Below, piece after piece: positions 1 through 64,000 of a DNA stretch of 64,000 bases (the first letter of the stretch is position 1; each line of letters opens with the position of its first letter). The stretch covers positions 117,329,374-117,393,373 of the forward strand of contig OW804098.1 of the NCBI GenBank assembly GCA_942159475.1, read 5' to 3'. The stretch is from Sthenelais limicola. Taxonomy: Eukaryota > Annelida > Polychaeta > Phyllodocida > Sigalionidae. Below the pieces are notes generated by a model. That model had not been told where the DNA came from. It searched no databases and was given only the letters and a program-made list of their open reading frames with translations. The position numbers and the translations under genes are program-made.

Positions 1-1162
1 TGATATCGTTGACAATTTTCCAAAATTTGTTAGAATCCTTCCTGTTAGCATATAGAACATTTTTATAATATTGTGATTTTAATCGTCTAACTAATTTATT
101 ACAATTGTTCCTCAAGAGGCGTGCAGCACGAATATCCTCCAGACTTTTAGATTTTCTTGCCTTTTTATAGGCTTTTTCTCTAGCTTTGTGAGAGTTAGAT
201 AATTCTACAGTATACCATTTTGGTTTTTCAATAATACCAGTATATTTCTTAAGAGGAGCCAACTTGTTAGCACACCCTTGGATGTTTCGGTCAATTTTTT
301 CCCAGTACTCATTCACATCTTCAGTCCCATTCAGGTCATTCCAGTCTATCCGATTTAGTTTGTTTTCTAGCGTATCATAAGTATATTTTTCGGTAATCTC
401 TTCCTGTAAATTCAATTCTTTTAAATTTCGTATGTATTTTTTTAAAATTTGCCATAACTGGCTGATGATCTGATAGAGAGTAATTTAGTGTTTGAACAGA
501 GACATCCGTTTTCGCATTAATCATGAACAAATCCAGTATCGAGTTTTTCATAAGACCAAACCGGGTAACATCTGTTTCTTTAATTTTTAGATGAAAATTA
601 GAAGCAAATTCCCTTAACATTTTTACTTTATTATATTCTCAAGTAGGTCAATATTGATATCGCCACAAACCACAATATTTTTGTCTTTAATATTCGTATA
701 AGATTTCAAGCAAGTGCGTAAGTCATTCAGAAAAGATTGTACATTACCAGACGGTGGCCTGTATGACACAATGATTTTAAATCGTGGAACATTTTGTTTA
801 TATATATAAAGACTTAGAATTTCACTATCCTTATTAGATATATTACAGTCATCATTAGTACTAAAGTTATAATCTTCTCTAATAAAACAGCAAATTCCTC
901 CGCCACGCGTACCTGGGCTCCTATCTAAGCGTAGGATATTATAACCCTTGCATGATATTAAATTATTAGTTATATTGCCATGTAACCACGACTCTGTAAA
1001 TACCATCACATCAATTCCATTATCCATTATTTCAGTACGAATCGTGTCTATCTTTGGTAGCAGTGAGCGGATATTATATTGAGCTATTTTAATTCCTCGT
1101 ATCCCTTTTAGGTTAGACCAAACCTTAGGTTGGTTGTTTTTGGCTGATTCACACATTGTCAT
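1..1162 (-). pseudogene. Retrotransposon ORF2 N-part: APE-type endonuclease and EN-RT linker (frameshifted)
   Basis: The endonuclease nicks target DNA to prime reverse transcription. Frame 1162-623 gives GIKIAQYNIRSLLPKID (strand-1 block with the catalytic Asn), VFTESWL (catalytic Glu), RGGGICCFIRED, SYRPPSG and VVCGDINID (catalytic D.N). A one-base slip near 635 moves to frame 620-375, which carries LDLFMIN and LSDHQPV (the catalytic SDH block). A second slip near 430 moves to a frame that stays open to position 1 with linker features: EKPKWYTVELSNSHKAREKA, repeated K/A/R-rich helix, LRNNCNKLVRRLKSQYY and DSNKFWKIVND. The reverse transcriptase should follow off the left edge. All catalytic endonuclease residues that I can check are present, so the decay is recent. 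Confidence 0.85.
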
Positions 1163-1725
1163 ATAATGATAAACACAGATGGCAGTTATCGGTTAAGTTA
1201 CCAGTTCTTAGTATGCGAAGATATGGACTGATCAGTTCCTTAATATCAATAGAAGCTAGGGGGATGAAGGGTCGCATGATGGCACATTCATTCCTTGTCC
1301 AGCTTACTATATAATATAGAAATTGTTGTACATACAGTGTTGTCCAGTATTGAAGTCTTGTATTATTAGTCCATGCACGCAAAACAACTGTAGTATCTTT
1401 TGGACATAGGTGGTATATAAGTTCCAATCCCAAGTGCACCGGTATGGTCGAAGGATCCGACTGATTGGCATAGGGTCGCATGACGGCACCTATTCCTCTC
1501 AATTGGTCTCTCCCATAACGCCACACAATTGGGGATATAGAGCCTACAATTGGTAAGTCTCTTCGCAAGGTAATTAGAATCAAACAGTAGCCGGTTTCAC
1601 AGTGGCGGTTGGTAGGTACGTAGTACATATACGATGTCAATTTCACAAGCAATTGTAGTCGTAATTGTCCCATCAGCTGTTTCCAGTAAACAGAATAACA
1701 GGAGCCAGTCGCATGACGGCATGAC
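1163..1725 (-). other. ORF1-ORF2 spacer with a 221-codon open frame and three copies of a 14-mer
   Basis: About 560 nt separate the end of the esterase frame from the endonuclease. An open frame (1149-1814) covers it and overlaps both ORFs, but its translation shows no motif I recognise. On the plus strand the motif GTCGCATGAYGGCA occurs at 1271-1284, 1475-1488 and 1708-1721, about 204 and 233 bp apart. That suggests either a degenerate internal duplication or a structured RNA signal. I cannot say whether the spacer is coding. Confidence 0.35.
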
Positions 1726-1754
1726 TCAGTTAATTCTGTTAAGGCTATCATGGT

Positions 1755-2349
1755 GGTAATTTTCCATCTGCTTGGCCCAGCTGGTAAGAACAGTCGAGTC
1801 CAAATGTATCCCATCTGTGAGATGATTCAAGTTGTGACGATGCTTTCTTCCCTGCCTGGGATGTACTTTGTTTAGTAGATGAACGTGTCGAATTCCTCTG
1901 CTCCTATTCATCTCAAGAATAAATTTGTTAATTCTTATGATGGCCATATTTATCATGGGTTGGTATCTTGAAGGTCTGATTTTACGATTAGATCTTGCAA
2001 GGTCGATCCCAATGAGACCACCAAAGCAAATCTCACAATTATGTGATATATCCTGAAGAGATTCAAGAGCCTCCTGGTATCGACGCTCCATGCGTGAAAC
2101 AATTCTATCTTCGGTATAATGGCTTAGAGTTATTTTTTTGGTGTGACTATTCCTTATGGAAAAATCGCAGATTCCACCAGCGATCAGGATCTTGGTCGGA
2201 TGATATGTAAAGAAAAGATTCCTGGCCTTTTCACACAAGCGATCCAGTTTTGCCCCACTGTACGAGAAGAATATGATGTCTGGATTATCTAAATAATTAC
2301 TAAGATTCCGCCCCCTCGAGTCAGTAATCACTAGGGTAAGCATGATGTC
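1755..2349 (-). other. SGNH/GDSL-type esterase domain at the ORF1 C-terminus
   Basis: The frame 2526-1726 shows the blocks of an SGNH hydrolase: LVITDSRGRNL (nucleophile Ser in block I), ILIAGGICDF (block III, normally GxND), and LTDGIHLDS (block V, with the catalytic Asp and His two residues apart). CR1-like LINEs are known to carry esterase domains in ORF1, where a role in membrane or lipid contact has been proposed. Asn of block III is replaced by C-D here, so either the copy is damaged or the family differs. The domain sits directly downstream of the NADAR and its basic linker in the same ancestral ORF. Confidence 0.7.
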
Positions 2350-2941
2350 CCTATATTTCTCCGATTGAGTCAGCGGGGAAGTATTGAGCAGTTTTCTCTT
2401 GCTGTTGTAGAGTACTGAGTGAATACAAGTGCGAGTCTTGCAACCGATTGAATTCAAGTAATCTTCGTTCCATTTCAATGGGTGAGGGTCTAGAACGGTC
2501 CAATATACTTGCGTAACTATTCTCATAACTCATAGTCGGTGGTGGAAGGCGTTTGGGAGGATTAAAATAATCCTCTCCACTTCTAAATCTCTTCCTGGCG
2601 TCGTTGATTGTATTGTAATTGTTAGATCTTCTTCCTCCTCCTCACCCACTATTGCGATTCTTTCCTTTTCCTCTGTTCAATTGGCCATCTCCAGTATTTC
2701 TCTGAATTTTGGGGGGCTCTAATCTGAGATTTTGAGGATTTTCGGCATTTGCTTGATTATGGACTGGTTCTTGTTCCTCAATCACTGTCTCCATTTCGGT
2801 CTCATTACTATCATCATCTTTTGGTTTCTCTACGGCTGGTTTGGGGAGCCTTTTTCTGGGTGATTTACTTCCCTCCAGTGGGATCTTATTTCCATCGTCA
2901 TCAACCAGTTCCTTGGGGGGAATGAAAGCCATGCCTTCGTG

Positions 2942-3399
2942 CAAGAATTTTCTGTAATTAGAGATTAGTCTTCCTACGACATTCCATCCCTTGTGTTCAC
3001 CTTTGGATACAAGTTCTGAATTAATTGAGGCACCACATGCCCAAAAAGGGCAGTTTGTGGCTTCGTATAGAGGCATCTGTTCAGTTTGGATTAATTTCTC
3101 TCTAAGGTCTTCATTTTGAGTGAATTTGGCTTCGATCAGGACTCTCATTACATCGATCTTGTCGATATCCCATTGAGGGGAGGAAAATACATTGTGAGAA
3201 AGCCTCTTGGCTTCTCTGGCGTCAAAGCACTCATATATATTTCCTTTGCTGCATCGGGTTTGTTTGCGTCATTAGCTCTCGCAAATTGATAAGCTTGTTC
3301 CAGAGAATGAAACAAAAGGCCATTGATTTCCAATTTACAAGGATAAAAGTTGCTAAGCCAACTATGGGCCGAATGGAAGTAAATCTTGCCATTTATCCT
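2942..3399 (-). other. NADAR (YbiA-like) domain inside ORF1
   Basis: About 153 residues, the usual size of a NADAR domain. In order I see IYFHSAHSWLSNFYPC (the SNFxP signature), FHSLEQAYQFARA (the SxEQ/HxYQ..KA signature), then after the frameshift DAREAKRL, PQWD, VMRVLIEAKFTQN, LREKLIQT, a CPFWACG block in the place of the usual D.(F/Y)WG.G, and WNVVGRLISNYR in the place of N.LG..LM..R. Known NADAR proteins act on N-glycosidic bonds: YbiA in riboflavin-pathway intermediates, other members in removing ADP-ribose from guanine in DNA. The likely catalytic-pocket region (E of SLEQ, W of PFW) is retained. The domain is split by a one-base slip at an AT microsatellite near 3235. Its substrate here is unknown. 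Confidence 0.82.
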
Positions 3400-4125
3400 T
3401 TTGGTCTTTGCGTCGGACAATCGTTTACCCTCAGGGAGTTTTTCTAGCTCGTCATACCTATATGAGTTACCTTCAAAGCGTATTTTGTCCCTGTAAATTG
3501 GGCAATCCGTAATCTCTTGTGAACGCAGATGTGCTTGTACCGTAGACAACATGTCTTTCCGTTCTTGAATGGTAATTGGCAAATCCGGATTAATGTAGAC
3601 TCGATAGTAATCCCTGGATTGTTTCAGCTTTGCACGGTTGGAAAAAACACAATTTCGTGCTTGCTCTGCACACATTTTAACTCTGATTTGTCTGGCCCCA
3701 TTGGATCGACTGTCTATTCTTCTAGCAAAAGTGATGTCCTTTCTGCTAAAACGTGGGTCAATATCTTGTATAATGCTAAGAGCTAGATGTTCGGTATCCT
3801 CAAACCGTGATTCCAAAGCACCCAACAGTAGAAAATTACATTTCCTGTTTTCAACTTCATTCTGAATAAACATGTTCTCATATCTTTTCATCTGTCGTTG
3901 CATTGAAAGCATTTCATTTTCCATAGAATTGGATTGTTGCGATCTAACCCTATCCTTCTGCATTAGTTGCTGGATTAGTGTCTTATAGTAAGACTGATCT
4001 AACTGCGTAAATTCTAGTGAACGTCTGAGTTCTTCAATCGTACATGGATCGTGTATTATTTCAATTTGTTCCCTAGTATAGTTTTTGGAGCTGACTACTT
4101 GTTTTTTATGTGTAGAAAATTTCAA

Positions 4126-4416
4126 AAGATTATACTAAAATATGTAGACTTTATGTATGACAACATGTAGAAGGAGAAGGAGAAGAAGAAGGGCCTTTCT
4201 GGGACAAGTGAATTATAGTGTTTACGATAAAGACTTGTTATGACCCAATGTACACCGTTATATGAACAAGACCATTGTGAATGGTATGTTACAACACATG
4301 GCATTTCCACATACCAGACATAGGATGTACAGGCTGGACAACAGCCTGTGGACACACATTACAATGTACGCTTTCTTATAGTAGCAAACTCACTTATCAA
4401 ATCTCTTCACATCATT
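4126..4416 (-). other. Probable 5' UTR of the retrotransposon
   Basis: No domain-bearing frame. A 77-codon minus frame overlaps the ORF1 start by ATGA, but its product (rich in C, Y, S and F) is not recognisable. This is the interval in which the element's 5' end must lie. Confidence 0.3.
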
Positions 4417-4825
4417 TGTGATCCGTTTTAGGAAAATGAGCCATAAGTCACAAAATATGAATTTTGAGATATCACCATATCTGAAAAGAGGAGATCAAGC
4501 CGATTCTAATGATAGTAAACAGTCCAATATTCTAATATGTATTTCCATATTTTAAGTTTGATATTTTTATTTTTGACAAAAAAGTTTGTAATATTTCTGG
4601 TGGACAATAACCAGTAAAGTAACTGAATATACTCCATATGTGGACCTTTAAAATGAAATGATATATTATTTATAATGTCCTAAAATTTGATACATGGATT
4701 GATACAACCATAAGTGATGAACTCGCCAAAAATCAGAACATTCCATTAAAGTGAACTTGTAAAATAAACACTTTGAAAAATATAATTTTTGCGACTTACG
4801 ACTCATTTTCCTGAAACACATCACA
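4417..4825 (+). repeat. M1 MITE, full-length copy (reference description)
   Basis: M1 is a ~405-bp non-coding element with terminal inverted repeats of about 38 bp. The left end is TGTGATGTGTTTCAGGAAAA (here the TGTGATCCGTTTTAGG variant) and the right end is TTTTCCTGAAACACATCACA. Just inside each end is ATGAGTCAT followed by AAGTCGCAAAA. The AT-rich interior shows fixed blocks such as GAGATCAAGCCGATT, GATAGTAAACA, AATATTTCTG and CAGAACATTCCA. Many copies sit between TA dinucleotides, which suggests a Tc1/mariner-like parent, but no copy here encodes a transposase. A short internal duplication of 'agacagatccaacgattttcat' (21-22 bp) lies just outside, at 4833-4884. Confidence 0.8.
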
Positions 4826-5038
4826 TTTATAGACAGATCCAACGATTTTCATTAATTTTTATAGACAGATCCAACGATTTTCATTTGATATAGAGTAGAT
4901 ATTATTCTCTAGGGAATAGTACTTTTCTTTAAGGTATACCATACACACCATGGTATTACAGACTGAGTTGTACATAATACGCACTGGAACCTTCTGCACC
5001 TCTCTGCTTCAGTACAGATAGTTATTATTTATATTTGA

Positions 5039-5400
5039 GATGTGTTTCAGGAAAATGATTCATAAGTCGCAAAAAATGGACTTTGAGATATCACCATATT
5101 TGAAAAGATGAGATCAAGCCGATTCCAATGATAGTAAACAGTCAAATAATCTAATAAATATTTCTAGATTTTAAGTTTGATAATTTCGTTTTTGAAAAAA
5201 AAGTTTCCAATATTTCTGGGGGTCAATAAACAGTATAAGGTAACTAAATGTAGTCCATATGAGGACCTTCAAAACGAAAGGATATATTACATAGATTGTG
5301 CTGAAATTTGATACATCAATTGATATAGCGATTCACCTGCCAAAAATTAGAACATTCCAATAATGAGATCTTGTGGAAAAAAACACTTAGAAAAAGCCCA
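5039..5400 (+). repeat. M1 MITE, right end missing
   Basis: Starts GATGTGTTTCAGG and follows the M1 interior to the AAAACACTTAGAAAA block, then stops. The terminal ~25 bp, including the second ATGAGTCAT, are replaced by unrelated sequence from 5400. Confidence 0.7.
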
Positions 5401-5615
5401 CTTCATTGGATCCACCTGCCCGATCTCTTTCATCCTGTTTTTAATCAGTTTCTTTTTTATAATTCATCCATTTATCCAAGTGAGCGTAAATCTAACGGAA
5501 ATGTGGGAAAGGCCAGGGGCCTGTTGTATAAGCTAAGAAAAGGAATAATGTGTGTGGGAATTTCTATACTGTTTCCCTTGCTTCAGAAAAAATCCTATTC
5601 ACCATTTCTACCTAA

Positions 5616-5650
5616 TTCAATGTAGGAAGGAAGCTTTTCCTTCCTACAGG
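5616..5650. repeat. Short perfect hairpin
   Basis: TGTAGGAAGGAAGC followed by TTTTCCTTCCTACA forms a 12-13 bp stem with almost no loop. It lies between the truncated M1 and the next M2 copy and has no other context. Confidence 0.5.
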
Positions 5651-5675
5651 TGACGGAATTCTAATGAAAAAGATC

Positions 5676-5910
5676 GGTCAGATTATCAGAAAATGTACAA
5701 TTGGCTGCTGTACATATTTAGTAAATTTTGCCAAATTGGGCTGCAATTCGATCGATACTAGGTATATTCGAGTATATTCCGCATTGCATCGATTCTAGCA
5801 ATCTGTGTGGTTAGGTTGAACTACATTTTAAACTTTATTTTCGTGTTAAATTTGGGTTATTTGAGAGGATTGGTGAAGATGAATTGTACATTTTCTGAAA
5901 ACTTGGCCCA
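5676..5910 (+). repeat. M2 MITE, full-length copy (reference description)
   Basis: M2 is ~237 bp with inverted ends TGGGTCAGATTTTCAGAAAA and TTTTCTGAAAATCTGACCCA, then TGTACAATT at both ends. In this orientation the interior reads GGCAGCTGTACACATTTAG, TAGGCTGCAATTTG, TTGATTCTAGCAATCTG and GAGAGGATTGGTGAAGG. It has no coding capacity. Full copies are often flanked by TA or TATA on both sides. This copy has diverged ends (GGTCAGATTATCAG and ACTTGGCCCA). Confidence 0.75.
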
Positions 5911-6008
5911 TATACAACAGGACTCTGCCTTTTCTTAGCTTGTACGACAGGCGCCTGGCCTTCCCAACCTATCATCTATTACTGAGGGAGTGAGTGAGTT
6001 TGGTTGTG

Positions 6009-6393
6009 AGTCATAAGTCGCAAAATCAATATTTTTCAAAGCGTTTTTTTCACAAGATCACATTATTGGAATGTTCTGATCTTTGGAGAGTGGGTCACCT
6101 ATGGTTATGTCAATCGATGTATCAAATTTCAGGACAATCTATGTAATATATCCTTTGGTTTTAAAGGTCCTCATATGGACTACATTTAGTTACTTTACTG
6201 TTTAGTGACCCCTAGAAATATTGGAAACTTTTTTTTAAAAAAAACGAAAATATCAAACTTAAAATCTAGAAATACTTATTAGATCATTAGACTGTTTACT
6301 ATCATCGGAATCGGCTTGATCTCATCTTTTCAAATATAATAGTATCTCAAAATCTATTTTTTGCGACTTATGACTCATTTTCCTGAAACACAT
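6009..6393 (-). repeat. M1 MITE, left ~15 bp lost
   Basis: Reverse orientation: GTGAGTCATAAGTCGCAAAA at the left and a complete TTTTCCTGAAACACAT end at the right. The left terminal segment is missing. Confidence 0.75.
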
Positions 6394-6395
6394 TT

Positions 6396-6516
6396 TTAAG
6401 ATGGTTATCAATCAGTATAACTTCTGAAGTTAAGCAAAAGAATGAAAGCCACTCCGGCTCTGGCTTGGTCCCCGGAAGGAGAGCATCCGGATATCCGGAT
6501 ATGCGGTGCCAGGCAG
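6396..6516 (+). pseudogene. 5S-rRNA-like relic (possible SINE3-type head)
   Basis: CTGAAGTTAAGCA (6424-6436) is an exact 13-base match to the conserved 5S rRNA box-A region. It is followed at about the right distance by GGCTTGG...GGAAGGAGAGCATCC and GGTGCCAGGC, which resemble the intermediate element/box C and the 3' end of 5S rRNA. The 5' third is not recognisable. It could be a decayed 5S gene or the head of a 5S-derived SINE. It lies directly after an M1 end. Confidence 0.4.
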
Positions 6517-6566
6517 AGTCAAGACCAGCCTGACTCCCACCAGTACCACATACATATAATATACAT

Positions 6567-6780
6567 TAAATGATATATTAAATTTGATTTGCAATATTTC
6601 TGGTTGGAACATTACTATGGTAAAATATACTCTATAGGATAACCTTAGAAATGCAAGGATATTTTTGATACACTGTTTTGAAATGTGATTATTTATGTGA
6701 CTTAAGCCCCTGAACCCTTAAAAATCAAAATTTTCCCACAAAGAGATGTGAATAAATCACTTTGGAAACGAAAATGGACA
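6567..6780 (+). repeat. M1-related fragment
   Basis: Contains the M1-type blocks AATATTTCTGGTTGG, TATACTCTATAGGATAACC, GATACACTGTTTTGAAATG and AAGAGATGTGAATAAATCAC, but neither terminus. Confidence 0.5.
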
Positions 6781-6997
6781 ATATTTCCAAGGTGAAAATG
6801 TGTTTTGTTAAAGGTTTGTAAAAATGGTCTAAACTTGAAAATTCGTGTCAGGAACAGGAAGCATTGCACATGTCATGGGATTGACAGAAGCGCCCTCTTC
6901 TGACAAATAGGGGATTGTGAGGGATTGTCAAAACTTTCTAAAAATAAGACGTGAAAGATGGCCCAATCTGTCATTAGTGAAATCAATGAGAAAAGAT

Positions 6998-7165
6998 GTG
7001 ATGTGTTCCAGGAAAATGAATCACAAGTCCCCCAAAATGATTTTGAGACATGTCCATATTTGAAAGGATGAGATCAAGCCGATTCTAATGATGGTAAACA
7101 TTAGGACATCCAACAAGACTTTGTATTTCTATAATTATTGATATATTTAATTTTGCATCATGTTG
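6998..7165 (+). repeat. M1 subfamily fragment (left end, AGTCCCCCAAAAT variant)
   Basis: GTGATGTGTTCCAGGAAAAT then CACAAGTCCCCCAAAATG instead of CATAAGTCGCAAAA. The same variant recurs at 12670, which marks a subfamily. Lost after about 165 bp. Confidence 0.6.
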
Positions 7166-7650
7166 TCTCATCATGCATCCTCTCATTTGGTGGTTTATTA
7201 TTTTGCTATAGTGTTTCTAAAACGTCCCGTATGACTTACCCCTGTAACATCATTGTTGCCTTGCGAAATGTTTATACATGAACACTGCTTGGAAGTAATG
7301 TACAACTATATGAAATGTCTATGATTATTAATGGTTAATATGAAAGAGCGCGGCGTCGACTTAACTGTATTATATGTATTTTAATCATCCCTCAATTTCT
7401 TGTAATATCAATGAGTATTGAGTATGGACATTGTTCTTATATTAATATACTTATCTGTAAACTGTGGTTTATGTATACCTATGTTTAAAAAACTGAATTT
7501 ATCTATCTCTTCTATGTTCGATAAAGTTATATAGTGGTAATGTAAACAACATTTGTACGCAAACTTTCATTTCACTGTGATTTGTGATTTGGAATGACCA
7601 CTGCTCGCTTTTGACCTTTCGTTGAGAAGCACAGGAAGAAAGAAGACAAT
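7166..7650. other. Unassigned AT-rich sequence
   Basis: No frame, RNA or repeat that I can support. One CpG-containing patch (GAGCGCGGCGTCGAC at about 7345) stands out from the AT-rich surroundings. Confidence 0.4.
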
Positions 7651-7773
7651 ATGAAGGACGGGTTTGAAGCTCATTCTAACAATAGGATTGATTAGACCAA
7701 AATGTAGGTTCGTTTAACAATCTTTAGTCAGGAAACACATTTTGTATGTTTGGCCTACAAAGGGTCTGTTTTT
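7651..7773 (+). repeat. ~120-bp dispersed repeat, copy 1
   Basis: GAAGGACGGGTTTGAAGCTC through GGCCTACAAAGGGTCTG. It is repeated in the same orientation at 11881-12002, with a few substitutions. No ends or coding potential are visible. Confidence 0.7.
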
Positions 7774-7909
7774 TCCTGCTGGTTTCCCGTTGGTCTCCCG
7801 CATGTGATGTGTCACAGGAAAATGTGTCTGGACTCACACAAAATGACATTTTTATGAATGTTTTTCCGCGAGAATTTGTTTAAAATGTTTTGTCATTTTG
7901 GGATTTTAG

Positions 7910-8220
7910 AGTTTCAGAAAATACACAATCTACAGTTCCACACATCTGTCAAATTCTGCTAAATGGGAGTGAAAAATGATAAATGGGTCAGATTTTCAGA
8001 AAATGTACAATTCGCCTTCACCAATCCTCTCAAATAACCAACATTTAAGACAGAAATGAGCTTCAAAATGCAGTTTAACATAGCAAAACAGATACTATAA
8101 ATCAAAGCGATACCAAATATACTCAGATACTCTCGGTATTCATGATTTTTAAGCCTAATTTAGCAAAATTTCCTACATGTGTAGAGGTGCCAATTGTACA
8201 TTTTCTGAAAATCTGACCCA
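7910..8220 (-). repeat. M2 MITE (7984-8220) next to an M2 fragment (7910-7983)
   Basis: The full copy starts TGGGTCAGATTTTCAG and ends CTGAAAATCTGACCCA in the CCTTCACCAATCCTC orientation. The preceding 74 bp (TTTCAGAAAATACACAATC..., AAATTCTGCTAAATG) are the first quarter of another M2 in the opposite orientation, so the full copy probably inserted into an older one. Confidence 0.75.
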
Positions 8221-8221
8221 A

Positions 8222-8516
8222 ATACTGAGTTTATCCGAGTGTATGTATACAATACAGAACACACTCAGACATACCTAATATTTTTCATTTTTCACATTGT
8301 AACATTTTCTTTTACATATTTTCTGTTTTGTTTATTATACTGTCTTTGTTTTTTTAATAATTTATAATCTATAATTTGTGAGGTCGGCAACGCACGAAGA
8401 CACCCGTGTAGGGTATAATGCGTTTTTTCTTTGCTTCTTTTTTCTCATACTTGTAGTTTTAAATGTGACCTTAAGGCCGTAGGCCTTAAGTGAAATAAAA
8501 CAAAACAAAATAAAAA
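8222..8516 (+). mobile_element. 3' end of a LINE-like element
   Basis: AT-rich 3'-UTR-like sequence that includes the hairpin CCTTAAGGCCGTAGGCCTTAAG (just over 20 bases, about 8470-8492) and ends in an AAATAAAACAAAACAAAATAAAAAAC tail. Hairpin plus A-rich tail is typical of LINE 3' ends. No coding part remains. Confidence 0.45.
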
Positions 8517-8964
8517 ACTCTCTCTTCACAGCCCTACACTTCTAAGACAGAGGCTACCTTATCTGGTGTTGATGTCTGAAGTCTCCCTCCTCCCACCTTT
8601 TTTTTTGTTTTTGCTAAACGTTTTTATTCAGTTTCCTGCCTTCTTGGCTCCATACATGCTAAGAGATATTATGAACCTCCTCCCACCTTATCAGACATAT
8701 GTAATTAAAGGACGCCTATCCCCGCCACCCGCTATGATATCACTCTCCCTTTACTCCCATCTGTGTGACATGTTCAATATTAGATTAGTTTAGAGAATTT
8801 TGTATTTGATTTGATTAATATGTTTATTCAGGACAACAAAAATACATTTCAGCGACTAGCGTTGATATTCTCAGCATTGCCTGATTGCTTAAGGCAAAAT
8901 GCGTTAAATTATTAAACATATGTAGGTGTCATAGCATACAGGTTTTCTATAATCTAATTGGTGT

Positions 8965-9090
8965 CAGGACAACTACCCGCCGGACATATCCCCCCCGCCG
9001 GACATATCCCCCCCGACAATTACCATCCTGGACATTTCCCCGCTAGGACATGTACCATCCCGGACATTTACCATCCTAGGACATTCACCC
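8965..9090 (+). repeat. Degenerate short tandem repeat (GGACATWTMCC)
   Basis: About eight imperfect units around GGACATATCCCCCC, GGACATTTCCC and GGACATTTACCATCC. The GC content differs sharply from the flanks. Confidence 0.6.
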
Positions 9091-9099
9091 GCCTTACCT

Positions 9100-10117
9100 G
9101 AAGTTTTAAGTGTATTTGGTACATGGGTTATTATGGAATATATCTATCTTTTATTAAGGGATGTGGAGAGGAATGGGGTAGGGATTGGATGAATACTCAT
9201 TTCAAGAATTTGATACAGTATCATGTTAAGTTAGTTAAGGGTGGATAAAAGCTATTTATGTTGCATCTATAATTATATGGAAATACAAGTATAACCCTTG
9301 TTGGTACATAGATCTTCTTATCATAGCGGTCACTAGCATTTTTTGCTTTAGGTTAGGCCTAAAGCATATTATCAAAAGAATCTAATAAAACATGCCTAAA
9401 ACAGAGTAATTCGCGTCGTGCTCTTACATACAGACCGTTGGTTTTTCCATTTTAGTTTCAACAAGGGTAATAATTAATCGTTAATGTAAATCATTCTCTA
9501 TAATAAGAAAGGCAATATTGGTGTTGGTGCAGCATTAAACTAAATCTAGTATCTTTGATAGAACTGATCGAATTAAAGAGATGATAGAAATAGTTCAAAA
9601 GAAAATTATTAAAAGAATTACTTAGAATGCAAGATTAAGACATTGCCTGGCGAATTTAGTTTACTGCCGAAATCAGCAGTCCATGGAGTCTTTTCATTCT
9701 GTTAATTGGTTTATTTAAGCTTAATTGTTTTTTTTGTGTGATCATGTTTCTATTAAACAAGACCACCACTGGCCTTGAACACAACGTCTAAGTTGATATT
9801 TCATCTCTATTCTTATTTTATTTCACTTTTGGGTCTGTTTGTATGGAAACACCAAATGAAATCTGACTTTTATTTTTGCTCAAAGTGCCGACCTAACAAC
9901 TAACACATTAATAAAATCATATCGGACAACTGGTTAAACTAAATTTAAACGCCTAAAAAGGCTAAAGCTATTTGAAAAGAGTAAAGCTGTAACAGTACAG
10001 TAATTCATGATATTTATAATTGATAATTTTAAGAAGCTCTCTGTCTCTTTCTCTGCTCTCCCTCTCTCTCTGCCTCCTCTCTCTACCACTACCGTTCTAG
10101 CAACACGATACGACTCA
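9100..10117. other. Unassigned sequence
   Basis: No gene or element that I can support. A (CTCT)-rich microsatellite lies at about 10040-10085. Confidence 0.35.
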
Positions 10118-10594
10118 TTTCTGAGGCTGGCATACAACAAGGGCCAACAGACAGACTGTCATCCGTTTTAGGAAAATGAGTCATAAGTCGCAAAAAATGG
10201 ATTTTGAGATATCACCATATTTGAAAAGAGGAGATCAAGCCGATTCCAATGATAGTAAACAGTATAATAAAATAATAAGTATTTCTAGATTTTAAGTTAG
10301 ATATTTTCGTTTTTGAAAAAAAGGTTTCCAATATTTCTGGGGGTTAATAAACAGTAAAATAACTAAATGTAGTCCATATGAGGACCTTTAAAACGAAAGG
10401 ATATATTACATAGATTGTCCTGAAATTTGAGACATCGATTGACATAGCTCTAAGTGACAAACTCCCCAAAAATCAGAACATTCCAATAATGTGATCTTGT
10501 GAGAAAAACACTTTGGAAAATATCAATTTTGCGACTTATGACTCATTTTCCTGAAACACATATTTTCTGAGGCTGGCATACAACAAGAGCCAAC
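10118..10594. repeat. 31-bp direct repeats flanking an M1 copy
   Basis: TTTCTGAGGCTGGCATACAA plus CAAGRGCCAAC occurs at 10118-10148 and 10564-10594, immediately outside the M1 element at 10157-10560. This is far longer than the TA-type flank of other M1 copies. It may be an unusual duplication made when M1 inserted, or a later repair duplication. Confidence 0.65.
10157..10560 (+). repeat. M1 MITE, full-length copy
   Basis: Left end TGTCATCCGTTTTAGG, right end CCTGAAACACA; both ATGAGTCAT motifs intact. It interrupts the retrotransposon remnant that continues at 10564. Confidence 0.8.
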
Positions 10595-10985
10595 TGATGG
10601 CGTAATGGGAATTCACATAGAGATACAAATGGAATATCTCTGTGGAAGGAGAGCCTCACACCTTCTCCACCTGGCATATGAGATGAGTTGTGGCAAAAGA
10701 TACTTTGACAACAGAAAAATCCACTTACGAAGTCTGGCAAAGAGTAAAGTCCTACAAATACTAATGACAAAAACAGAAAGTATCAGAGAATCGTTTATTG
10801 TACAAGCCCCAATCCTCTTCAATAAAATCTCACCGGCTGCCCAAACCTGGTTGAATTTAAAACATAGTAAAAGTAAATTTCTTCTCACACAGAATAGCAG
10901 ACATGCACAAGTCTTAGAATTTTCTTTGTTTAAAAATCGAAAACTATCATGTTATGGTCACTCCTCCTTGACTGAGGAATTCTAA
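10564..10985 (+). pseudogene. Non-LTR retrotransposon ORF2 C-terminal remnant
   Basis: The frame 10605-10985 encodes RRASHLLHLAYEM, YFDNRKIHLRSLAK and RESFIVQAPILFNKI. This is the arrangement found after the RT domain in Jockey/CR1-like ORF2 proteins (RRxxHLLxxAY..., YLDxRxIxxR, then ...YxAPxxWNxLP). The usual W-N is F-N here. The 31-bp repeat before it reads LRLAYNKSQL in another frame, so the original coding region was longer and is now frameshifted. No catalytic part remains. The next ~45 bp end at an M4 element. Confidence 0.45.
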
Positions 10986-11029
10986 CACAGTACATGTATG
11001 GGGAGTCCCATACCTGCAGTATAGGGCCC

Positions 11030-11220
11030 TTTAGACCCGGTTTGGTCAGATTCTGGGGTGTATTTTTGTCACAAAAGACCATGGCAATCACTTCCGGCAA
11101 CTTCCGGTAAGGAATGGGGGTTATAGACGTCGAAAGAACTGGTAAATAAAGGTCTATAGAAGTTGGTGAATCTTTTTTTCTTAATAGCCCTCAGTCAAAT
11201 CTGACCAAACCGCATCTAAA
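11030..11220 (+). repeat. M4 TIR element, copy A (~190 bp)
   Basis: Starts TTTAGACCCGGTTTGGTCAG and ends CTGACCAAACCGCATCTAAA, so the ends are inverted repeats of ~22 bp. The inside holds CACTTCCGGCAACTTCCGG and a CTCAGTCAAATCTGACC end block. Related copies are at 47948-48124 and, enlarged, at 48130-49099. It is followed by AGCAGTAATACCCGAGGTTT, a block that also flanks the 48-49 kb copies. Confidence 0.7.
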
Positions 11221-11499
11221 AGCAGTAATACCCGAGGTTTTGGATGTTTTTTTTTTATTTAGAATTTTTATACAGCAAACAGTTAACATCCTTGTAATGA
11301 CAAATGGAAATTATTGGTAGACTGGTACAAAGTACACTGGCTATAATAAACAAAGAGATTCATTAGCATGAGAAGATTATGGGCTCACGGGCAGCAATTC
11401 AATGAAGAAAAACCATGGTCTTCCACCCACTGCTGTGTCTAACTACACTAGTATCTACAAGACATGGGGATTGTAATGGTCTTAAGTGGTCTTAACGCC

Positions 11500-11560
11500 C
11501 CTCAAATTGTCCACCAGGCAACAGACCAATTAGTCCATCCAAAACCTCGGGTATTAATGC
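11500..11560 (-). repeat. Fragment of the CCCGAGGTTTTGG block
   Basis: TCCACCAGGCAACAGACC then CCATCCAAAACCTCGGGTAT. The same block occurs at 47900-47945 and in the hairpin at 49101-49227. Confidence 0.6.
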
Positions 11561-11651
11561 TATAACAAACGACACCAGTCTTAGGGACGAGGGCTAGTCT
11601 AGCGGAAATACCCCAACACAACAAGGGCATACAGAGTGCCACTCTATAGGC

Positions 11652-11884
11652 ATCTTCAGAAAATGTACAATTCGCCTTCACCAATCCTTTCAAATAACCC
11701 ACATTTAAGAGAGCAATTAGCTTCAAAATGCTGTTTAACATAACAGAACTGATAATTCAAATCAATGTGATACCAAATAATTATACTCAGATCCACCAAC
11801 ATTTTTTTAAAGCCAAATTTAGCAGAAATTACTAAATATGTAGAGCTGCCAATTGTACATTTTCTAATTTTTTAAAATCTGAAG
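11652..11884 (-). repeat. M2 MITE with lost left tip and damaged right tip
   Basis: Begins CTTCAGAAAATGTACAATTC and ends TTGTACATTTTCTAATTTTT; the GGGTC termini are missing or altered. The interior matches M2. Confidence 0.7.
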
Positions 11885-12002
11885 GACGGGTTTGAAGCTC
11901 ATTCTAACAATAGGATTGATTAGATCATAATGTAGGTTCATTTAACAATCATTAGTCAGGAAACACATTTATATGTTTGGCCTACAAAGGGTCTGGTTTT
12001 AG
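11881..12002 (+). repeat. ~120-bp dispersed repeat, copy 2
   Basis: Same sequence as 7651-7773, starting GAAGGACGGGTTTGAAG. It abuts the M2 copy, as copy 1 sits 210 bp before an M2, so the two elements may have been duplicated together. Confidence 0.7.
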
Positions 12003-12019
12003 ATATAATTATATATACG

Positions 12020-12216
12020 CTTTCGGATAACCTCAGGAACATATATATGAATATAATTAATACAGAGACTTGAAATTTGAACATTTATTTATGCTACGAG
12101 CAGCGCTACGCACAATAGAGATGAGAACATTCCAATAAAGAGATCTTGTCAATAAATCACTTTAAAAAATATTAATTTAGCTACCTGTGACTCATTTGCC
12201 TGTAACACATCACAAT
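12020..12216 (+). repeat. M1 right-half fragment
   Basis: GATAACCTCAGGAAC, GAGAACATTCCAATAAAGAG and the end TGTGACTCATTTGCCTGTAA plus CACATCACA. Its last base pairs abut the next M1 copy. Confidence 0.6.
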
Positions 12217-12626
12217 TGTGATCCGTTTTAGGAAAATGAGTCATAAGTCGCAAAATATGAATTTTGAGATATCATCATATCTGAAAAGAGGAGATCAAGC
12301 CGATTCCAATGATAGTAAACACTAGGACACCTAATAAGTATATTTCTATATTTTAAGTTTGATATTTTTATTTTTGAAAATAAAGTTTGTAATATTTCTG
12401 TTAGGCAATAACCAGTAAAGTAATTGAATATACTCCATGTGTGGACCTTTAGAACGAAAAGATATATTATATATAATGTCCTAAAGTTCAATACATAGAT
12501 TGACACAACCATAAGTGATGAACTCGCCAAAAATCAGAACATTCCAATGAAGTGATCTTGTAAAATAAACTCAATGAAAAATATAATTTTTGCAACTTAT
12601 GACTCATTTTCCTGTAACACATCACA
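12217..12626 (+). repeat. M1 MITE, full-length copy
   Basis: TGTGATCCGTTTTAGG variant at the left, CCTGTAACACATCACA at the right. It is closely related to the 4417 copy, with the same internal substitutions (AATATGAATTTTGAG, AACATTCCAATGAAGTG). Confidence 0.8.
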
Positions 12627-12669
12627 ATTGGTCTCTACTGGTCAGATCGCTGCTTTATATCGAAATATA

Positions 12670-12989
12670 TGTGATGTGTTTCAGGAAAATGAGTCACAAG
12701 TCCCCCAAAATCGATTTTGTCATATCTGACAAGAGTAAATCAGGTTCAACGATAGTAAACATTAGGACATTTAATCAGTATTTCTATATTTTTAAATTTG
12801 ATATCATTATTTTTGAAAAATAGGTTTGCAATATTTCTGCTTCACTAATAAAGTCGTTAAAAATTCATAGGACTTAAAGGGCTAAACTCTCCAAGAATCG
12901 TCCAATCGTAAAAAGAGATCTTGTGAATAAATCACTTAGGAAAATATCAATTAAACTATTTGTGACTCATTTTCCTTTAACACATCCCA
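12670..12989 (+). repeat. M1 MITE, short subfamily (320 bp)
   Basis: AGTCCCCCAAAAT variant with a shorter interior (a block around the ATATATCC region is missing). Ends TGTGATGTGTTTCAGG and CCTTTAACACATCCCA, flanked by TATA and TATTT. Confidence 0.75.
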
Positions 12990-14749
12990 TATTTATAAGA
13001 GAAAGGATACAAAGGGACAAAGGGAGATGTGTGCGTGCGACACATGTTCTAATCTATCCAGGTTCCTCTGTTAAAACCTTAATTCAAATAGGAAATCTTT
13101 GAAACATCCTCTAAGTGCCAACTAAATGTTCACATGAGAGAACTCAATCTGTGCAGTTCCCTGTTTCCCTTTAAAGGGGAACACTGGACTGGGTATAATG
13201 CGTTTTCAGACGTAAGGAAAAACTATAATATGATGTTCTGTAAACTGTATTATGCAATTCACCCATTCATAAGTCACTGGGGAGTAATTGTCTGTGTTAT
13301 AATTGGCTATTATCCGGAATGCTGGCAGCTACTATATTCCCAGAGTCCTATGTGAGAGTGACGTCAGCGAAGCGCAGCTAACTTCCGTCACTCTGTAGGT
13401 AGTGTTATTGTATACAGGCTGCTGTACTGTAGGCTACTAGTTTAGTGCACTCAAATCACTTCTTTTCAACAATACCTGCCTGTGAGGCCCATGGATATTA
13501 CCCTAGAACTAATGAGGAATGAAAAGACCCTATGGATCTCTTCTATTACATTTTCAATGGAAGGTAAATGAAGGTGCAAAGAATAAACTTCCTCCTCCTC
13601 ATTCCTGATTACTACCCACTTGTTGTTGACTAGTCAGGTTGACAGCTTGCATGCATTACTATGGAAAGCTTTTTATATAACATGATATATAAGTTGGGTT
13701 CAATTAACATATCCTATATTGAAAGATCTTTACTACCGTTAGAGCTGAGCTACCCTTATATTATGTCATAAGGTCCTATCATTATTTATGTAATATTACC
13801 TCACAGGTAGACCTGGGAGGGTGTTTGTTTATTTGGAAAGATCAGTCATTTGTTTATAAATGCCTTTCCATACATACACTAAAGTGGGCACTGTTTACTG
13901 TAACAGTAAGTAGACCGTGACCACAGACTGACCAGCAGATCGGTAGTTAGCCTGCCCGTTTTTAGTGTCATACATCTAGCAATATGGAAGCACTCAGAGC
14001 TAGCTTTGGGGAGAGAGGGACAGCATTTACTCCATTGAGTCTGGCAATATCATTGCACAGAAATGAGTAATATAATGAAAGATACCAGTTATTAATGATA
14101 CTTGAGCTGTAAGACCAGCAATTGTTCCAACCCAGTGTTTTACTTTAATAAGAAAAGGTCCATTTTTGTATCATCAAACTAGAACAAGGTCAAGGTAATG
14201 TCTTTTTTTTTTAAATAAAGTTTTATTTCCCAAACTATTTCACGCTTGTGATACATTTCATGTTGAAAAATAAAAAATAAATTAATAATCTAGGTTTAAG
14301 CAATAAATGTGACTTCATAACCACATCCTTAATTGGCATATTCTACATTACAACACAGTTCATCATAATTATGTCTTACGAATCCATTTTCTGTTAAAGT
14401 GGTACTCTCAGCTGACATAGCTCAATACATTTCTTTTCTATATTTATTCCATTCTTTTCCAACCCATCTGAAGGTTATATGAAGAAACTTGAAGTGCTTT
14501 ATCCTTTTCCGACTAGTTGGGTTAAAGCCCAAACTGCATGGGATATCATGTATACATTTTCTAGGTGGGGAGATCGTATCCAACAATCTTACATATGTAT
14601 TTTATGTAATTCTCATCTGTTAAAGAAATGGGGAGCTATTTTACATGGAATTAATTATAGCAGACAACTTGTATGAATGCCGCCATTGTTGTAAGTCATG
14701 TGACCTCTGATTACGTATATGAACCACAACTCACAACGAGGCACCTACC
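12990..14749. other. Unassigned, comparatively unique sequence
   Basis: The longest stretch of the left third without a recognisable element. Short frames (13134-13355, 14479-14676) have no recognisable product. A small inverted repeat, GAGTGACGTCAGCGAAGCGC / CTAACTTCCGTCACTC, lies at 13354-13396. I cannot exclude exons of a host gene. Confidence 0.3.
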
Positions 14750-14855
14750 GAATATACTCGAATTTACTTTGTATTGACCAAATTGCAGCCTAATTTAGCA
14801 GAATTTACTAAATGTTTACAGCTGCCAATTGTACATTTTCTGAAAATCTGACCCA
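14750..14855 (-). repeat. M2 fragment (right half)
   Basis: AATATACTCGAATTTAC through CTGAAAATCTGACCCA; the left half is absent. Confidence 0.7.
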
Positions 14856-15104
14856 TGTATTCTCCTTTGTAAATGTACATTGAATTGGCATTTCCAATCT
14901 ACTTCGGTAGATCAAAGGAAGTAATCTCTATGAATATTTGCTATGGCAGGTGGCTCCTTGTATTCTAACATTGCAGTGCTGAGACAGTTATTTTGAAATA
15001 TCTGCAGTCTGTCTAATATGTAAAAGCAAGAGAATTAGTTCTATAGTTGCCGATCTTATTCTGGTTGTCGATGCATAGACAATGCAGCTGCCAACAACCC
15101 TATT

Positions 15105-15340
15105 TGGGTCAGATTTTAAGAAAATGTACAATTCAACTTCACCAATCCTCTCAAATAACCCAAATATTAGACGAAAATAATTTTCAAAATTCGTTCAACC
15201 TAACCAATCAGATTCCTAGAATCAATGCAATTCTGTATATACTCAAATTTACCTAGTATTGACCAAATTGCAGCCTAATTTAGTAGAATTTACTAAATGT
15301 GTACAGCTGCCAATTGTACATTTTCTGAAAATCTGACCCA
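15105..15340 (-). repeat. M2 MITE, full-length copy
   Basis: Ends TGGGTCAGATTTTAAG and CTGAAAATCTGACCCA. It is almost identical to the copy at 16690-16925, including the shared TTTTAAG and AACTTCACC changes, so the two are sister insertions or a local duplication. Confidence 0.8.
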
Positions 15341-15421
15341 TTTATCAAATGTGCATCACCAGAAATTACATTGTCTTTGCATCGACTTGGTTTTGTGGAC
15401 AGTGGTCACACCACATTACTC

Positions 15422-15962
15422 TGAAATATCCCAAATAACTGCTTGTGAATCAAGATACAAACTAACGGACATGTAAGTCCCCTATTGAGCCTTACACTGA
15501 CATATAACTCCTATAATTCCCTGTTAATCACGGTTCAAGATGACAGACATACAAGTCCCCTATTGAGCCTTATACTGACATATAACTCCTATAATTCCCT
15601 GTTAATCACGGTTCAAGATGATGGACATACAAGTCCCCTATTGAGCCTTATACTGACATATAACTCCTATAATTCCCTGTGAATCACGGTTCAAGATGAC
15701 GGACATACAAGTCCCCTATTGAGCCTTATACTGACATATAACTCCTATAATTCCCTGTGAATCACGGTTCAAGATGACGGACATACAAGTCCCCTATTGA
15801 GCCTTATACTGACATATAACTCCTATAATTCCCTGTGAACCAAGGTTCAAGATGATGGACATGTAAGTCCCCTATTGAGCCTAACTCTGACTAACAACTC
15901 CCATGATTCCCTGTGAAGCAAGATTCAAGATGGTGCACATACAAATCCCCTATTGAGCCTAA
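15422..15962 (+). repeat. 79-bp satellite, about 6 units
   Basis: Unit: AATTCCCTGTGAATCACGG, TTCAAGATGACGGACATACA, AGTCCCCTATTGAGCCTTAT, ACTGACATATAACTCCTAT. The first half matches one end of the M3 element (AATTCCATGTGAATCAAGAT...GCAAGTCCCCTATTG). Inner units are nearly identical and outer units diverge. One further unit lies beyond the insertion, at 16357-16412. Confidence 0.85.
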
Positions 15963-16356
15963 AGGCGGGAGCACACTAGCCGCGATAAGCCTCGCAATAG
16001 GCTTTGCAACAGGCCTCTGCAATAGAAATGAAAATATTCGATCTTGGTGTGCAGTGTATCGCAGAAGTGGGGCCTCTTTGCAACAGGCTCTGCAATAGCC
16101 TTTGCGACAGGCCTCACAATAAGAAATGCGTTGCTGTCTATCGCAGAAATATTAGATATATTTAATATGTGTTGGCGATAAGCATGGCATCGTGGACGTC
16201 ACCATGCTATTGCGATCAATCGCAAAGCTCTATTGCAGAAGTGTGGCGACGTTTGCAGCAGGCCTTCCCGATAGGCCTCTGCAAAAGCCTGGCCTATCGT
16301 GAAAGCCTGCTGCAAAGCCTATTGCAAGGCTTATTTCGGCTAGTGTGGCGCCGGCT
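15963..16356. mobile_element. TAA-flanked MITE inserted in the 79-bp satellite (PIF/Harbinger-like)
   Basis: Inverted ends AGGCGGGAGCACACTAGCC and GGCTAGTGTGGCGCCGGCT, flanked by TAA at 15960-15962 and 16357-16359. Uninterrupted satellite units read GCCTAACTCTGAC across the site, so the TAA duplication is directly supported. The 3-bp TAA target and the ends suggest PIF/Harbinger. The interior is built from many forms of GCAATAGGCCT / AGGCCTCTGCAATAG in both orientations. No transposase. Confidence 0.7.
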
Positions 16357-16689
16357 TAACTCTGACAAACAGCTCCCATAATTCCCTGTGAATCAAGACT
16401 CAACTGGACATGCAAACGCCCTATTAGTGGTCATTGTGGTCTACCTTATTCATGGACAATGGATGTCTTGTCTAGACTTCCTGATTCCAGGAAGATTGTA
16501 ACCAAGCAGAAATAAACTGATACAGATGAAGACAAATGTTTGAACCTACTGTGGAAAGTATTTGTTTGCAATTTAATTCAACATATTATTTCTAAGGTGA
16601 GGGAAGATCGTTGTATACTAGGGGTAATGAGTAGTCCTCTGAATAAATCAGAGGGTTCAGTGTCTATCACAGAAAGTAGTCCTTGGATA

Positions 16690-16925
16690 TGGGTCAGATT
16701 TTAAGAAAATGTACAATTCAACTTCACCAATCCTCTCAAATAACCCAAATATTAGACGAAAATAATTTTCAAAATTCGTTCAACCTAACCAAACAGATTC
16801 CTAGAATCAATGCAATTCTGTATATACTCGAATTTACCTAGTATTGACCAAATTGCAGCCTAATTTAGTAGAATTTACTAAATGTGTACAGCTGCCAATT
16901 GTACATTTTCTGAAAATCTGACCCA
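16690..16925 (-). repeat. M2 MITE, full-length copy
   Basis: Sister of the 15105 copy (see there). Flanks: GGATA on the left, GATGT on the right. Confidence 0.8.
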
Positions 16926-17199
16926 GATGTCACATGATGCGCCCCTTTTGGATGGTGTCTTGGGGCACACAGGTGTTGGTTGCAGCATCTTTGGTGTCTA
17001 GTCACATGTCCACGGACTTGTCACATGTGGTTTTGGCCTCTTCTTCTAGCTATATATATATATATATATACAACCAATGCAGCACTTTCCCTCCCATAAC
17101 TTATGGGGTTTCTCTCTCTTGTCCCCCCCATTATATATGGGCTTAAAGTGGACAAATAAGGGTTTGTCCCTGACCCACCATAGCTTATCGTGGGAACAG

Positions 17200-18690
17200 T
17201 TGGCAGTCCCTCCTCTCCTCTCACCCTCTTCAGCCCACCATACCTTATGGGTGGGCCACCACAATCCTCCACCCCTCTCACCCTTTTCAGCCCACCATAA
17301 CTTATGGGTGGGCCACCTGAATCCTCCTCTCCTCCCACCCTCTTCAGCCCACCATAACTTATGGGTGGGCCACCACAATCCTCCTTCCCTCTCACCCTTT
17401 CAGCCCACCTTAACTTATGGGTGGGCCACCACAATCCTCCTCCCCTCCCACACTCTTGAGCCCACCATAACTTATGGGTGGGCCACCACAATCCTCCTAC
17501 CCTCCCACCCTCCCACCCTCTTCAGCCCACCATAACTTATGGGTGGGCCACCACAATCCTCCTCCCCTCTCACCCTTTTTAGCCCACCATAACTTATGAC
17601 AGGGCCACCACAATCCTTCTCTTCTTTCACCCTCTTCTGCCCACCATAACTTATGAGAGGGCCACCACAATCCTCCTCTCCTCTCACCCTTTACAGCCCA
17701 TCATAATATATGGGTGGGCCACCACAATCCTCCTCTTCTTTCACCCTCTTCTGCCCACCATAATTTATGAGTGGGCCACCACAATCCTCCTCCCCTCCCA
17801 CCCTCTTTTGCCCACCATAATTTATGAGTGGGCCACCACAATCCTTCTCTTCTCATACCTTCTTCTGCCCACCATAACTTATGGGTGAGCCACCACAATC
17901 CTCCTCTCCTCATTCCTTCTTCTGCCCACCATAACTTATGGGTGGGCCACCACAATCCTCCTCTTCTTTCACCCTCTTCTGCCCACCATAACTTATGGGT
18001 GGGCCACCACAATCCTCCTCTTCTTTCACCCTCTTCTGCCCACCATAACTTATGGGTGGGACACACAATCCTCCTCTTCTTTCACCCTCTTCTGCCCACC
18101 ATAACTTATGGGTGGGCCACCACAGCCCTCCTCTTCTTTCACCCTCTTCTGCCCACCATAACTTATGGGTGGGACACACAATCCTCCTCTTCTTTCACCC
18201 TCTTCTGCCCACCATAACTTATGGGTGGGCCACCACAATCCTCCTCTTCTTTCACCCTCTTCTGCCCACCATAACTTATGGGTGGGACACACAATCCTCC
18301 TGTCCTCTAACTCTTTCTAGCCCACCATAACTTATGAGTGGGCCACCACAATCCTCCTGTTCTCTAACTCTCTTCATCCCACCATAACTTATGGGAGGGC
18401 CATCACAATGCTCCTCTCCTATTATCCTCTTCATCCCACCATAACTTATGGATGGGCCGCCACAACACTCCTCTCCTCTAACCCTCTTCAGCCCACTATA
18501 ACCTATGGTTAGGCCACCACAATCCACTTCTATTCTCACCCTATTTAGCCCACCATAATTCATGGGAGGGCCACCACAACCCTCCCCTTGTCTCACCCTC
18601 TTCTGCCAACCATAACTTATGGGTTGGTCACCACAATCCTACCCTCCTCTCTCCTTCTACTGCCCACCATACCTTATAAGATATGGTGGG
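17200..18690 (+). repeat. 57-bp minisatellite, left array (~26 units)
   Basis: Unit: CCCACCATAACTTATGGGTG, GGCCACCACAATCCTCCTCT, CCTCTCACCCTCTTCAG. Each unit holds an imperfect palindrome around CCATAACTTATGG and a C/T-rich half. Variant units with GGGACACACAATCC recur at 18058, 18172 and 18286, exactly 114 bp apart, which indicates a two-unit higher-order repeat. Confidence 0.9.
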
Positions 18691-18699
18691 CACAACTAC

Positions 18700-19717
18700 C
18701 AACAAATCTGGCCACCATATCTCATGAATGGGTCAATATAAGGTATACCTTATGAGTGGTCCATTTCCCCTTGGAATATTATTCCTGTACTCTTTACTCT
18801 TTTCATTTTCCCAGGAATGAGAAAATAATGGTGTTTATATGATGGATGCCAATAATTGATTAGAGATCTGGATCAGATATAATAAAGCTCCAGTCTTATA
18901 ACACATGTTCAAGAGATAAACCACTGTCATATGCACTGCTGCAGGCGGGAGTTCAAGGAACTAATGCATGAAAAATAAGGAGTGACAATAACTTTTTCAA
19001 ATTTTGTCTTTAGAAAGAACATGGTTGGGGGATAACAAAAAGCAAAACAAAATGGATCTCAGCCTATTTTTCTTTTCATTCTAGAGACCATCAAAGTTTA
19101 GTATTTAAGTATGTGGGGAAAATGGATATTGTTTTTCCAAGATTTCAGACAGACAAATAACATTTTTCAGTTGAAATGACTTCTAAACATAGCCGCTATA
19201 CAGGTTTACCCTCATGCATGAAAGAACAGGGTATCAACATATTTTGAAAGATATTATTCAGCATTGAAAATCTTCAATATTCCTGTTTTTAACTCATCTG
19301 GATGCAGATTCAGATGAATACATTTTTAAAAAGTTGGTGACCCCCATTTTTTATTGCTTGAGAGGGTAAAGGAATATGTTAGCTATGCCTATAGAGATTT
19401 TTAGGAAAAAGTTATTTTCAATTTTTTTTTTTATACTGAAAAAACGAAAATAATTGTCCTTTTCTCATAGACTTCTATAGTGAACAACCATAAATTTCAG
19501 AGCTCCCTGAAATGAAAACTAACCAGGTGACATATTGTTTTTATTGGCTTTTTGAATTCACATAACCTTGTTCTTTCACAAGGCAAAGTTTAAACAAAAT
19601 GTTATTTTCAGTTTTTTTCCAAGTTGCACTGTGGTTTATCTCTTTAAATTGTATTGTATTGTATTGTAAAACGAGGGTCCATCTCACAGTTCAGGTTTAT
19701 TTAGGTTTTTTTTTTTC
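18700..19717. other. Interior of the foldback element, no recognisable content
   Basis: AT-rich sequence without a supported frame or repeat. It includes a (TTGTA)n run at about 19650. Confidence 0.4.
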
Positions 19718-21452
19718 TTTTTCCATTGAATCGCAGTAACTATAACTTGACATCGGATACAAGTATTTGATTCTGGGAAAACGTTTCCTTTGGAAACGCC
19801 AGGTAGCTACTGTAAATTGACACTAATTGTAAAGTTTAATAGATAAATAATTAAATAGATCATTAGTTAAGTTAATACTTGTTTTACTTCTTTATTCCTA
19901 CCACTCATAGCCAGGATATATATGAGAAACCTCAACTTCAATATCATTTGTAGTATCATTAGTGGGGGGTGGATCTGGTATTTGGCTATTTTTTCTTGAT
20001 TCTATCTATCAAGCAATGTACTATATATGGAAAATATAGTGATTTTCAAACAATATGAAAAGAAAGAGAATTAAATGAAAATCTATCATATATAATCGAA
20101 TATCTTTAATGCATGAAAAAAAGGACAATTTTTTTCTGATATATAAATTCCCTCTCGAATAGGCCAAAATGTATTGTCCATTGTATCACAGTAACTATAT
20201 CTTGATATCAGATACAAATATTTGATTCTGGGAAAACGTTTCCTTTGGAAACGCCAGGTAGCTACATTAAGTTGACACTAATTGTAAAGTTTAATAGATA
20301 AATAATTAAATAGATCATTAGTTAAGTTAATACTTGTTTTACTTCTTAATTCCTACCACTCATAGCCAGGATATATATGAGAAACCTCAACTTCAATATC
20401 ATTTGTAGTATCATTAGTGGGGGGTGGGGGCGGGGGGTGGATCTGGTATTTGGCTTTTTTTTCTTGATTCTATCTATCAAGTAATGTACTTTATTATACG
20501 CGCATGCTATATGAGAGGTGCTATAAGTGGGGTGCTATAAAAATAGTCATATAGGACGCGTCCTATAAAAATGTAGTTGTCTAAAAATAGCTCTGACTCA
20601 GCACTTCCGCTGTCTCCGCGGAGATCCCCGCGGAGATCCCCGCGATCGGTAATCCACCTGTGATTATAAAAATACATAATAAACACCACACCATTAAATA
20701 GAGAATTAAATTCTCTGTCAAATGATGTAAGGTTTATTATTGTAGCTCAAGAAATGGCTATGATATGAACGTTTTAGTTCAACCAAGTCAGTAAGTAAAC
20801 ACTGCATGATCACACAGTCCTGACAGCTCACTCACACAGTCCTGACAGCTACAACAAGCCTACTGAAGGTGCTCTCAGCGGGGCAGCTGGGGCTCTCTGA
20901 GAGTTCTTTAATACTCTTTCAGTGATATCTGATGATGATCAAATTTTATGCACATATAATAAATATAGAATGGAACTCGCCAGCAATAATCGAAAATTTA
21001 TAGGACTTGATTCGTCCACATAAGCACTCTGCCTACGGCATCGTGCTTATGTGGACGAATCTCGTCCTATAAATTTTCGATTATTGCCGGCTCGTCCCAT
21101 TCTCTCTATATATATATGGAAAATATAGTGATTTTCAAACAATATGAAAAGAAAGAGAATTAAATGAAAATCTATCATAAACAAATCAAATATCTTTAAT
21201 GCATGAAAAAAAAGGACAATTTTTTTCTGATGTATGAATTCCCTCTCGAATAGGCCAAAATGTATTGTCCATTGTATCACAGTAACTATATCTTGACATC
21301 AGATACAAGTATTCGATTCTGAGAAAACGTTTCCTTTGGAAACACCAGGTAGCTACATTAAGTTGACACTAATTGTAAAGTTAAATAGATGAATAGTTAT
21401 ATAGATCATTAGTTAACTTAATACTTGTTTAATTTCTTTATAAATACTGGCC
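19718..21452 (+). repeat. ~460-bp tandem unit, about 2.4 copies, second copy interrupted
   Basis: Unit 1 is 19718-20178 and unit 2 starts at 20179, each with CAGTAACTATA, GAAAACGTTTCCTTTGGAAA, CGCCAGGTAGCTAC, ATTAGTGGGGGGTGGATC and CTCGAATAGGCCAAAATGTA. Unit 2 is split by the M5 element (20491-21110) and resumes at 21111 with ATATGGAAAATATAGTG. A partial third unit runs 21268-21452. GTTTCCTTTGGAAAC is itself a small palindrome. Confidence 0.8.
20491..21110 (+). mobile_element. M5 element with palindromic core, copy 1 (~620 bp)
   Basis: The boundaries are set by the interrupted 460-bp repeat, at TA-rich sequence. It contains GCATGCTATATGAGAGGTGC and GGGGTGCTATAAAAATA near one end. Near the other is a ~145-bp hairpin (20964-21107): ATGGAACTCGCCAGCAATAA, AAATTTATAGGACTTGATTC, GTCCACATAAGCACTCTGCC, then the inverted copies. 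A CCGCGGAGATCCCCGCGGAG stretch lies at 20617-20645. A second, inverted copy is at 35401-35760. No coding capacity. Confidence 0.7.
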
Positions 21453-22029
21453 CTTCTATAAGATATGATTAGCCATAAGTTATTATGGTGAACTGGATAT
21501 ATTTGACGCTAATACCCACAGGCGATAGGGCCCAGAGTCCAGCCACTGGTTTGGACACTGGGCCCAGCGGTAGTGGTGAGTGTTGTTTAGGGGCTAGCAT
21601 ATGAAATATTTATATCTAAGATATAGGACAAAATATTTTTTTCAACATTGCACATGTTTTTTGTTTTTACTTTCAAGTTGATAATTGTTATACGATTGAG
21701 GATGAATAACTGATGGTTAAGTTCTTCCATCATATTTTTATTTCATAATTATGAACTTATGTTACAACTTATTGCAGGTCAACATTGTTCTGCTCCTTAA
21801 ATTACAATGAGTTTCTAGTTTTGAATAATGAATGGTGTTGATAATGAATACAGTTACTTATTTGAAGGTTTTGTTTTTTTTAAAAAATTTTATTTTCATA
21901 TTAAAAGATGAAAAGAATTTTCCCCTTATTCTTATCCCTTATCATTTTTGAGGAAGACGGACATAGGACATAGGCGAGAGATTGAGCAAGCAGAATTATT
22001 GGGTTTTTTGCAAGTAATATTTTTTTATT
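21453..22029. other. Unassigned sequence inside the foldback element
   Basis: Contains ATAAGATATGATTAGCCATA at about 21461, which resembles a decayed 57-bp minisatellite unit. Otherwise nothing that I can support. Confidence 0.35.
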
Positions 22030-22270
22030 TCATTTTTAAAATGATCTTTATCCTGAATATTTCGAATGATTACTGGTAAATTATTCCAGGTGGCAGCGAC
22101 TTGATAGTGGAGAGAGGATTTGATTTTTCCTTGATAGGCCTAAATGTGGAGAGAATTGGGGCATCATATATTCTGGTTGCTCTAACAATTATTGGGATAG
22201 AGCCTTTTCGTTGTAGTCTTGTTACCTTAAGATAACCCATTTTGGAGAGAAGAAAACTAATTTGCTGGGG
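22030..22270 (-). pseudogene. Non-LTR ORF2 C-terminal remnant
   Basis: On the minus strand a frame reads YQGKIKSSLHYQVAATWNNL followed by PVIIRNIQDKDHFKNEIKKY. This is the usual LINE ORF2 C-terminus (...YxAAxxWNxLPxxIR...FKxxLK). Upstream (plus 22150-22270) the frame is broken by a TAG and shifts. Only the last ~50 residues are recognisable, and the catalytic RT part is absent. Confidence 0.55.
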
Positions 22271-22571
22271 GCCTTAATCTTTGATTGTGAGTGGGCCCTA
22301 GCTTCCTACAACCATGCTAACATCAGAGTAACTGACTTTTAATGACTAGCTAGCCCTATTTGAATTTTCATTTGACCGACATAATGAAGCATGCAAAAAA
22401 ACTCTGTAAACCAGATCATAAGGAACATTCAAAATCTGCTTTAAAATTTGACCTTTTGGACGTCATCTCAAATCAATTAATGCATTGATACAAATTACTT
22501 AATTAAGGTATTATTTAACACGATAATTGCAATTCTTTCATCTAAATCCTATTTTGTTACAAGGAAGCTCT

Positions 22572-22805
22572 TGGGTCAGATTTTCAGAAAAATCTAAAAT
22601 TCTACACCTCTCTCAAATTCTACCAAATTAGAGTGAGAGATGATAAATAATGACAATATCCGAAGGTATTCTGTATCAATTGTATTCATTCAATGAATCT
22701 GTCTGCTTATGTTGAACAGTATTTTGAACCTGATTTATGTCCTAAATTTGGGTTATTTGAGGGGATTGGTGAAGGTGAATTGTACGTTTTCTGTCAGTTT
22801 CACCC
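22572..22805 (+). repeat. M2 MITE, diverged copy
   Basis: TGGGTCAGATTTTCAGAAAA at the left; the right end is changed to TTTTCTGTCAGTTTCACCC. The interior has lost GTACAATTGGC. Confidence 0.7.
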
Positions 22806-23093
22806 TCTTATGAAGACCCTTCAAACAAGTAATCATTGATAAATATAACTTTTTTCCATCACTTTCCCCCCGTATATTTTGGTACAGTCTTGGTTCAGTT
22901 TCAATAGAGTAATTTTAAACATCGAAGTAATATGTTCTTCTCTGAAGAATTCATCTTTTGTACTGCAAAGATTGACAAGATTTGCTATTCAAATCCATGT
23001 TGACACAACGCAACAGTTTCAGCCTTATACTCTGGCTGTAGTTTTGTTCAATTTGGACTTATTTGGACGATATTAGTATTGTGATTTCTGTGC

Positions 23094-23340
23094 ATAGTCA
23101 CGAAAATGAGTCACAAGTTACAGAAAAGGGATTTTGAAATGTCATCATATTTGAACAGGTGAGGTCAAGGGGATTCTAATGATAGTAAAATAAAACAGAG
23201 TACTTAACATATAATAACTACTTATATATTTTATGTTTGATATTTCAATTTTGAAAACAAAGGTAATCTACTAGTAATGTAGCTAAATCTGACCTCTTGG
23301 TTGGGAACCCTTATATATATTCTCTCATTATATCTTCATT
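23094..23340 (+). repeat. M1 fragment (left part)
   Basis: CACGAAAATGAGTCACAAGT, GTCATCATATTTGAACAGG and GATTCTAATGATAGTAAA match the M1 left half; no right end. Confidence 0.55.
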
Positions 23341-25590
23341 ATAAATTAGATGTCAGACAGCACGCCTGCTGCCACCTAGCAGTATGTACCTCCTCCCAGA
23401 AAAACAAAATTCGACAAAAAAAACCCTACTTTTGAAGCACCATATCTCAGCGACTATTACTGGCAGAGACACATGTTATATACGAAACGAACCGGTATTT
23501 TGTCCCCTAAAACTGGTTTAATATTATCTAAGCTCTAAATATTATATTCTAGGGGTTATTTACAAAAACGTCAAAGCATGTTCCCCATGCGGCCATTTTT
23601 GGAATTTTCCCAGAGGCTGACGGCTTAGAACCTTTGGCTTAGTAAAAAAGGGTTTCAAGGAAAAGGATCCCGCACAAATAAATACTTTTGCAATATCTTT
23701 GAGGTCATATCACAGATTGACTGGACTGGACTGGAGAGGGAGAGTGTATGTACCCAACACTCAGAACACTGAGTATAAGGCCGGGGTGCAGGCAGGGGTG
23801 AGTCATGGTGAAAATGGGTCACAAATGCTTTACTGTGTAGGTAACGGTGGGGGCATAGCTAACTGCCCAAGTCACAGGTGGGACACTGATCCCTGTAACG
23901 CACGTTACCTCATCACTTATGGCGAATGCGATAAAAGGTGGTCATTGTTTACATCTGAGTTTAGGTATTTATAAAGTTTGGACATGCCTGTGAATCACCA
24001 GTAAAGATGGCGAACGATATTTGATAACGAAAATTGTTTTATTATAGTGATCACAACAGCAGTTTTTCTATAATATGTTTGAACAATTCTGATGGTGATG
24101 AGGTAACGCACACCAGTATTGATTGTGGTGATGCCCGTGAAGCAACTGGTTGATGCCTGTGAAGTGGTTTTCTTAGAATATATATATATTCCTAACTTCT
24201 ATGCAATTTTTTTGTGAACAATCTGAATTAATGTCTACAAATGCCACCATAAATAATTAATCCCTTAATAAGCCAATTAATTCTTTTTTTCATTATTCGA
24301 AAATACCCTCAACCCCATACCTTCTATTGGCCATTCAAATATATTTCTTTAGTACATCGAATTCCTCACCCTCTGAACATAATCATGAATATTATTAAAT
24401 GTCAGAAAGTTTAAACATCATTTATGTAAAAACGAAGAGAATCAGTAAAAAATGTATTGTTCTTGATGACTGGCTGAACTTCATTACTGTATAGCGATCT
24501 TGTATGTATGTATCAATCTTATTTCCAATTTACAAGTTACAAAATTTATCAATTTACATTGATTCGAAAAAAGGGAGAAGTATTAATCAGTCTCCACCCC
24601 CCCCCCCCCCCACACACACACACACCAACAAAAGTTTGCCCCCCCCCCAATATGTTACCTGTTCCGCCGCCCCTATACATGGCTAGGCACAACATGACAG
24701 TTCTTCTTCTCAGAAGATATAATTATGGCGAAAAATTAATAAGTAAGTCAAAACAATGTACAAATGGCCATATTTCACATGAAATTTTGACATTTTTTCA
24801 ACGCACTTTAGAATATTATCCTTAGGTATTCTGAATAGCCCACAGGTTCCTGCATTTTATGAAAAAATTGCCTGTTGATAGCTTAAACAGCTAATCTAAG
24901 AGAACGAAAAATAATGATTAAATAAAATATACAGACCTTTGACCTTGACCATTATGAGGCGTTTTGCTAATAACTCTTAAAATAATGCACTGACATCTTA
25001 GATCAAGAAAAGGAAATTTTAGGGCATATCATTCTATATTGATTGATATCAGCGACTTAATTCTAAATGTAGAAGATAATATTTTTTTAAAAAATTTATT
25101 TATTTATTTTCAATCGTCGAGAATTGGAATTCCTCAAAAGTTAGAAAGTGGTAGATTTGGAATCAAAAGATTCCAGCGATTTGGTTTAATCGAAAATCAT
25201 TGTTGTGATTGAAGATTCAACATTCATCAAATAAATTGTCTATTTAAATGCCAATTAAAATGAAGCCAGGCTGTCGGCTCCATAAGCTTTGCACTGTCAG
25301 GAACAGTTCCCAATAACTCAGAATCTGGCATGGAGAACTTTTGGGATATTATAATACAGTGTATTAGCAATAGAAATCTGCTAATATAAAGTAGTGCCAC
25401 GATGATGGAACGAAAATCACTATTTGGGGGTGGAGCCTATGATGTTTTACCCATTGATCGGTAGAAGTTATATATATCAATTAGCATAGATTTATCCATG
25501 TTTCATGTCTGAAATGTTATTAACTATTAGCTTGCTTTTGGTTGGTGTATTTGCTAATTTACCTATGTTGGTATATATTTAGGAGAGGAG
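23341..25590. other. Unassigned interior sequence with poly-C and CA runs
   Basis: No supported gene. A C14-16 homopolymer followed by (CA)n and a second C9 run lies at 24595-24650. Short frames at 23699-23974 and 24504-24825 have no recognisable product. Confidence 0.35.
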
Positions 25591-27640
25591 GAATTAAGGT
25601 AGCCCCCCCCCACTTATGGTGGGCACAAGAAGGTGGAAGAAGAGGAGGCGTGTGATGACCCCCAATAAGTTATGGTGGGCAGAAGAAGGTGCTAGGGGAG
25701 AAGGATTGTGGTGGCCCACCCATAAGATATTATGGGTAGAGGAGCGTGAGGATTGTGATGGCCCACTCATAAGATATGGTGGGCAAAGTAGAGAGAGATG
25801 GTAATGATTGTTGTGGCCCACTCATTAGATATGGTGGGCAAAGGAGGGAGAGAGGTGGTGAGGATTGTGGTGGCCCCTCCATAAGGTATGGTGGGCAAAG
25901 GAGGGAGAGAGGTGGTGAGGATTGTGGTGGCCCCTCCATAAGGTATGGTGGGCAATGGAGGGTGAGAGGTGGTGAGGATTGTGGTGGCCCCTCCATAAGG
26001 TATGGTGGGCAATGGAGGGTGAGAGGTGGTGAGGATTGTGGTGGCCCACCCATAAGGTATGGTGGGCTGAAGAGGGTGAGAGGTGGTGAGGATCGTGGTG
26101 GCCCCTCCATAAGGTATGGTGGGCAATGGTGGGTGAGAGGTGGTGAGGATTGTGATGTCCCACCCATAAGGTATGGTGGGGTGAAGAGGGTGAGAGGAGA
26201 GGAGGGTTGTGGTGTCCCACCCATAAGGTATGGTGGGCTGAAGAGGGTGAGAGGTGGTGAGGATTGTGGTGGCCCCTCCATAAGGTATGGTGGGCAATGG
26301 AGGGGGAGAGGTGGTGAGGATTGTGGTGGCCCCTCCATAAGGTATGGTGGGCAATGGAGAGTGAGAGGAGAGGAGGGTTGTGGTGTCCCACCCATAAGGT
26401 ATGGTGGGCTGAAGAGGGTGAGAGGTGGTGAGGATTGTGGTGGCCCACCCATAAGGTATGGTGGGCAATGGTGGGTGAGAGGTGGTGAGGAGTGTGGTGG
26501 CCCACCCATAAGGTATGGTGGGCAATGGAGGGTGAGAGGGGAGGAGGGCTGTGGTGTCCCACCCATAAGGTATGGTGGGCTGAAGAGGGTGAGACGAGAG
26601 GAGGATTGTGGTGGCCCACCCATAAGGTATGGTGGGCAATGGTGGGTGAGAGGTGGTGAGGATTGTGGTGTCCCACCCATAAGGTATGGTGGGGTGAAGA
26701 GGGTGAGAGGAGAGGAGGGTTGTGGTGTCCCACCCATAAGGTATGGTGGGCTGAAGAGGGTGAGAGGAGAGGAGGGATGTGGTGGCCCACCCATAAGTTA
26801 TGGTTGGCTGAAGAGGGTGAGAGGAGAGGAGGATTGTGGTGGCCCACCCATAAGGTATGGTGGGCTGAAGAGGGTGAGAGGAGAGGAGGGATGTGGTGGC
26901 CCACCCATAAGTTATGGTTGGCTGAAGAGGGTGAGAGGAGAGGAGGATTGTGGTGGCCCACCCATAAGGTATGGTGGGCTGAAGAGGGTGAGAGGAGAGG
27001 AGGGATGTGGTGGCCCACCCATAAGTTATGGTGGGCTGAAGAGGGTGAGAGGAGAGGAGGGTTGTGGTGGCCCACCCATAAGGTATGGTGGGCTGAAGAG
27101 GGTGAGAAGAGAGGAGGGTTGTGGTGGCCCACCCATAAGTTATGGTGGGCTGAAGAGGGTGGGAGGGGAGGAGGATTGTGGTGGCCCACCCATAAGGTAT
27201 GGTGGGCTGAAGAGGGTGAGAGGGGAGGAGGGCTGTGGTGTCCCACCCATAAGGTATGGTGGGCTGAAGAGGGTGAGAGGAGAGGAGGGTTGTGGTGGCC
27301 CACTCATAAGTTATGGTGGGCTGAAGAGGGTGGGAGGGGAGGAGGATTGTGGTGGCCCACCCATAAGGTATGGTGGGCTGAAGAGGGTGAGAGGGGAGGA
27401 GGGTTGTGGTGTCCCACCCATAAGGTATGGTGGGCAATAGAGGGGGAGAGGGGAGTAGGGTTGTGGGGTCCCACCCATAAGGTATGGTGGGCTGAAAAGG
27501 GTGAGAGGGGAGGAGGATTGTGGTGTCCCACCCATAAGGTATGGTGGGCTGAAGAGGGTGAGAGGAGAGGAGGATTGTGGTGTCCCACCCATAAGTTATG
27601 GTGGGCTGAAGAGGGTGAGAGGAGAGGAGGGTCTGCCAAC
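25590..27640 (-). repeat. 57-bp minisatellite, right array (~36 units)
   Basis: Reverse complement of the left-array unit (GTGGCCCACCCATAAGGTAT, GGTGGGCTGAAGAGGGTGAG, AGGAGAGGAGGATT). The left part carries CCCTCCATAAGG units with GGGCAATGGAGGG. From about 26770 to 27060, units with GTTATGGTTGGC alternate with GGTATGGTGGGC units at 114-bp spacing. Purine/pyrimidine strand asymmetry is strong. Open frames of up to 556 codons are side effects of the 57-bp (19-codon) period. Confidence 0.9.
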
Positions 27641-27971
27641 TGTTCCCACGATAAGCTATGGTGGGTCAGGGACAAACCCTTGTTTGTCCACTTTAAGCCC
27701 ATATATAATGGGGGGGGACAAGAGAGAGAAACCCCATAAGTTATGGGAGGGATAGTGTGTCATTGGGTGCAACATATATATAGTAAGGCTTGGAACATAT
27801 TATTTGTACCTAAAAGCAGTGTAAGAAAAGGAGGCATCCTGTATACTTGAAAACATATTTGAACATATTTGTATTTTGAGTCTTGATTCTGGGGAACGTA
27901 TCGCTAAAGCATTGACATTATTGATATACTTTAGTGAAATTTGATTGTTTATGTAATTTACTTGCTACAAA

Positions 27972-28108
27972 TGGGACATATTTTCAGAAAATGTACAATT
28001 GGCAGCTCTACACATTCAGTACATTCTGCTACATTTGGCTGAAAAATGATGAATACTGGGTATATCTGAGTATATTTGGTGTCACTTTGATTCAAAGTAT
28101 CTGTTTTT
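27972..28108 (+). repeat. M2 fragment (left half)
   Basis: TGGGACATATTTTCAGAAAA then AATTGGCAGCTCTACACATT; it stops just before the next M1. Confidence 0.65.
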
Positions 28109-28126
28109 AGGTCGTGATATAAAATA

Positions 28127-28529
28127 TGTGATGTGTTTCAGGAAAATGAGTCATAAGTCGCAAAAAATAGATTTTGAGATACCATTATATCTGAAAAGAT
28201 GAGATCAAGCTGATTCCAATGATAGTAAACAGTCTAATAATCTTATAAGTATTTCTAGATTTTAAGTTTGATATTTTCGTTTTTGAAAAAAAAGGTTTCC
28301 AATATTTCTGTGGGTCAATAAACAGTAATTAAAGTAGTCCATGTGAGGACCTTTAAAACGAAAATATATATTACATAGATTGTCCTGACATTTGATACAT
28401 CAATTGATATAACTATAAGTATAGACTCCCCAAAAATCAGAACATTCCAATGATGTGATCTTGTATGAAAAAAACTTTGAAAAACATCAATTTTGCGACT
28501 TATGACTCATTTTCCTGAAACACATCCCA
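28127..28529 (+). repeat. M1 MITE, full-length copy
   Basis: TGTGATGTGTTTCAGG to CCTGAAACACATCCCA, flanked by AAATA and TATTT; both ATGAGTCAT motifs present. Confidence 0.8.
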
Positions 28530-28760
28530 TATTTCATGGCGACGCATGAAAAAAAACCATGGTATGGCATGGTATGGTTAAGTTTTTTCCTATTTGGTTG
28601 TTAAACTGTGGCCAATAAAAAATATTTATAAAAAAAACAAATGTTTTACTTTTCTTGTTAACAGCTGGATGTATTTTAGTTGTTTTATTTCCATATTGCT
28701 TGATTAGTAACTTTGAAACTGGATCGTACGGAAGATTGTACTGTAATTATTAAGAACATT

Positions 28761-29171
28761 TGCGGTGTGTTTCAGGAAAATGAGTCATAAGTCGCAAAAT
28801 TCATACTTTTAAAAGTCATTTATTCACAAGATCTCCTTTTTGGAATGTTTTCATTTTTGGAGTATCGAGTTAGATATGTCTCATGAATACATGAATCAAA
28901 TTTCAGGATAGTGTATTAAATATATCCTTGCATTTCGAAGATCATCCTATGGAGTATATTTACGTATATTGATAGTAATTGTTCACCCAAAAATATTGAA
29001 AACTTTTTTTTTCAGAAATTAAAATATCAAACTTAAAATATAGAAATACTCATTAAATGTCTTTAATGTTTACCATCATTAGAATCGGCTTGATCTACTC
29101 TTTTCAAATATAATGGTATCTCTAAGTCTATTTTTTGCGACTTATGACTCATGTTCCTTAAACGCATCACA
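28761..29171 (-). repeat. M1 MITE, full-length copy
   Basis: GGTGTGTTTCAGGAAAATG at the left, CCTTAAACGCATCACA at the right. At the right end AP-1-like ATGAGTCAT has become ATGAGTCAT in reverse with a G in the following TTTTCC (ATGTTCC). Confidence 0.75.
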
Positions 29172-29333
29172 TTTGATAAAAGGAGTTGTGGCTCCTAGTC
29201 TATGTTAAAGTAAAGAGACCATCTAAATTCTTAACAGCGATGTAGAGAGGTGATTAAACTTCTGATTGGACAGGAAAAGATTTTGGCTGGTCCTCCAAAT
29301 ACAAATGGGGACCTCAGTCGAGTTAGTGGACAG

Positions 29334-29680
29334 CAATAAGGGACTTGCATAGCCGCCATTTTGAATCTTGATTCGCATGGAATTATGGGGACTAATGGTA
29401 CAGTCTAAAATCTATAGAAAACATGTCATATTCAGCATTTATCAATATTCTAATGTCAATATCCATGTATCATACATGTTTCCATTACAAAAGTCTCTAT
29501 ATCTTCCCCATCATGCATTTGTTTTTCACAGATCATATACACAAGCTATGATATTGGTGAAAACATTCTTGCAATTTTCGATAAAAATGTTGCCAAATAT
29601 TTGTATGTCTGATTTGAACCGAATCCATCCCACGATGCACTTTAACAGACATGCCCAGTGAGACAGGCAAATCCCCTATT
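29334..29680 (-). repeat. M3 MITE (reference description, ~350-395 bp)
   Basis: M3 ends are AATAGGGGAYTTGCAT and ATGCAAATCCCCTATT. One end continues AGCCGCCATTTTGAATC and AATTATGGGACTAATGGTAC. The other, read inward, gives GTGCCACTGCGCATGTCTGT and ACAGTGCATCCTGGGATGG. This copy starts AATAAGGGACTTGCATAGCC and ends ACAGGCAAATCCCCTATT. The 51-bp and 79-bp satellites of this window match the two ends. No coding capacity. Confidence 0.75.
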
Positions 29681-29968
29681 AATTCACATCGTTATAAACA
29701 TTGTTTTCCACAGGCAATCAAACTTATGTTTAGCTGCCTGGTTGACGCTAGAGCAATGAGAGAGGAACGAGGATTAGGAAATTGGATCGCTTATTTGGCC
29801 TTTTCTTGGTATTCTTAAATAAAAGTCTTGCATCAAAATAAGATAAAGAACAGCAATTAGAAACAGTTGTTCTTGTAAAGTACTAGTTTCTGGCCAGTGT
29901 TTATTGTCACTCCTCTGAAAAGAATTATTGAAATATAAAACTCAAAATAAAAAGTTACAAAGTGATAA

Positions 29969-30326
29969 GGCCAAAAAAAAAATAGGTGTGTTTCCGATTT
30001 ATCTGGCTGAAAACTAGGTTGGGGGGGGGTAACTTTTTTTTTTGTTATTTTTTTTTGTTTGGAAATCTCCTCCCAGGAACTGAAAAAAATGACTTTTTCA
30101 TAACAATAGTTGTTTTGAACATGGGAAATGTGCCTTTTGACAGTTCCAGGTTAGGAAAACCCGTTTTCCTACTTTTATAAGCTTTTTTTGTCAAAAAATC
30201 CAAAAAAAGTAAGATATGATGGGGAAAAAATCAGGTATGGCAAAAAATGTTTTAGGTAGGGTAAGGTTTTTCTAGGTAGGGGGGGGGGGGGGGTAAATCG
30301 GAAACACACCTATTTTTTTTTTGGCC
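29969..30326. mobile_element. TAA-flanked MITE with long perfect ends (PIF/Harbinger-like)
   Basis: Ends GGCCAAAAAAAAAATAGGTG plus TGTTTCCGATTTA, and their inverse TAAATCGGAAACACACC plus TATTTTTTTTTTGGCC, about 33 bp and nearly perfect. TAA flanks both sides (29966-29968 and 30327-30329). A 3-bp TWA duplication and GGCC ends are features of PIF/Harbinger. The interior has G9 and G15 homopolymer runs and no transposase. The near-perfect ends suggest a recent insertion. Confidence 0.75.
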
Positions 30327-30329
30327 TAA

Positions 30330-31318
30330 CAAGGCAAAATTTGACCGTCACCAGCGCTGCCATCAACGCTTTCTATTCCATTTTTGTGAAACAATCAATT
30401 TTATGTTTTGAATAGGATAAGCACAGGAAAGGTGAAATATTGCAAATCATGAGAACACAATTTGAGTCTTTTATAATTTGAGTCTTTTATATTTGTTTGT
30501 TGATTTATGACATTATGCCATGGTGGGTGGGAATATCTATAAAACATGGCCAGATTAGACCATTGCAAATGGATGCGTAGATTTCACTAGTGGAATCCGC
30601 TTTTCAAATGCAGCCAGATTAGAACACTATTTTGATTGGTTACGTAAACTTAATTCAGCCATTCATTGACGTCCTTTTGATGGCGTCTTTTTAATGATGC
30701 AAATTTCGAGCCACCTGCTTTAGTATTATATCCTTGGTTATTATTATCACTATGGTGTAACCATGGAGAGGGGCGGATCAGGCGAAAACAAGCACTCTAG
30801 AACTGGGGAAAAGACCCGTAGTTACAAGGATTTGCTTTCACTGCCTATACATGTGTGAAGCATATAAGAGTCCTATTTCAACTTGGCACTTTCAGGAAAC
30901 AATTTAGATCGACTAAAATGTTGCACTTATGGAATATGAAGATATATAGACTTTCCATGGTATGTTTATGGGTGGTCAGTGGAGCGTGGCATCCTTTGAG
31001 AAAGCCAGCAGCATGTCGCGCCTGACTGATTTGGGGGCGCGTGGGAATTCTGGGGCGCGTGGGAATATGCGAACTAGTGTAGCACTCGTCTAGACGCGTT
31101 GCACAGCACGGTCTTTTGCGTAGAGACACGCTTATTTATAACAGTGTAGGCCTCACCTGCAGTACTGAAAAACAGTTTCCTCTTGCTCAAACTAACATAA
31201 ATTGCAATTTCTGTAATGTCGCTCAGAGAAGTATGCATTGAAAAAATTGAAAAAATGTTTTAAAATAAATCAAATAGGAAGGCGGCAGGTGAGGCAGGTG
31301 CCATCGCTGCTAAATTAA
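30330..31318. other. Unassigned sequence
   Basis: No recognisable element. A short CpG-rich part at 31030-31130 (GGGGCGCGTGGGAATTCTGG) contains a repeated GGCGCGTGGGAAT pair. Confidence 0.35.
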
Positions 31319-31691
31319 TGTGATGTGCTACAGCAAAATAAGTCACAACTCACGAAATTGCTATTTTTTAAAGTGATTTATTCACAGGATCTCTTTATTG
31401 GAATGTTCTGATTCTTATACCGCATTGTTGGATGAAGTATGAATACATGTACCAAATTGCAAGACAGTGTATCAAATATTGTCATGCATTCATAGGGTCA
31501 TCCCATAGAGTATATTTACCTATTTTGATACTAACTGTCCACCCAAAAATATTGAAAACATTTTTTCCAGAACTAAAAATATCATTATTCAATATTCATT
31601 GGAATCCCCTTGGTCTCCTCTTTTCAAATATGATAATATCACAAAACCCAATTTTTGCGACTTATGACTCGTTTTCCTGAAACACATCACA
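31319..31691 (-). repeat. M1 MITE, diverged full-length copy
   Basis: TGTGATGTGCTACAGC at the left, CCTGAAACACATCACA at the right. At the left the AP-1-like motif is lost (AAGTCACAAC). Confidence 0.7.
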
Positions 31692-31697
31692 TATTTA

Positions 31698-31906
31698 ATT
31701 ACTCTACGGGTAATTGCCCACTCAGAATTATTGAAAATTGTTTTTCAAACACGAATATATCAAACATAAAATATAGAAGCACTTCTTAGATACCCTTAAG
31801 GTTTACCACCATTGGAAACCACTTGATCTCATCTTTTCAAATATGATGATTTCTCAAATGCCTTTTTTTATTACTTGTGACACATTTTCCTGTAACACAT
31901 CAAATA
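31698..31906 (-). repeat. M1 right-half fragment
   Basis: GTAATTGCCCACTCAGAAT, CGAATATATCAAACATAAAA and a GTGACACATTTTCCTGTAAC end; it directly follows the previous copy. Confidence 0.6.
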
Positions 31907-31949
31907 TATATTAACAGTTGGTTATGCCATTTCTTAAGTGCATCATATG

Positions 31950-32171
31950 TGGGTCGAATTTTCATAAAAAGTACAATTCACCGAACCTCTCAAATAACCC
32001 AAATTTCAGACGAAAATAAAGTTAAAAATGCAGTTCAACCTAACCAGACATATTGCCAGAATCAATGCAATGCCGAATATACTCGAATATACCTAGTATT
32101 GACCAAATTGCAGCCTAATTTAGCAGAATTTACTAAAAGTGTATAACTGCCAATTGTAAAAATCTGACCCA
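31950..32171 (-). repeat. M2 MITE with small deletions
   Basis: TGGGTCGAATTTTCAT at the left. At the right ATTGTAAAAATCTGACCCA has lost the CATTTTCTG segment. Confidence 0.7.
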
Positions 32172-32287
32172 TATCTATATGTAGGTAGGATCTAGCCAGA
32201 GGGTGACATAGATGTGTCCAACATGTCACTCTTCTGAGAGTACTGTCAGTACTGCCCAGTGACGCCGGAGGGGTCACATGACTCAAG

Positions 32288-32444
32288 CAATAGGGGATTT
32301 GCATGTGCCGCTGCACATGTCTGTTTCAGTGCATTATGGGATAGATTATGATGAATTAGCCTAAGAATGATATTAAAACTTTGAATAACTGCATGGTTGG
32401 TTTAACAGTTTTGAAGGAAAATTGCATTATGATTCAAAATATTT
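32288..32444 (+). repeat. M3 end fragment
   Basis: CAATAGGGGATTTGCATGTG, CCGCTGCACATGTCTG and CAGTGCATTATGGGATAG, then diverged sequence up to the next M3 copy. Confidence 0.65.
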
Positions 32445-33752
32445 CAATAGGGGATTTGTATGTGGCACTGCGCATGTCTGTTACAGTGCATCCTGGGATG
32501 GATTCCAATGAAATTTGAATTACAAAATGCAAAATATTTTTTCTCGAAAATTGCAAAAAATGTTTTCACCACTAGCGTAGCTTTTGTAAATGTTCTATGG
32601 AAACCAAATGCATGATGGGAAAGATTGGGACTTGTATGTTGGAAACATGTTGACATTAGAGCATTGATAAATATTCCATGTTTAACATGGCATGTTTTCT
32701 ATAGATTTTATATTGTACTAGCAAAGTACCCATCCTCTGGACGGTCACCCTCTCTCCCCACACTTCCCCCTCTCTCTCGTTTCCCTCTCCCTCTTCTCTG
32801 TCTTTCATACCTGTTTTTCTCTCCCAACCCCATCTCTGATGCCGCCCTCTCCCTCCCCTCTTTCTCATGCTCCCCCTCCCCTACAACCTCTCCCTTGCCT
32901 CTTTCCCTCTCTTCTTGGACGGTCACCCTCTCTCCCCACACTTCCCCCTCTCCCTCTTTTCCCTCCCACTCTTCTCTGTCTTTCATACCTGTTTTTCTCT
33001 ACCAACCCCGTCTCCGATTCCTCCCCCTGCTCTCCCTTGCCTCTTTCTTATGCTCTCCCTCCCCTCTCTCCCTTCCTCTACATCCTCTCCCTCGCCTCTT
33101 TCCCCCTGTTCTTTCCCTCCCCCTTGTTCCCCTCTCCTATTCCCCCATGCTCCCTTTTCATAACTCCCCCGTCTCCCTCCCTTCTTTCTCAGGGTCTCCC
33201 TCGCCTCTCTCCCTTCCCATACATCCTCTCCCTCACCTCTTTCTCCCTGTTCTTTCCCTCCCCCTCGATCCACCTCTCCTATTCTCCCACCCTCCCTTTT
33301 CTTAACTGCCCTCTCCTACACCCTCTCTACCTCTCTATCCCCTCCCTCTCTCCAATACCCCCACCCTCTCCCTCCCCTCGTCTTCACTCTTCCACTCCCT
33401 TGCATGTAGTTAGGTTCCGCTGAAAGGTTGTGGGAAATGACATACCGTCTCACAGGGGCTTTTCCAGGCTATAAATAGAGTGTAGGTATCCCAATTTTAA
33501 AAAAGGCTTTAAAATCACATTTTCACCCCAGATACCTTCACAAACCACATATAATGTCCTGTAGACAGGGTCGACGGACCTGTAGAGACAAACAAAGTAG
33601 ATGGGGAGACCCCAGATTCCGAGAACATGTGACACAAAGAAACCCCTCTTTTCTACCTCTTTTCATAGAAATTGCTCTGCCCGTATATTATATGGATTAT
33701 TAGTCCCGTAATTCCTTGCAAACCAAGATTCAAAATGGGAGCTATGCACAAT
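32445..33752 (+). repeat. M3 MITE split by a C/T-rich insertion
   Basis: The left part (32445-32716) runs from CAATAGGGGATTTGTATGTG to CTATAGATTTTATATTGTAC. The right part (about 33701-33752) is ATTAGTCCCGTAATTCC through AAGATTCAAAATGGGAGC. In the uninterrupted M3 at 29334 these two parts are adjacent (ATGGTACAGTC...). Confidence 0.7.
32717..33700 (+). mobile_element. C/T-rich element inserted in M3
   Basis: Begins TACTAGCAAAGTACCCATCC, TCTGGACGGTCACCCTCTCT and ends near AATTGCTCTGCCCGTATATT. About 650 bp (32755-33410) are almost pure pyrimidine with two internal copies of GGACGGTCACCCTCTCTCCC. A truncated inverse copy is at 43563-43836 with the same head (TACTTTGCTAGT in reverse). Open frames of up to 226 codons here come from the biased composition. 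The head plus pyrimidine body defines a family; its class is unknown to me. Confidence 0.6.
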
Positions 33753-33768
33753 TTAACCTCTTTGTTAT

Positions 33769-33910
33769 AGGCAAAGGTATCACATCAAAGAACCATATTG
33801 ATGTATGGAGATAGAGCCACACAGAGCTGTTAGATGCCAGGAATGTTATAGGCAAAGGTATCAAAGAACCATGTTGATGTATGGAGATAGAGCCAGATAG
33901 AGCTGTTGGA
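33769..33910 (+). repeat. Tandem duplication of ~77 bp (2 units)
   Basis: AGGCAAAGGTATCA...CAAAGAACCAT, TTGATGTATGGAGATAGAGC and AGAGCTGTTRGATG are repeated twice, separated by CCAGGAATGTTAT. Confidence 0.7.
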
Positions 33911-34084
33911 TGAGTAGTGTTCCCTGATGAAGGTAGATTGAGCAACTCTCGGTGTAATGCTCATGATTGGTAGACAGCAATCATCATTAAGTGTATCTAG
34001 CAATCCTTCCTCCAGTACATCCACCACACTTAAAGCGGCATTCTCGCTAATACAACAATACAAATCTTACTGGATTTATTCATA

Positions 34085-35227
34085 TTATGACTCATAGGAC
34101 TGAATCTATCAATATTCTGCTGCAGTTATATGTGTATACAAGAGTTATTCATAATATTATGACTTATAGGACTGAATCTATCAATATTCTGCTGCTGTTA
34201 GGTTTTGATATACTATTGGCTGGATAGTATATGCCTAAATAATAGGGGTTTTTTTTGTTTTTTTTGAAAGGGTTTATTATGAGTTTACATATAATTGACT
34301 TGGCAGTAGATCCCTCGTTGCTTGGAGGAGGATCTTTGACATAAATTATTCGTGCACATATAAACTTTATTACTCACAATAGGCATAATATCTCAGCTCA
34401 AGGTCAAGCCTCTTGCTGGTATACCGATGAAGTGCCTTTTACTGGTCTAATAATCGATGGACATAGAGCAATTGTGCATACAAGTAGGATCAAATAAATG
34501 ATAAAAAACATCTCAAATAATAAATGCTACAGAATGATTTGATAAATGAAAAGGATGAGATAGGGTGAGAGAAATGGAAGGCAAGGTTTGTCAAATATTG
34601 TTTATCCGTAACTATGATAGACGGATAGACTCGAGTAATATAATTAATGTAATGTTGAATTAAGTAAAGTCCAACACATCTTTCCTGACTGTCCTCTGGA
34701 TGGCAAGTGTTCTCTTTTATTCAAGCCCTACAACTCATCTCAGCTCTGGCCTCCCAGCTGTGCCACGTAGTGTGTCTCTCACCGGTGGACATTCCTCCAC
34801 GTACATGCATGCTTGTTTATACAAGAGTTACTCATATTATGACTTATAGGACTGGATTTATCAATATTCTGCTGCTGTTATATGTTTATACAAATGTTAC
34901 TAATATTATGACTTATAGGACTGGATTTATCAATATTCTGCTGCTGCTATATGTTTATACAAATGTTACTAATATTATGACTTATAGGACTGGATTTATC
35001 AATATTCTGCTGCTGCTATATGTTTATACAAGAGTTACTCATATTATGACTTATAGGACTGGATTTATCAATATTCTGCTGCTGCTATATGTTTATACAA
35101 GAGTTACTCATATTATGACTTATAGGACTGGATTTATCAATATTCTGCTGCCGTTATATGTTTATACAAGAGTTACTAACATTATGACTTATAGGACTGA
35201 ATTCATCAATATTCTGCTGCTGTCAAC
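34085..35227 (+). repeat. 69-bp satellite in two blocks
   Basis: Unit: TTATATGTTTATACAAGAGT, TACTCATATTATGACTTATA, GGACTGGATTTATCAATATT, CTGCTGCTG. Two units lie at 34085-34200 and about six at 34811-35227, separated by ~600 bp of unrelated sequence. Because 69 is divisible by three, a 192-codon frame (34707-35285) stays open; its product is a 23-residue repeat without known homology. Confidence 0.85.
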
Positions 35228-35400
35228 ATATGTTTATGTCTATAAGTATCTTTATTTCCCCTTAAGCAGACAAACATATTACTAAGGTTGGGACAAAAGT
35301 TACTGCTGACATATTAGTGTTTGTTTTCCCAGGCTACCGATTGAATATAGTACATTAACCACTAATAACTTACATTTTCAACTACATGTTTGTCCTTTTT

Positions 35401-35760
35401 ATATATAGAGAGAGAGAATGGAACAAGCCGGCAATAATAGAAAATTTATTGGACGAGATTTGTCTGCATAAGCATGATGCCGTAGGCAGAGTGCTTATGC
35501 GGACGAAACAAGTCCAATAAATTTTCTATTATTGCAGACGAGTTCCATTCTATATTTATTATATGGGCATAAAACTTGATGTGTAATCACAAATATATTG
35601 TAATCACAAATATATTGTAATCACAATTATATTGTAAATCTGATAAAAGTAGCCGACTTGGTGACAAAGTAGTTCATATAGTATGCATACTATATGAATA
35701 TTTTTATAGCACCCAACTTATTGCACCTCTCATATGGAATGCGCATATAATAGGGCGCGT
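35401..35760 (-). mobile_element. M5 element with palindromic core, copy 2 (inverted)
   Basis: The hairpin at 35411-35563 (ATGGAACAAGCCGGCAATAA, AAATTTATTGGACGAGATTT, GTCTGCATAAGCATGATGCC and inverted copies) is followed by ATATGGGCATAAAACTTGAT. It ends with the inverse of the GCATTCCATATGAGAGGTGC end seen in copy 1. It is shorter than copy 1: the ~300 bp between are reduced to a (TATTGTAATCACAAA)n run. Confidence 0.65.
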
Positions 35761-36227
35761 AAGTAGTCCATGGCAGCAATTTTTTGAGTTGCGCTACTGT
35801 GGCAGTTTCATGACGTCATGTGGACATGTCGCGCAAAACACCCGTAGCCCCACCATTGCGGAGATAAATAATCTGTTTGTTCATCGATCATATAATCTTA
35901 TGAGTTCTGACTTACATATATTTATCTTTAGAGGCAGACGATTTCAACTATAGCCTTCATAATCGTCAAACCATTACTGGGGCGATGTATAGAGTGATTA
36001 TTTATCGCTCCAATGCTAACTCTATGGGGATTATTTACTTCCGGTCCACACATCGGTACAACTACGCGACTAATTTTCATTAATTCGCGCCCCGCTGCCA
36101 TGACACTTACATAGCCTATAAATAAGTCAATAAAACACTATAACAAGCACAAGTGATTATGAGTTTAAGTTTACAGTATGTACCAGGCTGTACAGAATCC
36201 TGTGCCAAACACTACAACAGATTTTCA
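35761..36227. other. Unassigned sequence
   Basis: Nothing supported beyond a GC-richer patch at about 35790-36090. Confidence 0.3.
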
Positions 36228-36450
36228 GAAAATGTACAATTGGCAGCTGTACACATTTAGTAAATTCTGCTAAATTAGGCTGCAATTTAGCAAATATTAG
36301 GTAAATTCGACTATACTTTGCATTGCCTTGATTCTGGTAATCTATTGGGTTACGTTGAACTGCAATTTTTAACTTTATTTTAGTCTGAAATTTGGATTAT
36401 TTGAGAGGATTGGTGAAGGTGAATTGTACATTTTTTGAAAATCTGACCCA
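36228..36450 (+). repeat. M2 MITE, left tip missing
   Basis: CAGATTTTCAGAAAATGTAC at the left, GAAAATCTGACCCA at the right. Confidence 0.75.
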
Positions 36451-36529
36451 CCTACAAACATCTAATTTAGTTGAATTTTCTGTCAGCCTGTCGAAAGCAC
36501 TTGCTGGTCGCATAGCGACTTTAAGATGT

Positions 36530-36620
36530 CAGGGGCCCGTTGCTCCGTTTCTCGCTAACTATTTCCCCATTGAAAGTGTATGGGAAAATAGTTAGCGAGA
36601 AACGGAGCAACGGGCCCCTG
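36530..36620. repeat. 91-bp near-perfect hairpin
   Basis: Arms of about 40 bp: CAGGGGCCCGTTGCTCCGTT, TCTCGCTAACTATTT and CCCAT, then a 9-10 base loop and the exact inverse, with one mismatch near the loop. Such perfect arms imply recent origin. The right flank GGGAAGAGTATGTCTGGCTG reappears at 46508 without the hairpin. Confidence 0.9.
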
Positions 36621-36675
36621 GGAAGAGTATGTCTGGCTGTCTCAGCTACAGGGCTTTTAAAAGGTCATCTCTATA
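36621..36675 (+). repeat. Copy of the 62-bp short insert
   Basis: GGGAAGAGTATGTCTGGCTG, TCTCAGCTACAGGGCTTTTA, AAAGGTCA. It matches the insert at 46503-46564. Confidence 0.65.
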
Positions 36676-36718
36676 TTAATTCTGTGTTTCTGCATCATCC
36701 CACGTTCTCCTCCTTATA

Positions 36719-36956
36719 TGGGTGAGATTTTCAGATAATGTACAATTGGCAGCTGTACACATTTAGGAAATTCTGCTAAATTAGGCAAAAAAATGGTCAA
36801 TACTAGGTAAATTCGAGTATATTTGGCATTGCATTGATTCTATCAATCAGCTTGGTTAGGTTGAACTGTATTTTGAACTTTATTTTGGTCTGAAATGTGG
36901 GTTATTTGAGAGGATTGGGGAAGGTGAATTGTACATTTTCTGAAAAACTTGACTTA
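36719..36956 (+). repeat. M2 MITE, full-length copy
   Basis: TGGGTGAGATTTTCAGATAA at the left; the right end is altered (CTGAAAAACTTGACTTA). Confidence 0.75.
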
Positions 36957-37794
36957 TATTATATATAAACGTCACATATAATCAGGAATCTCAGCATGGC
37001 ATTTAAGTGCTTAGACAGCAACTATCAGTGACAGTTACTGGTAAAAGTATTTCAGCTACCTGTTAATGGTTAGAGTAGTAACTGTCTGAGCGATGACAGA
37101 TTAATGCACTCAGGTTTACCATTGTTCATACATCATAATATTGCAACCGTTTTCAGTTGCAGAATATCTATAAATCCAGTCATATGTGCCATAATATGAT
37201 GAACTCGGAGAGATTTGTTTTGTTGTAGTAGCTGAGAATGCAGTTTTAAACTCGTTGTTACTTTGCCTCAGTTTCCAGCACTCTAAATCTCACATTGCCT
37301 CTGTGACCCAAAAAAGCCATCTTAACGGGTTCCATTTGAAATATGAAGGGAACATTGGGTACTAAGTTACAGAGAGAAGATGAAAGAGGGAGATGAAGTA
37401 GGTAATATATAAGGATGGTTGTGTTGTGATATATATATATGAGCAAATTGTGCACCTGTTGTATTCTAGTGTTGATGTCATAAGAATGAGAATAGAGAAA
37501 AATATAAAATTGTTGAGCAAACATGATGCAGAAGAGGGACATATGTAGTTCTCGATGTATAGCTGTCCCGGAAGAAGATGACATTGTTGACAGATTGAAT
37601 AAAAGAAGTTGTCGTAAAAACAAAAAAAAGAAAGAGGGAGATGACGGGAGAGGGAACAAGGGGCAATGAAGATGTGGGCCCACTCCCCCACTAGCAATGC
37701 TTATTTATATTTGGAGGATGCACCCAAATCCTTGTCTATGGTGACTTCGCTTATCATCGCTCACCGGCGGCTATTTTCGCATATTTTCATATAA
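36957..37794. other. Unassigned sequence
   Basis: No supported element. The minus-strand frames at 37258-37697 overlap one another and are rich in F, L, S and I; I recognise no product. Confidence 0.3.
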
Positions 37795-38031
37795 GGGTCA
37801 GATTTTTAGAAAATGTACAATTGGCAGCTGTACACATTTAGTAAATTCTGCTAAATTAGGCTGCAGTTTGGTTAATGCTATGTAAATTCCAATATATTCT
37901 GCATTGCATTGATTCTGACAATCTGTTGGGTTAGGTTAAACGGCATTTTTTAACTTTATTTTCGTCTGAAATTCGGGTCATTTGAGAGGATTGGTAAAGG
38001 TGAATTGTACATTTTATGAACATCTGACCCA
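37795..38031 (+). repeat. M2 MITE, full-length copy
   Basis: GGGTCAGATTTTTAGAAAAT at the left, ATGAACATCTGACCCA at the right. Confidence 0.8.
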
Positions 38032-38305
38032 TAAACATATGTGTATAACAGCAGCAGAAAATTATGCAGATTCATGGTTTGTATGGCTGTCAACCTTCCT
38101 TCATTTCATGTACAACAGAACCCTTACGGTTCTCACAGCAGGACCAAAAGGGCATAGCATAGGACATGGGTCCGACCTCCCATCAATGTATTCTCGTTGG
38201 TAAAACTAAACAGGCATTCCCTTAGACAATTATGGGTTCTGGGCAAACCAGATTCACAAGTATCTTAGCGATTCTCAGGGCTTGCTGCTGTTTTCATTAC
38301 GAATT

Positions 38306-38930
38306 TGTGATGGGTTACAGAAAAATGAGTCACAGGTCGCAAAATTGTTTTTTTCCCAATGTGTTTTATTTGACAAGATCTATTCATAGGAATGTTCCCA
38401 TCAAATTTATTTATGCGTTATGTACCATTTAAAGTATTTTGTCCACAAGATCGCTTTGTAGAAATTTTCTCATTTCTTCAGAAAATGTACAATTCGCCTT
38501 CACTAATCCTCTCAAGTAACCCAAATTTAAGACAAAAATCAGGTTCAAAATACAGTTCAACATGACCAGACAGATTGTTTGAATAAAGGCAATACTAAAT
38601 ATACTCAGATAAACCTAGTATTGACGATTTTTCGGTCTAGTTTAGCCGAATTTCCTAAAATTGTGTTGATCTGCCAATTGTACATTTTCTGAAAATCTGA
38701 CTCATGAAATATATATATATATATATCCATGCATTTCTAACGTCATCCTATAGAGTATATATATTTAGCAACTGTATTACATTGCAAACTTTTCTTTCAA
38801 AGATAGAAATCTCAAACTTAAAATCTAATAACACTTGTTAGCTTTCCTAATAGCATTGATATGGCTTGATCTCATCTTTTCAAATATGATGGTATCTTGA
38901 ACTCCATTTTCCTGTGGCACATGACATTTT
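38306..38930 (-). repeat. M1 MITE split by an M2 insertion
   Basis: Left part from TGTGATGGGTTACAG through CACAGGTCGCAAAATTG to about 38473. Right part from CATGCATTTCTAACGTCATC (38729) to CATTTTCCTGTGGCACATGA. Several internal blocks are diverged. M2 occupies 38474-38705, so this M1 is older than that M2. Confidence 0.65.
38474..38705 (-). repeat. M2 MITE nested in M1
   Basis: CTTCAGAAAATGTACAATTC at the left, CTGAAAATCTGACTCA at the right; the left 8 bp are missing. Confidence 0.75.
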
Positions 38931-40626
38931 GCCTCCAGTGTTCGAGATTTAGTTTGTCGGGGTAATTACTGACATTGAGGAGCTGCTGGTGCACTGTTTG
39001 GTGCAATTAATGTAACATCCGGTCATTCAGATTTTTTTCTGAGTCAACAGAACAAAAAATTCCGCCGACCAAAGTTCCTTTTTCCTGACCAGTTCGTTTG
39101 CTTGCCTGTTCGCCTCTGCCTTGCTCATTTCAAATTTCGCGCGAGTGCTGGTCACAACCCAGTCATGTGGCGATCTCGATCATGTGACCCATGATGACCG
39201 TACAAAGTCAAAGAGCGGCAAGGGGGCGTGGCCACTTTCCAAGTGTTTATAGCGCTATTAAATAATCATTCAATATCCACCATAATCCTGTGTTTATTTA
39301 CAGACAATGAGGGGCTGCTGATGCACTGTCACAAGCCGCAAAAAATGGATTTTGAGATATTGTTTTGTCCCCAAACTGTTGTCAGGGTAAAAAAGTGTCA
39401 TAATAAATATCCAACATATCCAACATTTTTCTTTTTCAAATATAACTTTCCTTTTCTAAGTAATTTCAACACATAATCAACATGAATTATGGATATCCTA
39501 ATATCCAAAGAGATACTTTCTTTACTTTCACTCACAGAGATACATAGCCATCTTTCTTATGCCAGAGTCAGTTGCTCATTTTCATACACTACTATGTGGT
39601 GTCTGAATAGTGGCTAGTAGACTAGCACTGGGTCCCTTAGGCTATTCTCATAGACCAGAAATCCAACCAGAGTAAAGTTGGTTATCATATGATGCATTTA
39701 ATTTCTGTAAAAGAATACTTGATAATTATTTTGTAGGTAATGCTCAAGAAATAGTGGTTGTGTGTGGATAAATTGCATTTATTTGTATATTAATATTATT
39801 TAGATTATAAAATTAATCAAGGTGAGCAAGTCTATCCAAGACGCTTAGGAAAAGAGCAAAAAAGGAAGAAATACTCAATGTCATATTTCAAAAGCACCAA
39901 CTGCAATGCGTCATAGCAGCAGATGACACAGGTCATAGGTAATAGGGGAGTGGTAATAGCAAAAAGATATCTTGTAATGGGAAAAAAAAATCTCAGTAAT
40001 GAAGAAATAGTCGGTGCCATGAAACTATTTGTTCCAGGAATAGGAATATCTGGCGGTAATAGGAAAAGGTGTCTTAGTAATACATTTTGGCTATGTGTAA
40101 TATGTGCAAAAAAAGAGGAAAAGTCTGTAATATTACATATATTGTACAGATGATGACTCTGGGACACAACAGATATCATCATATTTGAAAAGATTAGATT
40201 AAACAGATTCTAATGATACTGCATATCCAATGGTAAGTCTTTCTATTGACAGGATAAAAAAGGTAGCGTAGGTAGGTAGGTAGTTAAATACACTCTTTAG
40301 GATAACAACCTCATAATATGGATAGACATATACAACACAGAGTGCTGAAATGTGATGTAATGCAGGTTAACTAAGTTGGAAAGGAGCGTGAATATTGCAC
40401 GGGTGGGTAGCAACCCGTACAATATTCTAAGTGACTGAAACCATAGAAATTGAGACACTGGAATGTTGTCTGTTGGACGCTAATGCTTAGGCCTATGGGA
40501 GTTATGAAGCCCCATCCCTGCTCCTACTAGCTGACAGGCTACTTCTGGTTTGGCTTTATCATACTGAAAGCTTGTGTTTAAGTTAAGTAGGCCCATTGCA
40601 TTTTGAGCATGGGTGATAATAACATA
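38931..40626. other. Unassigned sequence with two small M1 relics
   Basis: CACAAGCCGCAAAAAATGGA at 39331 and TCATCATATTTGAAAAGATT at 40175 are short M1 pieces. At 40362-40445 a block (GGTTAACTAAGTTGGAAAGG, then a hairpin ATTGCACGGGTGGGTAGCAA / CCCGTACAATAT, then CACTGAAACCA-like sequence) recurs at 59064-59150. No gene is supported. Confidence 0.4.
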
Positions 40627-40775
40627 TGGGTCAGATTTTTAGAAAATCTACAATTGGCAGCTGTACACATTTACTAAATTCTGCGGAATCAGGCTGCAGT
40701 TTGACCAATAGGAGGTAAATTTAAGTATATTCCGTATTGCATTGATTCTAGCAATCTGTTTGCCTAGGTTGAACT
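40627..40775 (+). repeat. M2 fragment (left 60%)
   Basis: TGGGTCAGATTTTTAGAAAA through GTTTGCCTAGGTTGAACTG, then stops. Confidence 0.7.
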
Positions 40776-41285
40776 GTTGGTTTTTACCTAACAAAAGCCG
40801 TTTTCAGTAGCTGTCATGTTCTGTGGGTGTTTACTATAGTTGCATTTAGGTTCGAGTGTTATCAGATACATGTATCTGGCTTATAATACAGTGTAATCTA
40901 GGTGAAAAACATTGAGTGGTATACCCGTAACTGCATTATACAGTTACAGTCATAGTGGAAATCAGTTGGGGTCATACAGTGTGTTATTCCAAGTACAAAA
41001 TACAAGTAAACTTCAACCCTGGTACATTATTTGAACCCATCACAATGGTGTCATACCTAAAAGGAAGAGATCTATCGATTCAGTTTGTTATATAAAGTAT
41101 TTTTAAGCAAGATTTCAAAGAAAATCATCAGTGCCAACAACAACAACAATGCTGGTAACTGCAGTTGGGGTCGTAGGTGCCGAGGGTGTGACTAGGGCTG
41201 ACTCGTCATTGACAAAGCACACATACTTATAGCTGGTTCAGCCAACAAGCCACTACAAGTTGTCTATCTATTAAATCTCTCTATA

Positions 41286-41522
41286 TGGGTCAGATCTTTA
41301 GAAAATCTACAATTCGCCTTCACTAATTCTATCAAATAACCCACATTTAAGACAAAAATGAGCTTCAAAATGCAGTATGATATAGGAAAACAGATACTAT
41401 AAATCAACATGTCACTAAATATACCCAGATATACCCGGTATTCATCATTTTTCAGCCTCATTTAGCAAAATTCTTTAAAGATTTAGAGCTGTTAATTGTA
41501 CATTTTGCGAAAATCTGACCCA
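41286..41522 (-). repeat. M2 MITE, full-length copy
   Basis: TGGGTCAGATCTTTAG at the left, CGAAAATCTGACCCA at the right; flanked by TATA on both sides. Confidence 0.8.
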
Positions 41523-41673
41523 TATATGTATTACTGTCCAAATCTTTGGAATAGCTTGCCCCTCACCCACCCCACCATATACAGTTGAAATTAGCTTAGT
41601 TAAATCACCCCTGCTCTATGGCTGTCTAACACGCACTCACCAGACACCATACTGACGGGAATGCAGCCCCTAA

Positions 41674-42119
41674 AGGTGCGTTTCCACTGGATCTATTGTA
41701 TATGTGCTCATGGCTCGCTCTTGCTGCACATGTTTATAGTGCGATTGTCATTCGCTCTTCATCCGCTAATATTTTTAGCACAATGCAAGCGCAAAGTGAT
41801 TCTACTGGTAGCTTGTTTCCTTATGAAATCAATGGTAAATCACTTGGTCCGCTCTTATTGCGCTCTTGGATCGCTACTAAAAGCCATGGAAAGAGCGCTG
41901 TGTAGTTGCGCTCATATCAAACACATCAGACATGAGCGCAAGGTCCTGCGCTTTCGTAAAGAAGCGCAAATAGAAGTTTTTAAGAGCGTATAGAAAGCGC
42001 AGTTACCAATTCTATTAGACGGCTCTGGTTTTGCTCTTTCTTTGCTTGTTATGCGCTTGGGGAAATAAAAAGAGCGGGCCATGAGCGGTCCAAAAGAGCG
42101 AGCCAGTGGAATCGCAGCC
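41674..42119. mobile_element. TAA-flanked MITE built of AGAGCG/CGCTCT motifs (PIF/Harbinger-like)
   Basis: Ends AGGTGCGTTTCCACTGG and CCAGTGGAATCGCAGCC with TAA at 41671-41673 and 42120-42122. The interior is packed with AGAGCG, GCGCTC and TGAGCGCA in both orientations. It has the same design as the 15963 element (TAA target, short repeated word, GC-rich inside). Frames at 41661-41993 have no recognisable product. Confidence 0.65.
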
Positions 42120-42318
42120 TAACCCTGTCATTGGATGACCGGCACTTGCAGGCTCACAGCCCGTCATTCCTTCCACTACTGGGCCCTTCTAGAACGGGGA
42201 CAGTGTAAGTGGATAGACACAGGAATCTACCCGTAATAACTGTCTTGTTGTGGGAGTGTAGGGAACACAAATTTAATTGTGATTAATGTGAAATCTGTGT
42301 ATACATATAGAACATATA

Positions 42319-42555
42319 TGGGTCAGATTCTCAGAAAATGTACAATTGACCTTCACCAAACCTCTCAAATAACCCATATTTAAGACAAAAATCACTCTCA
42401 AAATGCAGTTCAACCTAATCAAACAGATTGCTAGAATCAATGCAATGCTAATTATACTCGAATTTACCTAGTATTGACCAAATTGCAGCCTAATTTAGCA
42501 GAATTTACTGAATGTGTACAGCTGCCAATTGTACATTTTCTGCAAATCTAACCCA
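42319..42555 (-). repeat. M2 MITE, full-length copy
   Basis: TGGGTCAGATTCTCAG at the left, CTGCAAATCTAACCCA at the right; ATA and TAT flanks. Confidence 0.8.
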
Positions 42556-43562
42556 TATGTGGACATGATTGACATACTTGCATATGTGCAGAAATAGGGT
42601 TTGTAGTGGGTCAAATCCATATCTCTATCACATAACAGCAAGGTAACTCTACAGTTAAACATAGTGCTCTCATGGAGTCATTTACTTCTACACTAGCCAC
42701 ATAAAGTTGCCTGTTTAAATATGCACATCATATAATTATAAGGCATCTCTCATCTGTATAGGTAGGTCTCATCTGTATCATCAATTCTGTTTCCCAATAA
42801 CATTTCCATCTCTAACCATAAACTCTATTGCAAGTCCTATATAATATGGTATCTATAGGTCAAACAGATGTCCGTATCTCCCCTATAATAGGCATATTTC
42901 TCTTAGAAACATGGATGGTAATGACGGCTGAGTGTGCCTACACGCTATAGCCAGAAGTCAAGTGTCAGCTAGTAAGAGGGGCAGGGGAGGATTGAAACAT
43001 CGCACTGTGGGAAGCACTTGAAGTACATCATTTTCTGCAACTATAGCGCCTGGTCCACCAAGGCGATTCTAATTTTTTTCAAATTTTGAGAATAATTTCA
43101 TGCCAAGCTTGTCAAGGTCAGAAATATCAAATTGATCAAGTTCTACAAAATTCAGTATTACATGGCAAATAGTCGAATCAATATGATATCCGTATATGAC
43201 GTAAACCGATACAAATATGAAAGAGACATCATTTATAAGAAATATACAGCAGAGGCAATTACCGCGGTGGTAAACAAGGCTCCTGTGGGAAATTCCGCAG
43301 TGGTTTTTCCCGTGGCAGCGCAAGCCAGGCGGCGGGAAAAAATGCATGGGTATTTTTTGGTGGATTAGGCCCTTATGACTCATTTTCTTGTAACACATCA
43401 TATGTGTGGGTGACCTTTGTGGTGCCTATACACACAGGTGGGCGGTGTGACCTTTGCAATATTTATTATGAAGCAGCCCTCGAGGGAGCTCATAGTCGGC
43501 TCTCTCTATGGACAAGGGGGGCATATATGGCATATCCAACCCATCCATTCTGATGCACCTTT
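42556..43562. other. Unassigned sequence with an M1 end
   Basis: CCTTATGACTCATTTTCTTG plus TAACACATCATATG at 43372-43404 is the right end of an M1 copy whose other parts are unrecognisable. A GC-richer stretch (CCGCGGTGGTAAACAAGGC) lies at 43262. Confidence 0.35.
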
Positions 43563-43836
43563 AAAGCTACAGCATCCATATAATATATGGAAAGGGAAAG
43601 AAGAGGGGGCGGGAAAAGAGGGGGCGTAGGTGAAGGGAGAGAGGGGAAGGAGAGAAAGCAAGGAGGGGGAGCGTGAGGAAGAGGGGAGGGAGAGGGGGGA
43701 AATCGCGGAGATGGGGTTGTGAGAGAAAAACAGGTATGGAAGACAGAGAAGAGACGGAGGGAAACGAGGGAGAGGGGGAAGTGTGGGGAGAGAGGGGGAC
43801 CGTCCGGAGGATGCGTACTTTGCTAGTCACCTATAA
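43563..43836 (-). mobile_element. C/T-rich element, truncated inverse copy
   Basis: G/A-rich on this strand. It ends GGGGGACCGTCCGGAGGATG, CGTACTTTGCTAGT, the inverse of the head at 32717. Its far end is lost. Confidence 0.6.
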
Positions 43837-44042
43837 AACTACAACAGGGATATCAAGTGGTGGACCTATATAATTGAGGTTATTATTGTTGGAATTTCAC
43901 AAGCTTTACCTACTGGATGGTTGCATCATGATACTATAATGACTGTAATAGAGCTAATCCTAAATGGACAACTTGCGCTGCTGCCGGTGCATTACGCAAT
44001 AGGCACCTCTTTGTCCACAAGTGGAAATATATATATATTATG

Positions 44043-44270
44043 TGAGTCAGGCCATCAGAAAGTGGACAATCGCCAGCTCTACACATTTAGTAAATTCTGC
44101 TAAGGTCGACTGAAAAAATAGCTTTATCTGAGTATATTCAGTATTGAGTTCATTCAAAGGATGCGTTTGGTTATGTTGAATTGTGTATTGAGTCTCAATT
44201 TAGTATTAAATTCGGGTTATTTAGGAGGGTTTCTAAATATGAATTGTGCATTTTCTGGAAATTTCACCCA
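44043..44270 (+). repeat. M2 MITE, diverged copy
   Basis: TGAGTCAGGCCATCAGAAAG at the left, TTTTCTGGAAATTTCACCCA at the right; the interior still follows M2 order. Confidence 0.65.
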
Positions 44271-44400
44271 TTCGTGTGAAATAGGAAATATCGAACAAAC
44301 GTCTTGTTGGAATGTTCTATTCTTTTGCAAGATATTCTCTCATAATTATCAACAGTACTATTGGATATAGTGATATTAGTATACCTAATGGCATGATGGA

Positions 44401-44490
44401 GGTTTGTAATCGATTGAGAAGTTGGGTCAAATTGGGACACCCCAAAGGGATGGAGTGCGATCTGAACCAATATCGAGATCGATTACAAAC
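44401..44490. repeat. Inverted repeat with 15-bp arms
   Basis: GGTTTGTAATCGATT at 44401 and GATCGATTACAAACC at 44475, with about 60 bp between. The spanning frame (44312-44731) encodes no recognisable product. Confidence 0.5.
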
Positions 44491-44559
44491 CGAACAGAGT
44501 GCTATTAGGTATTTATTACATACTAAATCAACAAGAAAACTGAACTATCACTATCTTGT

Positions 44560-44875
44560 AGTCGGGATATTCGTCCTGACACAAAAATATAAAAATATCA
44601 AGATATTCATGATTGGGACATATAATGAGTGTTTCTATATTTTAAGTTTGATAATTTTCTCTTTTGAAAAAAAAAAGGTTTGCACGACTAAAGTAGCTAA
44701 ATATACTCTAGAAATGCAAGGATATATTTGATACACCGTCTTTTCAAAAATTAATGCATTCTTACAACTTCAAACGGTACATATTTAACAAAAATGAGAA
44801 AATTCCTTGTGAATAAAACACACAGAAAAATATTAATGTTAGGACTCATTTTCACATCACACATCACAAATATTA
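44560..44875 (+). repeat. M1-related diverged fragment
   Basis: TTTCTATATTTTAAGTTTGA, AATATACTCTAGAAATGCAA, GGATATATTTGATACACCG and a right end ACTCATTTTCACATCACACA. Confidence 0.5.
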
Positions 44876-44959
44876 TCAGAATTACAGACACAGATCTGGT
44901 CGCAAAATAACTTCAGACTGTTTCACACAAAATTATTATAATTAAGATGGAGTAAGGAA

Positions 44960-45065
44960 CCCAAAACAATGAGGACAGAAGGGGGGTATTTGATGTAGGT
45001 TTGTTTTTTTGTGGATCCGACGTTTCGGGCTTCAATGGCCCTTTATCAAGGAGGTTAGGAAATAT
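44960..45065 (-). mobile_element. Penelope-like / hammerhead-type relic, copy 1
   Basis: GTGGATCCGACGTTTCGGGC, TTCAATGGCCCTTTATCAAG. On the minus strand this reads TTGATAA-AGGGC...GCCC-GAAAC-GTCGGATCC, which resembles the hammerhead core CUGAUGA-helix II-GAAA found at the ends of Penelope-like elements. The first core block is mutated. A similar core with intact CTGATGA is at 52025-52062. Confidence 0.4.
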
Positions 45066-45130
45066 AATTATAATTAATATAATTATAATTAATAATCATA
45101 ATTATGATTATAATTATCACAAATTATAAT
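45060..45130. repeat. AT-palindromic microsatellite
   Basis: Runs of ATTATAATTA in alternating orientation. Confidence 0.7.
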
Positions 45131-45311
45131 CCCTGAATGTTAGCCCTCCTTATGTATCATTCATTTTCCCAAAGCTGTATTTTCCAAAAAAAAACTGTCC
45201 CTATCATCTTCACCTTTAATCCCATTTTCAGCCTTTTAGCACTCCAATTTCTTTGATTCACATTTTAAAATGGCAGCATAATGTATTTATGGCATTCATC
45301 GATAAATATAT

Positions 45312-45465
45312 AGAACCTGATGAGAATGTGGTACAAGGGACACTGTCCGAGATGTTTGTTTTTTCATGGCCCACAAGCTGATAGGCGAGTGGGTTTCGAA
45401 AAAAAATCAAAAACATCGAGGGCAGTGTAATAGTGTCCAGAGTACCACATTCGAATTTAGGTTCT
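45312..45465. repeat. ~154-bp imperfect foldback
   Basis: AGAACCTGATGAGAATGTGG, GACACTGTCCGAGATGTTTG on the left pairs with CAAAAACATCGAGGGCAGTG, TACCACATTCGAATTTAGG and TTCT on the right; arms of about 55 bp with mismatches. Confidence 0.65.
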
Positions 45466-45926
45466 ATGTTTACTCCCACGTTGCTATACCTTATATGGCT
45501 ATGTTTACTGGGGACAGGAAGTCATACCACACACGTGGAACTGGTGCAAATTACCACACTACTCCCGCCCATACAAATAGCATACATGTGGTGCATACAT
45601 CAACATGGAGTAAAAGGTTTTTTTTTAAGCATGTCCGCGGATTGACTTCATAACAAAGTGCTGTTGATGTAGGACGAGTTCTACATCAATTCACAGATAT
45701 GGAACTCCTAGATGCAGAATGCGCATATACTAATAGTAGTAATGGAATATTTGTATTATGTATGGAATGATGGCCCATAGACCAAGCTGAAGCAACACAA
45801 CTGAATGGTCTAATGGCTTTAGTAGCCATTGTTGGGATGTTACTGTCAATTAGAACACATTTTAAATGATTTTGAAGCAAAATGAAGCAGTGGAAAGCCA
45901 TGAACTTGCGTTTTGAGCAGTAGATA

Positions 45927-46334
45927 TGTGATCTGTTTCAGGAAAATGAGTCATAAGTCGCAAAAATTGGGTTTTGTGATATCATCATATTTGAAAAGAT
46001 GAGACAAAGGGGATTCCAATGAATATAAACATTAAGGGTATCTAATATTTTTATATTTTAAGTTTGATATTTTTATTTCTGGAAAAAATGTTTTCAATAT
46101 TTTTGGGTGGACAGTTAGTGTTAAAATAGCTAAATATTCTCTATGGGATGACCCTATGAATGCATGACAATATTTGATGCACTGTCTTGCAATTCGGTAC
46201 ATGTATTCATACTTCATCCAACGTTAGTCCCACCAAAAATGAGGACATTCCTACAAAGAGAACTTGGGAATATATATCACTATGGAAAATATCAATTTTG
46301 CGACTTATGACTCATTTTCCTGAAACACATCACA
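45927..46334 (+). repeat. M1 MITE, full-length copy
   Basis: TGTGATCTGTTTCAGG to CCTGAAACACATCACA; both AP-1-like motifs present. Confidence 0.8.
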
Positions 46335-46484
46335 TTGTTTTTAATTTTCAGTGATGTAAGATGTCAGCTGGAAGCGGACGTTCAACACTAGTAGGCTTGG
46401 TCTGTATAGGCCTACCGCCCCCACTGCCCCCGCCATCCCAACAAATGGCGACTAAATGATGATAGGTATCCAATAGACATAATA

Positions 46485-46582
46485 TAATCTAGCTCTAGAG
46501 ATAGCTGGGAAGAGTATGTCTGGCTGCCTTAGCTACAGGGCTTTTAAAAGGTCAAGAATTATCTTAATCTAGCTCTAGAGAT
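46485..46582 (+). mobile_element. 62-bp insert flanked by an 18-bp direct repeat
   Basis: TAATCTAGCTCTAGAGAT occurs at 46485-46502 and 46565-46582. Between them lies AGCTGGGAAGAGTATGTCTG, GCTGCCTTAGCTACAGGGCT, TTTAAAAGGTCAAGAATTAT. The inner part matches 36621-36675, so it is a dispersed sequence. An 18-bp flank is what LINE-driven (SINE-like) insertion leaves, but the insert is very short. Confidence 0.55.
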
Positions 46583-46647
46583 CTTATGGATGATAGCCAT
46601 GCTTGCCTCTCCTCCTTGTTGCACCCTCGCTACCGTCAGTCTGTGGT

Positions 46648-47403
46648 AATAGGGGGTTTGCATGTGCCACTGCGCATGTCTGTACAGTGCATCATGGGAT
46701 GGATTTTGTTGAAATCTGGCATACAAATATTTGGCAACATTTTTATCGAAAATTGCAAGAATGTTTTCATCAATATCATAGCCTGTATCAATGATCTCTA
46801 AAAACCAAATGCATGATGGGAAAGATGGAGACGTGTGTCATGGAAACATGCATAATAAACAAATATTGATTTTAGAGCATTGATAAAAAGTCTGTGCTGA
46901 ACATGGCATGCTTTCAATAGGTTTTAGACTGTACCATTGTGATGTGTTTCAGGAAAATGAGTCATGAGTCGCAAAATTGATATTTTTCAAAGTATTTTTT
47001 TCACAAGATCACATTATTGGAATGTTCTAATTTTTGGTGGGTTGATCACTTATAGCTATATCAATCGATGTATCAAATTTCAGGACAATCTATATAATAT
47101 GTCCTTTCTTTTTAAAGGTGATCATATGGACTACATTTAGTTAATTACTGTTTATTGACCCCCAGAAATATTGGAAACTTTTTTTTCCAAAACGAAAATA
47201 TCAAACTTAAATTCTAGAAATACTTATTAGTTCATTAGACTGTTTACTATCGTTGGAATCAGCTTGATCTCATCTTTTCAAATATAATGGTATCTCAAAA
47301 TCTATTTTTTGCGACTTATGACTCATTTGCCTGGAACACATCACAAGTCCCATAATTCCATGTGAATCAAGATTCAAAATGGCGGCTATGCAAGTCCCCT
47401 ATT
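46648..47403 (+). repeat. M3 MITE split by an M1 insertion
   Basis: The left part (46648-46937) starts AATAGGGGGTTTGCATGTGC and reaches GACTGTACCAT. The right part (47346-47403) is AGTCCCATAATTCC through GCAAGTCCCCTATT. In the uninterrupted copy at 29334 these are adjacent. M1 therefore inserted here after M3. Confidence 0.8.
46938..47345 (-). repeat. M1 MITE nested in M3
   Basis: TGTGATGTGTTTCAGG to CCTGGAACACATCACA. Comparison with the empty M3 site shows no clear TA duplication here (CCAT before, AGTCCC after; the empty site reads CCATTAGTCC). Confidence 0.85.
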
Positions 47404-47526
47404 GCACTGGTCATATCATCAGCCACCACTCCATCACTGTAACATTGTACCAAGCTCTTTACTCTGTCTCCCTGTCTCCCATCATTACACGTACAACCAT
47501 CACTGCAGTCCCATAAACTAATCAAT

Positions 47527-47700
47527 GTAATGTGTCACTCAAACATTAGTCACAAGTCGCAAAAACTGACTTTGAGATATATCAACATATTTGAAAAGAT
47601 GAGATCAAGCCGATTCCAATGATAGTAAACAATAGGACATCTACGAAGTATTTCTATATTTTACGTTTGATATACATTTGATACGTTTGATATATAAATG
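47527..47700 (+). repeat. M1 fragment (left part)
   Basis: AATGTGTCACTCAAAC then GTCACAAGTCGCAAAAACTG and GAGATCAAGCCGATTCCAAT; it ends near TTTGATAC, next to the tRNA-like sequence. Confidence 0.6.
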
Positions 47701-47728
47701 TGTAGTGAACCTGCTGAAAAATGCTATT

Positions 47729-47800
47729 GCCTTGACGGGGAACCAAACACCGAATGTTTGTATTGATGTTCTGATGCTCTACCAACTGAGCTACCGAGGC
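47729..47800 (-). pseudogene. tRNA-like sequence (decayed tRNA or tRNA-derived SINE head)
   Basis: On the minus strand: GCCTCGGTAGCTCAGTTGG then TAGAGC is a perfect D-arm/box A, and GGTTCCCCGTC stands at the T-arm/box B position, for a total of 72 bp. The acceptor ends GCCT/AGGC pair, but the inner acceptor pairs and the anticodon stem (around CAGAACATCAATACAAAC) do not close. No anticodon can be assigned. Confidence 0.5.
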
Positions 47801-47884
47801 AGCAGGCTATCCTCAACAGGTCACAATCCCAGGTTCAACCACCAGGACCACTACATATGTTTGAAAAACAGTTTGCAATATTTC

Positions 47885-49227
47885 TGGGTTTCTTTCCACC
47901 AGGCAATAGACCACCCAGACCATCCAAAACCGAGGGTATTAGTGCTTTTAGACCCGATTTGGTCAGATTCGACTGAGGGCTATTACGAAAAAAAGATTCA
48001 CCGACCTCTAGACCTTTTATTTACCAGTTCTTTCAAGGTCTATAACCCCCGGAAGTTGCCGGAAGTGATTGCCATGGTCTATTGTGAAAAAATACACCCC
48101 AGAATATGACCAAACCTGGTCTAAGTGTGTTTAGACGCGATTTGGTCTGATTCTGGGGGGTATTTTTTACCTTATAGACCACTCCAACGCCACTTCCTCA
48201 CCTGGATTCTTCCCTGTGATTGGTCTTTGCGCGGCTGAGGGTTGTCTATAGGAATTCTCCGTAGTCGCAGCACATCTCTTCCGGTCTATAACGTAAGCAC
48301 GTATAGCTTCTGAAGCCGCCATTCATTTATTACTCGATTCCCGTCGACTAAATCTTCGCTATCAGGCTCAAACCATATTTAAAACATATCTACCGATTCA
48401 AATCTTTTATTTATTTCTTTTTTTAGTCCCTAGACACACGGACACGTCAGTTTGTTGACGTGCGGGTCACTTTCGAATGAAATCCTCCGTGCGCTATATA
48501 GGCCACCGTACACAATGCAACGCCAAGTGAATGTGCACATGAGTGGCTATGCCGAAGGGTCTCCACATCTCTTCCGGTCGCACGTATAGCTTCTGAACTC
48601 GCCATTCATTTATTGCTTGATTCCCGTCGACTAAATCTTCGCTATCGGGCTCAAACACTATTTAAATCATTTCTACCGATTCAAATCTTTTATTTATTTC
48701 TTTTTTAAGTCCCTAGACACACGCAACACGGCATTCGAGAACCAGAAGTGTCCGATGCTTTGGATAGCAAGCAGCGGAACCTTGCGAAAACAGGCTGGCT
48801 GGCTGAACATAAACATTAGCGAATACGCTCCTCTGATTGGCTGTTGTGGCTGAAGCTTCATTCGGTCAGCCGTCGCGGTATTATATAGGTTCCGATTAAA
48901 GCAGTGCAATCACTTCTGGTCTCATAGAAAGGCTGAAGACTTGCATGGCTTTGCATGATATTTTGGATGTTTTTGGACGGAATAAAGAAGGTTTGTCTAT
49001 CTTTTTTGCTCTAACATTAAGGGAATATCATCAAATCAAGGGAATCTCATCAATTCTCTTCTAAAAGCAATAATTGAATCCGACCAAATAGCGTCTAAAA
49101 GCACTAATACCCGAGGTTTTGGCTGGTTTCTGTGGTCTATTGCCTGGGGAAATTCTCGGGCTACGCCCTCGAATGTTCCCCAAGGCAATAGACCCCGGAA
49201 ACCAGCCAAAACCTCGGGTATTAATGC
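47885..49227. mobile_element. Composite TIR element containing two M4 copies
   Basis: Outer inverted blocks: CCAGGCAATAGACC...CCAAAACCGAGGGTATTAG and TGC at the left; GCACTAATACCCGAGGTTTT and GGCTGG at the right. Inside are M4 copy B (47948-48124: TTTTAGACCCGATTTGGTCA to TGACCAAACCTGGTCTAA) and an enlarged M4 copy C (48130-49099: TTTAGACGCGATTTGGTCTG to CCGACCAAATAGCGTCTAAA). Copy C holds a ~165-bp direct duplication (48267-48445 and 48563-48725, with GATTCCCGTCGACTAAATCT and AGTCCCTAGACACACG). No coding capacity was found. Confidence 0.6.
49101..49227. repeat. ~127-bp hairpin
   Basis: Arms of about 60 bp: GCACTAATACCCGAGGTTTT, GGCTGGTTTC, GTCTATTGCCTGGGGAA and CGGGC around CTACG, then the inverse. 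It is the right terminus of the composite element above. Confidence 0.85.
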
Positions 49228-49683
49228 TAAAACATTCATCCCGCTCCTCTGCCTGCACGCATCCATCCCTGTGTGCATGCTTCTCCTCACCCTATGTTTT
49301 GAGGTATTCACTTGATAAAAGTTGTTATATTATAAGATCTAGCGAATACAATCTACTTGAGTTTAGGCAAAACTAGTCTCAACATGTGATCTGATAATCC
49401 TGGAACAACTATCCAGCCACAAAGCAAATTGTATTCCAAGAATAAGGAGGCAAAGTTTGACACCTATACTGAAGGTATTAGCTGACGGGGATAGTGCCCG
49501 CAGCTAAGCCTGTCCTTGGGGCATAGTCACCACTGCAAAGTCTGTCTTCTACCTATTCGTGAACTGCACTATTACCAGCAAAGTAACTAAATGTGTCTTT
49601 GAATATTAAAATGCTACAAATGTACAATCAGTAGCTATACACATTTATTCAACTCTACTAAAATAAATTTATCAATATATACT

Positions 49684-50005
49684 GGGTGGTTTGGCGGTCC
49701 GTTGACAGCCGGCCATCAAGGCATATCGCTTGTTACTTGTTTTTCCACTCATCTATTTATTTATCAATATATACTTGTATATGTTTATATAAATTTGAGG
49801 TAGGCCAGAGGCGCCACCTAGAGGGATTTCCCTTCTCTACATCACACACTCACTAGGTTTCTGTCACTTGCTTCATAGCTCCTGATCTGACCACACGCCT
49901 ATACCTCTGACTTTGGAAAAAAAATCTTTAATAAATAGGGCGGTCCGTTGACAGCCGGCCATCAAGGCATATCGCTTGTTACTTGTTTTTCCACTCATCT
50001 ATTTA
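49684..50005 (+). repeat. 69-bp direct repeat pair, 250 bp apart
   Basis: GGCGGTCCGTTGACAGCCGG, CCATCAAGGCATATCGCTTG, TTACTTGTTTTTCCACTCAT, CTATTTAT at 49691-49758 and again at 49939-50006, without a mismatch in the parts I compared. The second copy abuts the next M1. Confidence 0.8.
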
Positions 50006-50421
50006 TGTGTTGTGTTTCAGGAAAATGAGTCATAAGTCGCAAAAAATGATATTTGAAAAAATGAAAGTTTTTTTTTCACAAGATCTCTTTATTGGAAAGT
50101 TCTGATTTTCGGAGGGTTTAGCACTTATTGTCATATAAATCCATGGGACAAATTTCAAGACATTGTATTAAATATATCATTGTGTTGTGAAGGCCTTTGT
50201 ATCGAGTATATTTAGTTACTTTACTGGTATTTACCCAGCCAGAAACATTGCAAACTTTTTTTTCCAAAATAAAGATATCAAACTTAAAATATAGAAATAC
50301 ATGTTAGGTACCCTAGTGTTTACTAGCATTGGAATCGGCTTGATATCCTCTTTTCAGATATTGTCATATCTCAAAATCCATATTTAGCGACTTATGACTC
50401 ATTTTCGTAAAACGGATCACA
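50006..50421 (-). repeat. M1 MITE, full-length copy
   Basis: TGTGTTGTGTTTCAGG at the left; the right end is the TTTTCGTAAAACGGATCACA variant. So the two end variants can occur in one copy. Confidence 0.8.
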
Positions 50422-50565
50422 AATTACAATGTACAATTATAAGTACTATTATATTTTCATAGATAATGGATTGATCATGGATTGATCATAATCTTTTAGA
50501 TGTGGTAATTTGCTATAATTTGTTCACAATGTTGTTTGAGTTATTTGAGGGAATTGATCAAAGCC

Positions 50566-50960
50566 AATAGGGGATTTGCATAGCCGCCATTTTGAATCCT
50601 GATTCACATTGAATTATGGGACTAATGGTACAGTATAAAATCTATCGAAAACATGCCATGGACAGCATGAACTAATCATCAATGCTCTAATGCAGATATC
50701 CATGTGTAATGCCAATATCCGTGTGTTATACATGTTTCTATATCACAAGCTCCCATCTTTCTCACCAAGCATTTGCTTTTCATGTGTCATTCATAAAAGC
50801 TATTGATATAAGATAAAAGCTATATGATATTGGTGAAAACATTCTTGCAATTTTCGATAAAGATTTTGCTAAATATTTATAAGTGAGATTTCATCAGGAT
50901 CCATCCCAGGATGCATTGTAACAAACATGTATGCGCAGTGGCACATGCAAATCCCCTATT
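50566..50960 (-). repeat. M3 MITE, full-length copy (395 bp)
   Basis: AATAGGGGATTTGCATAGCC to CACATGCAAATCCCCTATT; holds the GCCGCCATTTTGAATCCTG and GCGCAGTGGCACATGCAAAT end blocks. It contains a small internal duplication (AAAGCTATTGATATAAGAT / AAAGCTATATGATATTGG). Confidence 0.8.
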
Positions 50961-51003
50961 GTGCCATTGCCTGTCAATTCACCCATAAGTGCAGGGACCT
51001 ATT

Positions 51004-51240
51004 TGGGTCAGGTTTTCAGAAAATGTACAATTCACCTTCACCAATCCTCTCAAATAACCCACATTTAAGACAGAAATGAGCTTCAAAATGCAGTTTAACA
51101 TAACACAACTGATACTTTAAATCAATGCGATACCAAATATAGTGAGATATACCCAACGTTTATAATTATTTAGCAGAATTTAGCAGAAACTACTAAATAT
51201 GTAGAGCTGCCAATTGTACATTTTCGGAAGATCTGACCTA
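51004..51240 (-). repeat. M2 MITE, full-length copy
   Basis: TGGGTCAGGTTTTCAG at the left, CGGAAGATCTGACCTA at the right. Confidence 0.8.
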
Positions 51241-51489
51241 TTTCTGGCAAACCATATAAATTCTCATGCAGCATGTATCTACTCTATAGTGACCAAAATC
51301 TTTTTAAATTGAAAAAGATTACTATTCATCGATTCAGAATGTCACATATGAGTCATAAACATGAAATGGAATGAAAGCAAACTTTACCATACAGTTAGTT
51401 GTCTTTTAGCTATCATATCAATTCAATTCAACTCAACATATTATACTTATATTTGTCCCTAAAAGCGTTGTACAAAAGGTAGACATATA

Positions 51490-51726
51490 TGGCTCAGATT
51501 TTCAGAAAATGTACAATTGGCAGCTCTACATATTAAGTCATTTCTGCTAAATTAGGCTGAAAAATGAGGAATACCCGGTATATCCGAATATATTTGGTAT
51601 CGCGTTAATTTAAAGTATCAGTTCTGTTATGTTAAACTGCATCATAAAGCTCACTTATGTCTTAAATGTGGGTTATTTGATAGCATTGGTGAAGGCGAAT
51701 TGTACATTTTCTAAAAATCTGACCCA
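51490..51726 (+). repeat. M2 MITE, full-length copy
   Basis: TGGCTCAGATTTTCAG at the left, TAAAAATCTGACCCA at the right; TATA flanks. Confidence 0.8.
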
Positions 51727-51871
51727 TATCTGAAAAGTAAATTCCAGGCATTCCAGTATATGCTCCTGGCCTATGGAAAAAAATATAAACTTAGTTGAAG
51801 TGAAGAGACTGAACCCTCTACATTCTTAACAGTGGTGTAGAGATGGTATTACATTTCTCCTTGTATATATG

Positions 51872-52266
51872 GGTCAGATTTTCAGAAAATGTACAATTCA
51901 TTATTAACAAGATGTATCGAAGTAAGGTGGGTCGCTTGTATATCTTTCGCCCGGGTTGTTGAATCAAAGAAATGGTAAAGGATTGGAAAAAACCCTTACT
52001 ATTAGTTTAGTTGTTTTTATTAATCACTAGCTTTCGGGCTATGGTGTGCCCTTCATCAGGTCATTATTAACAATCCTCTCAAATAACCCAAATTTCAGAC
52101 GAAAATAAAGTTCAAAATACAGTTCAACCTAACCAAACAGATTGCTAGAATCAATGCAATGCCGAGTATACTCGATTTTACTTGGTATTGACCAAATTAC
52201 AGCCTAGTAGCAGAATTTACTAAATGTCTACAGCTGCCAATTGTACATTTTCTGAAAATCTCACCC
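51872..52266 (-). repeat. M2 MITE split by a 153-bp insert
   Basis: The left 30 bp and the right ~195 bp of a standard M2 are separated by 51911-52063. The 10-bp TTATTAACAA stands at both sides (51901-51910 and 52064-52073) as a target duplication. Confidence 0.8.
51911..52063 (-). mobile_element. Penelope-like / hammerhead-type short insert, copy 2
   Basis: On the minus strand it begins CCTGATGAAGGGCACACCAT, AGCCCGAAAGC: CTGATGA, a GGGC/GCCC helix II with an 8-base loop, then GAAA, which is the conserved hammerhead core. Helices I and III are not obvious. It carries a 10-bp target duplication. Such motifs are known from the terminal repeats of Penelope-like elements, and this may be a non-autonomous or truncated relative. 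Confidence 0.5.
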
Positions 52267-52609
52267 ATATATATATATTGCATTTTTATTCAGAACAGAC
52301 AATATCATTCCGAAACTGGATACATACTTGCTGCCGAGGCAGGTCTTCCTGACAGATCCATTCCATACAAGTATTTTGATCTTACATAATGTTTTCTTGA
52401 AATATAAGACTGTTACTCTTGTAATTGACTTATGGTCATTGTCCATTTCTAAATAGTTATGTAAGATCATATAAATTCTTCTCTGAGATTCAGATTGTGG
52501 TTTTAATTAATTAAATATAACTTGATTAGATATCATTGTTTGTTTGTCTGTTCTTCAAATGTCCTTCTTGGTTTTCTATTTTCTATTTGTAACTAATACT
52601 ACAGTAAAA

Positions 52610-53015
52610 TGTGATGTGTTCCAGGAAAATCATGAGTCGCAAAATTTATATTTTTCATGGTGTTTTATTTACAAAATGTCTTTATTGAAATGTTCTGATT
52701 TTTAGAGGGTTTAGCACTCATAGTCATAAGAATGTATGTATCAAATTTCAGGACATTGTATTAAATATATCCTTCCGTTTTGATGGCCTTCATATGGAGT
52801 ATATCTAGTTACTTTACTGATAATTACCCATCCAGAAACATTGCAAACTTTTTTTTCCAAAAAGAAAATATCAAACTTAAAATATAGAAATACTTCTTAA
52901 ATGTCCTTCATGTTTACTATCATTGGAATCGGATTGATCTCATCTTTTCGAATATGGTGATATCTCAAAATCCATTTTTTGCGACTTATGACTCATTTTC
53001 CTAAAACGGATCACA
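52610..53015 (-). repeat. M1 MITE, full-length copy
   Basis: TGTGATGTGTTCCAGG at the left; the right end is the CCTAAAACGGATCACA variant. Its right border is the insertion site of the retrotransposon that follows. Confidence 0.8.
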
Positions 53016-53016
53016 A

Positions 53017-54768
53017 ATGGTTACATGGTTCTGGAGAACGATTGAAGAAATAGAAAATAAAAAGAAAAGTGAGATAACAAAAATAGTTAATGACAGCAAT
53101 GTAACACTTCTAGGTGTGGAAGCAGCAAACAAACTTAATAACTTTTACTGTAATATTGGCACAAAGACTGCCGAAAAAATCCCTCCCTCTACTTATACAA
53201 GAACAAACTATAACATAGTACATAACTACACAGTGCCCATTGTTGACAGGGAAAAGGTCTCGTCGATCATCAGAGACATTGGAATCACCAAGAGCTCTGG
53301 TTGTGAAAAAGTATCGGCTAGGATTTATAAAGACTCCTTTATTATTTTACTAGAACAGTTACTACATGTTTTCAGGTCCTCTGTAGCTACTGGTATTTAT
53401 CCATCTGCATGGAAACATAGTATTGTCAAACCCCTTCCGAAAAAGTCAATAGCCAAAACACCAAACGATACTAGACCAATATCCCTAACCCATATTGCAG
53501 GCAAAATTCTGGAAAAAATAATTGTCTTACACCTAACCGAGCATTTAGAGCATAATAACCTACTAAGCAAATTCCAGCTGGGATTCCAAAAGGGTCATAG
53601 CACAAGTGAGGCTATTTACAACTTAGTTACTGATATAAATAAATCTATGCATATGAAAGAATATACATTAGCCTGTTTTATTGACTTTAGCAAAGCCTTC
53701 GATTGTGTAAATCATGACATTCTATTAATGAAGCTCTCGGACCTAGGAATCAATGAATTATTTTTGGCTTGGTTTGACTCATATCTGAAAAATAGGACGC
53801 AAATGGTGAAAATCCAAGGCTACACTTCTTCCGAAGGGGTAATACCAATAGGCGTACCCCAGGGATCCGTCCTTGGCCCACTACTCTTTTTGGTATATGT
53901 AAACGACATCAAAGATCTAAATATGACCTGTAAATATATACAATATGCCGACGACACCGTACTCTATCATACAAACATCGATATTAATACATGTGAGCAG
54001 ACTGTCGCCTCTGATATTGTCAAATTCTGTGAATGGTGTAAATGCAGCAGACTGTCACTAAATGTTGCCAAAACCAAGCTCCTGGTATTCAACACTAAGC
54101 ATAAAAACCAAACACCGAATGTGGATATAAGGGTGGGTGGATCGGTCCTCCAACAGGTAGAATCATACGAGTACTTGGGTATCAAATTGGATTCGCATCT
54201 TACAATGATAGGGCAATTTAACGCCCTGATTAGGCAAATCAACTATAAACTATATACTTTTAACAAGATTAGAAAAAATTTAGATACTAAAACTGCGATT
54301 ATGCTATGCAAGTCCAAAATCATTTCCATTTTTGACTACAGTCTGTCAGTACTGTCCTGCCTTAACCAGGGCAATATAAGCAGACTGCAAAAACTTCAGA
54401 ACCGAATCCTTAGAAGTGCAACTAACTCTGATATCAGAACACCCATACTTGCTTTACATGCTGAGACAAAAACCATGTTGATAAGAAACAGAATGATTTA
54501 TAACAACCTGAAATTAGCTCATGGCAAGATTTATAATGCACAAAATGATGCTACAAATCAAGATCAAAGAAATACTCGTCAAAATGCTGCCCCCACCCTT
54601 CCAACATTCATCCCCAAAACTGAAAAAGATAAAAACTCGTTGGCATACCAGTGCGCTAGGGAATGGAACAGGTTAGAACCTGCATTAAGGAGATTAACAA
54701 CCCCTAAGGAATTTAGTGCTGCATTAAAATCAAGAATCATAAGGGGTACTTTACCCAATATGCACTAG
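53017..54768 (+). CDS. Reverse transcriptase part of LINE ORF2 (5'-truncated, frame intact)
   Basis: 583 codons without interruption. It copies element RNA into DNA at the nicked target. Motifs: RPISL at 153-157 (RT block 1 region), FQLGFQKGHST at 186-196, FIDFSKAFDCVNH at 221-233 (first catalytic Asp), GVPQGSVLGPLLFLVYVND at 279-297, YADDT at 310-314 (catalytic pair), LSLNVAKTKLL at 346-356, EYLGIKLD at 385-392. The C-terminal part has LQKLQNRILR and AREWNRLEPALR. The group is Jockey/CR1-like. The first three codons (M-V-T) come from the target-site duplication, so the ATG is accidental and the protein lacks the endonuclease; it is unlikely to be functional alone. Whether it is the same family as the left-edge element is not decidable, because the overlap is only a few residues (NKFWKIVND versus WFWRTIEE). 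Confidence 0.9.
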   Translation: MVTWFWRTIEEIENKKKSEITKIVNDSNVTLLGVEAANKLNNFYCNIGTKTAEKIPPSTYTRTNYNIVHNYTVPIVDREKVSSIIRDIGITKSSGCEKVSARIYKDSFIILLEQLLHVFRSSVATGIYPSAWKHSIVKPLPKKSIAKTPNDTRPISLTHIAGKILEKIIVLHLTEHLEHNNLLSKFQLGFQKGHSTSEAIYNLVTDINKSMHMKEYTLACFIDFSKAFDCVNHDILLMKLSDLGINELFLAWFDSYLKNRTQMVKIQGYTSSEGVIPIGVPQGSVLGPLLFLVYVNDIKDLNMTCKYIQYADDTVLYHTNIDINTCEQTVASDIVKFCEWCKCSRLSLNVAKTKLLVFNTKHKNQTPNVDIRVGGSVLQQVESYEYLGIKLDSHLTMIGQFNALIRQINYKLYTFNKIRKNLDTKTAIMLCKSKIISIFDYSLSVLSCLNQGNISRLQKLQNRILRSATNSDIRTPILALHAETKTMLIRNRMIYNNLKLAHGKIYNAQNDATNQDQRNTRQNAAPTLPTFIPKTEKDKNSLAYQCAREWNRLEPALRRLTTPKEFSAALKSRIIRGTLPNMH

Positions 54769-55188
54769 TACTGTTGTAACATGATAGCAGTACTCTCTAT
54801 TCAGTAACCCAAAGCGAGTGACACCTGTATATAAATTCATACTGAGATCATCCCTTTGTTCCAAAAAGTCCTGATACCACTCACTCACCCACCACTAATA
54901 GTCATGCTTTCATCTAAGTCAATGTGTAACTCATCATCCATTTCATTATTCTCATCACAACTCACTAAGAATCATAATAACTATTTCATCTCATCCACAT
55001 AAAGTGTAATTGTAAAACAAAATGATTGATTGTACCAAAGAGAGATGCTCTATCACCCACCTTAAAATTTCGGCTAATATATTAGACATCTATATCAGGA
55101 CTTGAGGAAAACCGACCTCAGGGACGAGACTGTTTGTCCGGTTGCTTTGTAAATACCACTGAATAAAGATTTTGTCGAAAAAAAAAAA
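54769..55188 (+). other. 3' UTR and poly(A) of the retrotransposon
   Basis: Follows the TAG at 54766-54768. C/A-rich (CACTCACCCACCACTAATAG), then GGACGAGACTGTTTGTCCGG, a short potential hairpin, then AATAAA and A11. Confidence 0.7.
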
Positions 55189-55249
55189 TGGTTATACGGT
55201 TTCACCAGACATAAAAAAATAGAATGTAAATGTATAGCTCGTTAACATA

Positions 55250-55745
55250 TGTGATCCGTTTTAGGAAAATATGTCATGAGTCGCAAAATATGGATTTTGA
55301 GATATAACCATATTTGAAAAAGGGGGATCAAGGTGATTCCAATGAGAGTAAACACTATGACACCTAATATGTATTTCTATATTTTTAGTTTCATGTTTTA
55401 TGTTTGAAATTTTTTTTTCAATGTTTCAAGATGAGTAATTAAAGTCACTAAATATACCCCATATGAAGGCCTTTAAAACGCAAAAATATATTTGATACAA
55501 TATCCTGAAATTTGTTACATGGATTCATATGACTATAGGTGCTAAACCCTTTAAGAATCAGAACATTTCAATGATATATGTATATAGAATGTTTATTCAA
55601 TCTCGTCATTTACATGAAAAGGACATACAAATCTAAAATTAGTCGTGCTAACTTTAGGTCTTCCATAATAAAGAGATCTAATGGAAAAAACACTTTGAAA
55701 AATATATTTTGCGACTTATGACTCATTTTCCTGAAACACATCACA
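55250..55745 (+). repeat. M1 MITE with a ~95-bp internal insert
   Basis: TGTGATCCGTTTTAGG to CCTGAAACACATCACA, ATA and TATA flanks. Between AACATTTCAATGATA (55565) and ATAAAGAGATC (55668), extra sequence with GAATGTTTATTCAATCTCGT is present that other copies lack. Confidence 0.75.
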
Positions 55746-55924
55746 TATAATTTCACTAGACATCTACCTAAAACTTCAAATGAAGTTTAGTAAAATACAT
55801 GGCGCGTCTCCATGTTCCCATATTGATATATCTGCACATGTCTCTTTCCCAGGAAATGACAATTACCTCTACAAAAACATCATTATCCATTGGGATATTC
55901 CCTTTCACACCAACATAACAACGG

Positions 55925-56268
55925 TAGAGTTGTTCAGTGAAGTGCAGGATAGCACTATAGGGGAATTGTATCAGGTACTGTGTATGTTGGAAGTGAAGGA
56001 TTATAAAATAGGGGAGTTGTATGTGCCAGTCTGTATGTCTAAAGTGAAGGGTTATATAACAGGGGCCTTGTATGAGCCAGTCTGTATGTCTGAAGTGAAG
56101 GGTTATATAATAAGGGACTTGTATGAGCCAGTCTGTATGTCTGAAGTGAAGGGTTATATAACAAGGGACTTGTATGAGCCAGTCTGTATGTCTGAAGTGA
56201 AGGGTTATATAACAGGGGCCTTGTATGAGCCAGTCTGTATGTCTGAAGTGAAGGATCATCCAAGCAAA
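55925..56268 (+). repeat. 51-bp satellite, block 1 (~6 units)
   Basis: Unit: GGGACTTGTATGAGCCAGTC, TGTATGTCTGAAGTGAAGGG, TTATATAACAA. It is homologous to block 2 at 59226-60018 and matches the M3 terminus over its first ~35 bases. Both strands stay open (168 codons each way) because 51 is 17 codons. I do not call a gene. Confidence 0.85.
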
Positions 56269-56677
56269 GAGCATGTTACATATTAGCTTATATATGGTCC
56301 AAAATCTGACGCTCTACATATCTACAATTATACTAAATAAAGCTGAAAATCATAGATCATCAATCATGAATGTAAGTTTGGTAATAGCTTGAATCAAATT
56401 CTTTTCTTTTTTTAGATTTAACTGTATTTAGACCTTCATTTTTGGTGAAGTGGTAACTTCCTGCTATGGTCAGATTCTCAAAATAGAAAACACTTTTTAG
56501 TCATCAGCTTGAATTTGGGCTGTAAACATGGTAAAACATATTGGTTGCCATGACTTCCAAACTCACTAGTGAAATACGCACTGTGCATAACTCACTCTAG
56601 ATACATTGTTCTCAGAGCAATGTGTATGTAGTGGATTTTGCTTGTGTTCCACTGTTCCAGTTCTTGATTTCTTAAGC

Positions 56678-56836
56678 TACATAATAAACACAAACGTGCC
56701 CTCTGCGGGTATCTCCGGTGCATATTGCCCTTGGGCTATGCGATTTCAGCTCATGTGCATATGTGCACTCACTGAAATCGCTACGCCCTCGGGCAATATG
56801 CACCTTTGATACCCACCTTGGGCAGTTTTGTGTTTA
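56678..56836. repeat. ~159-bp hairpin
   Basis: AAACACAAACGTGCCCTCTG, GGTATCTCCGGTGCATATTG, CCCTTGGGCTATGCGATTTC pairs with GAAATCGCTACGCCCTCGGG, CAATATGCACCTTTGATACC, GGGCAGTTTTGTGTTT; the loop is about 25 bases, itself partly palindromic (CATGTGCATATGTGCAC). Confidence 0.85.
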
Positions 56837-57061
56837 TTGTACCATTTCTTGACATTTTACGTGAAAAAAACTGTGAAAAAAGATGGAAATTAGCCTAAAT
56901 GTGGATCCCCTCGGCGACTCATTGGCCCCTTCCACCTCCCTCTGTTTACATTCACATTAAATAATGTCTTGTGTACATTTTCTAACCTGCGGCGATTTAC
57001 CATAATGATGTGATGAATAAAATGTAAGTTGACTGGAGGGAATATTCCTTCCTCTATATTA

Positions 57062-57550
57062 TTGTGACAACAGGTTTAGGCTTTGATTAACATGAAAGGA
57101 TTTTAGTTCATTATTTAATTTGATTGATATTTTACCCCTCTTCCTGCATAGACACGCACACCAATCACACTATAGCCTACGCCAATCATTTTGTTGTCAA
57201 TTGGATGCTTTTCGAAACAATTTGTTACCTTTTCCTAGCTTTAAATCTTTTTAAAACTCAACTAATAATTTGGTAACGGGTAGACTTTGATTAAACATAA
57301 AAGTATTTTAGTTTATTTCATTTGATTGATATTTTACTACTCTTCCTGCGTTGACACACATGCACGATGTACCAATCATTTTGTTGTCAGTTGGCTGCTG
57401 CCGTGCAGGAGAATCGTCCCCGTTTTTTAAAAATCAATTTGCATCCTTTTCACTGCTTTAAATCTTATAAAAATTCAAGTAATGCTTTGTTAAAGGGTAG
57501 ATATCGATAACATGAAAGTATTTTAGTTTATTTGCTTTATTTGATCAGAT
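57062..57550 (+). repeat. Degenerate ~215-bp tandem repeat (2.3 units)
   Basis: GATTAACATGAAAGGATTTT, TTGATTGATATTTTACCCCT, CTTCCTGCATAGACACGCAC and CCAATCATTTTGTTGTCAAT recur at 57280-57400, and the first block again at 57500. Confidence 0.65.
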
Positions 57551-58600
57551 TTCTAAGTAACAGGGAGGGCACAGGCCTTCGATGAGTCAATGTAGGCTAT
57601 GTTCCTTAATGTAAAAATATATCAAGATGAGTTATAAAACTGTTGCACGGAAGCTGTATCACCTCGCGAGTAGGCCCTTGTGTAAAGTAAAAAGTGATGA
57701 TGACAAATAATGTAATATTGTAAAAGCTATAATTTAACGAGAAATGGAATATTCAATGGTCAGTATGTAAGAGCATGACGCGTAACATTGTTTAATTGTT
57801 GTTTTTATTTGTACTACTGTTTTTAAGAAATTAGCCTGATCTACTTAAAACTATCTGTATGTTAATCAGATATGTACCCATTTGTATCACTGTACTACTA
57901 TTGGAAGTAACAGTAAACTTGAATAGTTTGATCAGTCGCTAAGTAGGTATAATGTTTAATTTAAAATTTAGTGTTGTAGAATTAGTTTAGACTCAGAACT
58001 TCTCTTATTATTTTTTATTTTTACTCTCTTTTCGTGTACTAAATTTAGAAGCTAATATAGAAATATCTTGATGTAATTTAAAAGTAAATTTAAAAACTCA
58101 GGCTATTCTGGGAATATTCGTACTGTCGTATGGAAATGTCTGTGTCCTGAATAAAAAAATTTCAAAATCAAAATGTGGTCAGCTAGGCCTTCATCGGCAC
58201 TTTTTTGTAGGACGTATTTATGCACGATTTTACGGCCAAATTATCAAATAATTTCTTTTTCCTTCCTGTGAGATATATTTTGTTTCTTTTTTAGGCGGAA
58301 ATATTACAAAATATTACAAAATACATACAAACAATGGGACTATTTTTTCAACATGTGGGCAATATGGGAAAAATGGGGGCAAGACGGCTCTTTATTGCCC
58401 GCATTTTTCAATTCATAGACTCAGTGCTTAAGGCTATGGGCGTATCATACTAACCCAAAGGTATAATAAAGAAGACACAACACAGACATACCCTCACTGT
58501 TCTCTCTTTATTACTGCCCAGACATGAAGCTTACTGTATCAAAGTGTCTGGGACCAGTTCACTCACAAGGAGTGCACCTCAGGCAGGTCTGTCAGTACAC
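57551..58600. other. Mostly unassigned AT-rich sequence
   Basis: TGTGTCCTGAATAAAAAAAT at about 58140 has the look of a retrotransposon or transcript 3' end, but no coding remnant precedes it. Confidence 0.3.
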
Positions 58601-58828
58601 GGGTCAGATTCTCAGAAAATGTACAATTCGCCTTCACCAATTCTCTCAAATAATCCAAATTTCAGACGAAAATAAAGTTCAAAATACAGTTCAAACTAAC
58701 CACACAGATTGCTAGTATACATGCAATACCAAATATACTCGAATTTACCTAGTATTGACTAAATTGCAGCCTAATTTAGCAGAATTTTCTAAATATGTAC
58801 AGCTGCCATTTTCCGAAAATCTGACCCA
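58601..58828 (-). repeat. M2 MITE, near full-length
   Basis: GGGTCAGATTCTCAGAAAAT at the left; at the right the ATTGTACA block is lost (CTGCCATTTTCCGAAAATC) but TGACCCA is present. Confidence 0.75.
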
Positions 58829-59063
58829 TATATAAAGACATGTAAGGCGAAGGAAATGACAATAAACTATGAGAGAGAGATTCCAGTATTTCTAACTGGA
58901 ATCTAGAACATTAGAACATATAACTTGACATGACTGAAGGTAGTTAAATACAATAAGGAGGCACAAAGCCTTGATCTAAAATGTAAGTGGAATCCTAGCA
59001 TGTGGTGCACCTGGTGCTATTCACCAGTAGTGCACTGTAGGTAAATCCCCTACACATAAACAT

Positions 59064-59150
59064 ACAGGTTAACTAATGAGTTGTTTGAAGGAGCGTAAAA
59101 ATTGCACAAGTTGCGTAGCAACGAGTGCAATATTCTAAACCACTGAAACC
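59064..59150 (+). repeat. Dispersed block with ATTGCAC hairpin, copy 2
   Basis: GGTTAACTAATGAG, GGAGCGTAAAAATTGCACAA, GTTGCGTAGCAACGAGTGCA, ATATTCTAAACCACTGAAAC. Copy 1 is at 40362-40445. The centre is an imperfect palindrome with GTAGCAAC in both. Confidence 0.6.
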
Positions 59151-59225
59151 AACAAGTTAGTTGACAGATTTATTATACATGCTTTCAATCATGAAAATCG
59201 TGTATAATAAAAATAATATAAAGAA

Positions 59226-60018
59226 GGAACTTGTATCAGCCACTGTGTATGCCTGAAGTGAAGGGTTATAGAATAGGGGACTTGTATCAGCCACTGTGTA
59301 TGCCTGAAGTGAAGGGTTATAGAATAGGGGACTTGTATCAGCCACTGTGTATGTCTGAAGTGAAGGGTTATAAAATAGGGGACTTGTATCAGCCACTGTG
59401 TATGTCTGAAGTGAAGGGTTATAGAATAGGGGACTTGTATCAGCCACTGTGTATGTCTGAAGTGAAGGGTTATAGAATAGGGGACTTGTATCAGCCATTG
59501 TGTATGTCTGAAGTGAAGGGTTATAGAATAGGGGACTTGTTTCAGACACTGTGTATACCTGAAGTGAAGGGTTATAGAATAGGGGACTTGTATCAGGCAC
59601 TGTGTATTTCTGAAGTGAAGGGTTATACAATAGGGGACTTGTATCAGCCACTGTGTATGTCTGAAGTGAAGGGTTATAGAATAGGGGACTTGTATCTGCC
59701 ACTGTGTATGCCTGAAGTGAAGGGTTATAGAATAGGGGACTTGTATCAGGCACTGTGTATTTCTGAAGTGAAGGGTTATACAATAGGGGACTTGTATCAG
59801 CCACTGTGTATGTCTGAAGTGAAGGGTTATACAATAGGGGACTTGTATCAGCCACTGTGTATGTCTGAAGTGAAGGGTTATACAATAGGGGACTTGTATC
59901 AGCCACTGTGTATGTCTGAAGTGAAGGGTTATAGAATAGGGGACTTGTATCAGCCACTGTGTATGCCTGAAGTGAAGGGTTATAGAATAGGGGACTTGTA
60001 TCAGCCACTATATCTATA
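59226..60018 (+). repeat. 51-bp satellite, block 2 (~15.5 units)
   Basis: Unit: AATAGGGGACTTGTATCAGC, CACTGTGTATGTCTGAAGTG, AAGGGTTATAG. The first 35 bases match the M3 end AATAGGGGATTTGCATGTGC, CACTGCGCATGTCTG, with C/T changes and one two-base difference. Variants (CCTGAAGTG, ATTTCTGAAG, TACAATAGG) recur in an ordered way. Frames of 262 codons (+) and 283 codons (-) are by-products. Confidence 0.9.
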
Positions 60019-60389
60019 ATAGATACCTTGAGGGAAAGGCAATGACAGAAATCTATCCAATGCCTTTAACAATAGGCTTCCCACATGAATAAACGTGCAG
60101 GTCAATGGGGAATGTATTTAGTGACATCTCAGAAAATGAGATTCATTCCTCTTCCACCAAAAACCATATCAGATATTCTGCATAATTTATTATCTTGTCA
60201 TTAATTTGGGCAGATTTCCGCCTTTTTCCCTTCTTTTTCCCATCCGTCATTTGACCATAATAACTTAAACTACTTTTGAACTCCCATGGCTCTGTGTGTA
60301 GAGGGTAGTAGACCGTCCTTATTGTTAAGGTTAAAGATTGGCTGGGGACCTGAGCATGCAAGCCAAATGGGCAATATTATTGTATTATA
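60019..60389. other. Unassigned sequence
   Basis: No element that I can support; a short 72-codon minus frame has no recognisable product. Confidence 0.3.
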
Positions 60390-60528
60390 TGTGATGTGTT
60401 TCAGGAAAATGAGTCATAAGTCGCAAAATTGATATTTTTCAAAGTGTTTTTTTCACAAGATTACATTAATGGAATGTTTTACTTTTTGGGGATTTTGTCA
60501 CTTATAGTTATATCAATCGATGTATTAA

Positions 60529-61635
60529 AGGCAAACGCTACTATTCACTGCCACGCCCCCCTTTACCATATATCAAATCTTCGGGCATTTTACACACTAT
60601 TCCTTTAGCATTGCAGTCTATGAGGAAACGGCCCATTTTGTCACATTTTATAGAATAACACAAACAATTAATGGCTAGTCCTCCTGTCCCAAAATTGTCT
60701 ACACATACAGTTCAGGTTATACACTACAGATAAAAAGGGAAAAAAATATATGTCATCGCGTTAGATTTTTTTAAATAGCTGTCTGAAATAGACATGTTTG
60801 GGAAACAGAACTAGCTATGGGTACTCTCAGTTGTACCCAATTAGCATGCAAGTGTATTGGGAAATGCTGCATTTTCCTTTCACGGTTTTGGGAATAAAAC
60901 AAAAATGGATACTCTAAATGTCCCAGAATTTTCTACACATATAGTGCAGGTAATATTCTACACATATATAGGGACAAAAATGTATGTCATCACGTTAAAA
61001 AAATAATTGTAGCTGTCTGAAATAGACATGTTTAGGAAACATAGAACACTTTGAAAGTAGCAGATTTTTGGGTTGCCAGCCATGTTTCAAAGCCCCATAA
61101 TTCAGAAACTAGCACGGTGACCCATTAATTTTTTTTCAGTTTTAAGAACACAAATACTTCAAAAATCATATACTAAAAAATCAGAAAAATGACATTTATT
61201 TTCACTGGGGAGGAAAACAAATTATTTTTATAAAAATGGTGGAAAATATTGAGTTTTTTCGAGTTTTTAATTTAAAATTCACATTATGTATTTGTTGTTT
61301 TCAAAATAAAAATAACAATGCACTCTATAGAAAAGAGGCATAGAATTATTGGCCAAATAATACTGTCTCTGAAACTGTTAATTTTACTTAAATTGAGTGA
61401 ATATAAATAACAGATATGAACTATGAAGTTGAGGTACTGCAAAATGGGACCCCCTTTTGGTCCTCATTGGTTTTTTTGAGATAGCAAATTTTGAAGCACT
61501 GTAATTCAAAAATGAGCACGGCGACCCAATGATTTTTTTCCATCCTTATGACCTGAAACACTTCAAGAATCAAATACCAAAGTTACAGAAAAATGACATT
61601 TATTTTCATTTTCCACTAGATAGTAGCGTTTGCCT
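60529..61635 (+). mobile_element. TTAA-flanked non-autonomous element, copy 1 (1107 bp)
   Basis: Ends AGGCAAACGCTACTATTCAC and ATAGTAGCGTTTGCCT, with TTAA at 60525-60528 and 61636-61639. Inside are two related ~400-bp halves (each with TGTCATC, TAGCTGTCTGAAATAGACAT and GTTTGGGAAAC / GTTTAGGAAAC). A TTAA target suggests piggyBac- or Kolobok-type transposition. No transposase frame. Confidence 0.75.
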
Positions 61636-61639
61636 TTAA

Positions 61640-62760
61640 AGGCAAACGCTACTATTCACTGCCACGCCCCCCTTTTCCATATACCAAATATATGGGCATT
61701 TTACGTACTATTGCTTTAGCACTGCAGTCTATGAGGAAACGATTTTATAGTATAAAACATATAATATGTGTGATTTTATAGTATAAAACAAACAATTAAT
61801 GGCTACTCCTACTGTCCCAAAACTTTCTACACATATAGTGCAGGTTATATACTACATATTAAAAGGAAAAAAAACATATGTCATCGAGTTAGATTTTTTT
61901 TTATAGCTGTCTGAAATAGACATGTTTGGGGAACTGAGCTAACTGTGGGTACCCTCAGTTGTACCCATTTAGTATGCAAGTCAATTGGGAAGTGCTGCAT
62001 TTTTCTTTCACGGTTTTGGGAATAAAACAAAATTGAAAACTCCTAATGTCCCAAAATTTCTACACATATAGTGCAGGTAATATTCTACACATATATAGGG
62101 AAAAAAATGTATGTCATCACGCTAAAAAAATAATTGTAGCTGTTTGAAATAGACATGTTTAGGAAACATAGAACACATTGAAACAGCAGATTTTATGGTT
62201 GTCATGCCATGTTTCAAAGCCCCATAATTCAGAAACTAGCACGGTGACCCATTATTTTTTTTTCAGTTTTATGAACACACATACTTCAAGAACCATATAC
62301 TAAAGAATCAGAAAAATGACATTTAATTTCGATGAGAGAGAAAAAAAATGTTTTTATTAAATTAGTGAAAAAAAAGTGGGTTTTTTGAGTTTTTAATTTA
62401 AAATTTGCATTTCATATTTTTGTTTTCAGAATAAAAATAACCATGCATTCTATAAAAAAGAGGCATAGAATTATTGGCAAAATAATACTCTCTCAAAAAC
62501 TGTTAACCTTACTTAAATTGAGGGAATATAAATAGCAAATATGAACTCTGAAGTCGAGGTACTCTAAAATGAGCCCCCCTTTTGATCCTCATTGGTTCTT
62601 TTGAGATACCAACTTTTGAAGCACTCTAATTAAAAATTGAGCACGGTGACCCATTGATTTTTTTCCATCTTTATGACCAGAAACACTTCAAGAATCAAAT
62701 TTCAAAGTTTCAGAAAAATGACATATATTTTCATTTTCCACTAGATAGTAGCGTTTGCCT
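61640..62760 (+). mobile_element. TTAA-flanked non-autonomous element, copy 2 (1121 bp), head-to-tail
   Basis: Same ends and interior as copy 1; it shares the central TTAA (61636-61639) and is followed by TTAA at 62761-62764. It differs from copy 1 by scattered substitutions and small indels, so the pair is not a very recent duplication or was formed by two independent insertions. Confidence 0.75.
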
Positions 62761-63445
62761 TTAAATTTCAGGACAATCTATGCAATATATCCTTTTGTTT
62801 TAAAGGTCCTCATATGGACTACATTTAGTTACTTTAATGTTTATTGAGCCCCAAAAATATTGGAAACTTTTCTTTTCAAAATCGGAAATATCAAACTTAA
62901 CAAATCTAGAAATACTTATTAGATTATTAGACTGCTTACTATTATTGGAATCAGCTTGATCTCATATTTTCAAATATAATGGTATCTCAAAATCTATTTT
63001 TTGCGACTTATGACTCATTTCCCCAAAACGGATCACATATATCATTTGTATTTGAATAATTTATTTTCATTTCTTTTTTATTGCTTTTGGCAAATCCTTA
63101 GATTCCGCTGTAGATTGGAATGGTAATGTAGTTTGTCTGTTTAAATATTTTGTTCACTCTAGGTCCAAACCCTCAGATCAGATAAGAATTTGTGTGGCAG
63201 CCTACTTCGCTAATCAGTTTCATGGGCTAGGAGTCTGTGTTTTAATGGGAATACGGTGACATTTTGCGGTCTTAATGGAATTATAATGGCACTTTACGGT
63301 TTGAGGCGAGAGGCTTTCCCTTCGTTTGAAGGGACTCTGTGGGCCTAGACTGTATTCTGCATGAACATTACCTCCAAGCGAATACTGCTCTTAGTTTCAC
63401 AAGATTGTCAAAAATAGTCGCTCAAGAGAAGTTCTACTGCTTACA

Positions 63446-63848
63446 TATGTGTTCCAGGATAATGAGTCACAAGTCGCAAAATTGATATTTTTCAAAGTGC
63501 TTTTTTCACAGGATCTCTTTATTAAAATGTTTTGATCTTTAGAGGGTCTAGCCCTTATAGTCCTATGAATCCATGTAACAAATTTCGGGACATTTTTATT
63601 AAATATATCCTTGCGTTTTGAAGGCCTTTGTATGAACTATATTTAGTTACTTTACTGGTAATTCCCTATCCAGAAACATTGCAAACTTTTTTTCAAAAAA
63701 AAAAATATCAAACATAAAATATAGAAACACTTCTTAAATGCCCTTCATGTTTACTATCATTGGAATCAGCTTGATTTCCTCTCTTAAAATATGGTGATAT
63801 CTCAAAATCCATATTTTGACACTTAGATTGTCCTAAAATGGATTACAA
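63446..63848 (-). repeat. M1 MITE, left tip short
   Basis: ATGTGTTCCAGGATAATGAG at the left; the right end is damaged (GACACTTAGATTGTCCTAAA, ATGGATTACA). Confidence 0.7.
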
Positions 63849-63895
63849 ATGGTGGACATAAAGTTTATACAATGCTATATCATACTGTTACGTAA

Positions 63896-64000
63896 AGGCT
63901 CCACTGGCTGCGGTAAGCTCTGCGGTAAGCCTTGCGATGGTTTATGCTGGTTCTGTAGGTGGAGAGGAATGACGATGTCCTATCTATAGGGTTCACTGGC
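63896..64000. mobile_element. Possible TAA-flanked MITE cut by the window edge
   Basis: TAA (63893-63895) followed by AGGCTCCACTGGCTGCGGTA and repeated GCGGTAAGC words. This resembles the left ends of the elements at 15963 and 41674 (TAA then AGGC/AGGT...CACTGG). Confidence 0.35.

Follow-up and report, generated by a model that had tools for sequence, protein, structure and literature searches.

NADAR domains hydrolyse guanosine-linked ADP-ribose (guanosine-ADPr) in DNA (PMC11543638) and are described as the only hydrolase family found to reverse guanosine-ADPr in RNA, being inactive on ADP-ribose at phosphate ends (PMC11833690). YbiA and the phage NADARs tested also reverse guanosine-ADPr (PMC11125620), and the YbiA-type NADARs of bacteria and plants act in addition on riboflavin intermediates, at an N-glycosidic bond (PMC11543638). 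What NADARs do in eukaryotes, including animals, has been called unclear (PMC11125620). For eukaryotic RNA viruses, the NADAR and macro domains have been argued to target host ADP-ribosylation of macromolecules (PMC9503650). The animal positive-strand RNA viruses discussed there resemble the LINEs described below in having a NADAR in the replication protein of an RNA parasite, as a proposed counter to host ADP-ribosylation, but it lies in a polyprotein rather than in an ORF1 nucleic-acid chaperone.

Among the open-access papers examined, NADARs in retrotransposons are mentioned only in PMC12477816 (2025), which has one passage on Tx1 ORF1s of the oyster Crassostrea gigas. As described there, several families of these LINEs carry a YbiA-family NADAR in ORF1, with an unclear role for which RNA processing is suggested. 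The NADAR-ORF1 fusion itself is therefore not new. The same paper notes a NADAR in the Pol protein of an Ectocarpus Gypsy element; this too was recruited by a retrotransposon, but by an LTR element and into another protein and position, and is presumably a separate recruitment. Type II (L1-type) ORF1s and reticulate exchange of ORF1s have been described in the Jockey superfamily (Metcalfe and Casane 2014, PMC4120745), so that the coiled coil, RRM and CTD of our elements have counterparts outside the L1 group, in LINEs of the CR1/L2 lineage. Within that superfamily the same study places esterase ORF1s only in vertebrate groups; the LINEs here differ by their NADAR, and neither the word NADAR nor the word DUF occurs in its main text, which surveys 448 elements. 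What is new here, as far as the literature searches reach, is the NADAR fusion as the established form of ORF1 in many LINE families of a single genome, its association with non-L1 reverse transcriptases (RTs) where tested, the evidence for selection and pocket conservation, the probable existence of more than one NADAR lineage, and an optional SGNH ORF.

The window analysed, a stretch of 64,000 nucleotides from the annelid Sthenelais limicola, contains at its left end, on the minus strand, a decayed copy of an APE-type LINE. From the 5' end of the element the order is ORF1, a separate SGNH-like ORF, a spacer and ORF2 (APE/RT), with the following features:

3148..4134, minus strand: ORF1 frame piece of 328 aa with RRM, CTD and the first third of NADAR (ORF list, relatives).
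3421..3984, minus strand: end of the L1-type coiled coil, RRM and CTD of ORF1 (RRM/CTD profile from 22 relatives, E 2e-37 to 6e-38).
3229..3417, minus strand: NADAR part 1 (profile 1–63), with SNFYPC and SLEQAYQFAR, which hold the E43 and K/R50 positions (relatives' profile, E 2e-18).
3229..3241, minus strand: meeting zone of the two NADAR frames, a frameshift in the window copy (ORFs and profile).
2939..3241, minus strand: NADAR part 2 (profile 59–159), with the W89, E125 and W133 positions, in a frame other than that of part 1 (relatives' profile, E 1e-27).
2642..2938, minus strand: charged ORF1 tail with RG repeats, in the same frame as NADAR part 2 (ORFs, relatives).
2351..2641, minus strand: remaining ORF1 tail in a different frame, after a second frame change near 2641 (ORFs, relatives).
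2353-2351, minus strand: apparent ORF1 stop, TAG (read from the sequence).
1744..2343, minus strand: SGNH/GDSL-like hydrolase ORF with ATG at 2343-2341 and DSRG, GGIC and DGxH blocks (profile; Pfam 16.2 bits, below cut-off).
2..1156, minus strand: ORF2 with AP-endonuclease and the start of the reverse transcriptase region, frameshifted, extending left beyond the window (locus L009; Pfam, profile).

Homology of ORF1 to its family starts at about 4080, and some 75 residues at the N-terminus of intact relatives have no counterpart in the frame 3148-4134. The NADAR as a whole spans 2939-3417 and is broken by the one frameshift. No second NADAR or RRM was found by profile scan of the window, and Rfam gave 0 matches at gathering scores.

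The preliminary description had identified this domain by conserved blocks, and SNFYPC, SLEQAYQ, VMRVLIEAKFTQN, FWACG and NVVGRLI are indeed present on the minus strand in family order. The identification also holds by profile: Pfam NADAR (PF08719, cut-off 35.1 bits) matched the frame at 2642-3268 with 56.1 bits (E 6.8e-15, profile 65-162). The frame at 3148-4134 scored 17.6 bits, below the cut-off, over profile positions 8-69, which adjoin the other piece. A chance match is ruled out by the E values of the Pfam and relatives' profiles. When the window piece was compared with the PDB, the only matches at E<=1 were weak ones to the NADAR entries 8bau (E 0.012) and 2b3w (E 0.044), while a profile of 22 ORF1s reached E 2.4e-26 and 8e-21 with the same two entries. 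PF08719 scored all 22 of these ORF1s, and gave 112–115 bits for proteins P0001-P0003. The domain in the window LINE is thus a genuine NADAR.

Intact relatives have a single ORF1 that consists of a coiled coil, an L1-type RRM/CTD, a NADAR towards the C-terminal side and a charged tail. These single open frames bear out the earlier proposal that coiled coil/RRM and NADAR once shared one frame in the window copy. The profile of 22 ORF1s also matched the L1 ORF1p structure 2yko (E 1.8e-4, profile positions 38-156), and this ORF1 is, as predicted from its domains, an L1-type (Type II) RNA-binding protein carrying NADAR. Human L1 ORF1p is a trimer, and LINE ORF1 proteins are thought of as RNA chaperones.

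The SGNH domain had been assigned to the same frame as well, and this does not hold. In intact relatives of several families it forms a separate ORF that follows, or overlaps the end of, ORF1, and in the window the apparent ORF1 stop ends 7 nt before the SGNH ATG. The SGNH-like domain itself covers 1744-2529. The DSRG, GGIC and DGxH blocks are kept in seven SGNH rows, with DSRG and DGxH invariant and GGIC in the place expected for the Asn block. Pfam GDSL gave 16–17 bits in the window and L012 (cut-off 32.9) and no match in L017, L027, L028 and P0004. By profile scan, SGNH was absent from loci L011, L016, L018, L022 and L025. Since the SGNH ORF is separate in several families and absent from these five loci, NADAR is the constant partner and SGNH an optional one. 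Its presence in several of the NADAR-LINEs sets them apart from the Crassostrea gigas Tx1 LINEs as described in PMC12477816.

Where ORF2 is in one frame, it encodes an APE-RT protein of about 950–1080 aa. In the RT tree, which left out L018, P0149, P0165 and P0177 (they are without the motif used for trimming), 11 NADAR-LINE RTs belonged to a group of 55 rows that stood apart from human L1, from R2 and from two LINEs bearing RNase H (support 99/96). A single clade of the 11 RTs was not rejected by the AU test (p 0.22), whereas a clade joining them to human L1 was (p 0.00066), in a comparison that included no Tx1 sequence. ORF2 length and the WN-LP type C-terminus fit the Jockey superfamily (CR1/L2-like); this is a putative placement by ORF2 layout, and the RT tree, which has no named CR1, L2 or Jockey references, speaks only against L1. 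The oyster elements, compared by description only, are reported as Tx1 and hence of the L1 group, and so differ from our 11 RTs (PMC12477816). The window holds further ORF2 remains outside the NADAR-LINE copy. At 53005-54768 (+) there is another LINE ORF2 of the same kind, 5'-truncated, with a 587-aa open frame (RVT_1 129 bits), and at 22002-22130 (-) a scrap of the 3' end of a related ORF2 (34 bits). Two other stretches, 25730-27739 and 59157-60065, look like minisatellite arrays, with peptides repeated in overlapping frames on both strands.

The Sthenelais limicola genome (1.13 Gb) was searched with PF08719. Of 5561 first-look candidates, 150 were scored; all 150 exceeded the Pfam cut-off, with 104–119 bits over most of the 163 profile positions, and 148 had no stop inside the match. 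With window:2642-3268 as the query, at least 22 further places were found among the matches listed, at 72–87% identity, 18 of them without a stop. An RRM+NADAR query from one intact family turned up 5933 candidates, of which 102 were scored as copies. NADAR was covered to its end in 95 of these; among the others six stopped early and contained stops and one was an open frame with a NADAR gap. Because this query contains NADAR, it is biased towards NADAR-bearing copies. The fairest test is an ORF1 query that holds no NADAR, which is also free of bias towards canonical domains. At least 108 of the 150 places found in this way had a NADAR match 153–396 nt downstream, among the matches listed. Twelve of the other 42 were fetched, and NADAR was present in all 12: over most of the domain in nine, including L064, which lacks four NADAR residues, and broken or cut short in L057, L065 and L066. 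No ORF1 of this kind wholly without NADAR was seen among the places examined (the 108 and the 12 fetched, of 150). NADAR therefore stands in nearly every related ORF1 examined. The preliminary description had allowed for a domain confined to this one copy; the surveys (95/102, at least 108/150, 12/12) find it in the other copies and rule out a one-off capture of a host fragment. In three pairs, two copies from different contigs agree at 98–99% over 6.2–7.2 kb, so some elements are young or have recently moved. Two individual loci may be mentioned here. An ORF1 copy at G000:C2:73409823-73410704 (+) has an open frame of 541 aa from which 82 NADAR residues are missing; as a single copy it says little. 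At G000:C5:1144400-1226551, four equal-scoring ORF1 copies lie on one strand about 24–29 kb apart, an arrangement that may stem from tandem segmental duplication of a stretch including the LINE.

Purifying selection on the domain was measured between pairs with at least 35 shared 4-mers in NADAR and open frames of at least 450 aa (L002 was left out, and many far pairs were saturated in dS). In 12 pairs with finite NADAR dS (0.4–2.6), dN/dS was 0.01–0.07 for NADAR and 0.12–0.46 for the tail. In a separate comparison within the window's family, four pairs with finite dS above 1 gave NADAR ratios of 0.04–0.09, and two close pairs (dS 0.12–0.14) gave 0.16 and 0.21, very close pairs being noisy and higher in dN/dS. 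NADAR identity exceeded RRM+CTD identity in 213 of 231 pairs, and in the 145 pairs with RRM+CTD identity below 30%, the means were 34% for NADAR and 20% for RRM+CTD. All invariant columns were within NADAR, both in the 27-row ORF1 alignment (13/13) and in the 22-row one (20/20). The 45 LINE NADARs of the genome that were compared form 19 clusters at 80% identity. NADAR in the LINE ORF1 is thus kept by strong purifying selection: across the 19 clusters of copies compared in one genome, conservation within ORF1 is highest in this enzyme-type domain, and its known relatives take ADP-ribose off guanine.

Pocket residues, numbered as in the P. nicotianae NADAR (PMC11543638), were read in 45 rows: 39 LINE loci of the genome, five database ORF1s and one lone NADAR (L045). 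These counts lean towards canonical domains, since the 39 loci were picked from the 150 best PF08719 scores. E43 is present in 45/45 rows and E125 in 44/45, and the window copy has Glu at both, so that the pair of glutamates predicted to hold the distal ribose is intact. Glu at 125 makes this NADAR YbiA-like in type; DarT1-type NADARs have Asp there. W89 (45/45), W133 (43/45) and K75 (44/45) are likewise kept. Position 50 is K in 23 rows, R in 20, Q in one and E in one, and position 130 is D in 39 and N in six. R79 and R93 of the P. nicotianae enzyme are not kept as such. R at 50, as in the window copy, and C at 130 mark the window's family (TNCPFWACG or close, in 6/6 fetched relatives). The putative residues for binding and processing ADP-ribose are thus retained. 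DarT1-associated NADAR antitoxins and YbiA belong to the same domain family, and their E43, K50 and E125 positions are largely kept in the LINE NADARs, but they are stand-alone enzymes.

In our estimate there is about an even chance that the ORF1p NADAR removes ADP-ribose from guanine in the element's RNA or cDNA. ORF1p would load NADAR along the element RNA, and later the cDNA; NADAR would hydrolyse ADP-ribose off the guanine bases; and the cleaned template would stay readable by the element's reverse transcriptase despite ADP-ribosyltransferases, of the host or of invaders, that act on nucleic acid. The ORF1 NADAR would in this way be the retrotransposon counterpart of the NADAR and macro domains in animal RNA viruses. 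The enzyme CARP-1 comes from clams. Pierisin/CARP-like enzymes, as named in PMC11543638 and PMC11833690, would be candidate opponents. Published work on how NADARs act on guanosine-ADPr, in DNA as well as in RNA (PMC11543638, PMC11833690), agrees with this role, and also with the wider one of the preliminary description, which took in target DNA. Counting against it are the Cys at D130 and Arg at K50 in the window's family, the K95R mutant of the E. coli C7 NADAR, which kept hydrolysis in vitro and did not rescue from DarT1 (PMC11543638), the riboflavin activity of YbiA-type NADARs, the higher dN/dS of close pairs and the NADAR gap at C2:73409823.

The departure at D130 in the window's family, and the Arg for K50 in 20/45 rows, would also suit a non-catalytic binding module that recognises ADP-ribose or RNA, or that keeps the RNP assembled, and whose fold is what selection keeps. 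ORF1p has a structural RNA-binding protein among its relatives, and in SNA-3, a nematode RNP protein in which NADAR occurs three times, the key residues are missing from NADAR 1 (PMC9303266). Yet both ribose-binding glutamates belong to the small set of columns that stay invariant or almost so, even though most pairs have diverged so far in RRM+CTD, a pure scaffold has no need of such a pocket, and pocket-residue mutations in NADAR 2 and 3 of SNA-3 impaired its function (PMC9303266), which leaves a binding role rather unlikely. We consider it still less probable that the domain damps a host alarm, instead of cleaning the template, by acting either on NAD-capped RNA or on a small molecule (cyclic ADP-ribose, a derivative of ADP-ribose or a signal made from NAD). 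Such an activity has been proposed for phage NADARs (PMC9503650) and would accord with the N-glycosidic work on riboflavin intermediates in bacteria and plants (PMC11543638), but with an RNA-binding protein as its fusion partner the domain more plausibly has nucleic acid as its substrate, in cis, and the authors of PMC9503650 favour macromolecular adducts for the animal RNA viruses. That the domain is a functionless fragment of a host gene, caught by chance in the window copy or its family, is very improbable: the window copy is frameshifted, as such a fragment might be, but purifying selection, the copy surveys, the spread over 19 clusters and the presence of NADAR in five database ORF1s on other contigs (P0005-P0009) all go against it.

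P0005-P0009 share RRM, CTD and NADAR, and were the only five proteins at E<=1e-5 among 2022 candidates. In the NADAR trees, P0008 and P0009 were placed near the oomycete enzyme among further NADARs, some of them stand-alone, and the rest were closer to YbiA. A single clade containing every LINE NADAR was rejected (AU p 0.00065, hand-picked 61 rows), which we read as at least two captures, or else exchange of the domain inside a fusion already formed. Six of the rows (P0010, P0012, P0013, P0017, P0021 and P0029) were relabelled as LINE after the first NADAR tree was seen; P0013 and P0017 do not match RRM/CTD at all, and the matches of P0010, P0021 and P0029 cover only the last 34–36 positions of that profile. 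P0008 and P0009, which have a clear RRM, show the same split. Not included in the first NADAR tree were the two window pieces, roughly half of P0031-P0129, and 12 loci presumed to be near-copies. More than one NADAR capture by LINE ORF1s is thus likely from these trees, a conclusion weakened by long branches and the relabelled rows.

Tentatively, NADAR may be a recurrent counter-defence module of retrotransposons, taken up more than once by LINE ORF1s and acting as a guanine de-ADP-ribosylase in cis, on element RNA or cDNA; we hold this possible rather than probable. A so far undescribed host defence that ADP-ribosylates the nucleic acid of mobile elements would then be implied. Given the match to the animal RNA virus pattern (PMC9503650), ADP-ribosylation-based defence against selfish RNAs could become directly testable, and a retrotransposon that keeps NADAR in its RNA-binding protein offers a concrete place to look for eukaryotic NADAR roles.

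The genome also contains a NADAR of another kind. L045 (G000:C1:94854654-94856879) is a stand-alone NADAR ORF of 162 aa, with no RRM in the 2.2 kb fetched and, beside it, a 132-aa ORF that has no Pfam match. Its NADAR groups away from the LINE NADARs of the Sthenelais limicola genome. Two further 162-aa NADAR frames on the same contig, at C1:89380390 and C1:66983187, are perhaps also stand-alone.
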